This document shows, piece by piece, positions 1-64,000 of a stretch of 64,000 nucleotides of DNA. This stretch comes from Pseudodonghicola xiamenensis DSM 18339. Lineage in GTDB: Bacteria; Pseudomonadota; Alphaproteobacteria; Rhodobacterales; Rhodobacteraceae. Each line of letters begins with the position of its first letter. Position 1 is the first letter of the stretch. The DNA is taken from assembly GCF_000429365.1 (NCBI RefSeq), contig NZ_AUBS01000005.1, forward strand, positions 1 to 64,000. The letters are read 5' to 3'. A program made the position numbers and the translations under genes. The notes under the pieces were generated by a model that worked only from the letters and a program-made list of their open reading frames with translations, was not told where the DNA came from and did no database searches.

Positions 1-330
1 GTCGAAACCTACGGTGTGAAATGGGACAAGGCGGTGGCCAAGCTGGTCAAGGACCGGGACGCGCTGCTGACCTTCTACGACTACCCGGCCGAACACTGGA
101 AGCACATCCGCACGTCAAACCCGATCGAAAGCACCTTTGCCACCGTCCGGCATCGCACGAAACGCACCAAGGGCTGCCTCAGCCGCAAGACCGGACTGGC
201 CATGGCATTCAAGCTGATGATGTCAGCGCAGGCAAAATGGCGCAAACTCGACGGCCGGAACCGCCTGCCCGAAATCATCCAAGGGGTTGAGTTCCGCGAC
301 GGCCTCCGCCACGTTCAAATCGCCGCCTGA
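1..330 (+). CDS. IS256-family transposase, C-terminal part
   Basis: This is the C-terminal part of a mutator-type (IS256) DDE transposase, which cuts and pastes its own insertion sequence. The frame is open from base 1, so the N-terminus lies outside the window. Visible family landmarks are the YPAEHWKHIRTSNPIES stretch, which carries the last catalytic acidic residue of the family, followed by VRHRTKRTKGCLSR. The gene ends at a TGA only about 30 bases before the presumed right end of the element. Its tail overlaps the tail of tniQ on the opposite strand by 16 bases, because the element has inserted there. Whether the full transposase is intact cannot be seen. Confidence 0.9.
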   Translation, partial: VETYGVKWDKAVAKLVKDRDALLTFYDYPAEHWKHIRTSNPIESTFATVRHRTKRTKGCLSRKTGLAMAFKLMMSAQAKWRKLDGRNRLPEIIQGVEFRDGLRHVQIAA

Positions 331-358
331 TCAGGCGTCACCAACTTCTGCGCATATC
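1..358 (+). mobile_element. Right end of an IS256-family element inserted in the 3' end of tniQ
   Basis: The transposase stop is followed by about 28 bases (roughly 331-358, containing GCGTCACCAACTTCTGCGC) that look like a terminal inverted repeat of this family. Past about 360 the sequence continues as tniQ on the minus strand. The left end and target duplication are outside the window, so the exact boundary is inferred. Confidence 0.6.
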
Positions 359-1922
359 TCCCTCGAGAGGGATCGAACCCGAGAATGATGAGCGCCAACT
401 CCCCACTCATCCCAGGACGCGGAAGCGCAAGCTTCGACTTGATCTCCTGAGGATCCACGAGAACGGCCGCCAGGCCAGCTGCACCAGCTAAGCGACATGC
501 ACGGTGCAAGCGCCCCTGCAGCAGCATCGATAGAATGACGGACAGCTTCACCCTCCCCTTCTCTGCAGCCTTGGCAAGCGTCACCAAGGTCGTCGGCTTC
601 TCCGCGACTTCGGGAAGGCACACCTGCATCCGCTCCAGGAAGGCCGCCATCTCCAGCCCATCGACTGCCTTGCTCATTTTACTGGAAGCCGCCTCAACCT
701 CCGTCAGCCGCGTGAGCGCACCGATTTCAAGAAGGGCTGCGACCATGGGGCGGGACGCACCCAGCAACTCCGGCAGGCGACTGACCGGCACAGCATGCTT
801 CAGCATTCGAATGGACGCGTGCGCTTCGTCGTAGCGCAGAAAGATATGACCGCACGGGGCCTCCCGGTCAGAGGCGGAAATGGCCCCTTGGTCGGCGAGC
901 AGGTTCCGGAGCGTCATCGGATGTACGAGTTCTCCGGCCGCGATCTTGGCCACACTGCTGACACGGGGGGCCTCAACAGGGCTGCCCAAGAGGATCTGCC
1001 CTTTTGTCAGGGGCACCGTGTCGAGGATGTGCTCCCGCAGAAGAGGGCGGATGGCCCCGGGATCCTTGGTCAGCCGCGATGCGGACATCCAAGCATAGAG
1101 CATGCCATAAGCTGTCTTGGGATGCATGGAGCCGGGATTGGTCTCGGAACGCTTCAACAGATCCATAAAGGTGGTACGGATCGCCGCCTCCCCCTCGCTC
1201 ATCACCGTCCACCCCGCGCGGCCGGCTTCATCCCACATGCTCTCGGTCATGTTGGAGGCCTTCTGCCCAGCTCCGAACGCGATGACCGCACCCAGCATTT
1301 CGGTGGCACGGACGCCCTGCTCGATCCCCTGGCCATCAAGCCATGCGGGGCCGGAAGCGCCCGCTAGCCTCGCGACGACATAGTCCTGCAGCGGCGAAGG
1401 CCGCAGCGAGGCGTTAGGTCCGACCGCCAGCGCATCTTTCTCCCAAGGCAACGCCTGAAGTTCATGCGCACCGTCGTCCCATTTCCCGCCGCGGTGGCTG
1501 AGCAACGGGATCTGATGCACGGGACACACCCTGACCACGGACAGTGACCAGATCAAACGGTGCCGCCACTTGGTGGCGGGACGCGCAGCACCCGCGGCAT
1601 CCTCGGCCAGGCAGGAGGGGCAGAAGCGGGTGACGGGCCCAGTCAGGAACTCCGCAGCGAAGCGCTCACCGCGGAGGGCATATTGCCGATAACCGAGCGC
1701 TGTCACAGCGTTATGCGCGACTGGTGCGCGCTCCTGCCCGGAGATCGAACACAGCCGCGCAAGCGCACACTCTTCGCCACGCTTCAAGGACCAGAGGTCG
1801 ATGCCAAGGTCGTTCAAAAACGGCACAAGGCGCCCACCCGTGTGAAAGGCCGCGCTACGCGCGGCCCAGGAGAGCGGAGTTTCATCCGGATGAAACGGCA
1901 GGGGGGGAAAAAGCATCGCCAT
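315..1922 (-). CDS. tniQ: TniQ-family transposition protein, C-terminus replaced by IS sequence
   Basis: TniQ/TnsD-type proteins choose the target site for Tn7- and Tn5053-like transposons and hand it to the AAA+ protein TnsC. The N-terminus has the family signature FPPLPFHPDETPLSWAAR, and a zinc-finger-like FCPSC lies near residue 100, as expected. Two start codons lie close together (1922 and 1916) behind a GGAGGGG ribosome-binding site, and the gene follows tnsC after 3 bases. The last 14-15 codons (RYAQKLVTPDQAAI) are read from the end of the IS256 element, so the native C-terminus is lost. At 535 residues it is still within the family range and could retain some function. It is the only target selector visible. 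Confidence 0.85.
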   Translation of the reverse strand: MAMLFPPLPFHPDETPLSWAARSAAFHTGGRLVPFLNDLGIDLWSLKRGEECALARLCSISGQERAPVAHNAVTALGYRQYALRGERFAAEFLTGPVTRFCPSCLAEDAAGAARPATKWRHRLIWSLSVVRVCPVHQIPLLSHRGGKWDDGAHELQALPWEKDALAVGPNASLRPSPLQDYVVARLAGASGPAWLDGQGIEQGVRATEMLGAVIAFGAGQKASNMTESMWDEAGRAGWTVMSEGEAAIRTTFMDLLKRSETNPGSMHPKTAYGMLYAWMSASRLTKDPGAIRPLLREHILDTVPLTKGQILLGSPVEAPRVSSVAKIAAGELVHPMTLRNLLADQGAISASDREAPCGHIFLRYDEAHASIRMLKHAVPVSRLPELLGASRPMVAALLEIGALTRLTEVEAASSKMSKAVDGLEMAAFLERMQVCLPEVAEKPTTLVTLAKAAEKGRVKLSVILSMLLQGRLHRACRLAGAAGLAAVLVDPQEIKSKLALPRPGMSGELALIILGFDPSRGRYAQKLVTPDQAAI

Positions 1923-1925
1923 GGT

Positions 1926-2906
1926 TCAGCCCCTCCGCCGCGTCGAGACACGCAGTGCCACCTCGGAAGCCTGATCCAGGCGCAGAAGCCGATACTGCTC
2001 GGCATAGAACACGTTCTGGTCGGCAGGACACCCTTCATGCATGGCCCAGGCACGGGCGAAGTGATCGATCGTCAGATCGCTGGCCTCTGCGTAGAGGGCC
2101 ACCTCGATCGCGCGCACGATCAGTTCGATCGCGCGCACGATCAGTTCGATCGCCCTGCCGAACCGGTAGCGCGCGCCATGGAATACCCGCCCGACAAGGT
2201 CAGCCTCGACCGGCGCACCGAGGCCTGCTCGTTGGCAGTAGTCGCCCACGATTTGCTGGAACAGGTCACCGTGCAATTCGGGAACCAACGCCGCAAAAGC
2301 GACCGTCGAGAAGCGCCGCTGAACCTGGGGGTCCGTCCGGACAACCTGCGCAAGCTCCTCGGTGCCGGAGAGGACAACGATCACAGCATCATCTCCCTGC
2401 ATCAGGGACTTCAACGCGCGCAGAATGAGGTTTCTGTCCGCGCAAAACAGGTCGTGGGCCTCGTCGATCCACAGGACAACAGTACCCGTCACGCGCATGC
2501 GCTCGCGAAGGATTTGGACAAGCGACCAGACCTGCCGGGTCGGCGACACAGTTCCGTAGCCACTCTTCTCGAGCATCTCCAGCACCATGCTCTTGAGGGT
2601 TGCCGGGCTCGGTACGGAGCATTCCAGGAACCTCGGGCGGCCGTACTCCCCCTCTGCCAGGACAGGAAACTTCATCAGGGCGCGATGAACGAGGTGGGAC
2701 TTGCCGCTGCCGGCGCCGCCCACGACCATGATACCGCGCGTTTCATTGGTCCGGGTGAAGCGGATCGGCTCGGGGGAGAGTTCCCCCTCGTCGTCGCGTT
2801 TCAGGAGGCGCGCGAGTTGGCCCGTCAGCTCGGTATCCATATCGGAGCCAACGTGGAGGCTCCGAAGATGTTCGAGCGCACGTGCGGTTTGAGCGTGATG
2901 CGACAT
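1926..2906 (-). CDS. tnsC: TnsC/TniB-type AAA+ transposition regulator
   Basis: This ATPase links the target selector (TniQ) to the transposase (TnsB). A Walker A motif GGAGSGKS lies at residues 63-70 and Walker B VVLWIDEAHD near 143-152, followed by a sensor-like VVLSGTEEL. The length of 326 residues is normal for TniB. It starts 2 bases after tnsB and ends 3 bases before tniQ, so the three are cotranscribed. An in-frame tandem duplication of seven residues (RAIELIV) lies in the helical lid after the core. Confidence 0.9.
   Translation of the reverse strand: MSHHAQTARALEHLRSLHVGSDMDTELTGQLARLLKRDDEGELSPEPIRFTRTNETRGIMVVGGAGSGKSHLVHRALMKFPVLAEGEYGRPRFLECSVPSPATLKSMVLEMLEKSGYGTVSPTRQVWSLVQILRERMRVTGTVVLWIDEAHDLFCADRNLILRALKSLMQGDDAVIVVLSGTEELAQVVRTDPQVQRRFSTVAFAALVPELHGDLFQQIVGDYCQRAGLGAPVEADLVGRVFHGARYRFGRAIELIVRAIELIVRAIEVALYAEASDLTIDHFARAWAMHEGCPADQNVFYAEQYRLLRLDQASEVALRVSTRRRG
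2105..2153. repeat. 21-bp tandem repeat inside tnsC
   Basis: Two perfect 21-base copies (2105-2125 and 2126-2146, starting CGATCGCGCGCACGATCAG) are followed by the first 7 bases of a third. In tnsC this doubles the heptad RAIELIV in frame. It looks like a slippage duplication that leaves the protein open. Confidence 0.95.
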
Positions 2907-2908
2907 GA

Positions 2909-5062
2909 TCAGTCCTCTTCGATGTTCAGGGTCGTCTGGGTCTTGGGCGCGCTGCCGGCACGTTTCGCCGCGGTGCGCTGCGCCGGAGGCGCGGCATCGG
3001 CGGGCTCGACGTGATCGCGAATGGCACGGCCCAGCTCGTTGTCGTTCTGCGGGCTGGGGGCGCGGTCGTGGAATTCCACACCCGCGAGCACTTTCCTTTC
3101 CGCACGTTCGATGGCGTCGCCAGACCAGTCCTCCAGGTTCAGGCTCGCCGCAGCCATGGCTGCCTCGTTGCGCTCTTCGATCGCCTTGATGGCCTGACGG
3201 ACCGCCGGCAGATCCAGCCGGTTCGACTTCGGGTTGCCGGCACGAACCGTGCGGGTTGCCGTCAGCCAGGTTTGAGCGGAGACCCCTTCGAGGCTGGCGT
3301 CAACAGACGGCACCTCATGCCACCGATCTCCCAGCTGAACCGAAACGGCTCCGATATCCTTGGGATGCCAGCGGACATTGACGGTGCAGCTGTCCTCACG
3401 ACGGAGCCAGGTCGCCAGTTTCTCGGAGTGATAGCGGACCTTGAGGATGGTGATCCCGGTCTTGTCCAGCGTAGCGGTCTTGTGCTGACCGAACACAGTG
3501 CGCGCGGTGTGCATGTCCGGCGGAGGCATCACACCCCATTGCGTGCTCAGGCGACGCCAGCAGGCGATGGGCGTCTCTCCGTCCAGCCCACGGTGAGGCG
3601 TGTTGTGGTAGATGTCGACGACCCAGCGAACCAGCGCAAAGGTCAGATCATCTACGGTCAGCGCCGCGCGTTTGGTCGGGTCAGAGTCGCCTTTCTCCAG
3701 ATTGTTGGAGAAGGTACGGCCAGACAGGCGCGGCATCAGATCCAGGACGAAGGTCTTGAACACACGTTCGATCGTGCCGCGAACTTCCGGAACGCCGTTG
3801 ATGGCGATTTCCGTGGCGATCGCCAGATCGGCGCATGCGAACCGAAAGCGTTCAGACTTGAATGCGGCACCGCCGTCCGTAACGATCAACTCGGGCCGAC
3901 CATGCATGTCCCAGGCAGTAAGCGCACCGACGGCGTCTGCCCACTTGCCCTTGTTCGTCATGATCATCTGCACCGCCTGCGTTGCGGCCTCCCCCCCGGG
4001 TTCCCGGCTCAGCACCATGGAGAGAATGCAGCGCGTGGTGCAGCAGATCGCGGCGGTGATCCACCAACGCGCCTTCTTCTTGTCGAGGCCCAAGGCTGCC
4101 CTCTCCTCGTCCGTCAGGAGATCGTACATGCCGGAGCTTTTCATGAGTGTAATAAGGTCGATCTGCCATTCGTCGATCTCCACCCGCTGAAGCGGTCGCG
4201 CGAGATACAGTCCTTCAAACACCGGGCGGTATTTCTTCCGCGCCGCGGCCTCGCCTTCCCGGGCCAAGGTCACCTGGAAGGGGTCGAGTTCGCGCACAGC
4301 GCGGCGAACCGTCTCACGGCTTGGCGTGGTCCACACACCCAGCCCAGCTTTCACACGTTCGGCATTCCGCTCGGCGAAGGCGATTTGGACGCCTTCATGG
4401 ATCATCTTGATCGTCGGCTTCTCGGGCGAAAGATACTTCCGCACCTCGGTCATGAGCAGGCCGATTGCTCCAGAGCCCATCACCCGGGTACGGTTGCCGC
4501 GACGATGCATGGCATCGGCCAGCCCGATCAGCCCAAGCTCTTCCTTCGCGACCAGCCAACGGCGCAACGTACGGGGAGAAGGCGCTTCGTCAAAGTTCCG
4601 CGAGATGTCGAGCCTGTGGTCGCCAGCGCGGGTATCCTTCCCCGCATACTCCAGGGCCTTGCCCTTGATCAGCACCATGTTGGCGCCAAGGCTTTCATCC
4701 GTCATCTTGATCAGGCCATCGCGGCGCAGTTCCAGCAGCGCCTCGCAATAGGCGTCCTTCTTCGAAAGGCGCGCATGGCTCTTGAACGGCAGATCGTTCA
4801 CGAAACCCGCAGACTGAACCAGGCGCTTGCGAGCAGAGGCAACATCGTAGTAGCCGGTCTCGACGCGGATACGTCCCTGCGCCCCCAAGCGGCTCAACTG
4901 TCCATGCGTATACGCCTGGGCGAGACCGACACTGTCATCGGCACCGAAGACATACCCGTCTTCGGATTGGTGAATGACCTTGCAGGCCATCCCGTTGATA
5001 TGCACCCGGTCAAACTTTCCGAAGGCATAGCGTGCGTTGTCGATATTGAAGTTGAGTTCCAT
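2909..5062 (-). CDS. tnsB: TnsB/TniA-type DDE transposase
   Basis: This is the recombinase that binds the transposon ends and joins 3' ends to target DNA. The integrase (rve) core shows the catalytic triad: Asp near 297 (VEIDEW), Asp near 396 (IVTDGGAAF) and Glu near 432 (RGTIERVFK). N-terminal helix-turn-helix DNA-binding domains span roughly 60-260, a Mu-type C-terminal beta barrel follows, and a basic, Pro/Ala-rich tail (PAQRTAAKRAG) probably contacts TnsC. At 717 residues it matches the family. The ATG at 5062 follows an AAAGGAAAG ribosome-binding site. The set tnsA-tnsB-tnsC-tniQ reads leftward as one unit. Confidence 0.93.
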   Translation of the reverse strand: MELNFNIDNARYAFGKFDRVHINGMACKVIHQSEDGYVFGADDSVGLAQAYTHGQLSRLGAQGRIRVETGYYDVASARKRLVQSAGFVNDLPFKSHARLSKKDAYCEALLELRRDGLIKMTDESLGANMVLIKGKALEYAGKDTRAGDHRLDISRNFDEAPSPRTLRRWLVAKEELGLIGLADAMHRRGNRTRVMGSGAIGLLMTEVRKYLSPEKPTIKMIHEGVQIAFAERNAERVKAGLGVWTTPSRETVRRAVRELDPFQVTLAREGEAAARKKYRPVFEGLYLARPLQRVEIDEWQIDLITLMKSSGMYDLLTDEERAALGLDKKKARWWITAAICCTTRCILSMVLSREPGGEAATQAVQMIMTNKGKWADAVGALTAWDMHGRPELIVTDGGAAFKSERFRFACADLAIATEIAINGVPEVRGTIERVFKTFVLDLMPRLSGRTFSNNLEKGDSDPTKRAALTVDDLTFALVRWVVDIYHNTPHRGLDGETPIACWRRLSTQWGVMPPPDMHTARTVFGQHKTATLDKTGITILKVRYHSEKLATWLRREDSCTVNVRWHPKDIGAVSVQLGDRWHEVPSVDASLEGVSAQTWLTATRTVRAGNPKSNRLDLPAVRQAIKAIEERNEAAMAAASLNLEDWSGDAIERAERKVLAGVEFHDRAPSPQNDNELGRAIRDHVEPADAAPPAQRTAAKRAGSAPKTQTTLNIEED

Positions 5063-5194
5063 TTTCTTTCCTTTGGTGGTGTCCGGTCGTTCCGGAATTT
5101 GAGCGCGCGGATAGAACCCACTGCCTATGCGCAGTCGGTCCGCCGCAGCGGTTGATGGGGGATGATTGGTGGAGGGTCTGAGGCGGCGCTGCGG

Positions 5195-5875
5195 TTAGTG
5201 CAGCGCCATCACCCTGATGACCTGGGAGGTTTCGTTGATCTTCTCCTGGCGCAGGAGTTGGAGGTGCCCCGATCCGATGTGACGGACCACGGCGCGCAAG
5301 CCGGTACCCTCCATCCCGATCCGGTCACGCAGGGCCCCGATCGTCTCGACGCCGCGCATTGCACCGATCACCTCGGCAGCCGCCTGATCTGCGTCAGGCT
5401 CCGCGATGCGCACCGAGTGAAGGTGCGTGGCGTTGTGAAGGGCGACAGGGCACACATCATGCTCGGTGAAGAGGCGAAAGTCGTCGAACACACCCTGGGA
5501 GAGCGACTGGTGCTTGACCCTGGCCAGTTCGTCCTCGTACCCGGCGCTGACACGATGGATCGGACGCACCGCGTAGCCGATACGACGGCCGTCACGCAGC
5601 CGGCAGACCAGGTCGACATAATGGGTGTAGCATTCCCTATCGGCATCATACCATTCAAAGGCCTGCTGCTCGACGAGATCGACCGTGGAAGGCGCATAGC
5701 GAAGGATGAGTGCCACCTTCTTCTCAAGGTTGCTTTCCAGGCCGACGCCGCGTCCGTGGCCTTCGCCAAAAGTAATATGTCCCGTAAAGTGGGACTTCGA
5801 TGCGACCTGAGTGCTGCGGTCGCCAGCGCTCACCTCGGGCAAGCGAATGCCGCCCGGCAGAAAGGGATAAGACAT
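5195..5875 (-). CDS. tnsA: TnsA-like endonuclease with Arg at the catalytic Lys position
   Basis: In Tn7, TnsA is a restriction-enzyme-like nuclease that cuts the 5' ends of the transposon, allowing clean cut-and-paste. This 226-residue protein keeps the order of the family: an acidic residue in LESNLEKK (Glu47), Asp88 in YVDLV, then a strand where the catalytic Lys would sit in a V-E-V-K context but where YAVRP (Arg104) is found. The later FRLFTEHDV segment matches the TnsA C-terminal domain. It lies first in the tns set, as in Tn7. The ATG at 5875 follows GGGAGAAATC. If the Arg cannot replace Lys, the element would transpose by copying and cointegrate formation. The family call rests on motif order and position, without an alignment. 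Confidence 0.7.
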   Translation of the reverse strand: MSYPFLPGGIRLPEVSAGDRSTQVASKSHFTGHITFGEGHGRGVGLESNLEKKVALILRYAPSTVDLVEQQAFEWYDADRECYTHYVDLVCRLRDGRRIGYAVRPIHRVSAGYEDELARVKHQSLSQGVFDDFRLFTEHDVCPVALHNATHLHSVRIAEPDADQAAAEVIGAMRGVETIGALRDRIGMEGTGLRAVVRHIGSGHLQLLRQEKINETSQVIRVMALH

Positions 5876-5887
5876 GATTTCTCCCGC

Positions 5888-5910
5888 CCCGAGAAATTAA
5901 CATTCTCGGG
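5888..5910. promoter_or_regulatory. Inverted repeat in the tnsA leader
   Basis: Perfect 8-base arms CCCGAGAA (5888-5895) and TTCTCGGG (5903-5910) flank a 7-base AT-rich spacer, only 12 bases upstream of the tnsA start and next to its ribosome-binding site. It could be an operator for the tns genes or an mRNA hairpin limiting tnsA translation. Confidence 0.6.
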
Positions 5911-6497
5911 CTATGTCGATCTTGGAAATGCGCGGAGAGCCGTCCTTGTCCTGGCGACAGCATCATGCTAATCGGCAGGTGCAACACATGGATCGGGCTT
6001 TCGCACGGTTCATTCGGGCGCCAAGCGCCTATATCTGGTTTTGGGTGTTTGAGCCTCTTTGGACAGTTTCTTCCGATGAGCGCCTGTAACCTGATTGGAA
6101 CTGAGAGATCAGAACCGCGTCAGGAGATCAGCCGCATATTCGGGAATTGCCCATAAGAGACACTGGCACCACCTGTCCAGCCCGCCGGGAGAGCGGGGTT
6201 TCGGGGGCCGAATTTTCGCAAATTCCGGCCTCAAGATCGGAAAGGCGCTCGCCCCCGATTTTCAGATCATCCAGCAGATTTTGCGAAAAGATGACCGGAA
6301 GTTCTTCAGCACCGCCCGAAACGCGGGCGTTGTGAGCTTCAGAAATTTTTTGAATGGTCATTTTCATCGGGATAACTCTGTGGATAGTTGAGAACGCACG
6401 CCAATTCGGCGGCGCACATCATGAAATCACTCCGATTTCGCGAATCGAATTCGGCAAATCATTCCGCTTTCCGGGCCGAAAAGGCGCCGGGAGTCGG
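5911..6497. other. Intergenic stretch upstream of tnsA, presumed transposon end region
   Basis: No convincing gene. A 79-codon open frame on the minus strand (6128-6367) starts MKMTIQKISEAHNARVSGG but has no clear ribosome-binding site and no recognised family, so it is only a weak candidate. AT-rich patches with short palindromes (around 6208-6225 and 6436-6450) could belong to the transposon end, but no defined terminal repeat was found. Confidence 0.4.
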
Positions 6498-7124
6498 TCA
6501 GGACGCGCCGCTGCGGGCGAGCTGCGACAGCCGCCGGAAGAGCTTGTCGGACAGGATCGTCCGCCGCTCCCACTCCGGTGTTTTCAGGTCCCTGGCAGCA
6601 TCCCCGAACCAGAGCTTCAGACTGCCCTTGTCGGATCGGTGCGAGAACACGGCATGCGGCCCGTTTGAGCTGACCTCGACAGAGACCGGGGCAGAGTTGA
6701 ACCCTTCGTCTTCACCATTGAACCCCTCCTCGAGCCAATGACCGCAAAACGCACCAAAGGTACGGTGCAGCTCCAGGCCAGCGACAGGCAGCCGGTTCAG
6801 GACATCGAGCAGCTTGCTCTCCCCTCCCCCATCGCAGTTGGCTTCCCACTGGATATGGCCGTCAAGAAACAGGTTCCCGCGCACAAGCTGAAGCTGTGAG
6901 AGTTCCCGCACGACCTCAGGCGCATCCTTGGTCTCCAGCGCCATGACCAGAGCCAGGGTGAGATGAAAGATATCTTCCCCGGTCATATCCGCCGCCGCCC
7001 GGCCACGGCCGCCAGGCGTGCGCAGTCCGGCCCGCGCCATGGCACGCGTCATCGCGTCGACCTTGTTGGGGTTCAGGTCGAACCGCTGGGCAAGCGCCCG
7101 CACCATTTCCCCTTTCGTCGCCAT
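6498..7124 (-). CDS. Hypothetical protein, 208 aa
   Basis: I do not recognise the function. The first 60 residues (ATKGEMVRALAQRFDLNPNK, then a basic RAMARAGLRTPGGRGR) look like a small DNA-binding or winged-helix region. The rest is mixed alpha/beta with a run of acidic residues near 135 (GFNGEDEGFN). No signal peptide or membrane segment is seen. Its promoter region contains an inverted repeat (7187-7211) suited to autoregulation. Position between the Tn7-like genes and hipBA suggests cargo of the element or neighbouring accessory DNA. The ATG at 7124 follows a modest AGGAC site. Confidence 0.7.
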   Translation of the reverse strand: MATKGEMVRALAQRFDLNPNKVDAMTRAMARAGLRTPGGRGRAAADMTGEDIFHLTLALVMALETKDAPEVVRELSQLQLVRGNLFLDGHIQWEANCDGGGESKLLDVLNRLPVAGLELHRTFGAFCGHWLEEGFNGEDEGFNSAPVSVEVSSNGPHAVFSHRSDKGSLKLWFGDAARDLKTPEWERRTILSDKLFRRLSQLARSGAS

Positions 7125-7186
7125 GAAAGCTGTCCTCGTGAAGTGTCCTTGGGAGCGTTATGCCACCCGACAGATCACGCGTCAAG

Positions 7187-7211
7187 TTTACGGTAAAAGT
7201 TTTTCCGTAAA
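7187..7211. promoter_or_regulatory. Inverted repeat TTTACGG-N11-CCGTAAA
   Basis: Arms at 7187-7193 and 7205-7211 flank an AT-rich centre (TAAAAGTTTTT). The repeat lies 62 bases upstream of the 208-aa gene, over its likely promoter. Size and symmetry fit an operator for a small dimeric regulator, possibly that gene's own product. Confidence 0.55.
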
Positions 7212-7239
7212 ATATGCAGCCGCCGCCCGCGCCCTGAGC

Positions 7240-7461
7240 TTACGCCCCGCGCGCCTCGAGCGGCGCACCGCAGCACCGGCACACCGGGCGCTTCGCCTTC
7301 AGCTCCTCAAGGCGGTGCAGCGGCGCGCTTTCCACAAAGCGCCGGACCCTCTCGGGGTCGACGCGGGCACTGCGCGCAGACTCCCGGTAGACCAGCCAGC
7401 AATGGACTGACCCCACGACGCTGATCACCATGCCAGCTATGCAGATCAACGGACCAATCAT
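7240..7461 (-). CDS. Small membrane protein with a C-terminal CxCC motif
   Basis: This 73-residue protein begins with one hydrophobic helix (MIGPLICIAGMVISVVGSV), has a charged middle (RESARSARVDPERVRRF) and ends with PVCRCCGAPLEARG, a possible small metal-binding knuckle. A good ribosome-binding site (GAAAGGGAAG) precedes the ATG at 7461, which supports translation. Family and function are unknown. It lies between the 208-aa gene and hipA, all on the same strand. Confidence 0.6.
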   Translation of the reverse strand: MIGPLICIAGMVISVVGSVHCWLVYRESARSARVDPERVRRFVESAPLHRLEELKAKRPVCRCCGAPLEARGA

Positions 7462-7567
7462 GGGCTTCCCTTTCTGAAGGTCATCCTGGGCGCAAGCAAA
7501 TGGAACGCGCCCTCAAGAGGCTGCACCCTGACCGATGGCGTGTCAAATCCGCAGCAGCATGGTCGTG

Positions 7568-8815
7568 TCATAGAGCCAGCGCACGCTGCAGATCTTCATG
7601 CTCGAAGGCGCTGGCCATGCGGTTGATCTCGGCCGAACGCGCACCGACCGACCTCGCGGTCTCGCGCCAGGTGGCGGTGACTGTGGCCACCTCCCTGATG
7701 ATTGCGCGCGCCTGGGCGAGCGTCAGGGCGAAGTATCCCGACGCCTCTTCCAGCAGGTCGAGCGAACAGGTGCCCTCGTCGAGATCGATATTGGTGGTCA
7801 GCACCCGCGCCTTGATGTCAGTCGGCACCGGATTGAGATCGTAGGCCGGCGACAGCGACCATCCCGCCCTGCCACGCCAGAGGAAGCCGTGGTTGCGCAG
7901 ATGATCGTCGACATTGGAGATCAGCACGCTGAAGACGACGCGGCGATACAGGGCTTGGGCATCGGTCTTGCCCTGTGCGCCATGCTCAGCCAGAGCGTCG
8001 ACGATCTCGGGATAGCTTCCGCGTTCGCCATCCCTGGCGCCCATCATCGCCATCGCTGACAGGAACGGGATCCGCACGGCGCCCTCGCGATCGAACCGCC
8101 GCGACAGCATGACCTTCTTGCCCGCCACATCGACGAGTTCGTGGTGCGGCGTGACGATACCGGCCTGGCCGGCCAGTCGGAGGGCAATCTCCTCCCATGT
8201 CTCCATGCTGTATTCGTCGGTTTCCTTCGGGAACTTGGCAATGGAAAGATGACCATGCTGATCGATGACCGAGGCCTTCGGACGCGCGCCGCCCAGCGAC
8301 GAGCCAGGCGCAAAGATGAGCTGGAGGTCCTCGTCGGTTTCCTCATCCCGCAGGATCCGTTCGGTGACCTGAAGGAGACGCCCGAGTTCGATCAGGGCCG
8401 GAACCCCCGCGCGGATCGGTGCGAGGAACGACTCCTCGTCCACCCGCCGGAAGCGAAGCGCGCCAAGCCGGGTCTCGTCGGCGACACCCAGAAGATAATC
8501 GCTTTCGGTCAACGTGCGCACGGCGCGGCGATCCCGTTCGGCGCTGCGTCGCTCCGAACGTTGCATGAGACGGCGTCCCCAGGTGTCGGGCGCGGAGTCG
8601 CCAATTGAGCCAAAGGTCGACAGCCCCGCCGGTGGCGCAAAGGCGCCACGCGTAATGGGGAGAGCAGGCTCAAGCGAGAACCGCTCCGCATCCTTGAGCC
8701 ATGCCGGATCGTACTCGAACAGGATGGTCTCACCACCGCGGACACGGTTGCTGTGCGCCAATCCGACAGGATGCAGGCGGCCATTCAGATCGACGTGAAC
8801 CTCGAAATCAGCCAT
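7568..8815 (-). CDS. hipA: HipA-type serine/threonine kinase toxin
   Basis: HipA toxins phosphorylate glutamyl-tRNA synthetase or other targets and halt growth. HipB-bound HipA is inactive. Visible features are an N-terminal HipA_N-type domain (VGLAHSNRVRGGETILFEYDPAW), the glycine/serine-rich loop GSSLGGARPKASV, the catalytic segment SNVDDHLRNHGFL and the metal-binding SPAYDLNP. I chose the internal ATG at 8815 (MADFEVHVDLNG), giving 415 residues. The longer frame to 8869 would run deep into hipB. The gene overlaps the end of hipB by 8 bases, as is usual for hipBA operons. Confidence 0.92.
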   Translation of the reverse strand: MADFEVHVDLNGRLHPVGLAHSNRVRGGETILFEYDPAWLKDAERFSLEPALPITRGAFAPPAGLSTFGSIGDSAPDTWGRRLMQRSERRSAERDRRAVRTLTESDYLLGVADETRLGALRFRRVDEESFLAPIRAGVPALIELGRLLQVTERILRDEETDEDLQLIFAPGSSLGGARPKASVIDQHGHLSIAKFPKETDEYSMETWEEIALRLAGQAGIVTPHHELVDVAGKKVMLSRRFDREGAVRIPFLSAMAMMGARDGERGSYPEIVDALAEHGAQGKTDAQALYRRVVFSVLISNVDDHLRNHGFLWRGRAGWSLSPAYDLNPVPTDIKARVLTTNIDLDEGTCSLDLLEEASGYFALTLAQARAIIREVATVTATWRETARSVGARSAEINRMASAFEHEDLQRALAL

Positions 8816-9143
8816 CGCGCGACGGTCCCGCTGGCCGCTTGAGATGGACATTCTTCGGCAAGTCGGCACTGGCCAGAGCCTGGCCGACGCTGTCGTTAGC
8901 GATATCCGCCACCTGACTTAGCCCATCCAGCAGCCCAAGCGCCTGGAGGACGCTGGCATAGATGCCTATGCTGACGCTGGTGTCTCCAGCCTCGATCTTC
9001 TGGAGCGTCGACCGCGACGTGAAAGCGCGCTCTGCCACGACCGCCATGGGTAGTCGGCGCCGCCGCCGGGCGTCCTGGATGTCCGCGCCAAGCTTGCGCA
9101 GCGCGCGCCGCACTGCGGCCGGAGGGTTGTGAGGTGTCGGCAT
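8808..9143 (-). CDS. hipB: HipB-type XRE-family antitoxin and repressor
   Basis: This 111-residue Cro/C1-type helix-turn-helix protein (AVVAERAFTSRSTLQKIEAG) neutralises HipA and represses the operon. Length is normal for the larger HipB variants. It is first in the operon and overlaps hipA. A palindrome (9157-9181) directly upstream is its probable binding site, so the complex would control its own synthesis. Confidence 0.88.
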   Translation of the reverse strand: MPTPHNPPAAVRRALRKLGADIQDARRRRRLPMAVVAERAFTSRSTLQKIEAGDTSVSIGIYASVLQALGLLDGLSQVADIANDSVGQALASADLPKNVHLKRPAGPSRDG

Positions 9144-9156
9144 TTGTCATCTTTGC

Positions 9157-9181
9157 GCTACATAATAAATGAATATGTAGC
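9157..9181. promoter_or_regulatory. Probable HipB operator, GCTACAT-N11-ATGTAGC
   Basis: Perfect 7-base arms (9157-9163, 9175-9181) flank an AT-rich centre that could include the -10 element, only 14 bases before the hipB start. HipB is known to bind inverted repeats with about this spacing in its own promoter. The arm sequence differs from the E. coli one. Confidence 0.7.
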
Positions 9182-9522
9182 ACGAAGATTACAATCTTTG
9201 AAATAGAGAAAGTCAGGCAGCCAGCGTCAGCTGCGACCTGAATCGCTTGCGTCAGAGATAGCAGCATACCTCGGGCCATGCGATTACCCGCCGTGCTACC
9301 GCAGGCTGTCGAGCAAAGAAGGAATGACCGCCCACAGAGCGGACAAAGCGACGCGCGAGCAGGACAACAAAACTTGCCTGCCGTGCGCCGCCGCCTCAGT
9401 GCAGCTTTGCTGTGGAGTTGGTGCAAGTTAGGAATTCAGACTTTCCGACATCGGACACCGCTGAAGAACCGCGACGTGCCGATCATCCCAGTAATTCGAA
9501 CCTTCAAGTGCGTTGCCATCCT
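9182..9522. other. Intergenic stretch between hipB and metR
   Basis: I see no gene here. Short open frames (for example on the minus strand across 9183-9426) lack family resemblance and ribosome-binding sites. Confidence 0.5.
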
Positions 9523-9564
9523 TTTCATGACATGGAAGGGTACGTAAATCGCCATGCCATGAAA
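9523..9564. promoter_or_regulatory. Long imperfect inverted repeat before metR, probable MetR site
   Basis: Arms TTTCATGACATGG (9523-9535) and CCATGCCATGAAA (9552-9564) match at 12 of 13 positions. The left part, CTTTTCATGACA, recurs exactly in the metR-mesX gap. The repeat ends 14 bases before metR. Shared half-sites at both genes suit MetR autoregulation and target activation. Confidence 0.6.
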
Positions 9565-9578
9565 CCAAGTCAAGAGAC

Positions 9579-10451
9579 ATGCTCGACATTCAACCCCTCG
9601 CGATCCTGCGCGAAATCGACCGGACCGGAAGCCTGACCGATGCCGCAGATCGGCTGAACCTGACCCAGTCGGCCGTCAGCCATGCCATCCGCCGCTTCGA
9701 GGAGCGGTACGGGGTGAAGCTTTGGGAGCGGGAGGGGCGCAAGCTGCGCCTCACGCCGACGGGTGAGTATCTGTTGAGCCTGGCCGCGCGCGTCCTGCCG
9801 CAACTTGAACACGGCGCCACCGTGCTGGAGGATTTTGCACGCGGACGGCGTGGGGCGCTTCGGGTCGGGATGGAGTGTCATCCCTGTCAGGACTGGCTGA
9901 TGCGGATCGTCGACCCGTTTCTCGCGGCCTGGCCGGATGTGGATCTTGACGTCACCTCAGCCTTTCAGTTCGGGGGGCTCGCCGCGCTGCTGGGACACGA
10001 GATTGATCTGCTCGTCACCCCCGATCCGGTCGAGCGTCCGAGCCTCGAATATCGACCGGTGTTCAACTACGAGCTGGTTCTGGCCGTGGCCGATGATCAC
10101 CCGCTGGTCCGCAAACGGCAGGTCACGCCCTCCGACATGGCGCGCGAGACGCTCATCACCTATCCGGTCGCGCGCGAAAGACTTGATATCTATACCAAGT
10201 TCCTCGTACCCGCCCACGCCCTGCCGCGCCGGCATCGCACGGTCGAGACGACCGACCTGATGCTGCGACTGGTGGCGTCGGGGCGCGCGGTCAGCGCCAC
10301 GCCCGACTGGCTGCTCAGAGGTGCCAAAGGCGTGACGGGCGTGCGCATCGGCTCCGGCATTCCGAAGTCCATCCACGTGGGCTATCGGACGGGGACAATG
10401 CCGGGCTATCTTGAAGGGTTCATGCAACTGGCAGAATCTGTCGAGATCTGA
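9579..10451 (+). CDS. metR: LysR-family regulator, MetR-like
   Basis: This 290-residue LysR-type activator has the N-terminal winged helix-turn-helix (SLTDAADRLNLTQSAVSHAI) and a periplasmic-binding-like effector domain. MetR uses homocysteine as coactivator of methionine synthase genes. The AAWPDVDLDVTSAFQFGGLAALL region and the location directly before a methionine synthase operon support that role. The gene reads toward mesX, 186 bases away, with a matching operator-like motif before each gene. The exact effector is inferred from family. Confidence 0.85.
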   Translation: MLDIQPLAILREIDRTGSLTDAADRLNLTQSAVSHAIRRFEERYGVKLWEREGRKLRLTPTGEYLLSLAARVLPQLEHGATVLEDFARGRRGALRVGMECHPCQDWLMRIVDPFLAAWPDVDLDVTSAFQFGGLAALLGHEIDLLVTPDPVERPSLEYRPVFNYELVLAVADDHPLVRKRQVTPSDMARETLITYPVARERLDIYTKFLVPAHALPRRHRTVETTDLMLRLVASGRAVSATPDWLLRGAKGVTGVRIGSGIPKSIHVGYRTGTMPGYLEGFMQLAESVEI

Positions 10452-10493
10452 CGGCGCGACCGTGGCCATCGGGTTGCTGACCCGCCCCTCTTT

Positions 10494-10512
10494 TCATGAC
10501 AACTCGTCATGA
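10494..10512. promoter_or_regulatory. Inverted repeat TCATGAC-N5-GTCATGA before mesX
   Basis: Perfect 7-base arms lie about 125 bases upstream of mesX. The left arm sits in CTTTTCATGACA, identical to the motif upstream of metR. It is a plausible MetR binding site; known MetR sites are short inverted repeats of similar spacing. Confidence 0.6.
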
Positions 10513-10637
10513 TACTCAGATAATAAGTCATTTTTATTCATGTCACAACTGCGGCAGAAGAGGCCATTGCCAGACGTGCAGGGCCGCCCGCGCTCCGCCA
10601 CCGGCTTCGTGAACACGGACAGGAGACCCGGACCGCC

Positions 10638-11615
10638 ATGACCGAACCCTTCGCATTCCAGATCAAGAGCCAAAGGTTCAACGAAACCTACACGCCCGAA
10701 AGCGGGACGCGGCTGACCACGAATTTCGCGAACCTCGCGCGCGGCGAGCACCGCCAGCAGAACCTCGCGAATGCGCTGCGCATGATCGACAACCGGTTCA
10801 ACGATCTGGCCAGCTGGGACAACCCGCAGGCCGACCGCTATGCGGTCGAGTTGGACATCGTCTCGGTTGATCTGGATTTCGATGGCAGCGGCAAGGCCTT
10901 CCCGGCGATCGAGGTGCTTCAGACCACGATCCTCGACCGCAGGACCGACCGCCGCGCGCCGGGCCTGGTCGGCAACAACTTCTCCTCCTACGTCCGCGAC
11001 TACGATTTCAGCGTGGTGCTGCCCGGGCACAACAAGGACCACGAAAGCTTTTCCCTGCCCGACGACTTCGGAGAGCTGCATGGCCGCATCTTCAAAGCCT
11101 TCGTTACCTCGGAGGCCTTCAGGGCGCGGTTTCGCAAGCCGCCGGTCATCTGCCTGAGCGTCTCGGAAACCAAGAGCTACGAGCGCACCGCGAACAGCCA
11201 CCCCGTGCTGGGTGTCGAATATGTCCCCAGTGGCGCGTCCTTGACCGAGACGTACTTTGCCAAGATGGGCCTCAAGGTGCGCTACTTCATGCCATCCAAA
11301 AGCGTCGCGCCGCTGGCCTTCTACCACGCAGGCGACCTGCTGAACGATTACACGAACCTCGAACTGATCGCCACGATCAGCACGATGGAGGCCTTCCAGA
11401 AAATCTATCGGCCCGAGATCTACAATGCCAATTCCGCGGCGGGCGAGATCTACCGGCCCAGCCTTACGCACCAGGATTTCTCGCCGACCCGCGTGGTCTA
11501 CGACCGCGACGAGCGCGCACGTCTGGCGACCGAGCAAGGTAGATTTGCCGAAGAAGCCCTGATCAAGCCCTATCACGCGCGGTTGGCCGAATGGTCTGCC
11601 CAGTTCGCCGCCTGA
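10638..11615 (+). CDS. mesX: MesX, DUF1852 partner of a methionine synthase
   Basis: DUF1852 proteins (MesX) are needed by MesD, one of the four folate-independent methionine synthase families, and the pair needs oxygen. The 325-residue length and features such as VRDYDFSVVLPGHNKDHESF and NANSAAGEIYRPSLTHQDFSPTRVVYDRDERAR fit the family. mesD follows after 10 bases. The ATG at 10638 follows an ACAGGAGA ribosome-binding site. MesX probably helps provide the methyl donor, but its chemistry is not established as far as I know. Confidence 0.88.
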   Translation: MTEPFAFQIKSQRFNETYTPESGTRLTTNFANLARGEHRQQNLANALRMIDNRFNDLASWDNPQADRYAVELDIVSVDLDFDGSGKAFPAIEVLQTTILDRRTDRRAPGLVGNNFSSYVRDYDFSVVLPGHNKDHESFSLPDDFGELHGRIFKAFVTSEAFRARFRKPPVICLSVSETKSYERTANSHPVLGVEYVPSGASLTETYFAKMGLKVRYFMPSKSVAPLAFYHAGDLLNDYTNLELIATISTMEAFQKIYRPEIYNANSAAGEIYRPSLTHQDFSPTRVVYDRDERARLATEQGRFAEEALIKPYHARLAEWSAQFAA

Positions 11616-11625
11616 TCCAGAACCG

Positions 11626-12681
11626 ATGAAAGACATGACCATGACCAAATTGCTTCCCACCTCCACCGCCGGCAGCCTGCCGAAACCTGCCTGGCTGGCC
11701 GAGCCCGAAAAACTCTGGTCGCCGTGGAAGATGGAGGGCGAGGCGCTGGCACAGGCCAAGCAGGATGCCCTGCGCGTGACTTTGGCCGAACAGCGCGACG
11801 CCGGCATCGACATCGTCAGCGACGGCGAGCAGACGCGCCAGCATTTCGTCACCACCTTTATCGAGGGGCTGGAGGGCGTCGACTTCGAACAGCGCGAGAC
11901 GGTGCGCATCCGGGATCGCTATGACGCCAGCGTGCCGACGGTGGTCGGTGCCGTGGCCCGCCCCCGCCCGGTCTTTGTCGAGGATGCGAAATTCCTGCGC
12001 GGCCTCACCGATGCCCCGATCAAATGGGCCTTGCCCGGGCCAATGACCATGATCGACACGCTCTATGACGCGCATTACCGCAGCCGCGAAAAGCTGGCCT
12101 GGGAATTCGCCACGCTTCTGAACGAAGAGGCGAAGGAGCTGGAAGCGGCCGGGATCGACATCATCCAGTTCGACGAACCTGCCTTCAACGTCTTCTTCGA
12201 CGAGGTGAACGACTGGGGCATGGCCGCGCTGGAACGCGCCATGGAAGGCTTGAAATGCCAGAAGGCCGTTCACGTTTGCTATGGCTATGGCATTAAAGCC
12301 AACACCGACTGGAAAGCGACGCTCGGCTCGGAATGGCGGCAGTACGAGATGATCTTTCCCGCCATTCAGCAATCCAGCGTCGATCTGGTCTCGCTGGAAT
12401 GCCACAACAGCCACGTTCCGCTGGACCTGATCGAGATGCTGCGCGGCAAAAAGGTTATGGTGGGCGCCATCGACGTGGCAACCAACACGATCGAGACGCC
12501 CGAAGAGGTTGCCGCGACCCTGCGCAAGGCACTGCAATTCGTGGATGTGGACAAGCTTTATCCCTGCACCAACTGCGGGATGACACCCCTGTCACGGCAG
12601 GTCGCGCGCGGCAAACTTGCGGCGCTGAGCGCGGGAGCCGAGATCATCCGCCGCGAGCTGGGGGTGTCTGCGGCAGCATGA
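11626..12681 (+). CDS. mesD: MesD, folate-independent methionine synthase (core-MetE type)
   Basis: This 351-residue protein corresponds to only the C-terminal half of MetE, the zinc barrel that methylates homocysteine, and lacks the N-terminal folate-binding half. The zinc ligands are visible: His and Cys in VHVCYGYG, Glu in SLECHNS and Cys in PCTNCGM. It opens with the substrate-binding LLPTSTAGSLPKPAWL. Start codons at 11626, 11635 and 11641 are all possible. It sits between mesX and a flavin reductase gene, whose start overlaps its stop by 4 bases. Together with MetR upstream, this is a methionine biosynthesis operon. Confidence 0.88.
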   Translation: MKDMTMTKLLPTSTAGSLPKPAWLAEPEKLWSPWKMEGEALAQAKQDALRVTLAEQRDAGIDIVSDGEQTRQHFVTTFIEGLEGVDFEQRETVRIRDRYDASVPTVVGAVARPRPVFVEDAKFLRGLTDAPIKWALPGPMTMIDTLYDAHYRSREKLAWEFATLLNEEAKELEAAGIDIIQFDEPAFNVFFDEVNDWGMAALERAMEGLKCQKAVHVCYGYGIKANTDWKATLGSEWRQYEMIFPAIQQSSVDLVSLECHNSHVPLDLIEMLRGKKVMVGAIDVATNTIETPEEVAATLRKALQFVDVDKLYPCTNCGMTPLSRQVARGKLAALSAGAEIIRRELGVSAAA

Positions 12682-13172
12682 CCCTCGCAACGGTAGACAT
12701 TGACCCCCAGGCGCTGCGCGCATGCTGCGGCCGTTTCGCCACCGGCGTGACGGTCGTGACCACCCGCACGCCTGAGAGCGATCACGGCATGACCATCAGC
12801 GCCTTCATGTCGGTCTCGCTCGATCCGCCGCTGGTGTGCATTTCCGTCGGGACCGGGTCGCGGATGCTGCCAAAGCTGCGCGCCTCGGGGCGATATGCGG
12901 TCAACATCCTGGCCGAGGACATGCGCGCCCATGCCCTGCACTTTGCCGGACGGCCGGATGCGGCGCTGAGCGATCTGTTCGCGCGGCACGAGGATCTGCC
13001 CGTTCTGCGCGGTGCGGCTGCGGTGATCGTGACCCGTGTGGTGCAGGAGGTCGAGGTGGGCGATCATGTCCTTGTGATTGGCCGGGTCGCACACCTGGAG
13101 CAGTCGCCCACGGCCCGGCCGCTGCTGCATCACGCCGGTCGGTTCGGCGGCGTCAGTGCCCATGCGGCCTGA
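12678..13172 (+). CDS. Flavin reductase-like FMN-binding protein
   Basis: This 164-residue protein belongs to the flavin reductase/NTAB-type family: CCGRFATGVTVVTTRTP at the start, then ISAFMSVSLDPPLVCISV, which binds FMN, and RYAVNIL. Such proteins reduce FMN with NAD(P)H for partner oxygenases. The ATG at 12678 overlaps the mesD stop (ATGA), so translation is coupled. As MesD/MesX need oxygen, a supply of reduced flavin to MesX is a reasonable inference, not shown by the sequence. Confidence 0.85.
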   Translation: MTLATVDIDPQALRACCGRFATGVTVVTTRTPESDHGMTISAFMSVSLDPPLVCISVGTGSRMLPKLRASGRYAVNILAEDMRAHALHFAGRPDAALSDLFARHEDLPVLRGAAAVIVTRVVQEVEVGDHVLVIGRVAHLEQSPTARPLLHHAGRFGGVSAHAA

Positions 13173-13366
13173 ACCGCGACATAGGTATGTAGAAATCGAT
13201 ATCGTGGCCTGCCATGGCGCAGGCGACGATGCGTTTTTCCGGCACCAGACGGTTTCCAGTGCGATCGGAATCGCAGATGCTTCGATCCGCGCCTTGGAAG
13301 AGCCCGCGATGGTGGCGCGGACCCCTTCTGTTCAAGTCTCGAACATGAACATCTTGAAAGACGCTA
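13173..13366. other. Convergent intergenic gap
   Basis: This stretch lies between the flavin reductase gene and the converging adhC. No gene or clear hairpin terminator is seen. Confidence 0.5.
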
Positions 13367-14530
13367 TCATACGGGCACGATCACGCCCGGCAGATTGTTC
13401 TTCACCATTGTCTCGCTCGGCTGGAAATGGATCACCGAGCGGATCGACTTTCCCGCATGCAGCAGATCAAACGCTGTATTGATCTGTTCATGGGTCATGT
13501 TGTGGGTGATGTAGGGGTCGACGTCGAAATCACCCCGCAGCCATTCATCCACCATGCCCGGCAACTGGCTGCGCCCCAAAACGCCACCAAAGGCCGACCC
13601 GCGCCAGACACGGCCGGTGACCAGTTGGAAGGGGCGCGTGGCAATTTCCTCGCCCGCGCCGGCCACGCCGATAACGGTGCATTCGCCCCATCCCTTGTGG
13701 CAGCATTCCAGCGCCGAACGCATGACGTTCACATTGCCGATGCATTCGAAGCTGTAATCGACACCGCCGTTCGTAATCTCGACGATGATGTCCTGGATCG
13801 GCTGGGAAAAATCGGCGGGGTTGATACATTCGGTCGCGCCCAGTTGCCGCGCCAGGGCGAACTTCTCGGGATTGGTATCGATGCCGATGATGCGCGATGC
13901 GCCCTGCATCTTGGCGCCCTGGGTAACCGCCATGCCGACCGCCCCCAGGCCAAAGACGGCAACGGTTGCGCCGATCTCGACCTTGGCGGTGTTGCGCACA
14001 GCGCCCATGCCGGTCGGGATGGCACAGCCCATGACGCTTGCCTTGGAGAGCGGCGCCTCCTTGCTGATCTTGGCCACGGCGATCTCGGGCAGCACGGTGT
14101 ATTCCGCGAAGGTCGAGGTGCCCATGTAGTGATGGATCTTCTTGCCCTTGTAGCTGAAGCGCGAGGTGCCATCGGGCATCACGCCCTGCCCTTGGGTCTT
14201 GCGGATGGTCTGACAGAGGTTCGTCTTGCCGGACTTGATGTAGGGGCAGTTCGGATCCTCGGGGGTGTAGAGCGGGATCACGTGATCGCCCGGTTTGACC
14301 GAGGTCACACCGGCGCCGAGTTCCTCGACGATGCCGACGGCCTCGTGGCCGAGGACGGCGGGGAACAGCCCTTCGGGGTCGGCGCCCGAAAGGGTGAACA
14401 TGTCGGTATGGCACAGGCTGGTGGTGACGATACGGATCAGGACCTCGCCTTCCTTAGGACCATCAAGGTCGATTTCCTCGATTTCCAGAGGGCGGTTCGG
14501 TTCCCAGGCGACGGCGGCGCGGATCTTCAT
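13367..14530 (-). CDS. adhC: Class III alcohol dehydrogenase (S-(hydroxymethyl)glutathione dehydrogenase type)
   Basis: The enzyme oxidises the glutathione adduct of formaldehyde (and reduces S-nitrosoglutathione) with NAD. Catalytic zinc ligands are present: Cys40 (CHTD), His62 (GHEA) and the later Cys in MGCAIPTG. The NAD fold shows [11 protein letters not shown]. In the structural-zinc loop, usually four Cys (C-x2-C-x2-C-x7-C), only two remain: Asp92, Cys95, Ile98, Cys106. The structural zinc is therefore probably absent. The C-terminus extends 16 residues past the usual end ([16 protein letters not shown]). The gene diverges from a GlxA-type regulator over a 29-bp palindrome. The family call is firm; the substrate may differ. 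Confidence 0.9.
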
Positions 14531-14556
14531 GGTGCGTTTCCTTGTTGTCCAACTGA

Positions 14557-14585
14557 TCGCAAGTGTTACACAGTAACACTTGCGA
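14557..14585. promoter_or_regulatory. 29-bp perfect palindrome between adhC and glxA-like regulator
   Basis: Arms TCGCAAGTGTTAC (14557-14569) and GTAACACTTGCGA (14573-14585) flank only ACA. It lies 27 bases from the adhC start and 62 from the regulator start, placed to control one or both promoters. The core GTGTTAC-N3-GTAACAC is typical of TetR- or Fur-size dimer operators. No TetR gene is adjacent. Confidence 0.85.
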
Positions 14586-14646
14586 CACGAGCGAACCGAC
14601 CCACGCCATCTGGCCAGTCACCGCGCCATACTGGCCACCGCAGGAC

Positions 14647-15675
14647 ATGAGGATGCCGACAGAGCAGGAACGGAGCGAGGCAACGGATCAGCGACGCCAG
14701 GTAGCGCTGATCATCTACCCCGGCTTCAAGACGCTGGAGGCGACCGGGCCGCTGAGTGTGCTGGACTATGCCTCCCAGCATCTCGCCGCTGCTGGGCGTC
14801 CGGGCGGTTATGATGTGGTCGTCGCCGCACCGCAGGCCGGACCCGTTCCGTCAGACACGCTGATATCAATCGAGGCCACCGTGGCGTTGCGGGATCTGGC
14901 TGCCCGCGACACCGTGCTGATTGCCGGCTCCACCCGAATCGAAGAGGCACTGACGCGCGAAACGGTCCTGGTGACCTGGTGTCGGGAAAACGGCCGGCAG
15001 GTACCCCGCTGCGCCGCGCTCTGCACCGGGTCGTTCTTTTTAGCCGAAGCCGGCCTGCTTGACGGCAAGCGGGCGGCAACCCACTGGAAATACGCGGACC
15101 AGTTGCACCAACGCTTTGCTGAGGTTGACGTGGATGCCGACGCGATCTTCCTGCAGGCAGGCGGTTTCTGGACCTCGGCCGGAGTGACGGCGGCGATTGA
15201 CCTGACCCTCGCCTTCGTCGAACAGGACTACGGTCGCGACATTGCGCTGGCCGTGGCGCGGGACATGGTGATGTACCTCAAAAGGCCCGGTGGCCAGTCT
15301 CAGTTCAGCACTCTGCTGACCGGCCAGATGTCCAACCAGACCGGAATGCGAGACGTTCTGACCTGGATGAACGAGCGGCTGGATCAGCCTTTGACACTCG
15401 AAGAGATTGCCTCGCAACAGGGCATGAGCGTGCGCAGCCTCACCCGCGCCTTCACGGCCGAAATCGGTGCCTCGCCCATGGCAACGCTGGAGCGCCTGCG
15501 CTGCGACCGGGCGAAGGCGCTGCTGCTCGATACCGACCTGCCGCTGAAGACCGTGGCCTACAGGGCGGGTTTTCGCACGGACGAACAGATGCGCAAGACC
15601 TTTCGGCGCCGGTTCTCTCTGTCGCCGCGCGACTACCGGGCGCGCTTCGCGACCTCGGGCACGCGGGCGGAATGA
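14647..15675 (+). CDS. GlxA-type AraC-family regulator with DJ-1/PfpI-like domain
   Basis: The N-terminal half is a DJ-1/PfpI-like domain (VALIIYPGFKTLEATGPLSV, then CAALCTGSFFLAEAGLLDGK with the nucleophile-elbow Cys). The C-terminal third is an AraC double helix-turn-helix (LEEIASQQGMSVRSLTRAF and KTVAYRAGFRTDEQMRKTF). Such regulators act on amine, carnitine or C1-related catabolic genes. The likely target is the divergent adhC. I chose the ATG at 14647, behind GCAGGAC. A longer frame to 14563 would start inside the palindrome. 342 residues is normal for the family. Confidence 0.88.
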   Translation: MRMPTEQERSEATDQRRQVALIIYPGFKTLEATGPLSVLDYASQHLAAAGRPGGYDVVVAAPQAGPVPSDTLISIEATVALRDLAARDTVLIAGSTRIEEALTRETVLVTWCRENGRQVPRCAALCTGSFFLAEAGLLDGKRAATHWKYADQLHQRFAEVDVDADAIFLQAGGFWTSAGVTAAIDLTLAFVEQDYGRDIALAVARDMVMYLKRPGGQSQFSTLLTGQMSNQTGMRDVLTWMNERLDQPLTLEEIASQQGMSVRSLTRAFTAEIGASPMATLERLRCDRAKALLLDTDLPLKTVAYRAGFRTDEQMRKTFRRRFSLSPRDYRARFATSGTRAE

Positions 15676-15725
15676 TGCCTTGCGATCCTTGCCCCCGGAA
15701 ACACGAAGCCCCGGGGGCGCGGCGC

Positions 15726-16364
15726 TCAGTGGAGGTACGCAACCTCGCTTGCCTGCGCGGGGTCTTCGACCGGATCGAGCACCAGTAGCAGTCGTGTTTC
15801 CCCGGTGCCGGCAATCGGCGGCGAGCGATGCAGAAGACCAGAGAGCGGGGCTTCCGGCCACCGTGTCCCGCGCAGGATGACGGGCGACCCGGTCGGGACG
15901 GTCATGACCTCGATGGGATCACTTCCATCGCCGAAGATCCCGTATTGCGTCCCCGTTCCCCGATAGGTGCAGATCAGCCGGGCCGTCACCGCGTCGACAT
16001 GAAACTTCCGGCAGGCGTTGGTCTGCACAACGTCGAGGCGCAGCTGCAGGTAGGGGCAATCCATGACGTCGGAAAAGATCAGTGCCAGCGCCGACGCATC
16101 CTCGATCAGCATGTTGCGCTCCGGGCCCTCCGGGGTTCCGCAAAAGCGGGTGATCTCGGTCAGCGCATCGCACACCGCTTCGGACCTCAGGATAACGCGG
16201 GCGCGCGGCAATTGCTCTGGCGGCAACGCGTCGATCCAGTTTTGGAACCGGCTGAGCGGGCTCCGCTCCCAGAGTGTGGCCGCGGTACCGGGTCGGTGAA
16301 TGGCCGATAGACCTTCGGGACTAGATCCAAAAGTCATGCATTGCTTCAGCTCTTCGGCGACCAT
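15726..16364 (-). CDS. DUF1826 protein, last gene of the zinc-island chain
   Basis: This is a 212-residue DUF1826 protein (HRPGTAATLWERSPLSRFQNWIDALPPEQLPRARV near the start; FHVDAVTARLICTYRGTGTQ; GLLHRSPPIAGTGETRLLLVLDP at the end, with conserved His). Its function is unknown. From memory, the family occurs beside Zur-regulated COG0523 metallochaperone genes, which fits this locus, although no COG0523 gene is present here. The start is the ATG at 16364, which shares its A with the stop of the preceding gene (TGATG). Confidence 0.82.
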   Translation of the reverse strand: MVAEELKQCMTFGSSPEGLSAIHRPGTAATLWERSPLSRFQNWIDALPPEQLPRARVILRSEAVCDALTEITRFCGTPEGPERNMLIEDASALALIFSDVMDCPYLQLRLDVVQTNACRKFHVDAVTARLICTYRGTGTQYGIFGDGSDPIEVMTVPTGSPVILRGTRWPEAPLSGLLHRSPPIAGTGETRLLLVLDPVEDPAQASEVAYLH

Positions 16365-16849
16365 CAGTTTGGTTCCGGCGGCAGGTAAGGCAGCGACGAG
16401 TGATGCAGGACGATGCGCAGCGTGCCGGTTTCGTCCTTCTTGTAGCCGAAGCTCTTGTCGACCGTGGTGACGGAGCCGTCCTTGTTGGTGAGCTTGATCC
16501 GTCCCATCCACATCGCGATATCGCCCTGGATGAACGTGGTGGAGGTGATGTTCTCGGTCGCACGCCAGCCCATGATCGCGAAACCGTTGTCGAGCGGATA
16601 TTCCTCGGAATGGCCACAGAAATAGGCCAGGGCGCCGGCCTTTTTCGGGCGGAAGGTCTGTTCGCCACTCGACATGGTCGGTTTGAACAGCACGGGTCCG
16701 AGGTTGTACCCATAGTAGCTGTCCAGATTGGCCGACGCGACCTTGCGAGCGGCCTCGATGCCGCCCTCCTCGAAGGCCTTCGAGATGGCGATCTTGCCAT
16801 TGCCCCATGTCACCAGGGCCTGTTCAATCTCTTCCTGCGTGATCTGCAT
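16364..16849 (-). CDS. NTF2-like (SnoaL-type) protein
   Basis: This 161-residue protein has the pattern of an NTF2-like cone fold: helices at the start (TQEEIEQALVTWGNGKIAIS), YGYNLGPVLFKPTMSS, then strands GFAIMGWRATENITSTTF, AMWMGRIKLTNKDGSVTTVDKSF and LRIVLHHSSLPY with a conserved His pair. No enzymatic role can be assigned. The start follows the DUF35 stop with no gap (TAG then ATG), and its own stop overlaps the DUF1826 start, so it is translated as part of the zinc-island chain. Confidence 0.75.
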   Translation of the reverse strand: MQITQEEIEQALVTWGNGKIAISKAFEEGGIEAARKVASANLDSYYGYNLGPVLFKPTMSSGEQTFRPKKAGALAYFCGHSEEYPLDNGFAIMGWRATENITSTTFIQGDIAMWMGRIKLTNKDGSVTTVDKSFGYKKDETGTLRIVLHHSSLPYLPPEPN

Positions 16850-17335
16850 CTATTTTCCTTCCATCTGTCTTTTGTCCAGAAACCGCGCCGTGGCTGGGCC
16901 TTGGTGCCCCAGGCCTGCACCGCCTCGTCCAGATTGTCCCTCGTTGCTGATCGGCGTGAACATCGGCAACAGCTGGCCGCTGGCACTTGGGACAAAGGTC
17001 ACCTTTACAGGCTCCCCAATTTGAACACTGCTGACATCACACTCTGTCAGAGCGCTCAAAATGATCGGGCCCTCGGCCAGCTTGACATAGGCGATGCAGT
17101 GGGGCGCGCCGCAACGCTGTGTAATGCTGAAGGCATAGATCTTCCCTGCCCCGCTGGCCTCGAACCATTCCGTTTCCGGACGCCCGGTAAAGGGGCTGAT
17201 CCGCCGCGGGGGATGAAAGGCACGTCCCGAACCCAGGCAGCGCTTCAGCAGCAGACGACCTTCGTTGGCCGCATCCCAGAACTCGGCGGTTTCCGACGTC
17301 GGCTCCGGGGCGATTGGAAGCGTGGTTCCGCTCAT
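16850..17335 (-). CDS. DUF35 OB-fold protein with degenerate zinc ribbon
   Basis: DUF35 proteins pair a rubredoxin-like zinc ribbon with an OB fold and partner thiolase-like or acyl-CoA enzymes (as ChsH2 does with Ltp2). Here the ribbon has Cys33, but the other three expected Cys positions are Ser36, Ser47 and Thr50 (KRCLGSGRAFHPPRRISPFTG), so zinc is unlikely to bind. The OB fold follows (GKIYAFSITQRCG; HCIAYVKLAEGPIILSALTECD; GEPVKVTF). The start is the ATG at 17335, one base after the thiolase-like stop. The C-terminal 40 residues are unusual and low in complexity. Confidence 0.82.
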   Translation of the reverse strand: MSGTTLPIAPEPTSETAEFWDAANEGRLLLKRCLGSGRAFHPPRRISPFTGRPETEWFEASGAGKIYAFSITQRCGAPHCIAYVKLAEGPIILSALTECDVSSVQIGEPVKVTFVPSASGQLLPMFTPISNEGQSGRGGAGLGHQGPATARFLDKRQMEGK

Positions 17336-17336
17336 T

Positions 17337-18521
17337 TCAAACCCTTTCAAGAATGAGAGTTGCGCTGCCGTGCCGGGACGCGAGCTGTCCTCCGGTGCCA
17401 TGCACAAGAGCCAAGCCGCAATCGGGCACCTGCACTGCCGGATGCGCCTCGCCGCGGAGCTGCCGCACCGCCTCGATCAGCTTCGTCATGCCCCCTCGAT
17501 TGCCGGGATGATTGCTGCAAAGGCCGCCGCCATCCGTGTTGATCGCAAGTCGGCCAACCCCGGCAATCAGGTTTCCGTCTGCCACGAACCGACCGCCCTG
17601 GCCGACCGGACAGAACCCGAGGTTTTCGAGTTGAACGAGCACAGTGATCGTGAAGCTGTCGTAGATCGACGCATAACGAATGTCCTCTGGCCTCACACCT
17701 GCTTCGGCGAAAGCCTCTGCGCCCGATTTCACGCCACCGGACTCGAGAATGTCGAAATAGCCTCCGTTCAGATGCTTGACCGTGAATCCCGCTCCTGTTG
17801 GGGTGATCATCGGTCGGTCGAGCGCTCGGGCCACGTCCGGGTGGACAATGACCAGAGCCCCTCCGCCGTCGCTGATGACGCAGCAATCCAACCGGTGCAA
17901 AGGGGTTGCGACCATCGGCGAGGCGAGGACATCCTCCACCGTCACGACCTGGCGAAGCATCGCATTGGGATTGTGCTGCGCGTGGTGTGACGCGGCAACC
18001 TTGATCCAGGCAAGTTGTTCTGGCGTGGTCCCATGTTCGTACATGTGCCGAGCAGCCACCATCCCATACATGTTGGTGACAACCGGGCCATAAGGCAGTT
18101 CAACCTGCGCTTCATGCGCCGATTGTGTCTGCTCTGCATGCATGCGCTCGGGCGAGAGGCGCTCAGCCCGGGGACGACCCGCTTGGGTGATCAGCGCGAC
18201 CCGGCACTTGCCCGCCACGATGGCCTGAACGGCATGGGAGACATGGTTGATATAGGCCGATCCCCAGCTTTCCGTGGTGTCTAGATGCCGGAGATCCAGC
18301 CCGAGGTATTCAACCATCGAAAATGGGCCACAGCCCGGCGCGTCCCAGCCCGCCACGTCGCCCGCACAGAAGTATCCATCAACATCGCTGAGGGTGAGCC
18401 CTGCATCGGCCAGGGCGCCGACGGCAACTTCGGCATGCAATTGCGCGAGCGGAATACGCGTCGCGTCACGGGTATGATGCTCGTAGGCGCCGACGACAAA
18501 TGCCTGGTTCCTCAGGGTCAT
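17337..18521 (-). CDS. SCP2-thiolase-like protein (Ltp2-type), nucleophilic Cys absent
   Basis: This 394-residue protein of the thiolase superfamily, lipid-transfer branch, begins [20 protein letters not shown] and ends in a normal thiolase C-terminal half ([22 protein letters not shown]). Where biosynthetic thiolases carry the acyl-accepting Cys, this protein reads [13 protein letters not shown], so it probably does not perform thiolysis. Ltp2-type relatives act as acyl-CoA retro-aldolases with a DUF35 partner, and a DUF35 gene follows after 1 base. The start overlaps the folE2 stop by 4 bases (ATGA). Substrate is unknown. Its place in a zinc-response chain is unexpected. Confidence 0.85.
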
Positions 18522-19456
18522 GGCGCCCCTCGCAGACCCTCTGCCAAGCTCCCCGCCGCGTCCGGTTCGGCCCAGGCGACCGCGTCATGGGGATGAAGGC
18601 TCTCGATATGGCGCACATGGACCTTCGGCGCATGGAACCCGTCCAAGGCACAGGCGATACGCCGCGCAGCATCTTCGACAAACATCAGGTTGCGCCCATT
18701 GAGCACCGCAAAGGCCTGCTCATCTGCGCGCTTCACGCCTGTCTGTACCGGGGTCTGTACGGCCGCTTCGATCTGATCAATAAGGGCGACCAACCCGAGC
18801 CGATCCTCTCGTTCAGGATCTTGGGAGACCGAAACCCGGGCCTCACTGCGCTGACTATGGGGCGTCGCCGCAGTTGCGTGTATGTTAAGCCATGCCGCGA
18901 TCTCATCCGGGCTTACCTCTTTGCGACCCGCAAACGCCTCCCGAAAGGCCTCTGCGACCACCTGTCGCGAAAGCGCGGCCGAGCAGGGACAGGTCGAGGA
19001 GTAAACAACGCAGACCTCGGTCCGGCAGGAAAACCTACCCTTGATCAGGCTTGTATCGATCTGCACCGGATAGGACTTCCAACCGGCCAGATCATCAGTC
19101 ACCAAGGCGGGCCGGCGGATCAGTAGGTTGAACTTTATGCGCAGCCGCGCATTGCCGCTGCCACAATCGGCATGGCTGTCGAGCATGCGACGAAGAAGCC
19201 CCTCGAGAGCGCCAGGTGACACGGCTGTGTCGGCGCCGAACGCATCGAGCAGTCGATAGAGCCGCGACATATGGATGCCTTTGGCTTCCGGGCGCGGTAG
19301 GTCGACCTGCATATCGACACGGGCATGCAGCTTGGCCAGGCAATCGGGCTCCGAGATCTGCAGGGGCAAGTCAATGCCCTGCATCCCCACCCAGCCAAGA
19401 GGAAGCCGGGCGGAGGCAGTCTCGGAAAGCGAAATATCGGGAAGTTCGGCGTTCAT
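18518..19456 (-). CDS. folE2: GTP cyclohydrolase IB (FolE2), zinc-independent type
   Basis: FolE2 makes dihydroneopterin triphosphate from GTP, the first step to folate, and can use metals such as Mn instead of the zinc needed by FolE. It is a classical Zur-controlled replacement enzyme. Family motifs are [11 protein letters not shown] with the metal-binding Cys and [12 protein letters not shown]. 312 residues is normal. It starts 46 bases after zur and its stop overlaps the thiolase-like start, so it belongs to the chain from cysS2 to the DUF1826 gene. Confidence 0.95.
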
Positions 19457-19502
19457 ATCCAGGTAAACCTGTTCTTTGATACAGTATCGACTGGCGGGCA
19501 GC

Positions 19503-20012
19503 CTAGTGCCGCCACGCCGCTCGCCGCGCGGTTGGCAGCGGACAGCAAACAGCCTCCAGCTTGGGGGGCATCGGATCAGCTATTGCGGAGAGCCTCCGGC
19601 CCCCACCCCCCTCCGGCGCAGGCATGCGCGCATTGCAGGCCGCACAGATGCCATGAACCTCGATGACATGGTGTTGCGAGCTGAATCCAGTTTCGGCAAC
19701 GACGTGGGAGACAGCCTCCAATACCTCGCCTGCGAGGTGCTCCTCAATGGCACCGCAATTCTCGCAGATCGACAGGATGGACGCGCGCGCATGTTCCTTA
19801 CACTGACAGGCGACATAGGCCTTCAGGGTCTCGACCCTATGGGCCTGCCCCTTGCTCATCAGCGAGGAAAGCGCCCGGTAGACGGCCGGCGGCGCAATTT
19901 TCGGATGTGCGTCCCGCAGTTCCTCCAGCACCTTGTAGGCTGACAGGGCCAGATTGCGGCGGCGCAATATGGCAAGCACGTCCGCCTGCATCTGTTCCCC
20001 GGGCGTCGTCAT
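19503..20012 (-). CDS. zur: Fur-family regulator, Zur type
   Basis: Zur represses zinc-uptake and zinc-sparing genes when zinc is sufficient. The winged-helix part ([25 protein letters not shown], then [14 protein letters not shown]) is of Zur rather than Fur character. Two Cys pairs for structural zinc are present (SICENCG and CAACNAR), with the sensory HH segment between ([11 protein letters not shown]). I chose the ATG at 20012, whose A is shared with the thrS2 stop (TGATG), giving 169 residues. The last 40 residues (from PEGGGGRR) are an unusual extension. Being inside the chain it probably controls, it would autoregulate. Confidence 0.85.
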
Positions 20013-21934
20013 CAGCCCAGCTCCCGAGGGGGGTGCGCCCGCCGCGCGAGACAATTGACGGCCTCCCCGAGATCCAGCGTCTGCGTCCCTTCGGTGCCGT
20101 GGCGGCGGATCGTGACGGTTCCCTGCTCAGCTTCATTTGCGCCAAGGGCGATCTGAACAGGCACCTTCTTCAGCGCATGTTCGCGCACCTTGTAGCCGAT
20201 CTTCTCGTTGCGCAGATCGGTCTCGACACGCAACCCGGATGCGCGAAGCGTTGCGGCCACCTCGGTTGCCCAGGCATCGGCCGCCCCTGTCACGGTTGCG
20301 ACCACCACCTGAACCGGCGCCAGCCAGAGCGGCAGGTGACCTGCATGGTGTTCGATCAGGATGCCGGTGAAGCGCTCCAGCGACCCGAAGAGCGCCCGGT
20401 GCAGCATGACCGGCGCCAGCTTTTCCCCCGAGGGCGCGACATAGGTCGAGCCGAAACGCTCGGGCAGATTGAAATCGACCTGTAGCGTGCCGCATTGCCA
20501 GTCCCGCCCGATGGCATCGCGCAGAACGTATTCCAGCTTGGGGCCGTAAAAGGCGCCCTCCCCTTCGAAGATCGTATAGGGATGCCCGGCCTGGTCGAGC
20601 GCCTCGCGCAGCGCTTCCTCGGAGCGATCCCAGCTTTCCTCGCTTCCGATCCGGTTTTCGGGCCGGGTGGAGAGCTTGATGCGCACATCCTCGAAGCCGA
20701 AATCGCGGTAGATCGACATCACCAGGTCGTTGACCTTCAGGCATTCCTCGGTCAGCTGCTCCGGCGTGCAGTAGATATGCGCGTCGTCCTGGGTGAAGCT
20801 GCGCACCCTGAGCAACCCGTGCAGCGCGCCCGAGGGCTCATAGCGATGCACCTTGCCGAACTCGGCCAGCTTCAGCGGCAGGTCCCGGTAGCTCTTGGTG
20901 CCCTGCCCGTAGATCAGCATGTGACCGGGACAGTTCATCGGCTTCAGCGCATAATCGCGATCGTCCTGGGTTTTGGCCAGGAACATGTTTTCACGGTAAT
21001 TCTGCCAGTGACCAGAGGTCTCCCAAAGACTGCGGTCCATGATGTCGGGCGAATTCACCTCGACATAGCCGGCCTCTTCCTGACGCGCGCGCATGTAGCC
21101 GATCAGCGTCTGGAACAGCCGCCAGCCATTCGGGTGCCAGAAGACAGATCCCGGGGCGACCTCCTCGAAGTGAAAGAGGTTCATCTCGCGGCCAAGCCGC
21201 CGGTGGTCACGCTTCTCGGCCTCGGCCATCATGGTCATATGGGCGTCGAGCGCTGCCTTGTCCGCGAAGGCCACGCCATAGATCCGGCTGAGCATCTTGT
21301 TGTTCGCATCGCCCCGCCAGTAGGCCCCGGCAACACGCGTCAGCCTGAAAGCCGTCCCGGCATCGCCCGTCGTGCGCATATGGGGACCACGACACAGGTC
21401 CAGCCAGTCGCCCTGCCGATAGATCGTGACCGGCTCTCCCTCCGGGATCGCGTCAAGCAGCGCGATCTTGTAGGTCTCGCCAGCCGCCTCGAAATGGGCG
21501 CGGGCTTCCTCCCTTCCCCATTCCTCGCAGGTGAAGGGGGTGCGGGCGGCGATGATCTCGCGCATCTTTTGCTCGATGACCGGCAGCTCTTCGGGCGTGA
21601 AGGGCGTTTCGCGGTCGAAATCGTAGTAGAATCCATGTTCGATGGCCGGGCCGATCGCCGTGCGCGTACCGGGCCAAAGAGCCTGCACCGCCTCGGCAAG
21701 AACATGGGCAAGGTCATGGCGGATCAGTTCAAGCGCGCGGGGATCGTCGCGCGCAACCAGCTCCACCGCCGCGCCATCGGGCAGCGGCGCGGACAGGTCG
21801 CTCAGCCGCCCGTCCACGATCGCGGCCACCGTGCGTTTGGCAAGGCTCGGGCCGATGGAGGCCGCCAGATCGGCGGCAGTGCTGGACGGAGACAGGGCGC
21901 GGCTGGCCCCATCGGGAAGACGGACATGGATCAT
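20012..21934 (-). CDS. thrS: Threonyl-tRNA synthetase, probable second copy (ThrS2)
   Basis: This complete 640-residue enzyme charges tRNA-Thr. It has a TGS domain (1-60), an editing domain ([11 protein letters not shown] and [11 protein letters not shown]) and a class II core. The three zinc ligands of ThrRS are kept: Cys in MNCPGHM, His in QDDAHIYC and His in MLHRALFGS. It is therefore not zinc-free. Zur-controlled second ThrRS genes are known from cyanobacteria and thought to take over under zinc shortage. The start is the ATG at 21934, overlapping the yidD stop (ATGA). That it is a paralogue is inferred from its neighbours, since the rest of the genome is not visible. Confidence 0.93.
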
Positions 21935-22179
21935 TTCGTGGTCTTTCGGTTCGGGACGGCCGGCACCGGGTCGTATCCGGACCCGCCCCATGGATTGCAT
22001 CGCGCAACGCGGCAGATCGTAAGCCACAGCCCACGTAGGGGCCCGTGGGTTTCCAGCGCCTCGATGGCATAGGCGGAACAGGTCGGCTGAAACCGGCAGG
22101 CATGGCCCAGCCAGGGCGACAGGAACAGCCGGTAGCTCCGGAACGGCAGGATCAGAAGCCAGACCATCACCACCCTCAT
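21931..22179 (-). CDS. yidD: YidD membrane protein insertion efficiency factor
   Basis: This 82-residue YidD-family protein has an N-terminal hydrophobic segment ([22 protein letters not shown]) and the signature [15 protein letters not shown]...HG. YidD normally lies beside rnpA and yidC and assists the insertase. Here it is wedged between cysS2 and thrS2 with 4-base overlaps on both sides. An alternative start is the ATG at 22167. This copy is likely an extra one carried in the zinc-island chain. The three conserved Cys are present. Confidence 0.9.
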
Positions 22180-23516
22180 GCCCGCACCCGCCAGTGACTT
22201 TCGCCGTCGACGTCCTCAATCTCGACCCCCATAGCGGTCAGCGTGTCGCGCAGCGCATCCGCATGGGCCCAATCGTGCGCGGCACGGGCGCAGGCGCGTT
22301 CGGCGATCAGCGCCTCGATCCGGCCAACATCAGCCGCACCGGCCTGGCTCCAGGCCGTCGCGTCCTGCGCCAGCAGTCCCAGAAGCCCGCCCGCCTGCCG
22401 CAGGGCCGCCGCAAGCTCGGCCCGCCGGGCGGGATCGGTGGCGGCGTGGATCTGCCCCGCAAGCGCATGAAGGGCCGCAAGCGCTGCCGGCGTGTTCAGA
22501 TCATCATCGAGCGCGGCGCGCACCGGCGCCATGTCCTCATCCTGCGCCTCGGCAGGCGGCTGATCGCGCAGCGCGCCATAAAGACGGTCGAGCGCCGCCC
22601 GCGCGGCGCGCGGCGTCTCGTCCGTCCAGTCCAGCGGCTGGCGGTACTGCGCGGACAAAAGCGCATAGCGGATCGCCTCGCCCGGCATGTCCGCCAGAAG
22701 ATCCCGCACAAGAAGGACATTGCCGAGAGATTTCGACATCTTGGCCCCCGACACGGTGACATGGCCGTTATGGACCCAGAACCGCGCATCGGTGCCCTGG
22801 GCGATCTCGTTCTCATGATGCGGAAAGCGCAGGTCGATCCCGCCGCCATGGATGTCGATGTGATTCCCCAGATGGGTGCGGATCATGGCCGTGCATTCGA
22901 TATGCCACCCCGGGCGGCCAAAGCCCCAGGGGCTGTCCCATCCCGGCTGTCCGGCCTGCGAGGGTTTCCAGAGCACGAAATCACGCGGGTCGCGTTTCCA
23001 GGGCGCAACCTCGACCCGGGCACCGGCACGCATTTCGTCGGGATTGACACCTGAAAGGCGGCCATAGGCGGCAAAACTCGGGACATGGTACAGCGCGTGG
23101 CCTTCGGCGGCATAGGCGTGACCTGCGGCGATCAGCTCTTCGATGATCGCGATCATCTGTGCAATGTGGTCCGTCGCGCGCGGCTCGACATCCGGCGGCA
23201 GGACGCCCAGGGCGGCAAGGTCAGCGTGATAGGCGGCGGTGAAACGGGCCGAAATCGCGTCACAGGGGACACCGGCAGCGGCGGCCGCTGCGATGATCTT
23301 GTCATCTACATCGGTGATGTTGCGCGCATAGGTCAGCCGCGGGAACCGGGCGCGCAGCACCCGTGCCAGAACGTCGAACACGACCGCGGGCCGCGCGTTG
23401 CCGATATGGGCATAGGAGTAGACCGTCGGCCCGCAGACGTACATGCGCAGCTGTCCAGGATCGCGCGGAACGAAAGGTTCAACCCTGCGCCCCATAGAGT
23501 TGAAAAGACAGAGCAT
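22176..23516 (-). CDS. cysS: Cysteinyl-tRNA synthetase, probable second copy (CysS2)
   Basis: This class I synthetase charges tRNA-Cys and uses zinc to discriminate cysteine. Zinc ligands remain: Cys in YVCGPTVY, Cys in GWHIECTAM, and His and Glu in [14 protein letters not shown] (AHIGNAR) and KMSKS (KMSKSLGN) motifs are present. I prefer the ATG at 23516, which has GAGGTG 11 bases upstream, over the TTG at 23525 that is nearly touching it. It is the first gene of the leftward chain, about 110 bases from the Zur box, and overlaps yidD by 4 bases. Zinc dependence makes it a logical member of a zinc-shortage set. Confidence 0.92.
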
Positions 23517-23627
23517 CTTCAGCAATCCACCTCAAAGAACGACGTGATTTCTGTTCCTTGAACGCTCTTGGATACCCTTGGATGCGCCATCTCTTTACTT
23601 CTCCAACCTGATCGGCCAAACAGGGAT

Positions 23628-23644
23628 ATGTTATATTATAACAT
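23628..23644. promoter_or_regulatory. Zur box in the divergent cysS2/hisI2 promoter region
   Basis: Perfect palindrome with arms ATGTTATA and TATAACAT around a central T. The core TGTTATANTATAACA closely matches alphaproteobacterial Zur sites as I know them. It ends 20 bases before the hisI2 start, over its likely -10 region, and lies about 110 bases from cysS2. It could repress both directions, or only hisI2. It also decides the hisI2 start, since an upstream ATG at 23578 would put the box inside the coding region. Confidence 0.85.
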
Positions 23645-23664
23645 TACACAAGGGACCAAACGCA

Positions 23665-24141
23665 GTGACGACGATTCTGACATTCCAACCGCGAACCTCG
23701 GTCGAACAGGTCGAGGAAGGGACTGACCTCTCACCCAAGTTTGGATCGGATGGCCTGCTGCCCTGCATCACCACCGATGCCCATAGCGGCGAGGTCCTGA
23801 TGCTGGGCTGGATGAACGACGAAGCGCTGCGCCTGACGATCACCACCGGCGAGGCGCATTACTTCAGCCGATCGCGGCAAAGCGTCTGGCACAAGGGTGC
23901 CACCTCCGGCCTGCTGCAGAAGGTGGTCGAAGCGCGGATCGATGACGATCAGGATGCGATCTGGCTCAGCGTGGAGGTCGCCGGTTCGGGCGCGTCCTGC
24001 CATGTCGGCTATCGCTCCTGCTTCTACCGCGCCCTGCCTGTCGGGACCGACGCGGGCAAACCGCTGGCATTTGTCGAGGATCGGAAAACCTTTGACCCGC
24101 TCAAGGTCTATGGCGATGCCCCCAATCCGACCCAGCTGTGA
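23665..24141 (+). CDS. hisI: Phosphoribosyl-AMP cyclohydrolase variant (HisI2) with a lost zinc Cys
   Basis: HisI opens the purine ring of phosphoribosyl-AMP in histidine synthesis and normally holds zinc with three Cys. The C-terminal pair is present (Cys112 and Cys119 in [12 protein letters not shown]). The first Cys, within the D-C-D-x-D motif, is replaced by Asp94 (IDDDQDA). The family core [23 protein letters not shown] is intact. I chose GTG 23665, behind an AGGGA site and after the Zur box. 158 residues is somewhat longer than the usual 120-140. It leads the rightward operon hisI2-ribD-pyrC2. Activity with an alternative metal is an inference. Confidence 0.9.
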
Positions 24142-24829
24142 CCTGGCCTGGATGCAACATGCGCTGACCCTGGCCGCAGGGATGCGCGGGCATGTCTGGC
24201 CGAACCCGCCCGTTGGCTGTGTCATAGCCCGCGACGATGACCTGATCGCCGAGGCGGCCACGGATCCGGGCGGTCGCCCTCACGCAGAACGCAAGGCACT
24301 GGAACTTGCCGGTTCCGCTGCGGCGGGGGCCACGCTTTATGTCACGCTGGAGCCCTGCTGCCATTGGGGAAGAACGCCTCCCTGCGCCGATGCCATCATT
24401 GCAGCCCGCGTTTCGCGGGTCGTCTGCGCCATCCAGGATCCAGACCCGAGGGTGAACGGTGGTGGCTTTGCCAGGTTGCGGGCGGCAGGTGTCAATGTAG
24501 AGGTCGGCCTTGGCGCCGAAGAGGCGAGGACACTGATGTCGGGCTTTTTCCATCGCATAGAGACCGGCACGCCGGAGGTCGTTGTACTGGAACGGCCCCC
24601 GGTCGCGATACCCGCGGGGGTAGATGCGGTCATCCGCTCTGACGGGGATCGCGCAACCCTCATCACGCGCCACGAAACGAGGGTCGAGCGTTTCCGCCTT
24701 GCGGAACCTGCAAGCCATGGGTTGCCTGCGCACCTGGGAAAGATGGGGCTGACCTCGGTCGCCGTGGCAGTCGATGATCCGATTGCACCCCAACTGCTTG
24801 CCCCTCCGTTCCCGCGGAGGAGGGTCTAG
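24116..24829 (+). CDS. ribD: RibD-type deaminase with shortened, degenerate reductase part
   Basis: RibD deaminates and then reduces a pyrimidine intermediate in riboflavin synthesis. The deaminase domain is complete: [20 protein letters not shown], zinc motif HAE (PHAERKAL) and PC-x8-C ([12 protein letters not shown]). The usual reductase domain of over 200 residues is reduced to about 80 weakly related residues ending PFPRRRV. Alternative starts are ATG 24110 and 24152. It overlaps the end of hisI2 by 26 bases and precedes pyrC2, so it shares the Zur-box promoter. It may act as a deaminase only, or on another substrate. Confidence 0.8.
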
Positions 24830-24910
24830 GCGCCCCTCACAGTCCGATCGCACAGGACCGCCCCGCAGCAAGGCGCGCGCGTCCTGAAAGAGAACAGGAA
24901 AGCTAGGATC

Positions 24911-26239
24911 ATGGCCCACTACGATACCCTTTTCAGAAACGGCACGATTGCCAATCAGGACGGTGTCAGCACCGCTGACATCGGGGTGCGCGCCGGGCGC
25001 ATCGCCGCGCTTGGCTGCCTGAGCAGTGATACTGCGACGCATGTGGAAGACTGCACCGGCCTGCACATCCTGCCGGGTGTCATCGACACGCAGGTCCACT
25101 TTCGCGACCCGGGCCTGACCCACAAGGAAGATCTGGAAACTGGCTCGCTCGGGGCCGTCATGGGTGGCGTGACCGGGGTCTTCGAGATGCCCAACACGGA
25201 TCCCCTGACGACAACGCAAGAGGCTTTCGAGGCCAAGATCGCCTCGGCCACGGGCCGGATGCATTGCGATTTCGCCTTTTACATCGGCGGCACCCACGGG
25301 AACATTTCCGAGCTTGCGATGCTGGAAAAGCTGCCCGGCTGCGCCGGGATCAAGGTCTTCATGGGTTCATCGACCGGCGCGCTTCTGGTGCAGGACGACG
25401 CGGGGATCGAGGCGATCCTCTCCGCCCTCTCGCGCCGCGCCGCCTTCCATAGCGAAGACGAATACATGCTCGAACAGCGCAAGCCCCTGCGGGTGCCGGG
25501 CGATCCGTCCAGCCACCCCGTCTGGCGCTCTCCCGAGGTCGCGCTGAGTTCGACTAGACGGCTGGTCGCCCTGGCGCAGAAGACCGGCAAGCGCATCCAT
25601 GTCCTGCACGTCTCGACCGGCGAGGAGATGGAGTTCCTGGCCGAGCACAAGGACGTGGCCAGCGTCGAGGTCACGCCGCATCACCTGACGCTGGATGACA
25701 CCACCTATGCCCGCCTTGGCAATTACGCGCAGATGAATCCTCCGATCCGCGACGGGGTGCAGCGCAGGCGGATCTGGCAAGGCGTGGAGAACGGGGTCGC
25801 CGATATCCTTGGCTCCGACCATGCGCCGCACACACGGGCGGAAAAGGACCTGCCCTATCCGCAAAGCCATTCCGGGATGACCGGCGTCCAGACGCTGGTC
25901 CCCACAATGCTGGACCATGTCAACGCGGGCCGGATGAGCCTTGCCCGCTTCGTCGACATGACCAGTGCCGGGCCCAATCGCCTGTTCGGCATCGCGGGCA
26001 AGGGACGCATCGCCGTAGGGTATGACGCCGATCTGACGATCGTGGACCTGAAGCGCCGCGAGACGATTACGAATGACTGGATTGCCTCGCGGGCGGGCTG
26101 GACGCCCTATGATGGCGTGCCGGTCACCGGCTGGCCGGTGGGCACCGTGCTGCGCGGGCATCGGGTGATGTGGCAGGGAGAGCTGCTGGCACCCGCCAAA
26201 GGGCAGCCCATGCGATTTCTCGAAGCATTGCCGCACTGA
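24911..26239 (+). CDS. pyrC: Dihydroorotase variant (PyrC2) with DxQxH instead of DxHxH
   Basis: Dihydroorotase closes carbamoyl-aspartate in pyrimidine synthesis, normally with two zinc ions. In this 442-residue amidohydrolase the first metal motif, usually D-x-H-x-H, reads DTQVH (Asp59, Gln61, His63). Other ligands are present: Lys148 (IKVFMGSS), His180 (FHSEDE), His233 (LHVSTGEE) and Asp303 (SDHAPH). A DxQxH subfamily is, from memory, common in alphaproteobacteria. Loss of one His should weaken one metal site. It lies 81 bases after ribD and is probably the last gene of the Zur-box operon. Confidence 0.9.
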   Translation: MAHYDTLFRNGTIANQDGVSTADIGVRAGRIAALGCLSSDTATHVEDCTGLHILPGVIDTQVHFRDPGLTHKEDLETGSLGAVMGGVTGVFEMPNTDPLTTTQEAFEAKIASATGRMHCDFAFYIGGTHGNISELAMLEKLPGCAGIKVFMGSSTGALLVQDDAGIEAILSALSRRAAFHSEDEYMLEQRKPLRVPGDPSSHPVWRSPEVALSSTRRLVALAQKTGKRIHVLHVSTGEEMEFLAEHKDVASVEVTPHHLTLDDTTYARLGNYAQMNPPIRDGVQRRRIWQGVENGVADILGSDHAPHTRAEKDLPYPQSHSGMTGVQTLVPTMLDHVNAGRMSLARFVDMTSAGPNRLFGIAGKGRIAVGYDADLTIVDLKRRETITNDWIASRAGWTPYDGVPVTGWPVGTVLRGHRVMWQGELLAPAKGQPMRFLEALPH

Positions 26240-26340
26240 CGCCGACCGGACACCCCTGCGCGGGAGCCCGCGCCCTGCCCCGTGAGGGCATGAGCCCCTG
26301 CGGCCCGGCCGACGCCAGCAAGGGCGCGCGCACCGCCCGC

Positions 26341-27258
26341 TCAGACCGCCGCCCAATCGGGCGCAACCGAGGCGGCGATGGTCCGGTCCAGCGCCTCGAA
26401 CGTGCCAAGGCCGATGGTGTCGTACAGCTCCTGCCGGGTCTGCATCTCGGGGAGCATCGCCGTGGTGGCGCCATCGCGTGCCAAGGCGGCATAGAGCCGT
26501 TCCTGCGCCTTGTTAGCGACCCTGAGCGACGAGACCGGCCAGATCACCATATCATAGCCGAGCTCCTGGAACTCCTGCGCCGTCAGCGCTGGGGTACGGC
26601 CAAACTCGGTCATATTGGCGAGCAATTTGACACCTGGCAAAGCGGCGCGCACCTCTCGGAACATCTCCACGCTGGTCAGCGCCTCAGGGAAGACCGCATC
26701 CGCCCCGGCCTCGACATAGAGCTTCGCCCGGGCGATGGCCCCTTCAAGCCCTTCGGAAGCCGCCGCATCGGTGCGGGCGATGACCACGAGGTCGCGCGCC
26801 GCCCCTGCCGCTGCCGCCACCTTGGCCGCCATATCAGCCGCCGGCGCGATCTTCTTGTCGTTCAGATGGCCGCATTTCTTCGGCAACAGCTGGTCTTCCA
26901 GATGCACGGCGCCGGCGCCGGCCTCTTCGAAGACGCGCACCATGTGCATCACGTTCAACGCCTCGCCATAGCCGGTATCGCCATCGACCAGCAGCGGCAG
27001 GCCGGAGGCCCGGGCGATCTGGCGGATGAAGAAGGCGACCTCGTCCACCGTGATGATGCCCAGATCAGGCAGCCCCATGGAGGCGGTCATCGCCGCCCCC
27101 GAGAGATAAAGCGCGCCGAAACCGGCCGCCTTGGCCTGCAGCGCCGCCTGGCCGTTATGGGCGCCGGGAAGGCGCAGGATGCCCGGCTCGTTTAACGCCT
27201 TACGGAAACGCCGCCCGGCGCTTTCCAACGACAAGTCATCGGCAATCAGATAAGTCAT
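26341..27258 (-). CDS. prpB: 2-methylisocitrate lyase
   Basis: PrpB splits 2-methylisocitrate into pyruvate and succinate, the last step of the methylcitrate cycle for propionate. The isocitrate-lyase-superfamily core is clear: LVDGDTGYGEALNV, AVHLEDQLLPKKCGH (the KKCGH catalytic motif) and VIARTDA. The start is the ATG at 27258 (MTYLIADD), 4 bases after prpC, giving 305 residues, slightly longer than the usual 295. It is the last gene of the leftward operon thioesterase-prpD-prpC-prpB. Confidence 0.95.
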   Translation of the reverse strand: MTYLIADDLSLESAGRRFRKALNEPGILRLPGAHNGQAALQAKAAGFGALYLSGAAMTASMGLPDLGIITVDEVAFFIRQIARASGLPLLVDGDTGYGEALNVMHMVRVFEEAGAGAVHLEDQLLPKKCGHLNDKKIAPAADMAAKVAAAAGAARDLVVIARTDAAASEGLEGAIARAKLYVEAGADAVFPEALTSVEMFREVRAALPGVKLLANMTEFGRTPALTAQEFQELGYDMVIWPVSSLRVANKAQERLYAALARDGATTAMLPEMQTRQELYDTIGLGTFEALDRTIAASVAPDWAAV

Positions 27259-27262
27259 GGCA

Positions 27263-28438
27263 TCACTCCGCAGCGGCAGACAGAGGCAGGCCGCGCGCCT
27301 CAAGCGGCACGAAGGCGCGGTTGTCCGGCCCGGTGTAATTGGCCGAAGGGCGGATGATCTTGTTGTCCTCGCGCTGCTCGATCACATGGGCGCCCCATCC
27401 CGCGGTGCGCGAGATCACGAAGATCGGCGTGAACATCGCCGTCGGCACCCCCAGCAGGTGGTAGGAGACCGCCGAATACCAATCGAGGTTCGGGAACATC
27501 TTCTTGGCCTCCATCATCACCGCTTCGATCCGTTCGGCGATGTCGAACATCTTCGTCGAGCGCGCTTGTTCAGACAACGCGCGGGCGGCGCGCTTGATCA
27601 CCACATTTCGCGGGTCCGAGACGGTATAGACCGGGTGCCCGAAGCCGATCACGACCTCCTTGCGCTCCATCCTGGCCCGGATGTCCGCTTCGGCCTCATC
27701 CGGCGTGGCGTAGCGCTTCTGGATCTCGAAGGCGACCTCATTGGCGCCGCCATGTTTCGGTCCGCGCAGCGCGCCAATGGCGCCGGTCACCGCAGAATAG
27801 AGATCCGATCCGGTGCCGGCGATCGACCGCGCGGTGAAGGTCGAGGCGTTGAATTCATGCTCGGCATAGAGGTTCAGCGTGGTCTGCATCGCCCGCACAT
27901 GATCCTCGGACGGCGCCTGCCCATGCAGCAGATGCAGGAAATGCCCGGCGATGGTTGCATCCTCCGTCTCCACCTCGATCCGCCGGCCGTTCTGGGCGTA
28001 GTGATACCAGTAAAGCAGCATCGAGCCCTGCGCCGCGATCAACCGGTCGGTGATGTCGCGCGCGCCGGGAGTGTTATGGTCGACGGCCTCCGGCAAGGCG
28101 CAGCCCAGCGCCGAAACGCCCGAGCGCAGCACATCCATCGGATGGGCAGCGGCCGGAATCGCCTCCAGCGTCTCCCGCACCGCCTTCGGCAAGCCGCGCA
28201 GGGCGCGCAGCTTGGCCTTATAGGCGGAAAGCTCCGAGGCCGTAGGCAGGCTGCCGTGGATCAGCAGATGCGCCACCTCCTCATAGGTGCAGGCCTCTGC
28301 CAGATCGAGGATGTCATAGCCGCGATAATGCAGATCGTTGCCGCTCTGGCCCACGGAACACAGCGCGGTGTTGCCCGCCGTGACGCCCGAAAGCGCCACG
28401 GATTTCTTCGGCTTCCTGATGGGATCGCTCATCCTCAT
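27263..28438 (-). CDS. prpC: 2-methylcitrate synthase
   Basis: PrpC condenses propionyl-CoA with oxaloacetate. The citrate-synthase fold shows the catalytic His regions ([33 protein letters not shown]) and lacks the N-terminal extension of hexameric citrate synthases, as expected for PrpC. 391 residues. The ATG at 28438 overlaps the prpD stop (ATGA); ATG 28432 is an alternative. Confidence 0.95.
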
Positions 28439-29949
28439 GCCCTCCAGTCAAAAATGCCGGTCGGGCGCGGCAGGCCCAGCTTGTCCGGCGTCACGGTGAA
28501 ATTGATCTGCCCCAGCTCGCCCGGTTTCAGATCGGCCAGCCCCTCGGCGGCGGCCAGGAACCGGGTCTGTTCCGCGGAGCTCAGCACACCGTCGGAGAGG
28601 GTCAGGAACTTGCGCTTGTAGTCGGCGCGCCCGAACGGGCGGGCGCCCTCGGGATGGGCATCGGCCAGCGCCAGTTCGTCGACGATCTTGGAGCCGTCAT
28701 CCAGCGTCACCGTCACCCGGCCGCCAAAGGCCTTCTCCTTCGGATCGCGGGCATGATAGCGGCGCGTCCATTCCGGGTCCTCGGCGGTCGAGATCTTGTG
28801 CCACAGCGCCACGGTCGAAGGCCGCTGCGCGCGCTCGGGGGTGTAGCTGTCGACGTGGTGCCAGCCGCCGTCCTCAAGCGCCACGGCGAAGATATACATG
28901 ATCGAATGATCCAGCGTTTCGCGGCTGGCTTTCGGGTCCATCTTCTGCGGGTCGTTGGCGCCGGTGCCGATGACGTTGTGGGTGTGGTGCGAGGTCTCGA
29001 TCAGGATGGATTTCACCTTGGAGAGATCGCCGATCTTCGGCCCCATCCGTCGCGCCAGGTCGATCAGTGCCTGGGACTGGTATTCGGCCGAATGCTCCTT
29101 GGTGTAGGTGTCGAGGATCGCCCGCTTGGCCTCTCCCGCCTCCGGCAGCGGCACATAATAGACGGCCTCGGGCCCCGACAGCAGCCAGGCGATGAAACCG
29201 TCCTCACCCTCCCAGGCCGGGCTCGGCGCGCCTTCGCCCCGCATCACCCGATCCACCGCCTCGATCGCCATCTTGCCGGCGAAGGCGGGGGCATAGGCCT
29301 TCCACGAGGAAATCTCGCCCTTGCGAGATTGACGAGTGGTCGTCGTCACATGCAGCGCCTGCTGGATCGCCTGATAGATCACCTCGGTCGGCAGGGTCAG
29401 CGCCGTGCCGATCCCGGCGGCGGCTGACGGTCCGAGGTGGGCGATATGGTCGATCTTGTGTTCGTGCAGGCAGATGCCTTTCACCAGATCCACCTGGATT
29501 TCATAGCCGGTCGCCAGGCCGCGGATCAGATCGGCGCCTGACAACCCGCAATGCTGCGCCACGGCAAGAATCGGCGGGATATTGTCACCGGGGTGGGAAT
29601 ACTCGGCGGCCAGGAAGGTGTCGTGGAAATCCAGCTCGCGCACCGCCGTGCCATTCGCCCAGGCCGCCCATTCCGGGCTGACCCGAGTGCCCTCGGCCAT
29701 GCCGAAGACCGTGGCGCCGCGGGCGTAAGGGTGGCAGAGCGCCTGCGCCCGGGCCGAGGCGACGGGGCGGCGCGCAACCGAGGCCGCCGCCACCGCCGCG
29801 TTGTCGATCACCCGATTGATGATCATCTCGGTAACATCGGGTTCGACCGCCACCGGATCGGCCGCCACTTCGGCGATCTTCCAGGCCAGCTGATCTTCGC
29901 GGGCCAGATGTTCGGCGGACTTATACGTCCGCACCTCATGCGTCTTCAT
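28435..29949 (-). CDS. prpD: 2-methylcitrate dehydratase
   Basis: PrpD dehydrates 2-methylcitrate to 2-methyl-cis-aconitate. This MmgE/PrpD-family protein of 504 residues includes [19 protein letters not shown] and [18 protein letters not shown]. The start at 29949 ([19 protein letters not shown]) overlaps the thioesterase stop (ATGA). No AcnD or PrpF gene is present, so hydration of the intermediate would rely on PrpD-linked aconitase activity elsewhere. Confidence 0.95.
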
Positions 29950-30368
29950 GCTGTCTCTTCCTTTCTGAAATCCTCTGCCGCGATGACGCGCGGCCGCCCG
30001 GTCGCATCCACCGCCACCATCTCGAACGCACCCGAGAGCACCGCGCGGCGCTGGCCGCTGACGATCTCCTCCGCCACCCCCTCCACCGCGACGGAGAGCG
30101 AGGCGCACCCGACCCGGGTGACCCGCGCGCTCAGCTCCAGAAGCTCCCCCACCCGCACCGGAGCGGGAAAATTGCTGCGGGTGGCGCTGGCCAGAACCAC
30201 CGGGCCACGCGCCCGCCGGCTGGCGGCGACAAAGGCCGCCTTGGCCATCAGCGACAGGCCGTTGCCACCGAACAGCGTGCCGTAATGGTTGGCCTGATCG
30301 GGAAAGATCATCTCGACCGTCACGGTCGCCGGCTCTGTTTCCTGGGGGGCGGTCATCGTCTGCCTCAC
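29946..30368 (-). CDS. Acyl-CoA thioesterase, hotdog fold (YciA-like)
   Basis: This 140-residue hotdog thioesterase has [38 protein letters not shown], whose Asn-His and GG correspond to the active-site helix of YciA/BFIT-type enzymes. Its role may be to release CoA from accumulating propionyl-CoA. It is the first gene of the prp operon, overlapping prpD by 4 bases and diverging from a ScfR-type regulator. ATG 30356 is an alternative start. Confidence 0.88.
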
Positions 30369-30380
30369 GTCCTCGGATCA

Positions 30381-30488
30381 TTCGCAAGATTGGCAAGGCA
30401 GAGGTTCACACAAAGTAGGAAGTCATATAAACTACTGAAAATGAATAGATTTGCGAATGACCCTGAGGGATTTTGCGAATGTTGCGAA
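30381..30488. promoter_or_regulatory. Repeated TTGCGAA motifs in the prp/ScfR divergent promoter
   Basis: TTGCGAA occurs at 30451-30457, 30473-30479 and 30482-30488, and inverted (TTCGCAA) at 30381-30387 with a near copy TTGGCAA after it. The three direct copies sit just before the regulator start, the inverted one just before the prp operon. Related regulators (PccR, RamB, PrpR) bind TTTGCAAA-like motifs, so these are the likely binding sites. Confidence 0.65.
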
Positions 30489-30498
30489 GGTGTCAGCA

Positions 30499-31884
30499 AT
30501 GAAAAAGACCTTCATGGGGGTGCGTCTGCGCCGCCTGCGCGAGGAACGGGGGATGAGCCAGGCGGCACTGGCCCGGGCGCTGGGGCTGTCGCCCAGCTAT
30601 CTCAACCAGATGGAACGCAATCAGCGGCCGCTGACCGTGCCGGTGCTGCTGAAGCTGAACGCGGTCTTCGGTCTTGACGTGCAGCTGTTCTCGGAAGCCG
30701 AGGAGGCGCGACTGATCCCCGATCTGCGCGCCGCACTCGCCGATCAGGGCGCCGGCGCCGCCCTGGCCGAGGTGCGCGAGATCGCGGCCAACATGCCCGA
30801 TGTCGCCCGCGCCATCATCGCCATGCAGGCGCGGCTGCGTGAGGCGGCCGAACAGATCGACCTGATCAGCGGCCGCATCACCGGAGAGCTGGGCGCCACC
30901 CTGGCCCCCTTCGAGGCGGTGCGCGATTACTTCTATACCCACCGCAACTATATCCCCTCGCTCGACGAAGCGGGTGAAGCCATCGGTCGGGGCCTGCGGA
31001 CGGGGCGGATGGCCGAGGGGCTGACCGACCGGCTGGCCGGGCGCCACGGCATCCGGGTGACGCTGGAGGATGGGGCGGCGGCGCTGCGGCGCTTCGATCC
31101 CGGCGCGCGGCTTTTGACCCTGTCGGCCCGCCTGTCGCCGGGGCAGCGGGCGTTCCAGATGGCGACGCAGCTGGCCTTTCTCGAACAGGGGGCGGAGATC
31201 GACCGGCTGGCCGCCGAGGCGCCGATGGACAGCACCGAGGCGCGCGACCTGCTGCGCATCGGGCTGGCCAATTATTTCGCCGGTGCGGTGATCCTGCCCT
31301 ATGGTGCCTTTGTCGAGGCAGCGGAGGACGAGCGGTACGATATCGAACTTCTGGCCCGCCAGTTTGGCGTCGGGTTCGAGACCACCTGTCACCGGTTGTC
31401 GACCCTGCAGCGGCCGCAGGCACGCGGCGTACCGTTCTTCTTCATCCGCGTCGACCGGGCCGGCAACATCTCCAAACGCCAATCGGCAACCGATTTCCAC
31501 TTCAGCCGCATCGGCGGCTCCTGTCCGCTGTGGAATGTCTACGAGGCGTTTTCCCGCCCCGGCGAGGTGCTGACCCAGGTGGCGCAGATGCCGGACGGAC
31601 GGTCATACCTCTGGGTCGCGCGCACGGTCAGCCATGGCGCCGGCGGCTATGGCGCGCCGGTCAAACGCTTTGCCGTGGCGCTCGGCTGCGATCTGGCCCA
31701 TGCGGACCGGCTGGTCTATGCCCGCGGGCTGGATCTGAGAAACCCGGCGCTCGCCACCCCGATCGGCGCCGGCTGCAAGGTCTGCGACCGCCCGGCCTGC
31801 CCGCAACGCGCCTTTCCCGCCACCGGGCGAGAGCTGCACCCCGATCCCAACCGATCGCGGTTTGCCCCCTATTCCGGCGGCTGA
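30499..31884 (+). CDS. ScfR-family regulator of the prp operon (PccR/PrpR-like)
   Basis: Short-chain fatty acyl-CoA regulators have an XRE helix-turn-helix at the N-terminus (MSQAALARALGLSPSYLNQME), an ImmA/IrrE-like middle with degenerate protease features and a C-terminal domain with paired Cys (GAGCKVCDRPACPQRAFP). They activate propionate and acetate assimilation genes on binding acyl-CoA. I chose the ATG at 30499 because the repeated TTGCGAA motifs lie just before it; this gives 461 residues. It diverges from the prp operon. A close relative controls aceB at 35421. Confidence 0.88.
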   Translation: MKKTFMGVRLRRLREERGMSQAALARALGLSPSYLNQMERNQRPLTVPVLLKLNAVFGLDVQLFSEAEEARLIPDLRAALADQGAGAALAEVREIAANMPDVARAIIAMQARLREAAEQIDLISGRITGELGATLAPFEAVRDYFYTHRNYIPSLDEAGEAIGRGLRTGRMAEGLTDRLAGRHGIRVTLEDGAAALRRFDPGARLLTLSARLSPGQRAFQMATQLAFLEQGAEIDRLAAEAPMDSTEARDLLRIGLANYFAGAVILPYGAFVEAAEDERYDIELLARQFGVGFETTCHRLSTLQRPQARGVPFFFIRVDRAGNISKRQSATDFHFSRIGGSCPLWNVYEAFSRPGEVLTQVAQMPDGRSYLWVARTVSHGAGGYGAPVKRFAVALGCDLAHADRLVYARGLDLRNPALATPIGAGCKVCDRPACPQRAFPATGRELHPDPNRSRFAPYSGG

Positions 31885-31894
31885 CGGCAAAGGC

Positions 31895-31916
31895 CGCCGC
31901 CCCGGCGGGGGCGGCG
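31895..31916. terminator. GC-rich hairpin between convergent genes
   Basis: A perfect 9-bp stem (31895-31903 with 31908-31916) and a 4-base loop sit between the ScfR-type gene and the converging aceA. No T-run follows on either strand, so it may terminate both transcripts only weakly. Confidence 0.5.
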
Positions 31917-31947
31917 ACCGTCGCACCGGGGCGGCGCCCGCGTGGTG

Positions 31948-33558
31948 CTATTCAGCTGCGAATTGGTTCATCGTGTTGGCCGAGCCGCCCGCTTTCAGCG
32001 CGCGGTCGCCACCGACCATTTCCTTGAAGCTGTCACCCAGATCGGAGCCGACCTCGTGCTGGTGCTTGACCGCCGAAATACCGCGCCGGATTTCCGCGCG
32101 CTGGACGGTGGCGACATAGGCCAGCATCTTGTCACCGCCGAAATAGCCATGGCTCAGCTCGTCCATCGCCTTGGCGGTCAGATGGAAGGTCGGCAGGGTG
32201 ATCAGGTTGTGGAACACCCCGGCCCGCGCCGCGATATCGGTCTGGAAGGCCCGCAGCCGCGCGTCTGCCTCAAGGCCCAGATCGGTATCGTCGAACTCGG
32301 CCTTCATCAGCTCATTGCCCTCGGGATAGTCGCCTTCGGCGATCTTGCCTTCTGCCAGCCATTGTTCGCGGACCTGCTTGCGCAGGTTCAGCGTCCAGTT
32401 GAAGCTGGGCGAGTTGTTATAGGTCAGCTTGGCGCCCGGTGCCTTCTCGCGGATTTCCGCCACCATGCCGGCGATCTCGTCGACATTGGGGGTGTCGGTC
32501 TCGATCCACAGCAGGTCGGCGCCGCCCTCGTTCAGCGAAGCAATGCAATCCTCGATCACACGGGCGCGGCCGGTGTTCGGTTTGAACGGGAAGAGACCGT
32601 TGGGCAGGCGGCGCGGCTTGACGAACTCGCCGCGCTGATAAAGCGCCAATTCCCCCTCGCGGATCGGATTGGCCTCGCTGATCGCCTCGGTATCGAGCCA
32701 CTTGATGTATTCGGCGGCCAGATCGCCCGGCGCCTGGCTGACCGGCACCTTCTGGGTGAGACCGGCTCCGAGGCTGTCGGTGCGGGCGACGATCACCCCA
32801 TCCTCGACCCCCAGCTCCTCGAAGGCCAGACGGCAGGCGCGCAGCTTTTCGATGAAATCCTCGCGCGGAACCGTCACCTTGCCATCCTGGTGGCCACATT
32901 GCTTGGCATCCGACACCTGGTTCTCGATCTGGAGCGCGCAGGCGCCGGCCTTGATCAGCTCCTTGGCCAGCAGATAGGTCGCGTGTTCGTTGCCGAAGCC
33001 CGCGTCGATATCGGCGATGATCGGCACCACATGGGTTTCAAAGGCGTCGATCGCGGCAATCGCCTCGGCGCGGGCCGCATCGGTTGGAGCGGCGCGCAGG
33101 TCTTTGAACAGATCGTTCAGCGCCACCTCATCGGCCTGCCGCAACGAGGTGTAGATTTCCGCGATCAGATCGGCGACGGCGGTTTTCTCATGCATCGACT
33201 GGTCGGGCAGATGGCCCCAGCGGTTGCGCAGCCCGGCAACCATCCAGCCGGAGAGATAGACATAGGTGCCCTTGGCGGTGCCGCGCAGCCGCTTGACCGC
33301 CTTGATCATCTGCTGGGCGTGGAAGCCCGACCAGCAGCCCAGAGACTGGGTGAATTTCGAACTGTCGGCGTCATAGGCGGCCATGTCGGCCCGCATCACA
33401 TGGGCCATCTCGCGGGCGATCTCCAGATGGGTGTCCCAGGTGTTTTGCAGCTTGAGCTGGACGATATCGTCGACCGAGACGCCGCCCGGGGCCTGACCCT
33501 CCGGGTAGCGGGCCAGCGCGTCCGCGCGCAATTCGGCATAGGGTTTGCGATGTGCCAT
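31948..33558 (-). CDS. aceA: Isocitrate lyase
   Basis: This is the first enzyme of the glyoxylate bypass, splitting isocitrate into glyoxylate and succinate. The active-site signature reads KQCGHQDGK (usually KKCGH), with IIADIDAGFGNEHATY and the NNSPSFNW substrate loop. 536 residues, the long form found in many alphaproteobacteria. The start at 33558 (MAHRKPYAELRADAL) follows a GGAGACAG site. It lies 83 bases after aceB on the same strand; both probably share the promoter at 35.3 kb. Confidence 0.95.
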   Translation of the reverse strand: MAHRKPYAELRADALARYPEGQAPGGVSVDDIVQLKLQNTWDTHLEIAREMAHVMRADMAAYDADSSKFTQSLGCWSGFHAQQMIKAVKRLRGTAKGTYVYLSGWMVAGLRNRWGHLPDQSMHEKTAVADLIAEIYTSLRQADEVALNDLFKDLRAAPTDAARAEAIAAIDAFETHVVPIIADIDAGFGNEHATYLLAKELIKAGACALQIENQVSDAKQCGHQDGKVTVPREDFIEKLRACRLAFEELGVEDGVIVARTDSLGAGLTQKVPVSQAPGDLAAEYIKWLDTEAISEANPIREGELALYQRGEFVKPRRLPNGLFPFKPNTGRARVIEDCIASLNEGGADLLWIETDTPNVDEIAGMVAEIREKAPGAKLTYNNSPSFNWTLNLRKQVREQWLAEGKIAEGDYPEGNELMKAEFDDTDLGLEADARLRAFQTDIAARAGVFHNLITLPTFHLTAKAMDELSHGYFGGDKMLAYVATVQRAEIRRGISAVKHQHEVGSDLGDSFKEMVGGDRALKAGGSANTMNQFAAE

Positions 33559-33641
33559 GATCTGTCTCCTCTTTGGCGGATGAAAGGCAGCGCCCGGAAG
33601 GCCCGGGTCGCCGAAGGAGGATGCGGTACGAATGGGCTGCA

Positions 33642-35285
33642 TCAGTCGAGCGCGTTCAGCACCGCATAAGCGGGGGTGGTGATGAAATCGGGCAAGGTCT
33701 CGGCGCAGGCGGCCTCCTGAAAGATCCGCGCGGCCGAGGCGTAATGGCCGCGATGAAAGCCGGTGGCGCCAAGGCGATTCAGGATCGTCTCGATCTCCTG
33801 CTGGATCAGCTCGGCCAGCCAGTCGGCATCCATCTGCCGAGCGCCGCCGGCTTCCAGCTCCACCGCGGCACCGTGGCGGATCCATTGCCAGATCTGGCTG
33901 CGCGCGATCTCGGCGGTGGCCGCATCCTCCATCAGATTGTGAATCGGCACCGCACCGCGCCCCGACAGCCAGGCAGCCAGATATTCGATGGCGACCGAGA
34001 CATTGCCGCGCAGGCCGGCTTCGGTCACCGTGCCGCTGTGGGGCTTCAACAGCGCCTCGGCGGTCACCCGCGGATGCTGACGCGGCTGGCGGATCTGGTT
34101 CGGCCCCGGCATCTCGGCGTCGAACACTTCCATCGCCACCGGCACCAGATCGGGGTGTGCGACCCAGGTACCGTCATGCCCCGCCGTCACCTCGCGCAGT
34201 TTGTCGGCGCGCACCTTGGCAAAGGCGGCCTCGTTCGCCGTCGCATCGTCCTTGACCGGGATCTGCGCGGCCATGCCGCCCATGGCGTGGATGCCGCGAC
34301 GATGGCAGACCTCGACCAGCCGGGCGGAATAGGCCGCCAGAAAGGCGCGATCCATCGTCACCTGCGCCCGGTCCGGCAACACGAAGTTCGGATGCGCCTG
34401 CAGGCATTTGATATAGCTGAAGATGTAATCCCACCGTCCGCAGTTCAGCCCGGCGATATGATCGCGCAGTTCCCAGATGATCTCGTCCATCTCGAAGGCG
34501 GCGCGCAGGGTCTCGATCAGCACGGTGGCCTTAATGGTGCCCTTCGGCAGGCCCAGCCGGTCCTGCGCAAAGACGAAGATGTCATTCCACAACCGCGCCT
34601 CGCGGTGGTTTTCCAACTTCGGCAGGTAATAGAACGGTCCGCGCCCGGTCTCGGCCAGCGCCACACCATTGTGGAAAATATGCAGCCCGAAATCGAACAG
34701 CGCGGCGGCGATGGGGTGGCCGCCCATCATCACGTTGTCCTCTTCCATATGCAGGCCGCGCGGGCGCACGATCAGCACCGCAGTCCGGTCATTCAACCGG
34801 TAGGATCTGCCGGTTCTGGGATCGTCATGCGACAGGGCGCCGTCGCGGTAATCCATCATGTTCACCTGCCCGGCGATCATGATGTCGAACCGCGGGGCTG
34901 AGGCATCCTCGAAATCCGCCATGAAGACCTTGGCGCCGGAGTTCAGCGCGTTGATCATCATCTTGCGGTCGACCGGGCCAGTAATCTCGACCCGCCGGTC
35001 GCGCAGCGGTGCGGGCACCGGGGCGGCCTCCCAATCGCCGGCGCGGATATCGGCGGTTTCCACCAGGAATTCGGGCAACAGCCCGGTGTCATAGCCCGCC
35101 TGCCGCTGCCGCCGCGCGGTGCGCAGCGCGGCCAGACGCGGGCCGAATTGCGCCTGAAGATCGGCCAGAAAGGCCAGCGCCTCGGGCGTCAGCACGCGGC
35201 TCACCCCCGGCACGTCGCGCAGCACAACGGGGCGCGCGGCTTGGGTTGGGGGATCGGAGAGGATCGGGCGGGCAAGGGTCATCAC
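33642..35285 (-). CDS. aceB: Malate synthase A
   Basis: Malate synthase condenses glyoxylate with acetyl-CoA. The 547-residue A-form is shown by ITGPVDRKMMINALNSGAKVFMADFEDASAP and the C-terminal active-site region GGMAAQIPVKDD. The ATG at 35282 (MTLARPILSD) is an alternative start. It diverges from a ScfR/RamB-like regulator and precedes aceA, making a compact glyoxylate-bypass locus. Confidence 0.95.
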   Translation of the reverse strand: MMTLARPILSDPPTQAARPVVLRDVPGVSRVLTPEALAFLADLQAQFGPRLAALRTARRQRQAGYDTGLLPEFLVETADIRAGDWEAAPVPAPLRDRRVEITGPVDRKMMINALNSGAKVFMADFEDASAPRFDIMIAGQVNMMDYRDGALSHDDPRTGRSYRLNDRTAVLIVRPRGLHMEEDNVMMGGHPIAAALFDFGLHIFHNGVALAETGRGPFYYLPKLENHREARLWNDIFVFAQDRLGLPKGTIKATVLIETLRAAFEMDEIIWELRDHIAGLNCGRWDYIFSYIKCLQAHPNFVLPDRAQVTMDRAFLAAYSARLVEVCHRRGIHAMGGMAAQIPVKDDATANEAAFAKVRADKLREVTAGHDGTWVAHPDLVPVAMEVFDAEMPGPNQIRQPRQHPRVTAEALLKPHSGTVTEAGLRGNVSVAIEYLAAWLSGRGAVPIHNLMEDAATAEIARSQIWQWIRHGAAVELEAGGARQMDADWLAELIQQEIETILNRLGATGFHRGHYASAARIFQEAACAETLPDFITTPAYAVLNALD

Positions 35286-35338
35286 ATCGGCCTTTCTGCT
35301 GGAGTCGTCGGCTGATGTGAGGTTAGTAATGTGTTGGG

Positions 35339-35384
35339 GTAATTGAAATAATATGCTGTAATTAAAGGGTTATTCTGTAATTAA
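35339..35384. promoter_or_regulatory. Three GTAATT repeats at 19-bp spacing between aceB and its regulator
   Basis: GTAATT occurs at 35339, 35358 and 35377, exactly 19 bases apart; the second and third are part of an identical 10-mer CTGTAATTAA (35356-35365, 35375-35384). The AT-rich cluster sits between the divergent aceB and ScfR-type genes and is the likely binding region of that regulator. Confidence 0.6.
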
Positions 35385-35420
35385 TGTAAGATTACACCAC
35401 AGAGGTCTGTAAGGTTTGTC

Positions 35421-36860
35421 ATGTCGGAACGCGGCGAAAAACTGATCATCGGGGCGCGGCTCAAGCGGCTGCGGCGCACATTGGGGCTGACCCAGGCGCA
35501 GATGGCGCAGGATCTGGGCGTCTCGCCCAGCTACATCACCCTGATCGAGGCGAACCAGCGCCCGGTCTCGGCCAAGCTGCTGGTGCGGCTCAGCCAGGTC
35601 TACGACTTCTCGGCCGGAGAGATCGCGGGCGGCGGCGATCTGCAACTGCAGGCGGATCTGGAGGCGGCGCTGAAGGATCCGCTCTTTGCCGAAACCGTCC
35701 CGCGGGCCGAGATCGAGGAGGTTGTGAACGCCTCCCCCGCGCTGGCGCGCGGGCTGCTCAGGCTACATGAGAAATACCGCGCCATGGCGATGGCCGCGAT
35801 TTCCGAGGAGAACCCCTTTTCCGACCGCGACAAGGTGGAGCTGCTGGAACAGACGGTGCGCCCGGTGGACGAGGTGCGGGCGCATTTCCATGTCCGACAC
35901 AACCATATCGACGCGCTCGACCGCGCTGCCGAGGCGCTGGCCGACGATCTGGCGATCTGGCGGACCGAGCCGCAGATCGTGCTGAACGACCGGCTGCGCG
36001 AGGTGCACGGCTATCGCGTCCGCATCCTGCCGCAAGACGTCATGCCCGGCCAGCTTCGCCTGCTGGACCCGCACCGCAAGCACCTGAACCTGTCGGAACG
36101 GCTGGACCAGCCCGGGCGACGGTTCCAGATCGCGGTGCAGCTGGCGCGGCTGGAGTACGACGATCTGATCGCAGCCGAGGCTGCGGCCGCCGGCGTCTCC
36201 GACGCTGCTCTGCCGCTGGCGCGGGCGAGCTTTGCCAATTACTTCGCCGCCGCTCTCTTGATGCCCTATCGCCGGTTTCTCAGGGCGGCGGAGGGGGCGC
36301 GCTATGACGTTGAACTGCTGTGCCAGCGCTTCGGCACCAGTTTCGAGCAGGTGGCGCATCGCCTCACCACCCTGCAACGGCCCGAGGCGCGCGGTGTGCC
36401 CTTCTTCTTCGTGCGCATGGACCGCGCCGGCAATGTGTCGAAACGGTTCAGCGCCGGGCGCTTTCACTTCTCGAAATTCGGCGGCTCCTGCCCGCTCTGG
36501 AACATCCACAGTTGTTTCGAGACGCCCGAGCGGGTGCAGACCCAGGTGATCGCCATGCCCGACGGCACCACCTATTTCTCGGTCGCGCGCACGGTGACGC
36601 GGCAGGTCGGCACCTATGCCAGCCCGGCGGCGCGTTTTGCCATCGGGCTGGGGTGCGACATCGCCTATGCGCCGCGGCTGATCTATGCGCAGGATTTGGA
36701 CCTGGAGGCGGTGCAGCCGGTGCCGATCGGGGTGAACTGCTATCTCTGCGAACGGCCCGATTGTCCGTCCCGGGCCTATCCACCGATCAACCGGCCTTTC
36801 AGCTTTTCCGAACGCTCCCGCGGCGTGTCGAGCTTCGGTTTCGCACCAGACACAGAATAG
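35421..36860 (+). CDS. ScfR/RamB-like regulator of the glyoxylate bypass
   Basis: This 479-residue protein has the same architecture as the prp regulator at 30.5 kb: XRE helix-turn-helix (LTQAQMAQDLGVSPSYITLIEANQRP), IrrE-like middle, and C-terminal NCYLCERPDCPSRAYPP. RamB-type relatives control aceA and aceB. It diverges from aceB with spaced GTAATT repeats between them. The two regulators share long stretches (such as RPEARGVPFFFVRMDRAGN), so they are paralogues with different operators. Confidence 0.88.
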   Translation: MSERGEKLIIGARLKRLRRTLGLTQAQMAQDLGVSPSYITLIEANQRPVSAKLLVRLSQVYDFSAGEIAGGGDLQLQADLEAALKDPLFAETVPRAEIEEVVNASPALARGLLRLHEKYRAMAMAAISEENPFSDRDKVELLEQTVRPVDEVRAHFHVRHNHIDALDRAAEALADDLAIWRTEPQIVLNDRLREVHGYRVRILPQDVMPGQLRLLDPHRKHLNLSERLDQPGRRFQIAVQLARLEYDDLIAAEAAAAGVSDAALPLARASFANYFAAALLMPYRRFLRAAEGARYDVELLCQRFGTSFEQVAHRLTTLQRPEARGVPFFFVRMDRAGNVSKRFSAGRFHFSKFGGSCPLWNIHSCFETPERVQTQVIAMPDGTTYFSVARTVTRQVGTYASPAARFAIGLGCDIAYAPRLIYAQDLDLEAVQPVPIGVNCYLCERPDCPSRAYPPINRPFSFSERSRGVSSFGFAPDTE

Positions 36861-37239
36861 CTGTACTGGCAGAAGTTCATTGGTCTTTTTCAGGTCAATC
36901 GGCGTCGCAAACAACCGATCGAAGCCCTCGCGCCGAGCTAGGCTCCAGACCCATTGATTTCAGGCTCCCGGCATGTTTCAGGCCCCGCAAGGAGACCTGA
37001 TCGACGAGCGACCACACAAACCGCGCAGGACCGTAGCGACACATCCAAGCCAACATAATGTTCCATTCGAAATCTCCCTTGTTCACAGATTTCCTGTGAT
37101 CCTATCGGGAGCTCGACCTCAGTTCAGGGTCAGCCCAATTACGCATGCTCTGGGCCCAATGCCATCGAGCCAACGGCTAGGCTCAAACCCGCAGACCATC
37201 GTTTTAGCCGTGGACCCCAAGAGGGCAGGTCAATGCCGA
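36861..37239. other. Junction between core genes and the accessory region
   Basis: Apart from a beheaded IS110 remnant (36938-37066), I see no gene here. It marks the switch from glyoxylate genes to the restriction-modification region. Confidence 0.55.
36938..37066 (-). pseudogene. IS110-family transposase remnant (N-terminal 42 codons)
   Basis: From the ATG at 37066, behind a GGGAG site, the minus strand reads MEHYVGLDVSLRSCAVCVV, the typical start of IS110 transposases with the first DEDD acidic residue (GLDVS). The frame drifts into unrelated residues and stops at a TAG at 36938. The remaining 300 or so residues are missing, so it is a decayed or truncated insertion. Confidence 0.75.
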
Positions 37240-40200
37240 TTAGCCCACGCTCTTCGCGAGCGCTTCCTTGACGCTTTGATAAAGCGAAGACCGGAACGCC
37301 TCGTCCTGGCTATGAAGCTTGTAAAGTTCCAACTCCTCTTTCCGCCGCTTAAGCATAACTTCCTTCATGATCTTATCGAACGCCAGGTCGCGACTGTATG
37401 GATCAGGGTTTCCATCGAACTTCTCTTCGAAGTCTGGATGAGCCTGAACACTCTCCACAATATTCAAGAACTTGATCCGCTGTTCTTCCGGTGTAGCGCC
37501 CCAGCCTTGGAACCAACGCTCGTTGAAGCTGCGGATGATCTCTTCGAGCGGGTCCTCCTGCACCTCTCCTTCGCGGTAGCCGCGGGGATTGGGGTTCTGT
37601 GGCTCTAGTTCTGCTTCCGAAGTGTCCAGGTCGATGGCGTGGTTCAGCTTGGTCCTCTCCAGCCCATACGACGACAGGTCAACCGCCTCGAGCAGCTCAT
37701 CCAGGGCGTCCTGGTTGGGGTCCTGGATGTTCAGCTTCGGCACCAGGAACTTCAGGAACCAGAACAGCTTCTCCCACGCCAATACTTCAAAGGGCATGAT
37801 CGCGGCCATCTGCCCATAGATCTTCACGAATTGTTTGGCCTTGATCTTGAAATCGATCTTCTCGGGATCATCCAGCTCCAGGCCATTGTTGAAGCGTTCA
37901 GCGGCGCTGTCGATCAGCGGGCTTAGCTTCTCGGCATCCTCGCCGTCGAAGAACCGCGTGCAGAATTCCTCGACCTCGGACCATTCGTACACGCCAACAT
38001 CGTCCAGGGATGCCTTCAGCTCGTGCAGAACGTTGACGTCCGTCGCCTCGGACAGGGTCGTCACGGTGAAGAAGGGATCGAAGGCGGCTTTGATGTCTTC
38101 CGTCGAGTTGAAGAAGTCGAGCACGAACAGGTCCTCGGTCCGCTTGCCCAGCTTCGGCGAGGACCGGTTCAACCGGGACAGGGCCTGAACCGCCAGCACT
38201 GATTGCAGCTTCTTGTCGACGTACATCGCGCAGAGCTTCGGCTGATCGAAACCGGTCAGATACTTGTTCGCGACGATGAGCAGCCGATACTCGTCTTTGT
38301 CGAACTCGCTCCGCGTCTTGTCTTCGGCCACACCGTTCATGTCGGCCTCGGTGTACTTGACCCCATCGACCTCTTTCTCGCCCGAGAAGGCGATGAGCGC
38401 CTTGAACGGGCTACCGCGCTTGGCAAGCTCCGCCTGGACGGCCTTGTAGTACCGGATCGCCATCTCGATGTTCTGCGTGACGATCATCCCCTTGCCCTTG
38501 CCGCGCAGCTTCTTCGGGTTGACCACGTTGTCGATGAAGTCATCGACAATGATCTCGGCCTTGGTGTTGATGGTCTGCTGGCTCCGCTCGACATAGGCGC
38601 GCAGCTTCTTCTGCGCCTTGGATGTGTCGAACAGGGGATTGTCCTCGATGGACTTCTGGATCTCGTAATAGCCCTTGTAGGTCGTGTAATTCGCCAACAC
38701 GTCGAGGATGAACCCCTCTTCGATCGCCTGCTTCATGCTGTACAGGTGGAAGGGGCGGAAGCGGTCGTCAGGTTGCTGCTCGCCGAACTTCTCCAGGGTG
38801 ATCGGCTTCGGCGTCGCGGTGAAGGCAAAGTAGGACGCATTGCCGCGCATCTTGCGGGCCTGCATGGCCGCGACGATCTTGTCCTGCGCGTCATCTTCGT
38901 CCGGGTCGCCGCCCATTGCCTGGTTCATCTTGTCACTGGCGATGCCGCTCTGGCCGCTGTGGGCCTCGTCGATGATCACGGCGAACCTCTTGTCGCCAAG
39001 GTCAGCGATCCCGTCGATGATAAAGGGGAACTTCTGAATCGTCGTGATGATAATCTTCTTGCCATTCTCCAGCGCCGCCTTCAGGTCCGAGGACTTCAGG
39101 GCCGGCGCGACGATGTTCTTGACCTCGGAGAAGTCCTTGATGTTGTCGCGCAGCTGCTTGTCCAGCAGGCGGCGGTCGGTCACGACGATCACGCTGTCGA
39201 ACAGCGGGGCGTCCAGCGCCTTGGCGCCCGGCAGGCCCAGTTCCGCCGGGTAGGTCTCGATCAGCTGGTAAGCGGCCCAGGTGATGCTGTTGGATTTCCC
39301 CGAACCGGCAGAGTGCTGGATCAGGTAGCTGTGCCCCACGCCCGTCTCTGCGGCGTGGGAAAGAAGCTTCCGGACCACGTTCAACTGGTGGTAGCGCGGG
39401 AAGATCAGCGTCTTCTTCGCCAGCGGGTCGGTCTTCTTTCCCTCCAGCAGGACGAAGTGCTGGATGATCCCGGCAAGGCTCTCCGGTTGCAGCACCTCTT
39501 CCCACAGGTAGGCCGTCTTGTGGCCGTTCGGGTTCGGCGGGTTGCCCGCGCCTTCGTTGTGGCCCTTGTTGAACGGTAGGAAGAAGGTCTTGGCCCCGTC
39601 CAGCTTCGTCGCCATCCACACCTCGTCGGTGTCGGCGGTCATGTGGACCAGCACCCGGCCAAAGCGCATCAGGGTCTGGTTCGCATCGCGCTCGCGATAC
39701 TGCTTCTGGCCGTGGTAGCGGGCGGTCTGGTGGGTCCAGGCGTTCTTCAGCTCCAGCGTTACCAGCGGCAGCCCGTTGAGGAACACCACCATGTCCACCG
39801 ATTCATTCGGGTTGGCTGTGCTGTGATGGACCTGCCGGGTCACGCTCCAGATGTTGGCGGCGAAGTTGTCGTGGACCTTTTGCGCCGAGCTGGCCAGCGG
39901 CGCGGGGTACATCAGGGTGAAATGCGCGTTGTCGACGGGCAGGCCCTTCTTCAGGACGTGCAGCAGGCCCTTGGACCTGATCAGCTTGTCGAGCTGGCCG
40001 GTGATCTTGGCCTGCCAGTCGGCGGGGTTGTGGCTCTTGAGCTTGTCGAGGTCCCTGGACTGTGTGGCCTCGAGGAACTCCCAGAACTTGGCGCGGTCGA
40101 GCGCGAGGGGCGCGTCGAAGTCCGACGCTTGGCCGATGCGGAAGGGGCCGGTCTCAGTAGCGGCCCCAGCGGCCAGCTCTTCGGAGCTCGCGCCGCAGAG

Positions 40201-40260
40201 CCGTCGTTCGATGGCCTGTTCGAGGGCGATTTCCTTGGTGTTGCTGACCGCGACATTCAT
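37240..40260 (-). CDS. hsdR: Type I restriction enzyme, R subunit
   Basis: HsdR supplies ATP-driven DNA translocation and cleavage. The N-terminal nuclease region (MVVFLNGLPLVTLELKN) contains the D...E-x-K motif of the family. Then come Walker A (QHSAGSGKSNSITWAA), the DEAH box (VIIDEAHSGQSG), motif III (FTATPKPITLEKFG) and motif VI (QALSRLNR). The start is the ATG at 40260 (MNVAVSNTKEIALEQ), giving 1006 residues, normal for the family. It is the last gene after hsdM and hsdS, 54 bases from hsdS. Confidence 0.95.
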   Translation of the reverse strand: MNVAVSNTKEIALEQAIERRLCGASSEELAAGAATETGPFRIGQASDFDAPLALDRAKFWEFLEATQSRDLDKLKSHNPADWQAKITGQLDKLIRSKGLLHVLKKGLPVDNAHFTLMYPAPLASSAQKVHDNFAANIWSVTRQVHHSTANPNESVDMVVFLNGLPLVTLELKNAWTHQTARYHGQKQYRERDANQTLMRFGRVLVHMTADTDEVWMATKLDGAKTFFLPFNKGHNEGAGNPPNPNGHKTAYLWEEVLQPESLAGIIQHFVLLEGKKTDPLAKKTLIFPRYHQLNVVRKLLSHAAETGVGHSYLIQHSAGSGKSNSITWAAYQLIETYPAELGLPGAKALDAPLFDSVIVVTDRRLLDKQLRDNIKDFSEVKNIVAPALKSSDLKAALENGKKIIITTIQKFPFIIDGIADLGDKRFAVIIDEAHSGQSGIASDKMNQAMGGDPDEDDAQDKIVAAMQARKMRGNASYFAFTATPKPITLEKFGEQQPDDRFRPFHLYSMKQAIEEGFILDVLANYTTYKGYYEIQKSIEDNPLFDTSKAQKKLRAYVERSQQTINTKAEIIVDDFIDNVVNPKKLRGKGKGMIVTQNIEMAIRYYKAVQAELAKRGSPFKALIAFSGEKEVDGVKYTEADMNGVAEDKTRSEFDKDEYRLLIVANKYLTGFDQPKLCAMYVDKKLQSVLAVQALSRLNRSSPKLGKRTEDLFVLDFFNSTEDIKAAFDPFFTVTTLSEATDVNVLHELKASLDDVGVYEWSEVEEFCTRFFDGEDAEKLSPLIDSAAERFNNGLELDDPEKIDFKIKAKQFVKIYGQMAAIMPFEVLAWEKLFWFLKFLVPKLNIQDPNQDALDELLEAVDLSSYGLERTKLNHAIDLDTSEAELEPQNPNPRGYREGEVQEDPLEEIIRSFNERWFQGWGATPEEQRIKFLNIVESVQAHPDFEEKFDGNPDPYSRDLAFDKIMKEVMLKRRKEELELYKLHSQDEAFRSSLYQSVKEALAKSVG

Positions 40261-40314
40261 GGGGCTTCTACTCTCACGTCCTGGCACCCGGGGCCCCGTT
40301 CTGGGGCCGGGCGC

Positions 40315-41598
40315 TTACAATACCTTGATCTTTCCAGTCACCGCTGCGTTGATCAAGCTCGTCTTGTATTCCCGCAATGCGGTGATCTGGGTTTCTTTGA
40401 GGGTAATGGCATCGCCAATCCGCTTCTTTGTCGCTTCGACGAATTCGACGATATGCTTTTGTTCATCTGCTGGTGGGACGACCACGAAGCGATGCGCGAG
40501 GTTATTGAAACGAATGCGGACGGCGCGCTGGCGCACCGCATTACAGATCACCTGAATGTACCGTGCCAGCGCCATCTCGCGCAGAAGGTAGGCAAAGTAT
40601 TGCTGGGAAAGCCCATCTTGGATTGGGTCGCAGATAACGTACTCAGGAGTGCATTTCCCATCAGACTCCGAGACGCCAATTGCCCCCTCAAAAGCGTCCA
40701 TGGAGTTCAGCACAAGCTGACCCACTCGGATGCCTTGATAACCGCCTTCGATGATGGCTTCGGTGAAACCTTCGAGGCGACGGTTCGACCGGAGCGTGAC
40801 TTGCCCGTCGCGGAAAGAGGTCACGACTTCATCGCCAGGTCGAACGGGCAACCGGCTCTGCTCGAACAGGTATTTGAAGCGTTGGGCCTCCCAATGCGCG
40901 GGGATCTGGCCGATCCAGTCGATGCCGCTGTCCTTCATGGGGGCGGCGGGGTTCAGGCCGCGGGTGACGGCCTGCTGGATCAGGATCTGCCTGCGCTCGG
41001 CCAGTAGCCTGATCTGCTCCTCCTTGATCCGCACCGCCTCGTCAATCGTCGCGCATTTCCCATCCAGGAACGCCGCAATGGCGCGTTGTTCCTCGGGGCT
41101 GGGGATTGGCAGGCGAAGGTACTTGAAGTCCTCATACGACAGGTTCTGCCGCAGGCCAGAGCCAAGTGCGTAGAAGACCTTCTTCACGTCATAGGAGTGC
41201 AGGAGGTAGTGCAGGAACTTCGGGTCGATATCGGCCTTTGGGCGCAGATTGATGTAGGCTGAGGTGATGATCCCTGTATTACGCGCGAGACCAGTGCGGA
41301 GGCTGGTCATGTCGTTCTGGAGATCGGTTCCCCGGATGATGATGTCACCGGGCTGCACGACTTGGTAGGTTTCGAAGCTTTCAGGGACAAGGCCGGTCAG
41401 CTTGTCTTCATCCTTCACGATCACGCGGCCATAACTGAGGGAAAGCACGGTGCTCTCCTTCATGCCGGTGTTCTTCTCCTTGCTTTCGTAGAGGCACTGG
41501 CGACCGGGTTCGACCGACCAAGTCGATGGCACCTCGCCAATCCAATCAATGCCGCTGTCGATGTAGCTTTCATGTTGGGGATATGCCGCGATGTTCAT
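40315..41598 (-). CDS. hsdS: Type I restriction-modification, specificity subunit
   Basis: HsdS recognises the split target sequence. Two target recognition domains each begin with the same motif (DSGIDWIGEVPSTWSV near residue 15 and DSGIDWIGQIPAHWEA near 220), separated by a helical spacer (EEQRAIAAFLDGKCATIDEAVRIKEEQIRLLAERRQILI) whose copy closes the protein. 427 residues and both domains look intact. The start overlaps the hsdM stop by 4 bases. The target sequence cannot be predicted. Confidence 0.94.
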   Translation of the reverse strand: MNIAAYPQHESYIDSGIDWIGEVPSTWSVEPGRQCLYESKEKNTGMKESTVLSLSYGRVIVKDEDKLTGLVPESFETYQVVQPGDIIIRGTDLQNDMTSLRTGLARNTGIITSAYINLRPKADIDPKFLHYLLHSYDVKKVFYALGSGLRQNLSYEDFKYLRLPIPSPEEQRAIAAFLDGKCATIDEAVRIKEEQIRLLAERRQILIQQAVTRGLNPAAPMKDSGIDWIGQIPAHWEAQRFKYLFEQSRLPVRPGDEVVTSFRDGQVTLRSNRRLEGFTEAIIEGGYQGIRVGQLVLNSMDAFEGAIGVSESDGKCTPEYVICDPIQDGLSQQYFAYLLREMALARYIQVICNAVRQRAVRIRFNNLAHRFVVVPPADEQKHIVEFVEATKKRIGDAITLKETQITALREYKTSLINAAVTGKIKVL

Positions 41599-43991
41599 TC
41601 CGCCGGCTCCAGCTTGGTCGCGACCTCGACGCCAAGGATGTCGGCGATCAGCCCGTCGGCCTTTTCTTCCAGGGCCAGGATGTCCTGCGTCACCGCTTCG
41701 AGGCTGCGCAGCGGCTTGTGGCGGTAGAAGTACTTGTTGAAGCTGATCTCGTAGCCGATCTTCACAGAGTCGAGGTTGATCCAGGCTTCCTCAACATGTG
41801 GCTTTACCTCCGCCAGGAAGTAGCGGTGGATGTCGTCCTTCAGCGGCACGCTTTCCGCGTCGCGCAGGTCAGAGGTGCTCTCGTAGGTCAGGTAGCTGCC
41901 GTCCGCTTGCCGGTACCAGCCGAAATCGGCCAGATCGCCCGCTGCGCAGCCCAGATGCGTGGTCAGATCCTCGACCTCCGCCCCGGTCAGCTTGTGCTTC
42001 CTGGCGATGACCTTCTTGGCGGTCTCGTCGTACCAGCTGACGGCGTTCAGGATGGCGTTCTTCTCGGTCACACCCAGCTTGAACTTGCGCGCCTTGATCG
42101 CGGCGTTCACCGCCTTGCGGAAGGCGTTGAAATCGTCGGTCTCCTCAAGGCCGACATCGCCCATGATCTGGGTCGCCGTGGCCAGCAGGTCGCGCAGCTT
42201 GATCCAGTACTTGGTATCGGTCAGTTTGCCCCTAGCCTTGGCATTCAGGGTGATGCCCTGTTCCTCGCACCAGGCCATGATTGCCTTGGTCTGCTCCTTG
42301 AGGAAGCCCGGCTGATAGACCTGATCACCATGCTCGCCATAGAGCCATTCCATCGGCTCGCGCAGCGACTTGTCGAAACGCAGAGGCGCAAGGCGTTCGG
42401 CGCTGAAACCCGCGCGGCGGCGGTCCGGGCGTTCGATGGTGACCTTGTGGTAGCCGAAGTCCGCGTTGTCGAAGACCTGCACGGCGATGCCGGTGGGATC
42501 GTTGTTGGCATCCATCTCGCGCTCCATCGGGGCAAAGGCGAGGAAGGCGTCGGTGATCTGCTGGATATGCGCGTCCGAGAACTCGCAGTTCTTGTCGCCC
42601 AGGTTCTTGCGCAGCTTGCGATAGAGCAGGTTGGCGTCGATCAGCTGCACCTTGCCCCTCCGTCCCTCGGGCTTGGCGTTGGACAGGAGCCAGATGTAGG
42701 TGGTGATGCCGGTGTTGTAGAACAGGTTGTTCGGCAGCTGGATGATGGTGTCGAGCCAGTCATTCTCGATGATGTAGCGGCGGATGTTGGATTCCCCGCT
42801 GCCCGCGTCCCCGGTGAAGAGGCTGGAGCCGTTGTGGACGGACGCGATGCGCGAGCCGAGCGGGCTGGTGCCCGTGGGCTTCATCTTGCTGACCATCTCC
42901 ATCAGGAACAGCAACTGCCCATCCGAGGAGCGCGGCGTGGCGTCCATGACTTGCTTCTTGCCCCAGTAGTCAGCCAGCTCGACCTGGAAGCGGGGGTCGA
43001 TGACGTCCTTGCCGTCCTTGATGTACTTGACCTCGCTGTTCCAGCTTTTGCCGTAGGGCGGGTTGGACAGCATGAAGTCGAAGCGGTTGGCCGAGAATTC
43101 GTCGGTCGAGAGGGTGGAGCCCACGCGGATGTTCGCAGGGTCATTGCCCTTGATCATCATGTCCGATTTGCAGATCGCGTAGGTCTCGTCGTTGATCTCC
43201 TTGCCGTAGAGGTAGACGTCAGCGTTGGTCCGGATCGGACCGCCCGGCTCCTTGATGTAGTTCTGCGCCTCGGTCAGCATTCCGCCCGACCCACAGGCCG
43301 GGTCATAGATCGTGATGACCGGAGGCAGCTGATCCTTGATCGGGTCGAAGATGAGATGGGTCATGAGGTGGATCACCTCGCGCGGGGTGAAGTGTTCCCC
43401 GGCTTCCTCGTTGTTCTCTTCGTTGAACTTGCGGATCAGCTCCTCGAAGACGTAGCCCATGCCGAGGTTCGACAAACCGGGCAGCGTGTTGCCATCCGGG
43501 TCTTCGATGTTGTGAGGGGTCAGGTTGATCCAGGGGGAGACGAACTTCTCGATGACGTCGAGGAGAACCTGCTTCTCGGCCATGTGGCGCATCTGTTCGA
43601 ACAGCTTGAAGCGGCCGATGATCTCTTTGACGTTGTCGCTGAAGCCGTCGAGGTAATCCTCGATATTGGCGAGCAGGATCTGCTGGTTGTTGGTGGCGGT
43701 GCCGTGCAGCTTCTTGAGGGTCCATTGGCTGGTGTTGAAGAACACGTAGCCTGAGGCATCCTTGAGCGGCTCATCGTCCAGCTCCGTCGAGCCTGGGTCC
43801 TCTCGCTTCTGATACCTGACTTCTTCCAGAACAGCGGCCTTGGTCGGCTCAAGCAGCGTGTCGAGGCGGCGCAGGACGACCATCGGCAGGATGACATCGC
43901 GGTATTTACCACGCACGTAGACGTCGCGCAGGCAGTCGTCGGCGATGCGCCAGATGAAGGAGACAAGGCTGTTGTGGGAAGTCTGGTTCAA
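41595..43991 (-). CDS. hsdM: Type I restriction-modification, methylase subunit
   Basis: HsdM adds the protective methyl group to adenine. An N-terminal helical domain (SLVSFIWRIADDCLRDVYVRGKYRDVILPM) is followed by the SAM motif DPACGSGGML and the catalytic NPPYG. I chose TTG 43991 (LNQTSHNSLVSF), because the family usually starts M-N-Q-x-S-H at this point. The open frame continues to an ATG at 44078, but those extra residues are not family sequence. This gives 798 residues, long for HsdM owing to a C-terminal extension. Directly upstream lies an IS5-type remnant, so the original promoter may be gone. Confidence 0.92.
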   Translation of the reverse strand: MNQTSHNSLVSFIWRIADDCLRDVYVRGKYRDVILPMVVLRRLDTLLEPTKAAVLEEVRYQKREDPGSTELDDEPLKDASGYVFFNTSQWTLKKLHGTATNNQQILLANIEDYLDGFSDNVKEIIGRFKLFEQMRHMAEKQVLLDVIEKFVSPWINLTPHNIEDPDGNTLPGLSNLGMGYVFEELIRKFNEENNEEAGEHFTPREVIHLMTHLIFDPIKDQLPPVITIYDPACGSGGMLTEAQNYIKEPGGPIRTNADVYLYGKEINDETYAICKSDMMIKGNDPANIRVGSTLSTDEFSANRFDFMLSNPPYGKSWNSEVKYIKDGKDVIDPRFQVELADYWGKKQVMDATPRSSDGQLLFLMEMVSKMKPTGTSPLGSRIASVHNGSSLFTGDAGSGESNIRRYIIENDWLDTIIQLPNNLFYNTGITTYIWLLSNAKPEGRRGKVQLIDANLLYRKLRKNLGDKNCEFSDAHIQQITDAFLAFAPMEREMDANNDPTGIAVQVFDNADFGYHKVTIERPDRRRAGFSAERLAPLRFDKSLREPMEWLYGEHGDQVYQPGFLKEQTKAIMAWCEEQGITLNAKARGKLTDTKYWIKLRDLLATATQIMGDVGLEETDDFNAFRKAVNAAIKARKFKLGVTEKNAILNAVSWYDETAKKVIARKHKLTGAEVEDLTTHLGCAAGDLADFGWYRQADGSYLTYESTSDLRDAESVPLKDDIHRYFLAEVKPHVEEAWINLDSVKIGYEISFNKYFYRHKPLRSLEAVTQDILALEEKADGLIADILGVEVATKLEPAE

Positions 43992-44091
43992 TGGAGGGCC
44001 CCAAAAGGTATTCGCGCGACTGTAGTCGCTTTGAGAACAGGGATAAGGGTAAGTGTCTGGCGCGGCAATGGAGCCCAAGGCGTGACATACG

Positions 44092-44577
44092 TTGATGTGC
44101 TCTCAAAACCCGGACGGTCTGCGAAGCTTCCATGAGGGAAAGCAACAAGGTCTCGGCCATTCACGCGGCGGCTTCACGACCAAGATCCACCTCCGCGTCA
44201 ACGCCGCAGGCCTGCCCATGAGGTCGGACATCTCGCCGGGCCAGACGTCAGACTATCTGGGCTTCGATCTGGTCATGGACGACAACTTGCCCGAACCGAG
44301 CGTCCTGTTGGCGGATCACGGATATGGCTCTGACAAGGTTCGAGAAAACATGGAAGCGCGCAACGTCGTGCCGTTCATCCCGATGCGCAAGTCCCGAAAG
44401 CTGCGCATCGCCGTGGATCGCACCCTCTACCGATTGCGCAACCTGGCCGAGCGCTGCTTCAACAAACTGAAGAACGCCCGCCGCGTCGCCACCCGCGACG
44501 ACAAGACCGCCGAGAGCTTCCTGAGCTTCATCGACATCACGTCGATCCGCCTCTGGCTCCGCCATTTGTCAACATGA
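44092..44577 (+). pseudogene. IS5-family transposase remnant, 3' part
   Basis: The frame encodes the C-terminal half of an IS427-group transposase: GHSRGGFTTKIHLRVNAAGLP, the second catalytic Asp in LLADHGYGSDKVRE, and the Glu region LRNLAERCFNKLKNARRVATRDDKTAESFLSF. The first half, including the first catalytic Asp, is missing; before about 44150 the sequence is unrelated. The end of the element is probably at CATGACCTAACACC (44573-44586). It is not functional by itself. Confidence 0.82.
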
Positions 44578-44743
44578 CCTAACACCACGGACTTTTTGCA
44601 ATTAATTATTTCGCCTCAGGCTACCTCCAGCCATTTAATGCCCAGTTATCCACAAATTCCGCACGCCATTCCCACCAGGCGCATACGTATTTTCCAAGTG
44701 TCATCTTATAATTCTTGGTGAGCCAGAAACACCGAGGACCGAC

Positions 44744-45349
44744 ATGAACACCAGAACCCTCTTCATCATCACCGCAGCTATGGTCTCCATGACTGCTGCC
44801 CAGACGGCATTCGCACAGGAGGCTGCGCAACTCGGCGCCAAGGTTGATCCGGGCACATCCGTCACACTGGACAAACATGGCGTCTGCAGGGTGATCACGA
44901 ACAACGGGGAAACCCCGATCATGGTCCCAGCCAATCTCCCAAGAGAATGGTATCTGGGATCAAACTCCTTCCTGAAGAATCTTTCCAGAATGGACCAGGT
45001 CTCGGTCAGCAGCTGTGGCTTTGATCTAAACATGGATAGCCCATATACATACATGTGCGGCGGCACCGCCAGCCCAGCAGCAAACTTGGCTTGCGCCAAT
45101 ACTTTGGGGCGTCTCCCAAGAGAAGCAGAAGAAGCTGGATATTACGTGCGAGGCGTGGCCGTCAGCCAAATCGAAAATTATGGAATGACGTTTTCCTGGT
45201 TCCAGACGCCGGATCAAAATTACGAAACCCTCAGCGCCGTGTGCGGAAATTCAGACCTGGCTCCGGAACCTGGCGTCTACTGGACGATGATCTGGACCGG
45301 AGACGCTTTTGACCCACACATGATTGGGGCCGTCTTCGAGTGCAGTTGA
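44744..45349 (+). CDS. Secreted protein of unknown function
   Basis: This 201-residue protein has a clear Sec signal peptide (MNTRTLFIITAAMVSMTAAQTAFAQ, cleavage probably after AFA). The mature part carries seven Cys (for example VSSCGFDL, YMCGGT, LACANT, AVCGNS, VFECS), consistent with disulfides in the periplasm. No family is recognised. It stands alone in the accessory region and its lower GC content suggests acquired DNA. It could be periplasmic or exported. Confidence 0.7.
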   Translation: MNTRTLFIITAAMVSMTAAQTAFAQEAAQLGAKVDPGTSVTLDKHGVCRVITNNGETPIMVPANLPREWYLGSNSFLKNLSRMDQVSVSSCGFDLNMDSPYTYMCGGTASPAANLACANTLGRLPREAEEAGYYVRGVAVSQIENYGMTFSWFQTPDQNYETLSAVCGNSDLAPEPGVYWTMIWTGDAFDPHMIGAVFECS

Positions 45350-46164
45350 CCCTGTGGTCGATTACATTCCTTCGGTAGTTGCCAGCATGTCGACAGGCCC
45401 CCATGGGGCGCTTGTCGCCTGCGCGTTCAGCGACTGACCTCCAGACAGACCCTCCTCGCTGAGAGCAATTACCCGACGCCGCCAGAAGACGGCCCGGAAG
45501 CAACCCTCCCGCCAAGGCAGTTCGCCGACCACAAACTCATGGAAGGGGGCGATGCGGCCTACTCAGTTGAGAAGCATATGCCCGGTCATAGCCTCTGCCC
45601 TGGTCAACATCCGGGACAGATGCCGCAGATTGAGTTCACAGGAACACGCAACGCCGGTGAGCGAAACCCTTCCAGGCTTTCTGGCGGAGGCCATGGCCCA
45701 ACATACGTGACCAGTCGAGGCATCACTCGCCGCCTGCACTCTCAGAGAATGTCTCGGAAGGGCTCCAAGCCTTCATGCGGCGCTGCGGCAGGTCGCGTGA
45801 TCAGCCTGGCAGAGTAAATGTGACGCTCCCGGCCCAAACCGGACTTTCATGATTTAGGCAGCTGAAGGCAGCTTCGAGCCCAGATTGACATCTCTCGGGT
45901 TGCAATGCCCGCGCGCAACGGAAAAGCTGATGGCATGGCGCAGTCTTCATTCTCCGTCCGCCCCGTGCGCCTGGAACACATTCTCCACCAGGTCGAGCCC
46001 GACCGTGATAATCTCCGACATGACTGGCCACCATTGTGGATCATCGCAGCCCCACCTTGGTACATTGATGCCGACGGGCGCGGTCGGTCACATCATCAGA
46101 GCCCCGCTGACATGACATTGACAGTTGTCGGTGGTCTTTTGCGGTAGAGGTTTCGGCTTATCAT
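45350..46164. other. 815-bp stretch without a recognised gene
   Basis: Several short open frames occur on both strands (for example 45539-45817 plus), but none has a family resemblance or a good ribosome-binding site. It is probably degraded mobile or accessory DNA. No repeats or hairpins stand out. Confidence 0.5.
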
Positions 46165-46806
46165 TTAACGGGGCACAGAGAGCAACTCGTTGAGAGAGTA
46201 GGCAAAGCCTGCGATGGCGACACAGAGCAGGAATCCTGCGGAGATCTGTGAGATCCGATGCGCCTGGCGGCGGAACACGCTGGTGTGGATGACGGCGGCG
46301 TAGCTGACGAGGATCGCAAAGTCGAAGAAAATCCAGAGCACAGTCAGAATGATGAGACTGATCTCGTGTCGGCTGGTGATGCCGACGAATTGCGGGAAGA
46401 AGGCGACGAAAAACAGGATGTCCTTCGGGTTGGAGATGCCAACAAGAAACCCGTGCAACAGAGGAGAGGAGCCGCGTCGTGCCATCCCCAATTCCTCTGT
46501 GGGATCTGTTTCCTGCGAGGTCGGCCTGTGACGAAACGACTGAATGGCCATCCAGGCGATGAACAGGCAGCCGATAAGACTGACCCAGGTCAGCATCCTC
46601 ACGTTGATGGTCATCAGGCCGGAAATCACCAGAGCAGCTGCGCCGATCAGGAAAAGCGAGGCCCAGTTGGTTCCGAATACGGTGAGCACGGCCTGACGCA
46701 ACCCGCGCTTTGCGGCCGTGTTGAGAACGAGTGCGACAACGGGGCCAGGGGTTGCGATCAGCAAGACGATGGAGGTCAAGTAGACCGACAGAAGCGTAAG
46801 GTTCAT
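46165..46806 (-). CDS. LysE/RhtB-family amino acid exporter
   Basis: This 213-residue inner-membrane exporter has the family start MNLTLLSVYLTSIVLLIATPGPVVALVLNTAAKRG and about six hydrophobic segments. The conserved GxxxGN-type region is seen as LHGFLVGISNPKDILFFVAFFPQF. Substrates of the family are basic or neutral amino acids and analogues. The ATG at 46806 overlaps the stop of the gntA-like gene (ATGA), so the two were an operon. Confidence 0.9.
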   Translation of the reverse strand: MNLTLLSVYLTSIVLLIATPGPVVALVLNTAAKRGLRQAVLTVFGTNWASLFLIGAAALVISGLMTINVRMLTWVSLIGCLFIAWMAIQSFRHRPTSQETDPTEELGMARRGSSPLLHGFLVGISNPKDILFFVAFFPQFVGITSRHEISLIILTVLWIFFDFAILVSYAAVIHTSVFRRQAHRISQISAGFLLCVAIAGFAYSLNELLSVPR

Positions 46807-47196
46807 GAGGGCTCGACCTCTCTGGTTCGAGTGCGCATACGGAAGGGGCAAATGGTTTTCGGCGGACTATGCTCCTCGGCTAACTGGTACTGTCGCCATT
46901 CGAGGTTGCTGTGGCTACCGAAGAAGCCAAGCGCATCGGGAACCGGCGCAGCGTTATACCTTTCGACGCGCTTGCGAATCGTCTGACGCACCCGGATACC
47001 CTTGCGGCTGTTCCGATTGGCGATCAGATCGAAGTTTTCACGCGGATTGATGACGAAGGTGATGTAGGCTCCAAGGTTGCGGCTTTTCAGGGTCACATGA
47101 CCCGGGCAACTCATGTTGATAAACAATTGCACCCCGTCGAAACAAAAGCTCCAGAGACTGTCCTCGGGATCAATGGGGACGTTGGAAGGCCAGTCC
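46803..47196 (-). pseudogene. GntA-like (YqcI/YcgG family) gene lacking its 5' part
   Basis: From about 47196 the frame reads WPSNVPIDPEDSLWSFCFDGVQLFINMSCPGHV and later LGFFGSHSNLEWRQYQL, which is the C-terminal half of YqcI/YcgG proteins. One member, GntA, is a heme-dependent N-hydroxylase of an arginine derivative. About half of the protein is missing. Upstream of the junction the sequence belongs to another gene in a different frame. It is coupled to the lysE-like gene by a 4-base overlap, hinting at synthesis and export of an amino acid derivative in the ancestor. Confidence 0.75.
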
Positions 47197-47329
47197 ACTC
47201 CACTGTTACCGCTTCTAGCTTGCTCGCGCTGTCTAACAGCTTCAGGGCCGAACGAACTGCCCAAAGTTCATGATATACATCACCAGTGTTGGAGCCTCGT
47301 GCTCCGCCAAAATCCAGATCGCTACTCAT
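47190..47329 (-). pseudogene. 5' fragment resembling the start of a large defence-type gene
   Basis: With a good ribosome-binding site (GGAAGA) and ATG at 47329, the minus strand reads MSSDLDFGGARGSNTGDVYH, then ELWAVRSALKLLD and LEAVTVEW. This resembles the N-terminus of large multi-domain NTPase or nuclease proteins found in defence islands. After about 47190 the frame runs on to 47111 in sequence that belongs to the gntA-like gene. The rest of the gene is lost. Family assignment is from memory of the motif and tentative. Confidence 0.4.
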
Positions 47330-47826
47330 TTGACAAATCTTCCGCGATACCGAGCCAACTTGTTTTCATCCGAAAGTTAGCACTACACGTTCAGGAAAAA
47401 ACAGAGCATCCTTGACATTATTCAGCTCAGATAGCCCTCGACATGCCGCCCCCCGCTGCACTGCAGTACCTCTATCATAATAAGAATTTACATGGACGGC
47501 GGCTTTGGCTGACACCAGCCGCGATCAAAGGCAAGATAGACGGGGCAATGGGCCGCTTCCTGACGAACTAAGATCTGAAGTCGCGGAACTGCATCCACAT
47601 ACTTCGCCTGCCTTCCCTCATACGATCCGACCACGCGCAACGAAGGTCGACTTTGCCTGCCGCACCCGCAGAGTACGACTAGGCGTCGGCACAGCCAGGT
47701 ATGCAAACGGCCTCGGGTACTCACTCCCCGAGGCCGTTTCTTTATCATCTCAGCCAAAACGAGCTTTTGAGACGTTTAGGTCATGTCGTCTGAACCGCCA
47801 CAACAACTATTAGATCAGTCAGACAC
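47330..47826. other. Intergenic stretch upstream of the accessory/core border
   Basis: No protein gene or tRNA was recognised. The only structured element is the hairpin terminator at 47705-47739. Confidence 0.5.
47705..47739 (+). terminator. Strong intrinsic terminator without an obvious upstream gene
   Basis: Perfect 13-base arms AAACGGCCTCGGG (47705-47717) and CCCGAGGCCGTTT (47727-47739) are followed by CTTTATC. Because the arms begin A and end T, it could act in both directions. It lies 88 bases beyond the nrdJ stop and may end that transcript, or that of an unrecognised small RNA on the plus strand. Confidence 0.75.
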
Positions 47827-50115
47827 TCACCCACATTTCGAATAGCCGCAGCTGGCGCAGGTCATGCAGCCTTCGATCATGCGCATGTCGTATTGGCCGC
47901 AGCTCGGGCAGGCCTTGCCGCGCGGGGTGTCGAGGTTGACGACCTCTGCCTTGGGGTCACTTTTCAACCCCATGCCCTCGCCCTCCAGGAAGCCGGTCGT
48001 AACCATATGCCGCTCGATCACCCCGCCGATCGCCGCCAGCATCGAAGGAATATATTTCCCCTGTACCCAGGCACCGCCGCGCGGATCGAAGACGGCCTTC
48101 AGCTCCTCGACCACGAAGCTCACATCGCCGCCGCGGCGGAACACGGCGGAGATCATCCGCGTCAGCGCCACGGTCCAAGCGTAATGCTCCATGTTCTTCG
48201 AGTTGATGAAGACCTCGAAAGGCCGGCGCCGGCCGGCGATGACGATATCGTTGATGGTGATATAGATCGCATGTTCGCTGTCGGGCCATTTCAGCTTGTA
48301 GGTATGGCCTTCCAGCGCCTGCGGCCGATCGAGCGGTTCGGACATATAGACCACCTCGGCCCCCGCCTCAGTAACGCCGGCACCCTTGGCCTGCGCCTCG
48401 CCCGGGGCGGCTTCGGATGTCTCCGACACGCTCAGCACCGACCCGGTCACATCGTTCGGCCGGTAGGTGGTGCAGCCCTTGCAGCCGGTTTCATAGGCCT
48501 GCATGTAGACGTCCTTGAAGGCGTCGAAACTGATATCCTCGGGGCAGTTGATGGTCTTGGAGATCGAGCTGTCGATCCATTTCTGCGCCGCCGCCTGCAT
48601 CTTGACGTGATCAGCAGGCGCCAACGTCTGGGCGTTGACGAAATAATCGGGCAATTCCGCATCGCCCTTCAGGTCACGCCACATCTGCACCGCGTAATCG
48701 ACCACCTCTTCCTCGGTCCGGCTGCCATCCTTCTGCAGCACCTTGCGAGTATAGGCATAGGCGAAGACCGGCTCGATCCCGCTCGAGACATTGCCGGCAT
48801 AAAGGCTGATGGTGCCGGTCGGAGCGATCGAGGTCAAAAGCGCGTTGCGAATGCCATGTTCGGCGATGGCGGCGCGCACATCTGCATCCATATGGATCAG
48901 CGAGCCGCTCGCCAGGTATTTCTCCGCATCGAACAGCGGGAAGGCGCCCTTCTCCTTCGCCAGTTCAGCCGAGGCAAGGTAAGAGGCGCGCGCGATCTGA
49001 TGCAGCCATTCCTCGGTCTGCGCCGCAGCCTCGTCCGAACCATAGCGCAGCCCCAGCATCAACAGCGCATCGGCCAGCCCCGTGACGCCGAGGCCGATCC
49101 GCCGTTTGGCCTGCGCCTCGGCCTCCTGCTGCGGCAGCGGGAATTTCGACACGTCGACCACGTTGTCCATCATCCGCACCGCAACGGCAACCAGATCAGA
49201 GAGTGCCTCGAGATCAAGCGCCGCCTTCGGCCCGAAGGGGTCGGAAACCAGCCGCGCCAGGTTGATCGACCCCAGCAGACAGGCGCCATAGGGCGGGAGG
49301 GGCTGTTCGCCGCAAGGGTTGGTGGCGGCGATGGTCTCGCAATAAGCGAGATTGTTCATCTTGTTGATACGGTCGATGAAGATCACGCCGGGTTCAGCAT
49401 AATCATACGTGCCGCGCATGATCTTGTTCCACAGATCGCGCGCCTGCAGGGTGTGATAGACCTTGCCGCCGAACTGCAGCTCCCAGGGGCCATCGACCTT
49501 GACCGCCTCCATGAAGGCGTCCGTCACCAGCACAGAGAGATTGAACATCCGCAGCCGCGCCGCATCCTGCTTTGCGGTGATGAACTGTTCGATATCCGGG
49601 TGATCGCAGCGCATCGTCGCCATCATCGCGCCCCGGCGCGACCCCGCCGACATGATGGTGCGACACATCGCATCCCAGACATCCATGAAGGACAGGGGGC
49701 CTGAGGCATCCGCCGCCACCCCCTTCACCTCAGCCCCGCGCGGCCGGATGGTCGAGAAATCATAACCGATGCCGCCGCCCTGCTGCATGGTCAGCGCCGC
49801 CTCTTTCAACATGTCGAAGATGCCCGACATCGAATCGGGCACCGTCCCCATGACGAAGCAGTTGAACAACGTCACCTCACGGGCGGTGCCGGCACCGGCA
49901 GTGATGCGCCCGGCGGGCAGGTACTTGAAATCCTCCAGCGCTTCGAAGAACCGCTGCTCCCAAAACTCGGGGTCTTGCTCCACCCGCGCCAGATCGCGGG
50001 CAATCCGGCGCCAGCTGTCTTCGACAGTGACGTCGATCGGCTCCCCATCGGCGGATTTGAAGCGATACTTCATATCCCAAATCTGTTCAGCGATGGCGGC
50101 AGCGAAACGAGTCAT
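47827..50115 (-). CDS. nrdJ: Adenosylcobalamin-dependent ribonucleotide reductase (class II)
   Basis: NrdJ makes deoxyribonucleotides with a cobalamin-generated radical, with or without oxygen. Core motifs are LFNCFVMGT, SAGSRRGAMMATM, NPCGEQPLPPYGACLLGSINL with the radical Cys, and SIAPTGTISLYAGNVSSGIEP. The C-terminus carries the Cys-rich tail CPSCGQYDMRMIEGCMTCASCGYSKCG, which reduces the active site. I chose ATG 50115 (MTRFAAAIAEQIWDMKYRF), giving 762 residues. The frame upstream to 50229 is unconserved. A cobalamin riboswitch was looked for upstream and not found. Confidence 0.95.
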   Translation of the reverse strand: MTRFAAAIAEQIWDMKYRFKSADGEPIDVTVEDSWRRIARDLARVEQDPEFWEQRFFEALEDFKYLPAGRITAGAGTAREVTLFNCFVMGTVPDSMSGIFDMLKEAALTMQQGGGIGYDFSTIRPRGAEVKGVAADASGPLSFMDVWDAMCRTIMSAGSRRGAMMATMRCDHPDIEQFITAKQDAARLRMFNLSVLVTDAFMEAVKVDGPWELQFGGKVYHTLQARDLWNKIMRGTYDYAEPGVIFIDRINKMNNLAYCETIAATNPCGEQPLPPYGACLLGSINLARLVSDPFGPKAALDLEALSDLVAVAVRMMDNVVDVSKFPLPQQEAEAQAKRRIGLGVTGLADALLMLGLRYGSDEAAAQTEEWLHQIARASYLASAELAKEKGAFPLFDAEKYLASGSLIHMDADVRAAIAEHGIRNALLTSIAPTGTISLYAGNVSSGIEPVFAYAYTRKVLQKDGSRTEEEVVDYAVQMWRDLKGDAELPDYFVNAQTLAPADHVKMQAAAQKWIDSSISKTINCPEDISFDAFKDVYMQAYETGCKGCTTYRPNDVTGSVLSVSETSEAAPGEAQAKGAGVTEAGAEVVYMSEPLDRPQALEGHTYKLKWPDSEHAIYITINDIVIAGRRRPFEVFINSKNMEHYAWTVALTRMISAVFRRGGDVSFVVEELKAVFDPRGGAWVQGKYIPSMLAAIGGVIERHMVTTGFLEGEGMGLKSDPKAEVVNLDTPRGKACPSCGQYDMRMIEGCMTCASCGYSKCG

Positions 50116-50310
50116 GGCAGTGGTCCTTGGCAGAGGTCTTTGATCAGCGGCGAGGAAACCCAAGATACAACATCCCGGCGGGGAATCATAACGCGGATAA
50201 CCATCGCGGTGCCGCGCAATGCCACTCAATCACCGGGAAGGGAACCCACAACAGTTTGAAGTCCTGACCTGAGAGACTACAATATACGGACAAGAAAGGG
50301 AAAGACTCAC

Positions 50311-50742
50311 TTGAGCGACAGTATCAATCTCATCAAGCTATGTGTCGGCGCCGAACAGGTGCAGGATCTGCTGGACTGGCAAGCCGAAACCCGCCTGCGC
50401 TGGCCCGACGGGCTGCCACGCCATATCACCCGCATGTGGCCGAAGCGCGCGACGGAACTGCTGAACGGCGGCTCGCTCTACTGGGTCTTCAAGGGCGAGG
50501 TGCTGGCGCGTCAGCGCGTCCTGCGACTGGAGGAAGCCCAGGGCTCTGACGGCATCCTGCGCTGTGCCATCGTGCTCGATCCTGAGGTGATCCTGACCCG
50601 CACCGCCCCCCGCCGCCCGTTCCAGGGCTGGCGCTATCTCAAACCGGAGGAGGCCCCAGCCGATCTGCCAGACGGCCATCAGGCCGAGGATGATCTGCCC
50701 GATGACCTCAGCCGCGCGCTGGCTGAAATCGGTGTGCTCTGA
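50311..50742 (+). CDS. DUF1489 protein
   Basis: This 143-residue protein is of the DUF1489 family, widespread in alphaproteobacteria and of unknown function (LIKLCVGAEQVQDLLDWQ; TRMWPKRATELLNGGSLYWVFKG; RPFQGWRYLKPEEAPADL). The start is TTG 50311, supported by an AAAGGGAAAG ribosome-binding site 6 bases upstream. It diverges from nrdJ and converges on hisG. Confidence 0.88.
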   Translation: MSDSINLIKLCVGAEQVQDLLDWQAETRLRWPDGLPRHITRMWPKRATELLNGGSLYWVFKGEVLARQRVLRLEEAQGSDGILRCAIVLDPEVILTRTAPRRPFQGWRYLKPEEAPADLPDGHQAEDDLPDDLSRALAEIGVL

Positions 50743-50757
50743 ACCTTCTCACCCGAT

Positions 50758-50930
50758 CGGGGGGGCTCTGCCCCCACCGTGCCTGACGGCACGCCTCCCC
50801 CGGGATATTTCCAGCCAAGAAAAGCAGGAGGGCACATGGCCTGACCGCGGGTTCCGCCGGCATCGCGCCTTTTTCTGGCAAGAAATATCCCGGGGGGAGG
50901 CCGCAGGCCGTGGGGGCAGAGCCCCCCTGC
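50758..50930. repeat. Inverted pair of a family-specific intergenic repeat, probable bidirectional terminator
   Basis: Two imperfect 60-base copies in opposite orientation (about 50758-50822 and 50870-50930) share GGGGGCTCTGCCCCCAC, then CCTCCCCCGGGATATTTC and a T- or A-rich edge. Each copy also contains its own hairpin GGGGGCTCTGCCCCC. The pair lies between convergent genes, and a second pair is at 55.6 kb. Confidence 0.85.
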
Positions 50931-50936
50931 CCCATC

Positions 50937-51629
50937 TCAGTGATCAACCCGGCGCAGGAAATCCGCCATCACCTCCTGATCGTCGCCGGTGCAAGGCGCG
51001 CCACGACTGCGCCAAAGCGTCGCCTGCGATTTCAGCACCAAACCGTCGCTCAGGATCTTCAGGTGATTCGCCCGCAATGTCTCGCCGGTGGAGGTGATAT
51101 CGGCAATCGCCTCGGCGGTCTCATTCTTCACCGTACCTTCAGTGGCGCCCTGGCTGTCGACCAGCTGATAATCGGCCACGCCCGCATCCATCAGGAATTC
51201 CCGCACCAACCGGTGGTATTTCGTGGCGATCCTCAGCCGGAATCCGTGTTCGGCCCGGAAGGCGGCAGCAGCGGCATCCAGATCGTCGAGCGTGTCGACA
51301 TCGACCCAGCAGCGCGGCACCGCGAGGATCAGGTCGGCCTGACCGAAGCCCAGGGGTGCGATCTCTTCGACCTGCTGTTCCCAGCGCGGCAGCTTGTCAT
51401 GCACCAGATCGGTGCCGGTGACGCCGAAATGGATCCGCCCTGCCGCCAATTCGCGGGGAATCTCCCCGGCCGAGAGCAAGACCAACGAGACGCCTTCGAT
51501 CCCCTCGACCGCACCGGAGTATTCCCGATCCGACCCGGTCCGGCTCAATTGGATGCCGTGACGGTCGAACCACTCAAAGGTCTTGTCCATCAGCCGCCCC
51601 TTTGACGGCACGCCCAGTTTCAGCGTCAT
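50937..51629 (-). CDS. hisG: ATP phosphoribosyltransferase, short form
   Basis: HisG starts histidine synthesis by joining ATP and PRPP. This 230-residue short form lacks the C-terminal regulatory domain and needs HisZ, encoded next to it (4-base overlap). Motifs include LGVPSKGRLMDKTFEWF and the PRPP-binding DSQGATEGTVKNETAEAIADITSTGETL region. Confidence 0.94.
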   Translation of the reverse strand: MTLKLGVPSKGRLMDKTFEWFDRHGIQLSRTGSDREYSGAVEGIEGVSLVLLSAGEIPRELAAGRIHFGVTGTDLVHDKLPRWEQQVEEIAPLGFGQADLILAVPRCWVDVDTLDDLDAAAAAFRAEHGFRLRIATKYHRLVREFLMDAGVADYQLVDSQGATEGTVKNETAEAIADITSTGETLRANHLKILSDGLVLKSQATLWRSRGAPCTGDDQEVMADFLRRVDH

Positions 51630-52714
51630 TCTCCGCCCTCCTGCAGCGCAAGCATCAGCCCCGGGCGCAGCACACCACCCACGGCCGGAATTTCTGCCCC
51701 GTCCCCCAACGCCCGCGTCAGCGCGTCATAGCGCCCACCGCTGGCCACGGGGGGGAGATCAGCCCGACCCTCGGCATAGAATCCGAACACGAACCCATCG
51801 TAGTATTCCATCGAGGTGCGCCCATAGCTTGCCTCGAACTCAAGACTGTCGACATCGACACCACGCGCCGCCAGCGCTGCGGACCGCGCCTCCAACCGGT
51901 CGAGCGCCGGGGTAATCTGCGGCAGATCAACCGCCACGTCGCGCAATTGCTCCTGCGCGAAGGGCAATGTCTCACGCACCGCCAGCAGCGCTTCGAGCGC
52001 GGTCAGCTCGTGTTTGGAAATCGGTCCCGCCGCCGCATCCGCCTTCAGCACCGCGACCCGAGCCGCGATCTCGGACCGACCGCGCCGACCGATCACCGGA
52101 CCGGCGGCCGCGAGAGGATCGGCCTCGGCCAACAGGGCATCGCGGGTCGGCGGCACCGGCGTGCGGCCGGCATAACGATCCAGCAACGCGCGAAACCGGC
52201 GCGGGCGCCAGATGTGCCGCATGAGCGCGGCCTTGCGCGCCGCAGTGGTGTTCAGCCCGGCGACCGCCGCAGTGAGGATGCCGATATCCCCCGTCGCGGC
52301 CCGCAGAGGCAAGCCCGACAAAGCCCCCGCGATAAGAGTAAAGACTTCGGCATCCGCCGCCGCAGGATCGTTTCGGTCGAAGACCTCATAGCCCACCTGG
52401 ATATATTCATTGGCGCGATCCGGGTCATGCTCCTGGCGTCGGAACACCTCGCCCGCATAGGTATAGCGCGCCGGTTCCGCCCCATGGCTCATGTGCATCT
52501 GCACCACCGGCACGGTGAAGTCGGGGCGCAGCATCTGCTCCCCCCGCAGCGCGTCCGAGGTGACATAGGCGCGCCCACGGATATCCTCGCCATAAAGATC
52601 GAGCAGTAATTCCGCCGGCTGCAGCACCGGTGTCTCGACCGGCAGCGCGCCGGCCTGTTCGAAATAGGCGCGCAATTCGGCCGCGCGCGCCAAGGTCCTG
52701 GCCCGGTCTTCCAT
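51626..52714 (-). CDS. hisZ: ATP phosphoribosyltransferase regulatory subunit
   Basis: HisZ is a catalytically inactive histidyl-tRNA synthetase-like partner of short HisG. The class II core is visible (LRPDFTVPVVQMHMSH; RYTYAGEVFRRQEHD; YYDGFVFGFYAEG; ASGGRYDALTRALG), but the anticodon domain is absent. 362 residues. It lies between hisS and hisG with its start at the last base of hisS. Confidence 0.93.
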   Translation of the reverse strand: MEDRARTLARAAELRAYFEQAGALPVETPVLQPAELLLDLYGEDIRGRAYVTSDALRGEQMLRPDFTVPVVQMHMSHGAEPARYTYAGEVFRRQEHDPDRANEYIQVGYEVFDRNDPAAADAEVFTLIAGALSGLPLRAATGDIGILTAAVAGLNTTAARKAALMRHIWRPRRFRALLDRYAGRTPVPPTRDALLAEADPLAAAGPVIGRRGRSEIAARVAVLKADAAAGPISKHELTALEALLAVRETLPFAQEQLRDVAVDLPQITPALDRLEARSAALAARGVDVDSLEFEASYGRTSMEYYDGFVFGFYAEGRADLPPVASGGRYDALTRALGDGAEIPAVGGVLRPGLMLALQEGGE

Positions 52715-54213
52715 CAGCCCAGCCCACCCAGATCATGCGCTGCGAGGATGTCGCGCACCTTTGCGACCAGATCGCCGCGCGCCACTTCAAACTGGCTCGG
52801 GCGTTCCTTCCATTCCTCCAGCGTTGCGTTTTCGGCAATCTGCGCGCCCAGGATCAGATCCTTCACCTGGACAATGCCTGCAGCCTTTTCATCCCCGCCT
52901 TCGATAACGGCGACGGGGGAGTGCCGGCGGTCGGCATATTTGAGCTGGTTACCGAAGTTCTTCGGATTGCCCAGATAGACCTCGGCGCGGATGCCGGCCT
53001 GGCGCAGTTCGGACACCATGGCCTGATAATCGGCCATGCGGTCGCGATCCATCACTGTCACCACCACCGGGCCCACGTCATGGGCGGTCACCCGGCCCTT
53101 TTCGCGCAGCGCTGCCAGCAGCCGGTCGACCCCGATGGAAACGCCCACCGCCGGCACTTCCTGCCCGGTGAAACGCTTGACCAAGCCATCATAGCGCCCG
53201 CCGCCCGCGACCGAACCGAACTGCCGCTTGCGGCCCTTCTCATCGAGGATTTCAAAGGTCAGCTCAGCCTCGAACACCGGGCCGGTATAATAGCCCAAGC
53301 CCCGCACGACCGAGGGGTCGATCACGATCCGATCAACGCCATAACCACCGGCGGCCAGCAGATCGGCGACCTGCGCCAGCTCGTCCACACCCTCGGAGCC
53401 GATGGCGCTGTCGCCCACGGCGGCCCGCAGATTGGTCAGCGTCTCTTCCGCATCCGCGCCCTTGGAGGTCAGGAAGGCAATCACCGGTTCGGCCTGCGCA
53501 TCGCTGAGGCCGACCCCGTCGATATAGGCGCCGGAAGCATCGAGCCGCCCCTTCCCCAAAAGCTCGCGCACGCCGGCTTCGCCGACCTTGTCGAACTTGT
53601 CGATGGTGCGCAACACGTCCGCCGCCTGGCCCTCGTCGGTCACGCCCATCGCCTCGAGCACGCCGTTCAGGACCTTGCGGTTATTGACCCGCACCAGATA
53701 GTCACCGCGCGGGATACCGACCTCTTCCAGCGTATCGGCCAGCATCGCGCAGATCTCGGCATCCGCCGCCATCGAGGCAGTGCCGACGGTATCGGCATCA
53801 CATTGATAGAACTGGCGATAACGCCCCGGCCCCGGCTTTTCGTTACGCCAGACCGGCCCCATCGCAAAGCGACGGTACGGTGTCGGCAGATCGTTGCGGT
53901 GCTGGGCATAGACCCGTGCCAGCGGCGCCGTCAGGTCATAGCGCAGCGCCATCCAGTCGCCCTTGCCGTCCTCATCCGCCTCCTGCCAGGCAAAGACGCC
54001 CTCGTTCGGGCGGTCGACGTCGGGCAGGAACTTGCCCAGAGCCTCGACCGTCTCCACCGCGCTGCTCTCCAGCGCGTCGAAGCCATAGCGATGGTAGACC
54101 CCGGCGATCTTGCGCAGCATCTCGGTGCGCTGGGTAACTTCGGCACCGAAATAGTCACGAAAGCCCTTCGGCGTCTCGGCCTTGGGACGGGGGGTTTTCT
54201 TGGGCTTGGCCAT
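52714..54213 (-). CDS. hisS: Histidyl-tRNA synthetase
   Basis: This class II synthetase charges tRNA-His. Motifs 1 to 3 and the HisRS signatures are visible: [62 protein letters not shown] and [10 protein letters not shown]. The start at 54213 ([13 protein letters not shown]) has an AGGAG site. 499 residues, long owing to family-typical insertions in alphaproteobacteria. It is the first gene of hisS-hisZ-hisG. Confidence 0.95.
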
Positions 54214-54417
54214 CGCGGGCTCCTGCACAATAGATGTCGCGGCGGGGTCTATCCCATGCCCCCCCGGGGAGCAAGGCGGGCGCGCCGCTGGCAAGCGGCT
54301 CTGGCAGCCATTTCCCATGGTTTTCGGCAGATCAATCGCCGCTCGCGCCTCCTGCCCCACCCGAGCACCGCATTCGCAAGACTGAAAAGATCGCTTCCGG
54401 ACGCCGGACGCCTCGTC

Positions 54418-55221
54418 TCAGAGTGCGGAGAAATCGCCTCCCCTCCCCTTGCCCGCAGCAAAGCGCGCGGCCCCGGCCCGACCCTCGGCGGAGAAGATGG
54501 CAGAAGACACCCATTCGCGCCGCAGGCCTGCGGCCAGATCGGCGGGCGGTATCCGCGCTGAGAGATGGTCCGCCAACAGACAGCCCTGCGGAAACCGCGC
54601 CAAATCCTGCGCCAGGGCCTTCGCCTCGGCCAGTGCCAGCCCCTCCGGCACCACCCGGCTGGCAAACCCCATCGCCTGAGCCTCTGCCGCCCCCACCGGC
54701 CGACCGGTCAGGATCAGATCATTGGCCCGCCCCTGCCCCAGGAGCCGTGGCAGCCGCACGGTGCCACCGTCGATCAGCGGCACGCCCCAGCGACGACAGA
54801 AGATCCCGGTGGTCGCGGTTTCGGCCATCACCCGCAGATCGCACCAGGCGGCAAGCTCCATCCCGCCCGCCACGGCATGGCCCTCGACCGCGGCGATCAC
54901 CGGTTTCTGCAGCATCAGCCGCGACGGTCCCATCGGCCCCGGGATCGGATCGCCGCCCGGATCGCACCAGCCCACCGGAATATCGACCTCGGCGATCCAG
55001 GCATCCGCCGCGCCGGAGCCGGCGGATTTCAGATCGAAACCGGCGCAGAACGCGCCCCCGGTTCCGGTCAGGATCGCAACCGACAGCGTGTCATCCGCGT
55101 CGAAGTCGAGAAAGGCCTGAAACAGTGCCCGCGCCGTCTCAGGGTCGACCGCATTCCTTGCCTGCGGCCGGTCGATGGCGATGACCTGCACCGCGCCTTC
55201 GGTATCGATTGCAATGCCCAT
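54418..55221 (-). CDS. Enoyl-CoA hydratase/isomerase family protein
   Basis: This 267-residue crotonase-fold protein has oxyanion-hole segments GGAFCAGFDLK and EGHAVAGGMELAAWCDLRV. The usual second catalytic Glu region reads GIFCRRWGVPLIDGGTVRLPRLLG. The substrate cannot be assigned. The start at 55221 has a GGAGGAG ribosome-binding site. It stands alone between hisS and slyX. Confidence 0.9.
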   Translation of the reverse strand: MGIAIDTEGAVQVIAIDRPQARNAVDPETARALFQAFLDFDADDTLSVAILTGTGGAFCAGFDLKSAGSGAADAWIAEVDIPVGWCDPGGDPIPGPMGPSRLMLQKPVIAAVEGHAVAGGMELAAWCDLRVMAETATTGIFCRRWGVPLIDGGTVRLPRLLGQGRANDLILTGRPVGAAEAQAMGFASRVVPEGLALAEAKALAQDLARFPQGCLLADHLSARIPPADLAAGLRREWVSSAIFSAEGRAGAARFAAGKGRGGDFSAL

Positions 55222-55353
55222 GTCACTCCTCCCCGTCTCCCAGGCATCAGCCTGCCGGCGCCACTGCCCCCGCGCAAGCGTTCCACCAACTGACGTTGCG
55301 CCCGAAGCGCCACTGTCCTATCCCGGAGCTGCCGCAACCCGAAGGAGGTGCCG

Positions 55354-55548
55354 ATGCAGCATATCGAGGAAAAGCTCGCCCATCTGACCCGCACCGTCGA
55401 GGATCTGAGCGAGATCGTCGCGCGCCAGCAAACCGAGATCGACAAGCTGACCCGCCGGGTGCAGATGCTGATGGAACGCGAAGCCCAGCGCGAAGCCGAA
55501 GGTTCCGGCGGTGTCATCTATGGCGACGAACGTCCGCCGCATTACTGA
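55354..55548 (+). CDS. slyX: SlyX-family protein
   Basis: This 64-residue coiled coil (IEEKLAHLTRTVEDLSEIVARQQTEIDKLTRRVQML) ends with the family tail ERPPHY. Its function is unknown. The ATG at 55354 follows GAAGGAGGTG at the ideal distance; the frame could also start at GTG 55348, inside the ribosome-binding site. Confidence 0.9.
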   Translation: MQHIEEKLAHLTRTVEDLSEIVARQQTEIDKLTRRVQMLMEREAQREAEGSGGVIYGDERPPHY

Positions 55549-55586
55549 GGCCCAACTGCCCCCCAGTCCCGATATCACGTGATGAT

Positions 55587-55780
55587 GGGGGCTCTGCCCC
55601 CGGCCCGCTTACGCGCGCCTCCCCCGGGATATTTCAACCAGGTCGAAGGTGTGAACCTCGGCCCCGGGGCTAGGCTATATCCTCCAGCCGCGTTTCTGCC
55701 TGCCTTCGATCTGGCGACAAATATCCTCGGGGGTGAATTGGCCCTGCAGGGGCCAAGAGGGGGCAGACAGCCCCCTTCCC
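55587..55780. repeat. Second inverted pair of the CCCCCGGGATATTT repeat
   Basis: The left copy (about 55587-55641) has GGGGCTCTGCCCCC and CCTCCCCCGGGATATTTC; the inverted, more diverged right copy (about 55711-55780) has AAATATCCTCGGGGG and GAGGGGGCAGACAGCCCCC. It lies between the convergent slyX and dnaE, matching the arrangement at 50.8 kb, and probably terminates both transcripts. Confidence 0.8.
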
Positions 55781-55805
55781 CGCACAGAGCGGCCGGGCGG
55801 CGGCA

Positions 55806-58800
55806 TCAAAGTTCCTCCACCGACATGACCCCTTCGACGTTCTTCAGGGCCCCCTTGATCTCGGGGTTTAGGGTAAAATCCTGCCCCAGTTCCATTTCCA
55901 CCTCGCCAGGTAGCCCCGGATCCATCAGGCAAAGCTGCACCGGGCCCTTGGCGGTGGCCCCGCGCGCAGCCCGGGCGGCGTCCTCGAGGATCGCAGCCAC
56001 GGTCTCGACCGCGCCGGGGCTTTCCAGGAACACCCGCAGACCGGTCGCCCCGGCCTGCGCGACGACATTTTCCACCGGAACGACGCCGCGAATGGTCGGG
56101 TCGAACTGGCCATCGTGGAACCGCGCCTCCAGCGTCGCCACCACCTTGTCGGTCTTCTCGAAGACCGCGCGTGCAGGGCCGAATTCCTCGGACTTGGGGA
56201 ACATGGCAATGCCCGAAAGCTGGCCGGAGCTGTCAGAGATGTTCATGCGGAAATAGCGCGTGCCCTTGGAGCTTTTCATCTCGCGGAAACCCGAGACCAT
56301 CACCCCGACCTTGACGATGGCGCCGCCGTCGCGTTCGGCCTTTTCCTGCGCCTCGGCCAGGGTGGCGATGCCCTTGCGTTTCAACGCCGCGGCATAATCG
56401 TCGAGCGGGTGGCCGGAAAGGAAGAAGCCGATCGCCTTCTGTTCCTCCATCAGCCGGTCGACCGCCATCCAATCGTTAACCTGGGCCAGGTGCGGCTCCG
56501 GCAGATCGTCGCCCGCCTCCCCGAAGAGAGAGACCTGCGCCGAATGCTTCTGCTCCTGGATCGCAGCCGAATAGGCCACCAGCCCGTCCAGGCTTTCGAA
56601 CACCCGCCGGCGGTTCTGGTCGAGCTGATCGAAGGCGCCGGCACGGGCAAGCATTTCCAGCGACCGCTTGCCGACTTTCTTCATGTCGACCCGCCGCGCG
56701 AAATCATAGAGCGAGGCAAAGAGCTTGCCGCCCTCCTCGCGCGCCTGCACGATAAGTTCCATCGCCTCGTGACCGACGTTCTTCAGCGCGCCCAGCGCAT
56801 AGACCAGCTTCTGATCGACGACATCGAAAGTCGACAGAGACCGGTTCACGCAGGGCGGCACCACCTCAATCTCGAGCCCGTGCTTCACCTCTTCCATGTA
56901 GATCGACAGCTTGTCAGTCAGATGGATATCGCAGTTCATGATGCCGGCCATGAATTCGACCGGGTGGTTCGCCTTCAGCCAGCCGGTCTGGTAGGACACC
57001 ACCCCATAAGCCGCCGCGTGGGATTTGTTGAACCCGTAGTTGGCGAATTTCTCCAGCAGGTCGAAGACCTCGGAAGCCTTCTTCTTGTCGACGCCGTTCT
57101 TGGCGGCGCCGGCTTCGAACTTCGGACGTTCGGCGTCCATCGCCTCCTTGATCTTCTTCCCCATGGCGCGGCGCAACAGGTCGGCACCGCCGAGCGAATA
57201 GCCCGCCATCACCTGGGCGATCTGCATCACCTGTTCCTGATAGACGATGATGCCCTGGGTTTCGGCCAGGATATGGTCGATCGTCGGGTGCACCGATTCA
57301 AGCGGTTTGCGGCCGTGCTTCACATCGCAATAGGTCGGGATGTTTTCCATCGGGCCAGGGCGATAAAGCGCCACGAGCGCGACGATATCCTCGATGCAGG
57401 TGGGTTTCATCTGCCTGAGCGCGGTCATCATGCCCGAGCTTTCGACCTGGAACACCGCGACCGTCTTGGCCTCGGAATAAAGCTTGTAGGTCCTCTCGTC
57501 ATCAAGCGGAATGGCGTTGATCTGGTTCTCCGCCCCCGGGGCGGGTTCATAAAGCTGGGTGCCATCCGGCGCCACATGCAGGGGCCGGCCCGACTTGAAG
57601 ATCAGATGCATCGCATTCTGGATCACCGTCAGCGTCTTCAAACCCAGAAAGTCGAATTTCACCAGACCGGCCTGTTCGACCCATTTCATGTTGAACTGGG
57701 TCGCCGGCATGTCCGAGCGCGGATCACGGTAGAGCGGCACCAGTTCGTCCAGCGGCCGGTCGCCGATCACCACGCCTGCGGCGTGGGTCGAGGCGTTCCT
57801 GAGCAGCCCCTCGACCTGCTGGCCATAGGTCAGCAACCGCTCGACCACTTCTTCGTTGCGGGCCTCCTCGCGCAGGCGGGGCTCATCCTCGAGCGCCTGC
57901 TTGATCGACACCGGCTTGACGCCTTCGACCGGGATCAGCTTGGACAGCCGGTCGACCTGGCCATAGGGCATCTGCAGCACCCGGCCGATGTCGCGCACCG
58001 CCGCCTTGGACAGAAGTGCACCGAAGGTGATGATCTGCCCCACCTTGTCGCGGCCGTATTTCTCCTGAACGTAGCGGATCGTCTCTTCGCGCCGGTCCAT
58101 GCAGAAGTCGATGTCGAAGTCGGGCATCGACACCCGTTCCGGGTTGAGGAAGCGTTCGAACAGCAGCGAATAGCGCAACGGATCAAGGTCGGTGATGGTC
58201 AGCGCATAGGCGACGAGCGAGCCTGCGCCCGATCCCCGCCCAGGGCCGACCGGGATGTCGTGTTCCTTGGACCACTTGATGAAGTCGGCCACGATCAGGA
58301 AGTAGCCCGGAAACCCCATGCTTTCGATGATGCCCATCTCGAAGGCGAGGCGCTTTTCGTATTCCTCGACTGGCGCGGCATGGGGGATCACGGCCAAGCG
58401 TTTTTCCAGGCCTTCCTTGGCCTGGCGGCGCAATTCCTCAACCTCGTCATCGGCGAATTTCGGCAGGATCGGCGCGCGTTTATAGGCCATGAAGGCGCAT
58501 CGGCGCGCAATCTCCACAGTGTTCTCGATCGCCTCGGGCAGATCGGCGAACAGCGTGATCATCTCCTGCTGCGACTTGAAATAGTGCTGCGCGGTCAATC
58601 GGCGGCGCGGCGCGGCCTGGTCGACATAGGCGCCCTCGGCGATGCAGATCAGCGCGTCATGCGCCTCGTACATGTCGGTGGCGGGGAAATAGACGTCATT
58701 GGTGGCGACCAGCGGGATATCCATCGCATAGGCCATCTCGACAAAACCGCGTTCTGTCAGCCGCTCGGCCTCGGGCTGACCATCCTCGCCCGGATGGCGC

Positions 58801-59333
58801 TGCAGCTCGATATAAAGCCGGTCGCCGAACATCCCCTGCAGCCGGCGCATCAGCGCCTCGGCCTCGTCGCGGCGGCCTTGCTGCAACAACTGGCCGACCG
58901 GGCCGTCCGGCCCGCCGGAGAGGCAGATCAACCCGTCGCAATGCTGCCCCAGATCTTCAAGCGTGACATGGGGCACCTGGCCGTCGTCGCGCAGATAGAG
59001 GCAGGAGTTGAGCTTCATCAGATGCTCGTACCCGGTCTCGGATTGCGCCAGCAGCACCAGCGCCCCGATCGAGGGGCCCTGCTGGCGGCTGGTCGGGTCG
59101 GCCTCTTCGAAGGCCAGATCGACCTGACACCCCTGGATCGGCTGGATACCGGCCCCTGACAGGGTGACCGCGAGTTCCAGCGCCGAGAACATGTTGTTGG
59201 TGTCGGTGACCGCGACCGCCGGCATCTCCATCTTCTCGCACAGGGCGGGGAGCTTTTTCAGCCGCACCGCGCCTTCGAGAAGAGAGTATTCGGTATGGGT
59301 TCTGAGGTGAATGAATCGGGGGGAGCTGCTCAT
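55806..59333 (-). CDS. dnaE: DNA polymerase III alpha subunit
   Basis: This is the replicative polymerase, 1175 residues. The N-terminal PHP domain starts HLRTHTEYSLLEGAVRLKK. The polymerase active site includes PGRGSGAGSLVAYALTITDLDP and the catalytic MPDFDIDFCMDRREE. The OB-fold region near the C-terminus reads VKVGVMVSGFREMKSSKGTRYFRMNISD. It is the DnaE1 type, without a proofreading exonuclease domain. Confidence 0.97.
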   Translation of the reverse strand: MSSSPRFIHLRTHTEYSLLEGAVRLKKLPALCEKMEMPAVAVTDTNNMFSALELAVTLSGAGIQPIQGCQVDLAFEEADPTSRQQGPSIGALVLLAQSETGYEHLMKLNSCLYLRDDGQVPHVTLEDLGQHCDGLICLSGGPDGPVGQLLQQGRRDEAEALMRRLQGMFGDRLYIELQRHPGEDGQPEAERLTERGFVEMAYAMDIPLVATNDVYFPATDMYEAHDALICIAEGAYVDQAAPRRRLTAQHYFKSQQEMITLFADLPEAIENTVEIARRCAFMAYKRAPILPKFADDEVEELRRQAKEGLEKRLAVIPHAAPVEEYEKRLAFEMGIIESMGFPGYFLIVADFIKWSKEHDIPVGPGRGSGAGSLVAYALTITDLDPLRYSLLFERFLNPERVSMPDFDIDFCMDRREETIRYVQEKYGRDKVGQIITFGALLSKAAVRDIGRVLQMPYGQVDRLSKLIPVEGVKPVSIKQALEDEPRLREEARNEEVVERLLTYGQQVEGLLRNASTHAAGVVIGDRPLDELVPLYRDPRSDMPATQFNMKWVEQAGLVKFDFLGLKTLTVIQNAMHLIFKSGRPLHVAPDGTQLYEPAPGAENQINAIPLDDERTYKLYSEAKTVAVFQVESSGMMTALRQMKPTCIEDIVALVALYRPGPMENIPTYCDVKHGRKPLESVHPTIDHILAETQGIIVYQEQVMQIAQVMAGYSLGGADLLRRAMGKKIKEAMDAERPKFEAGAAKNGVDKKKASEVFDLLEKFANYGFNKSHAAAYGVVSYQTGWLKANHPVEFMAGIMNCDIHLTDKLSIYMEEVKHGLEIEVVPPCVNRSLSTFDVVDQKLVYALGALKNVGHEAMELIVQAREEGGKLFASLYDFARRVDMKKVGKRSLEMLARAGAFDQLDQNRRRVFESLDGLVAYSAAIQEQKHSAQVSLFGEAGDDLPEPHLAQVNDWMAVDRLMEEQKAIGFFLSGHPLDDYAAALKRKGIATLAEAQEKAERDGGAIVKVGVMVSGFREMKSSKGTRYFRMNISDSSGQLSGIAMFPKSEEFGPARAVFEKTDKVVATLEARFHDGQFDPTIRGVVPVENVVAQAGATGLRVFLESPGAVETVAAILEDAARAARGATAKGPVQLCLMDPGLPGEVEMELGQDFTLNPEIKGALKNVEGVMSVEEL

Positions 59334-59404
59334 GCCGCGACCTTAACTACAGCCGCCGCCCGGCTCAATCGCAAGGCGGCAGCCGCTCCCGGTTTCTTGC
59401 CGGA

Positions 59405-59875
59405 TTACAGACGGCGCGGTCTGCCGGTCTCGATGCTCTTGGCAAAATCAGCGGTCTTCTGCTTGAACCGCTTGGTCAGATTGGACTTGGCAAGTTTCAG
59501 CGACTGCAGGAACAGGCGCGCCGACAGCGTCTTGGGGGCCAGATGCAGAACCATCCCCATCCGCGTCCGCTTCGGCGACAGCGCCACCAGGTCGATGGTC
59601 AGGGTCCCGATCAGGCCGAAGCTTTCGGATTCGAACCGCATGTTGCTCGGCGCCTCGTAATCGCAGAGCTTCAGGTGAAGATCGCGCCGCTTGCCACGCA
59701 GATCGAAGGCCGCATCCCAGGCCATGCCGGCCCGGATCGTGTTCAAGTCCTCGTCAACGCGCCGCACCTCGATGCCTCGGCGGATTGCAGAACGTTCAAA
59801 AGCCTCAAATTCACTTAGTGCGGCGAAAACCGTATCGACGGGGGCGTCAATATCTTCCTTGCTCGAAAACTGCAT
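59405..59875 (-). CDS. SRPBCC-fold protein
   Basis: This 156-residue protein begins SSKEDIDAPVDTVFAALSEFEAFER, the typical start of START/SRPBCC ligand-binding folds, followed by alternating strands and a long basic C-terminal helix (LFLQSLKLAKSNLTKRFKQKTADF). The ligand is unknown. It lies between nudC and dnaE on the same strand. Confidence 0.8.
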   Translation of the reverse strand: MQFSSKEDIDAPVDTVFAALSEFEAFERSAIRRGIEVRRVDEDLNTIRAGMAWDAAFDLRGKRRDLHLKLCDYEAPSNMRFESESFGLIGTLTIDLVALSPKRTRMGMVLHLAPKTLSARLFLQSLKLAKSNLTKRFKQKTADFAKSIETGRPRRL

Positions 59876-59914
59876 GCCTGGTCCATGTTCAATATCCTGA
59901 GCGCAAGTCTCCCT

Positions 59915-60898
59915 TTAATCCAGGGTGTCCGCAAGCCAGTTTTGCAGCAGGAAATGCGCAATTGCCCCCTTGCGTGCGGGTTTGAGCAAAGGGTGTTCAC
60001 CCGCGAAAGCCGCCATCATCTCGGACCGCCCGACCCACATCGCGTCCTCGATTTCCTTCGGATCGACCGTGATCTCCTGCGTCAGCGCCTCACCGATGCA
60101 GCCGAACATCAAAGAGGCCGGAAACGGCCAGGGCTGGCTGGCCAGATAGCGGACGCGACCGACCCGGACACCGGCCTCCTCGAACACCTCACGGCGCACC
60201 GCGGCCTCCATCGTCTCTCCCGGTTCGATGAAGCCCGCCAGCAAGGAATACATCCCCTCGGGCCAATTGGGCGACCGCCCCATCAGCACGGTGTCGCCAC
60301 GGGTGACAAGCATGATCACCACCGGATCCGTGCGCGGGAAGTGATGGGTGCCACAGGCAGGGCAGTCACGCTGCCAGCCGGCCTGTGACACCACACTTTC
60401 CTTGCCGCAGGCGGAACAGAAACGGTGACTGCCATGCCAGCCGATCACCGCCTTGGCAGTGGCGGCAAGCTCAGCGTCGCGCGGGCCGAGCCGCGTCATT
60501 GCACGGCGCAATTCGACAAAGGCAGTATCGTCGGGCAAATCCGGATGGTGTTGCTCTGTCGGATCGAAGAAGGCCCCGAGCGCGGCCAGGTCCACCTCTT
60601 CGGGGCTCCAGCCCGACAGATCGACGGCAAAGCGTGGCGCTCCATCGTCTTCGAGCCCCAGAAACATCGGCTCGGACAACACCCCGCCATAATCGGCGGT
60701 CAGTACCGGGTGATCCATCTCCAGCAGCGCCAGTTCGCAAAACCCCTCGCCGCAGAGCAAGGGCTTGCCACGCCAGACCGGCAGGCAACGCGCGGTCGCG
60801 TCCCGTCGCAGCACCGCCAGCCGGTCCCGATCACCGCGAATTTCCGCCGCACGGTTCAAACCCGATCCACCAAAGGTCACCTGTTCCGCCGTTTTCAT
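59915..60898 (-). CDS. nudC: NADH pyrophosphatase / NAD-cap hydrolase
   Basis: NudC splits NAD(H) and removes NAD caps from RNA. The zinc ribbon has four Cys (FCSACGKE and DCPACGTH). The Nudix box is GFIEPGETMEAAVRREVFEEAG, followed by the NADH-specificity motif SQPWPFP. 327 residues, slightly longer than E. coli NudC, with an N-terminal domain normal for the family. Confidence 0.94.
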   Translation of the reverse strand: MKTAEQVTFGGSGLNRAAEIRGDRDRLAVLRRDATARCLPVWRGKPLLCGEGFCELALLEMDHPVLTADYGGVLSEPMFLGLEDDGAPRFAVDLSGWSPEEVDLAALGAFFDPTEQHHPDLPDDTAFVELRRAMTRLGPRDAELAATAKAVIGWHGSHRFCSACGKESVVSQAGWQRDCPACGTHHFPRTDPVVIMLVTRGDTVLMGRSPNWPEGMYSLLAGFIEPGETMEAAVRREVFEEAGVRVGRVRYLASQPWPFPASLMFGCIGEALTQEITVDPKEIEDAMWVGRSEMMAAFAGEHPLLKPARKGAIAHFLLQNWLADTLD

Positions 60899-61298
60899 AC
60901 CCTGCCTCTCACCAATGTTCTCCGCCCCGTTTTCTGCGCTCTTCCACGCGCCGATGCAACACGGGCCGCTTGTCCTGTTGGCCCGTCACGTCACACCGCG
61001 CGAGGTGCGGTTCCGCCGCAGCCAGCCGACCATGTGCTCGCGCCCAGCGAACCGGAACAGCCGAACCGGAGCTCCGACCGCTCAAGCCGGTCCTACGCTC
61101 CGGCGACATGCATGGCAGCACTGGCGAATTGATCATCCCGCCACGGCCACAAGCGCAAAAGGCTTAACCGAGAGGAGACGCGCCTGCCTCCCCCGACGCG
61201 ACAGGGCACCAGGACGGCCCCGTTGGACATTCTGTCCCAGCCAACACCCCCAGCGCCCAGGCGGCCTTGCCATCCGCCCCCCACCCCACTATGTAGTC
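60899..61298. other. Intergenic stretch between nudC and the SRP RNA
   Basis: No gene recognised. It must contain the promoters of nudC (leftward) and of the SRP RNA (rightward), but no clear -35/-10 pair could be assigned. Confidence 0.5.
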
Positions 61299-61399
61299 CG
61301 GCGAGAGGTTGGCGCGGGCGAGCGCCTCGCCAACCCGGTCAGGTCCGGAAGGAAGCAGCCGTAACGAGCCCCGCTTGGGTCGTTGTCCAGCCTCTCACC
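61299..61399 (+). ncRNA. ffs: Signal recognition particle RNA (4.5S type)
   Basis: The invariant domain IV core GTCAGGTCCGGAAGGAAGCA lies at 61338-61357 with AGCCGTAAC after it. The outer parts pair with each other (GGCGAGAGGTTGG with CCAGCCTCTCACC), forming the long hairpin of the roughly 100-nt bacterial SRP RNA. It binds Ffh and targets membrane proteins. Ends are estimated from pairing. Confidence 0.92.
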
Positions 61400-61504
61400 T
61401 CATCCCCTCAGCTTTCCAGCCAACAGATCGTGTCAGCGCGAATCGCTGGCCGACCGGGCCGCGCGCGGAACGCCGGGGAGATTTTTCCTCAAAGAAAATT
61501 CCCA

Positions 61505-61535
61505 GGAAAATTCAGAATTAAATTCTGAATTTTCC
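61505..61535. terminator. 31-bp AT-rich perfect palindrome downstream of the SRP RNA
   Basis: Arms GGAAAATTCAGAATT (61505-61519) and AATTCTGAATTTTCC (61521-61535) meet around one base. It lies between the SRP RNA and the converging quinone reductase gene, and would form a hairpin in both transcripts. The T-rich right arm could serve as the release tract. Confidence 0.65.
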
Positions 61536-61564
61536 GCCCAGCCCCACGTGGGAAAGCCCAGCAA

Positions 61565-62548
61565 TCACGGCTCCAGAATGGTGCTACCGGTGGTGGTGCG
61601 GGCCTCCAGCGCACGATGCGCCTCGACCACCTGATCGAGCGGAAACCGCTGGTCGATCCGGATCGTCACATCTCCGTCCAACACCTTGGTGAACAGATGT
61701 CGCGCCATGTCCTGACAGGTCTTGTGATCGGCGAGATGGGTGAACAGCACCGGACGCGTCAGCTTCAGCGATCCTTTCCGCCCGAGAATGCCGATATCGA
61801 ACGGCGGCACCGGGCCCGAGGCATTGCCGAAGGAGATCATCATACCCAGCGGTTTCAGGCAATCGAGCGATCCCTCGAACGTGTCCTTGCCCACCGAATC
61901 CATCACCGCGTCAACACCTGCCCCGCCGGTCAGCTCACGCACCCGCGCGACGAAATCCTCGGTCCGGTAGTTGATGCAATGGCTCGCCCCGTGATCCAGC
62001 GCCAGACGGCATTTCTCGTCGGTGCCGGCTGTTCCGATCAGGGTGATCCCCTCGGACCGCGCCCATTGACACGCGATCAGCCCGACCCCGCCGGCGGCCG
62101 CGTGAAACAACACCGTGTCGCCGCGTTTCAGGGGCGTGGTGCGATGGAACAGATATTCCACCGTCATCCCTTTCAACATCATCGCCGCCCCCTGTTCAAA
62201 GCTGATCGACCCCGGTAACGGGCAGACCTGATCGGCCTTCATCACCCGTGCCTCGGCATAGGCACCGGGCGGCTGACAGGCATAGGCCACGCGATCTCCG
62301 GGCTTGAGATGAGTAACCCCCTCGCCCACCGCCTCGATCACGCCCGCGGCCTCCATCCCCAGAGGATGCGGCAAATCCATCGGATAGAGACCCGAGCGCT
62401 GATAGGTGTCGATGAAATTCAACCCGATGGCCCGATGACGGATGCGCAGTTCTCCCGGGCCGGGCTCCCCCACCGGACGATCCACGATGTGCATCACCTC
62501 AGGCCCTCCAGGGGCGTCGAAAACAACGGTGCGGGCGGTTTCGGTCAT
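61565..62548 (-). CDS. qor: NADPH:quinone reductase, zinc-free MDR family
   Basis: This 327-residue medium-chain reductase resembles QOR (IGLNFIDTYQRSGLYPMDLPHPLGMEAAGVIEAVGEGV). The nucleotide-binding loop is FHAAAGGVGLIACQWA. The zinc-ligand Cys and His of alcohol dehydrogenases are missing, as in QOR. It reduces quinones one electron at a time with NADPH. It diverges from an AraC-type regulator. Confidence 0.92.
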   Translation of the reverse strand: MTETARTVVFDAPGGPEVMHIVDRPVGEPGPGELRIRHRAIGLNFIDTYQRSGLYPMDLPHPLGMEAAGVIEAVGEGVTHLKPGDRVAYACQPPGAYAEARVMKADQVCPLPGSISFEQGAAMMLKGMTVEYLFHRTTPLKRGDTVLFHAAAGGVGLIACQWARSEGITLIGTAGTDEKCRLALDHGASHCINYRTEDFVARVRELTGGAGVDAVMDSVGKDTFEGSLDCLKPLGMMISFGNASGPVPPFDIGILGRKGSLKLTRPVLFTHLADHKTCQDMARHLFTKVLDGDVTIRIDQRFPLDQVVEAHRALEARTTTGSTILEP

Positions 62549-62710
62549 GATTGCTCTCCCTCTTGGAGCGCGCGTATGTGGCGCGGAACGTTGATCATGC
62601 CGAATTCATCCAGCTTGTCCATGCCTCTGAATGCCTCGCGACAGCGCCAAGTCCCCTCCCCATCGCGGCAACCGCTTCCCTCCGCCCATTCGGGCTGATA
62701 AGCCACCACC

Positions 62711-63517
62711 ATGCCGCGCAACCGCTATCACCATCTCGGCTGGCATCACGGGCTCGAGCTGTTCGAGGCCGCCTTCAGCACCCAGACCTTCACCCGCCAT
62801 GCCCATGAAGGCTTCGCCATCGGCGCCATCGCCGAAGGCACCGGCGGCTATATCTGCCGCGGCGAAAGCATGATCCTGCCGCGGGGATCGCTGTCGCTGA
62901 TGAACCCGGAAGAACCCCACACCGGACACGCCGCCGCCGGACGGGTCCGGTACAACATGCTTTATGCCTCGGAACAGGCGGTGCGCGAAATTCTCGGCCT
63001 GCGCGACCTGCGGGGGTTCGCCACCATCGCGCCGCAGGACAAGGGGCTGCGGCTGACCCGCGCGCTGGCGATACTGGCGGAGCGGCTGAACAGCCCACAG
63101 AGCCCCGGCTGGCGCCTCGGCGTCGAGGAGGCCGCGCACCGGGTGCTGGCCCAGGCCTTCGCCCATTACGGCGGCGCAACGTTACGCCAGCCCGGCAGCG
63201 AGCCTGCCGCGATCCGATATCTGCGTGAAAGGCTGGCCGCCAGCGTGGCGGAGGGCTCCGCCCCCAGCCTGACAGAACTGGCGGCAGAGGTCGGGCTCAG
63301 CCCCTCCTATCTGATCCGCAGCACCAGCCGCGCAACGGGGCTGACGCCCCACGGCCATCTGCTGCGCGCCCGGGTCGATCACGCCCGCCGCCAACTGCTC
63401 AACGGAATGACAGCGGCAGAGGCGGCTCTGGCCGCCGGCTTCTGCGATCAATCGCATCTGATCCGTCAGTTCCGGCGGCATTACGGCGTAACCCCCGGGG
63501 CACTGGTCCGGCACTGA
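62711..63517 (+). CDS. AraC-family regulator with cupin-like sensing domain
   Basis: The N-terminal half is a cupin-like ligand domain (FTRHAHEGFAIGAIAEGTGGYICRGES; LPRGSLSLMNPEEPHTG). The C-terminal 100 residues form an AraC double helix-turn-helix (LTELAAEVGLSPSYLIRSTSRATGLTPHGHL and AEAALAAGFCDQSHLIRQFRRHYGVTPG). AraC regulators of this type often control a neighbouring LysE-like exporter or DUF2000 gene; here a DUF2000 gene follows after about 80 bases. Confidence 0.9.
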   Translation: MPRNRYHHLGWHHGLELFEAAFSTQTFTRHAHEGFAIGAIAEGTGGYICRGESMILPRGSLSLMNPEEPHTGHAAAGRVRYNMLYASEQAVREILGLRDLRGFATIAPQDKGLRLTRALAILAERLNSPQSPGWRLGVEEAAHRVLAQAFAHYGGATLRQPGSEPAAIRYLRERLAASVAEGSAPSLTELAAEVGLSPSYLIRSTSRATGLTPHGHLLRARVDHARRQLLNGMTAAEAALAAGFCDQSHLIRQFRRHYGVTPGALVRH

Positions 63518-63598
63518 TCACCGAGACCGGCCAAAGGTCAATTTCGTCCAATCCTTGCCACCGCCACCATGGCAGAGCAGCCCCGAAAGGAGCCGCTC

Positions 63599-64000
63599 AT
63601 GTCAGTCAAACCCGTCATCATCCTTGCCGAAACGCTTCCGCTGGGGCTCAAGGCAAATTTCGCCGCCGTCCTGGGAATGAGCCTGGGTCAGCGCCACCCC
63701 GAACTGGTCGGGGCAGATACGCCAACCCAGGATCAGGAGATCGTTCCGGGCATCACCACCGTCGCCCTGCCGATCCTCTCAGCCCCTGCGGAAACGCTCG
63801 GCACGCTCTACGAAGCCGCGGCCGAACTGCCGGTCCGTCTGGCCTATATGGAGGCCGCCTTCCGGGCCCGGGATTATACCGATTACACCGCGCGCATCGC
63901 TGCCGCCCCGCTCGCCGATCATGCACCGCAGGCGATCCTTCTGGCCGGACCGCGCAAGGCGGTCGACCGGATTTGCGGACGCCTGCCGCTGCTGCGCTGA
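63599..64000 (+). CDS. DUF2000 protein
   Basis: This 133-residue protein is of the DUF2000 family, related to peptidyl-tRNA hydrolase 2 folds (IILAETLPLGLKANFAAVLGMSLGQRHPELVG; PILSAPAETLGTLYEAA). The start is ATG 63599, which has an AAAGGAG ribosome-binding site; the in-frame upstream ATG 63569 has none. Its stop codon is the last three bases of the window. It probably belongs to the AraC-type regulator upstream. Confidence 0.85.
   Translation: MSVKPVIILAETLPLGLKANFAAVLGMSLGQRHPELVGADTPTQDQEIVPGITTVALPILSAPAETLGTLYEAAAELPVRLAYMEAAFRARDYTDYTARIAAAPLADHAPQAILLAGPRKAVDRICGRLPLLR

Follow-up and report, generated by a model that had tools for sequence, protein, structure and literature searches.

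A probable zinc-starvation operon of Pseudodonghicola xiamenensis carries an iota-carbonic anhydrase and a thiolase-like/DUF35 pair lacking zinc-ribbon ligands

Introduction

Zur-regulated gene clusters are known to hold zinc-independent or extra paralogs of enzymes (FolE2, CysS, ThrS, HisI, PyrC, gamma-carbonic anhydrase and DksA, as described in the accessible text of PMC2770081). In a stretch of 64,000 nucleotides from P. xiamenensis DSM 18339 (contig NZ_AUBS01000005.1, hereafter the window), folE2 is followed by a thiolase-like gene, a DUF35 gene and a small gene previously called "NTF2-like", which raises the question of what these three genes do in a zinc response. The best reading, to which we give a probability of about 0.68, is that the locus is a zinc-starvation operon through which the cell obtains metal-free or zinc-free enzymes.

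A probable zinc-response run behind a Zur-box-like palindrome

The features of the locus are listed in Table 1. A co-directional minus-strand run begins at the palindrome before cysS, and every gene of its folE2-to-DUF1826 stretch could be assigned to a family or matched to a solved homologue.

Table 1. Features of the zinc-response run and its divergent neighbors in the window
Feature	Position	Strand	Evidence and remarks
DUF1826	15726..16364	-	PF08856 E 3.4e-53
Iota-carbonic anhydrase, COG4337 type (earlier "NTF2-like")	16364..16849	-	7c5v, 7c5x matches
DUF35 partner	16850..17335	-	PF01796 E 1e-12, partial PF12172
Thiolase-fold Sal/Ltp2-like enzyme	17337..18521	-	NF006010 670.9 bits, cut-off 462
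folE2, GTP cyclohydrolase of non-FolE1 type	18518..19456	-	NF010200 294.6 bits, cut-off 215
Zur/Fur-family regulator	19503..20012	-	PF01475 above cut-off; ORF open to 20054
Threonyl-tRNA synthetase paralog (thrS)	20012..21928	-	PF00587 E 6.4e-46
yidD	21931..22179	-	PF01809 E 2.1e-28
Cysteinyl-tRNA synthetase paralog (cysS)	22176..23519	-	PF01406 E 2.3e-112; first gene of the run
Zur-box-like palindrome ATGTTATATTATAACAT	23628..23644	.	Between cysS (-) and hisI (+); proposed operator, both directions
hisI paralog	23665..24141	+	PF01502 E 4.5e-30; opposite direction, same operator
Dihydroorotase-like amidohydrolase (pyrC paralog by resemblance)	24911..26239	+	PF01979 E 7.7e-22

The palindrome at the head of the run is perfect, with no mismatch to the Zur-box consensus RTGTTATANNATAACAY, and seven matches with at most three mismatches were found in the window, counting both strands, against 0.23 expected. 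The regulator in the run, whose ATG at 20012 shares one base with the thrS stop, has Zur (NF008646) as its best NCBIfam match at 106.7 bits, below the cut-off of 167. A second folE2 copy lies on contig C8 of the same genome. The locus has a Zur-like gene, a Zur-box-like site, folE2, cysS, thrS, hisI, an amidohydrolase and DUF1826 in common with the clusters of PMC2770081, where DUF1826 appears in the legend of a Zur-cluster figure; the name pyrC paralog for the amidohydrolase is suggested by this resemblance. The window differs in that its carbonic anhydrase is of the iota rather than the gamma class and in that it adds the thiolase-like/DUF35 pair; the terms "thiolase" and "DUF35" have no matches in the main text of that paper.

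The sequence-only reading had placed the genes after folE2 in a zinc-response chain on the basis of their tight junctions, and all four junctions can be read directly on the minus strand: the folE2 stop and the thiolase start overlap in ATGA (18521-18518), the thiolase stop at 17337 is followed by one base and the DUF35 ATG at 17335, the DUF35 stop at 16850 abuts the next ATG at 16849 with 0 bases between, and the TGA of the iota-carbonic anhydrase gene shares its A with the DUF1826 ATG (TGATG, 16364). Short gene overlaps are commonplace in bacterial operons. Membership in the chain is borne out by the perfect head site, by the recurrence of the pair in zinc clusters of other genera, and by a weak scan in which promoter-like (1 vs 1.7 expected) and terminator-like (4 vs 5.3 expected) matches inside the run lie near expectation and are thus no more than chance.

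Similar sites recur across the 100 loci compared. In their 1.5 Mb, 15 Zur-like sites have at most two mismatches and five have at most one, against 0-3 and 0, respectively, in ten Markov shuffles. Of these 15 sites, nine stand at the head of a zinc cluster, two of the nine overlapping in L133, and a tenth, in L037, lies beside a gene read as a ZnuA-type binding protein; two others lie by an AraC/alcohol dehydrogenase pair, one is at a contig end, and near the remaining two no zinc gene was seen. With zero to three mismatches allowed, Zur-box-like sites stand at the heads of the zinc clusters in L013, L014, L015, L020, L021, L133, L139 and L140.

The small gene encodes a probable iota-carbonic anhydrase

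A Pfam search at E 1 gave nothing for the product of the small gene. The protein matches solved iota-carbonic anhydrases over the whole COG4337 domain (7c5v, E 1.7e-41, residues 3-155; 7c5x, E 6.4e-60) and keeps the five active-site residues checked, Thr58, Tyr76, Phe90, His149 and Ser151, which are identical in all 31 rows compared. Their all2909 counterparts are Thr106, Tyr124, Phe138, His197 and Ser199 (PMC8132391), mapped by hand on the 7c5v/7c5x alignment. Because its NF047901 match (E 3.1e-52, 176.9 bits) falls below the curated cut-off of 350 bits, which none of 295 Rhodobacteraceae genomes attains, the protein is not filed as that equivalog. A carbonic anhydrase role is likely, judged from the sequence. 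As far as PMC8132391 is accessible, the protein resembles all2909 and Bn86287 in sequence, in the HHSS motif and in the active-site Thr, Tyr, His and Ser; it differs in being a single-domain protein, in sitting in a zinc operon and in having no signal peptide evident at its N-terminus, judged by eye, where most bacterial COG4337 members are said to carry one. The same source reports that COG4337 iota-carbonic anhydrases work metal-free and proposes metal-poor habitats as the reason; the term "Zur" is absent from its accessible text. In the open-licence literature, including titles and abstract starts, no link of iota-carbonic anhydrase to Zur or zinc limitation was found; a carbonic anhydrase of a class not given is named in a Zur operon of Cupriavidus metallidurans (accessible text of PMC11340326).

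This kinship contradicts the earlier placement of the "NTF2-like" gene in acyl-CoA chemistry. That it is a SnoaL or hydratase-like accessory of the acyl-CoA pair could be argued from its position, since the two adjoin in the window, L013, L014 and L015. However, the close match to solved iota-carbonic anhydrases, the presence of all checked active-site residues, the clusters L133, L139 and L140, which hold the gene with DUF1826 and lack the pair, and L020 and L021, which hold the pair and lack the gene, make such a role extremely improbable.

To the same effect, the gene adjoins DUF1826 in the window, G053, G226 and G056 and a COG0523 gene in G139, and no thiolase pair was seen at these loci in the four Rhodobacteraceae other than the window genome (295-genome sample); the three genes are thus not one acyl-CoA unit. 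Some of the wider counts weigh against the zinc-starvation reading. Iota-carbonic anhydrase matches at E 0.001 occur in 30 of the 295 genomes (two very weak), 18 of which also hold DUF1826; the two genes lie within 1.1 kb of each other in four genomes, the window included, and a weak match lies 4 kb from DUF1826 in G194. Among the 30 loci compared, ten have flanks of at most 1.5 kb (one of them repeats G157), and a strong zinc gene is absent at 16 of the 20 with longer flanks, L124 having a weak COG0523 match; in rows with short contigs (L017, L136 and others) gene content is visible to the contig end only. Upstream regions of 400 bases from 27 iota-carbonic anhydrase genes contain no site scoring above the 99% background level, and two, L138 and L119, exceed the 95% level. 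Among 385 Alphaproteobacteria, none of the 16 other genomes with the gene has DUF1826 on the same contig. A beta-carbonic anhydrase family was found in six of the eight genomes with a zinc-linked iota-carbonic anhydrase and in none of the other two.

The thiolase-like enzyme and its ribbonless partner

The predicted model of the thiolase-like product aligns with Sal (9myr_A, Z 45.4, rmsd 2.8, 378 aligned) and Ltp2 (6ok1_C, Z 43.0), and a DUF35 match follows the thiolase in all of the best 80 of 569 candidate loci; the predicted model and the neighborhood thus agree with a thiolase fold having a DUF35 partner, as in Sal and Ltp2. The closest solved sequence is 4u4e, a putative thiolase of Sphaerobacter thermophilus (263 bits). 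Compared with the Sal-Shy and Ltp2-ChsH2 steroid aldolases (accessible text of PMC12329534), the fold, the DUF35 partner and the YDxF Tyr are in common: Tyr287 lies in YDSF, aligned to YDHF and YDCY of those enzymes, and is Tyr in 91 of 91 thiolases. The second catalytic residue differs, being Cys304 in Sal and Tyr344 in Ltp2, whereas Ser289 and His338 are found here; the enzyme is therefore filed as neither, and is like them at most. Unlike in their setting, the window DUF35 lacks three zinc ligands and is not joined to a hydratase, and no steroid genes were seen in the window run.

The absence of the nucleophilic Cys, which had been read as a special feature, holds as an observation and loses its special meaning. 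In the column of residue 86 (Trp86 in WGSA), which we take from the alignment as the nucleophile place, the 91 thiolases, including the paralog of the same genome, have Gly in 75, Trp in 16 and Cys in none, and eight have a Cys two columns further on; by this alignment the missing Cys is a family trait.

A point absent from the earlier reading is the loss of zinc ligands in the DUF35 partner. Its OB fold is evident from the PF01796 match and from a predicted model with Z 17.0 to both 9myr_B and 6ok1_B (residues 132-161 form a low-confidence tail). In the alignment columns of the zinc ribbon, C-C-C-C has become C-S-S-T, so that three of the four cysteines are gone. Since the alignment behind the model includes zinc-binding relatives, the modelled ribbon is not independent evidence. 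Among 82 DUF35 rows, 14 have CTST or CSST and 59 have CCCC; the nine rows of a Roseomonas-type group and L068 have NTCD (six), NTDD, NTCS and CSDS, their ligands having changed separately and with no zinc link seen.

The proposal that the pair makes a metal-binding metabolite found no evidence. Such a product could be an acylated phenol, given that the DUF35/thiolase complex PhlABC acylates phenols (accessible text of PMC12329534) and that some ribbonless relatives lie beside aromatic genes. However, the nucleophile place has no Cys, and the nine genes of the run include no KAS III-like PhlA partner, no CoA ligase and no exporter, which makes this reading very unlikely.

Origin and distribution of the ribbonless pairs

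We found 14 ribbonless thiolase/DUF35 pairs, 13 of them among the best 80 of the 569 candidate loci, and in a quick tree they form one clade (SH-aLRT 100). The sets used held 51 of 81 DUF35 sequences (A1) and 35 of 81 thiolases (A2), from which L014 was excluded because of a stop codon. Six of the 14 pairs are zinc-linked; they fall into two branches, in four named genera and three families, and on the tree their rows need three changes, at least two of them forced by starred branches. They stand behind folE2, thrS or a zigA-type gene (two loci each), so folE2 is ruled out as the fixed partner that it had been taken for; in Celeribacter, the ATGA overlap couples the thiolase to thrS instead. 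In L020, a Zur-like site (two mismatches) is followed by a zigA-type gene (NF038288, 603.5 bits, cut-off 600) and thiolase-DUF35, and L021 has the same order with a site of three mismatches and a zigA-type gene 92% like that of L020. Among the best 80 loci, five are zinc-linked, all within the 13 ribbonless ones, these rows being related to each other. L037 has an intact ribbon, yet a Zur-like site and genes read as znu-type lie about 5 kb upstream; in L045, the opposite strand carries a weak match to COG0523 (35%).

At the other eight ribbonless pairs no zinc genes were seen in the available flanking DNA, and the surroundings are mostly catabolic, with enoyl-CoA hydratase, CoA ligase, acyl-CoA dehydrogenase or syringate demethylase genes. 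That these pairs share the loss, and that the Roseomonas-type group and L068 changed their ligands with no zinc link seen, weakens the idea that entry into a zinc operon caused it. The same eight pairs are consistent with a catabolic pair that landed in the zinc operon as a passenger of no benefit in zinc shortage, as are the other iota-carbonic anhydrase/DUF1826 clusters, in which no pair was seen, and the thiolase of Celeribacter sp. HF31 (L014), which has a stop at codon 281. Against this, the zinc link occurs in both branches and across all those genera and families, and the pair overlaps folE2 in one genus and thrS in another; we regard a mere passenger as fairly unlikely.

The pair could also be a spare copy that works without zinc and backs up a zinc-ribbon thiolase-DUF35 pair of the same genome, in the manner of C-minus ribosomal proteins. 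One zinc-ribbon pair lies on contig C36 of the window genome, with intact C-C-C-C and a thiolase 45% identical, and four-cysteine DUF35 proteins other than the ribbonless one are present in the Pararhizobium (two) and Flavimaribacter (three) genomes. However, the C36 pair is distant in sequence and belongs to a different acyl-CoA cluster (its branch in the quick tree is very long and its position was disregarded), and in Pseudooceanicola endophyticus and both Celeribacter genomes no DUF35 besides the ribbonless one was found at E 0.01. The pair is therefore not simply a spare of a zinc version, and this explanation is unlikely. Thus the suggested zinc-free replacement of an acyl-CoA complex is supported in part, by the lost ribbon ligands, and fails as a homologous replacement in those three genomes. 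At E 1e-130 the thiolase occurs in 10 of 295 Rhodobacteraceae genomes, the window and nine others at 61-68% identity, and the DUF35 neighbors of these nine (L142-L150) all keep four cysteines. G215 has a second thiolase copy outside that set.

Discussion

Under the preferred reading of a zinc-starvation operon, as the site and layout suggest, Zur would leave the operator at 23628 when zinc is short, and the run cysS-yidD-thrS-zur-folE2-thiolase-DUF35-iota-carbonic anhydrase-DUF1826 would then be made. The iota-carbonic anhydrase, by its kinship and residues, would hydrate CO2 in the cytosol through a metal-free Thr/Tyr site and may stand in for a zinc beta-carbonic anhydrase encoded elsewhere. 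The thiolase-like/DUF35 pair, from its predicted fold and residues, may form an aldolase-type complex in the style of Sal-Shy or Ltp2-ChsH2. Acid-base chemistry on an acyl-CoA would then fall to Tyr287 and probably to His338, and the ribbon of DUF35 would keep its shape without zinc; our best guess for the substrate, by analogy, is the acyl-CoA side chain of an aromatic compound. On the tree, the pair may have moved into zinc operons, probably on two occasions, out of a clade that lacks the ribbon ligands in all its members and otherwise lies mostly in catabolic clusters.

Seen together, a metal-free type of carbonic anhydrase and a ribbonless acyl-CoA pair suggest a switch to zinc-free enzymes in cells that have run out of zinc. 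A wider generalization, which we offer as a possible though doubtful one, is that in Rhodobacterales and Rhizobiaceae the zinc-starvation operons bring in whole metal-free reactions carried out by unrelated enzymes. A metal-free carbonic anhydrase would take the place of the zinc one in Rhodobacterales; in both groups, an aldolase-type thiolase/DUF35 complex stripped of structural zinc would do the work of a zinc-dependent enzyme for carbon-carbon bonds that has yet to be recognised.

Carbonic anhydrases that need no metal were described in 2021, with the proposal that they serve metal-poor life. If one of them is controlled by the zinc-starvation switch next to FolE2, genetics could test that idea directly. 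The ligand loss in DUF35 suggests that structural zinc is dispensable for a class of acyl-CoA complexes, and it hints at a metabolic demand during zinc shortage that lies outside the list in the accessible text of earlier Zur-cluster work.

Zinc-Linked Gene Run and Zur-Box-Like Sites

The tight packing noted in the sequence-only reading is confirmed on the minus strand: the thiolase-like start overlaps the folE2 stop (ATGA), DUF35 follows after 1 base, the gene called NTF2-like after 0 bases, and DUF1826 shares a base with the latter. Gene and family calls in the window place zur, thrS, yidD and cysS upstream in the same run, and a Zur-box-like palindrome lies between cysS and the divergent hisI (see table). 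The consensus used for the scan behaves as a Zur consensus: seven matches with at most 3 mismatches occur in the window, both strands counted, against 0.23 expected. A wider scan covered 1.5 Mb in 100 loci, namely 80 thiolase loci (the best 80 of 569 from a scan of genome contigs) and 20 regions with an iota-carbonic anhydrase (iota-CA) gene. It gave 15 sites with at most 2 mismatches, against 0–3 in each of ten shuffles. Nine stand at the heads of zinc clusters in homologous loci of other genomes (one each at L013, L014, L015, L020 and L140, two at L139 and two, overlapping, at L133), one adjoins a gene read as znuA-like (L037), two (L014, L015) lie beside an AraC/alcohol dehydrogenase pair, one is where the L140 contig ends, and near the other two (L088, L131) no zinc gene was seen. 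Promoter-like and terminator-like matches in 15600-24200 were not above chance in a weak scan with the sigma-70 consensus only. On sequence grounds, the predicted zinc operon is well supported.

Several other features were observed. A second folE2 is present in the genome, and a frame between hisI and a pyrC-like gene resembles a RibD-type deaminase by eye. An inverted repeat separates a zinc-type alcohol dehydrogenase from an AraC/DJ-1 regulator and may be the operator of the latter; L013, L014 and L015 have similar sites near 11.9 kb.

Features of the window and of related loci
Feature	Sequence	Position	Strand	Remark
Inverted repeat	Window	14557-14585		TCGCAAGTGTTAC/GTAACACTTGCGA; perfect, 13 bases
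iota-CA (NTF2-like) gene	Window	16364-16849	minus	
Extra tail of DUF35	Window	16850-16942	minus	Codons 132-161; low model confidence
folE2	Window	18518-19456	minus	
Zur-box-like site	Window	23628-23644		ATGTTATATTATAACAT; perfect palindrome
RibD-like frame	Window	24141-24829		Apparent zinc ligands HAE, PCC..C (by eye)
Second folE2	Contig C8 (L007)	6574-7677		
iota-CA gene	L137	9561-10034		Cytosolic-looking (by eye)

An Iota-Carbonic Anhydrase in Zinc Clusters

The NTF2-like gene has no Pfam match; its kinship is instead with solved iota-CAs, since it aligns with all2909 (7c5v) and Bn86287 (7c5x), the two entries being assigned on our reading of one-domain versus three-domain lengths. All residues for which PMC8132391 reports that alanine replacement abolished or weakened activity are kept in the window protein and in 31 of 31 aligned rows. 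The window protein falls short of the NCBIfam equivalog cut-off (176.9 vs 350 bits), which none of 295 Rhodobacteraceae genomes reaches, so it is filed solely by kinship to solved COG4337 proteins. Its N-terminus is the start of the conserved domain, with no signal peptide evident by eye, in contrast to most bacterial members, which according to PMC8132391 are predicted to have one; L122, L125 and other iota-CAs also appear to have one by eye. The anhydrase identity, as judged from these alignments, is well supported.

Among the 295 Rhodobacteraceae genomes, iota-CA was matched in 30, DUF1826 in 54 and both in 18. The two lie at most 1.1 kb apart in four genomes (the window genome, G053, G226 and G056), with the order thrS, iota-CA, DUF1826 common to G226 and G056, and at the edge of a contig in G139 iota-CA adjoins a COG0523 gene; the thiolase pair was not seen in the clusters of G053, G226, G056 and G139. 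No strong zinc gene was seen at the other 16 of 20 iota-CA loci with longer flanks, and when 400 bases ahead of each of 27 iota-CA genes were scored, none of the sites exceeded the 99% background score. At 1e-20, iota-CA was matched in 17 of 385 Alphaproteobacteria; among these, DUF1826 is on the iota-CA contig in the window alone. Zinc-cluster iota-CA is thus a trait of some members of a single family. Nine of the 17 genomes are of 1.4 Mb (G302, G323, G435, G533, G535, G550, G561, G613, G627), and the iota-CA frame of G561 has three stops. At L137, the iota-CA gene lies, by eye, between fabA/fabB-fabI-like genes and an Irr-like Fur regulator.

Beta-CA is present in six of the eight genomes with zinc-linked iota-CA and was not found in the other two, G053 and G139. 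The window-genome copy keeps the CxDxR and HxxC motifs. A functional swap of anhydrases is likely.

Ribbonless Thiolase/DUF35 Pairs

A DUF35 match follows the thiolase in 80 of 80 loci (the best 80 of 569). In an alignment of these with the window and a second pair of the window genome (contig C36), the zinc-ribbon ligand columns of the 82 rows read CCCC in 59, CTST in 10, CSST in 4 (window included) and are otherwise changed in 9. The thiolases of the 14 CTST/CSST (ribbonless) rows form a single clade (support 100). The other changes (NTCD and others), in a Roseomonas-type group (L056, L057, L058, L062, L082, L084, L085, L090) and L068, are apparently a separate loss. The DUF35 frames of the window and L013 are about 25-30 codons longer than those of other ribbonless members, perhaps through a shifted frame or a new tail.

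A zinc cluster surrounds the ribbonless pair in the window, L013, L014 and L015, and in L020 and L021 the pair is linked to zinc by a zigA-type gene preceded by a Zur-like site (3 mismatches in L021). The gene upstream of the pair is folE2 in the first two, thrS in L014 and L015, and zigA-type in the last two; on the tree, 3 changes are required to account for these six rows, and well supported branches force at least 2 of them. Zinc-gene queries of the flanks showed no zinc gene near the other eight pairs, so ribbon loss and zinc control coincide in part and are distinct events. Neighbors of these eight, tested at L016, L019, L023 and L024 and read by eye at the remaining loci, include enoyl-CoA hydratase, ADP-forming CoA ligase, SDR, acyl-CoA dehydrogenase, acetoacetate-CoA ligase, class III extradiol dioxygenase and syringate demethylase.

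The ribbonless pair could be a backup for a homologous zinc protein, as the window genome would allow with its C36 pair, which has four ribbon cysteines and a thiolase 45% identical. However, this is hard to see for both Celeribacter genomes and for the closest relative identified, Pseudooceanicola endophyticus, because the ribbonless DUF35 is their sole DUF35 match. The pair may instead stand in for a zinc enzyme to which it is unrelated, a role that iota-CA and FolE2 would also have, or meet a need arising in zinc shortage. It may also be a passenger; the L014 thiolase carries a stop, which points either to dispensability there or to an error in sequencing.

The nearest folds of the predicted thiolase are Sal (Z 45.4), the putative thiolase 4u4e (Z 44.4) and Ltp2 (Z 43.0), and those of the DUF35 model are the DUF35 proteins Shy and ChsH2 (Z 17.0 each). 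Tyr287 aligns with Tyr302 of Sal and Tyr294 of Ltp2, whereas Ser289 stands at the place of Cys304 (Sal) or His296 (Ltp2) and His338 at that of Tyr344 (Ltp2). Across 91 thiolases Tyr287 and His338 are invariant and Ser289 varies once. The nucleophilic Cys is absent, as had been proposed, but this is not special to the window, for the presumed column (residue 86) holds Gly in 75 and Trp in 16 of the 91. Since such a thiolase lacks the nucleophile, a retro-aldol or related acid-base reaction seems more likely than thiolysis. According to PMC12329534, the DUF35 zinc finger of Sal shapes the substrate cleft, so by analogy a zinc-free ribbon may also tune the substrate choice of the pair.

Zinc-operon paralogs of this sort are already known, as PMC2770081 lists gamma-class anhydrases and other paralogs in Zur clusters. 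As far as the open-licence literature searched shows, iota-CA and ribbonless DUF35 are new variants in clusters of the Zur type.
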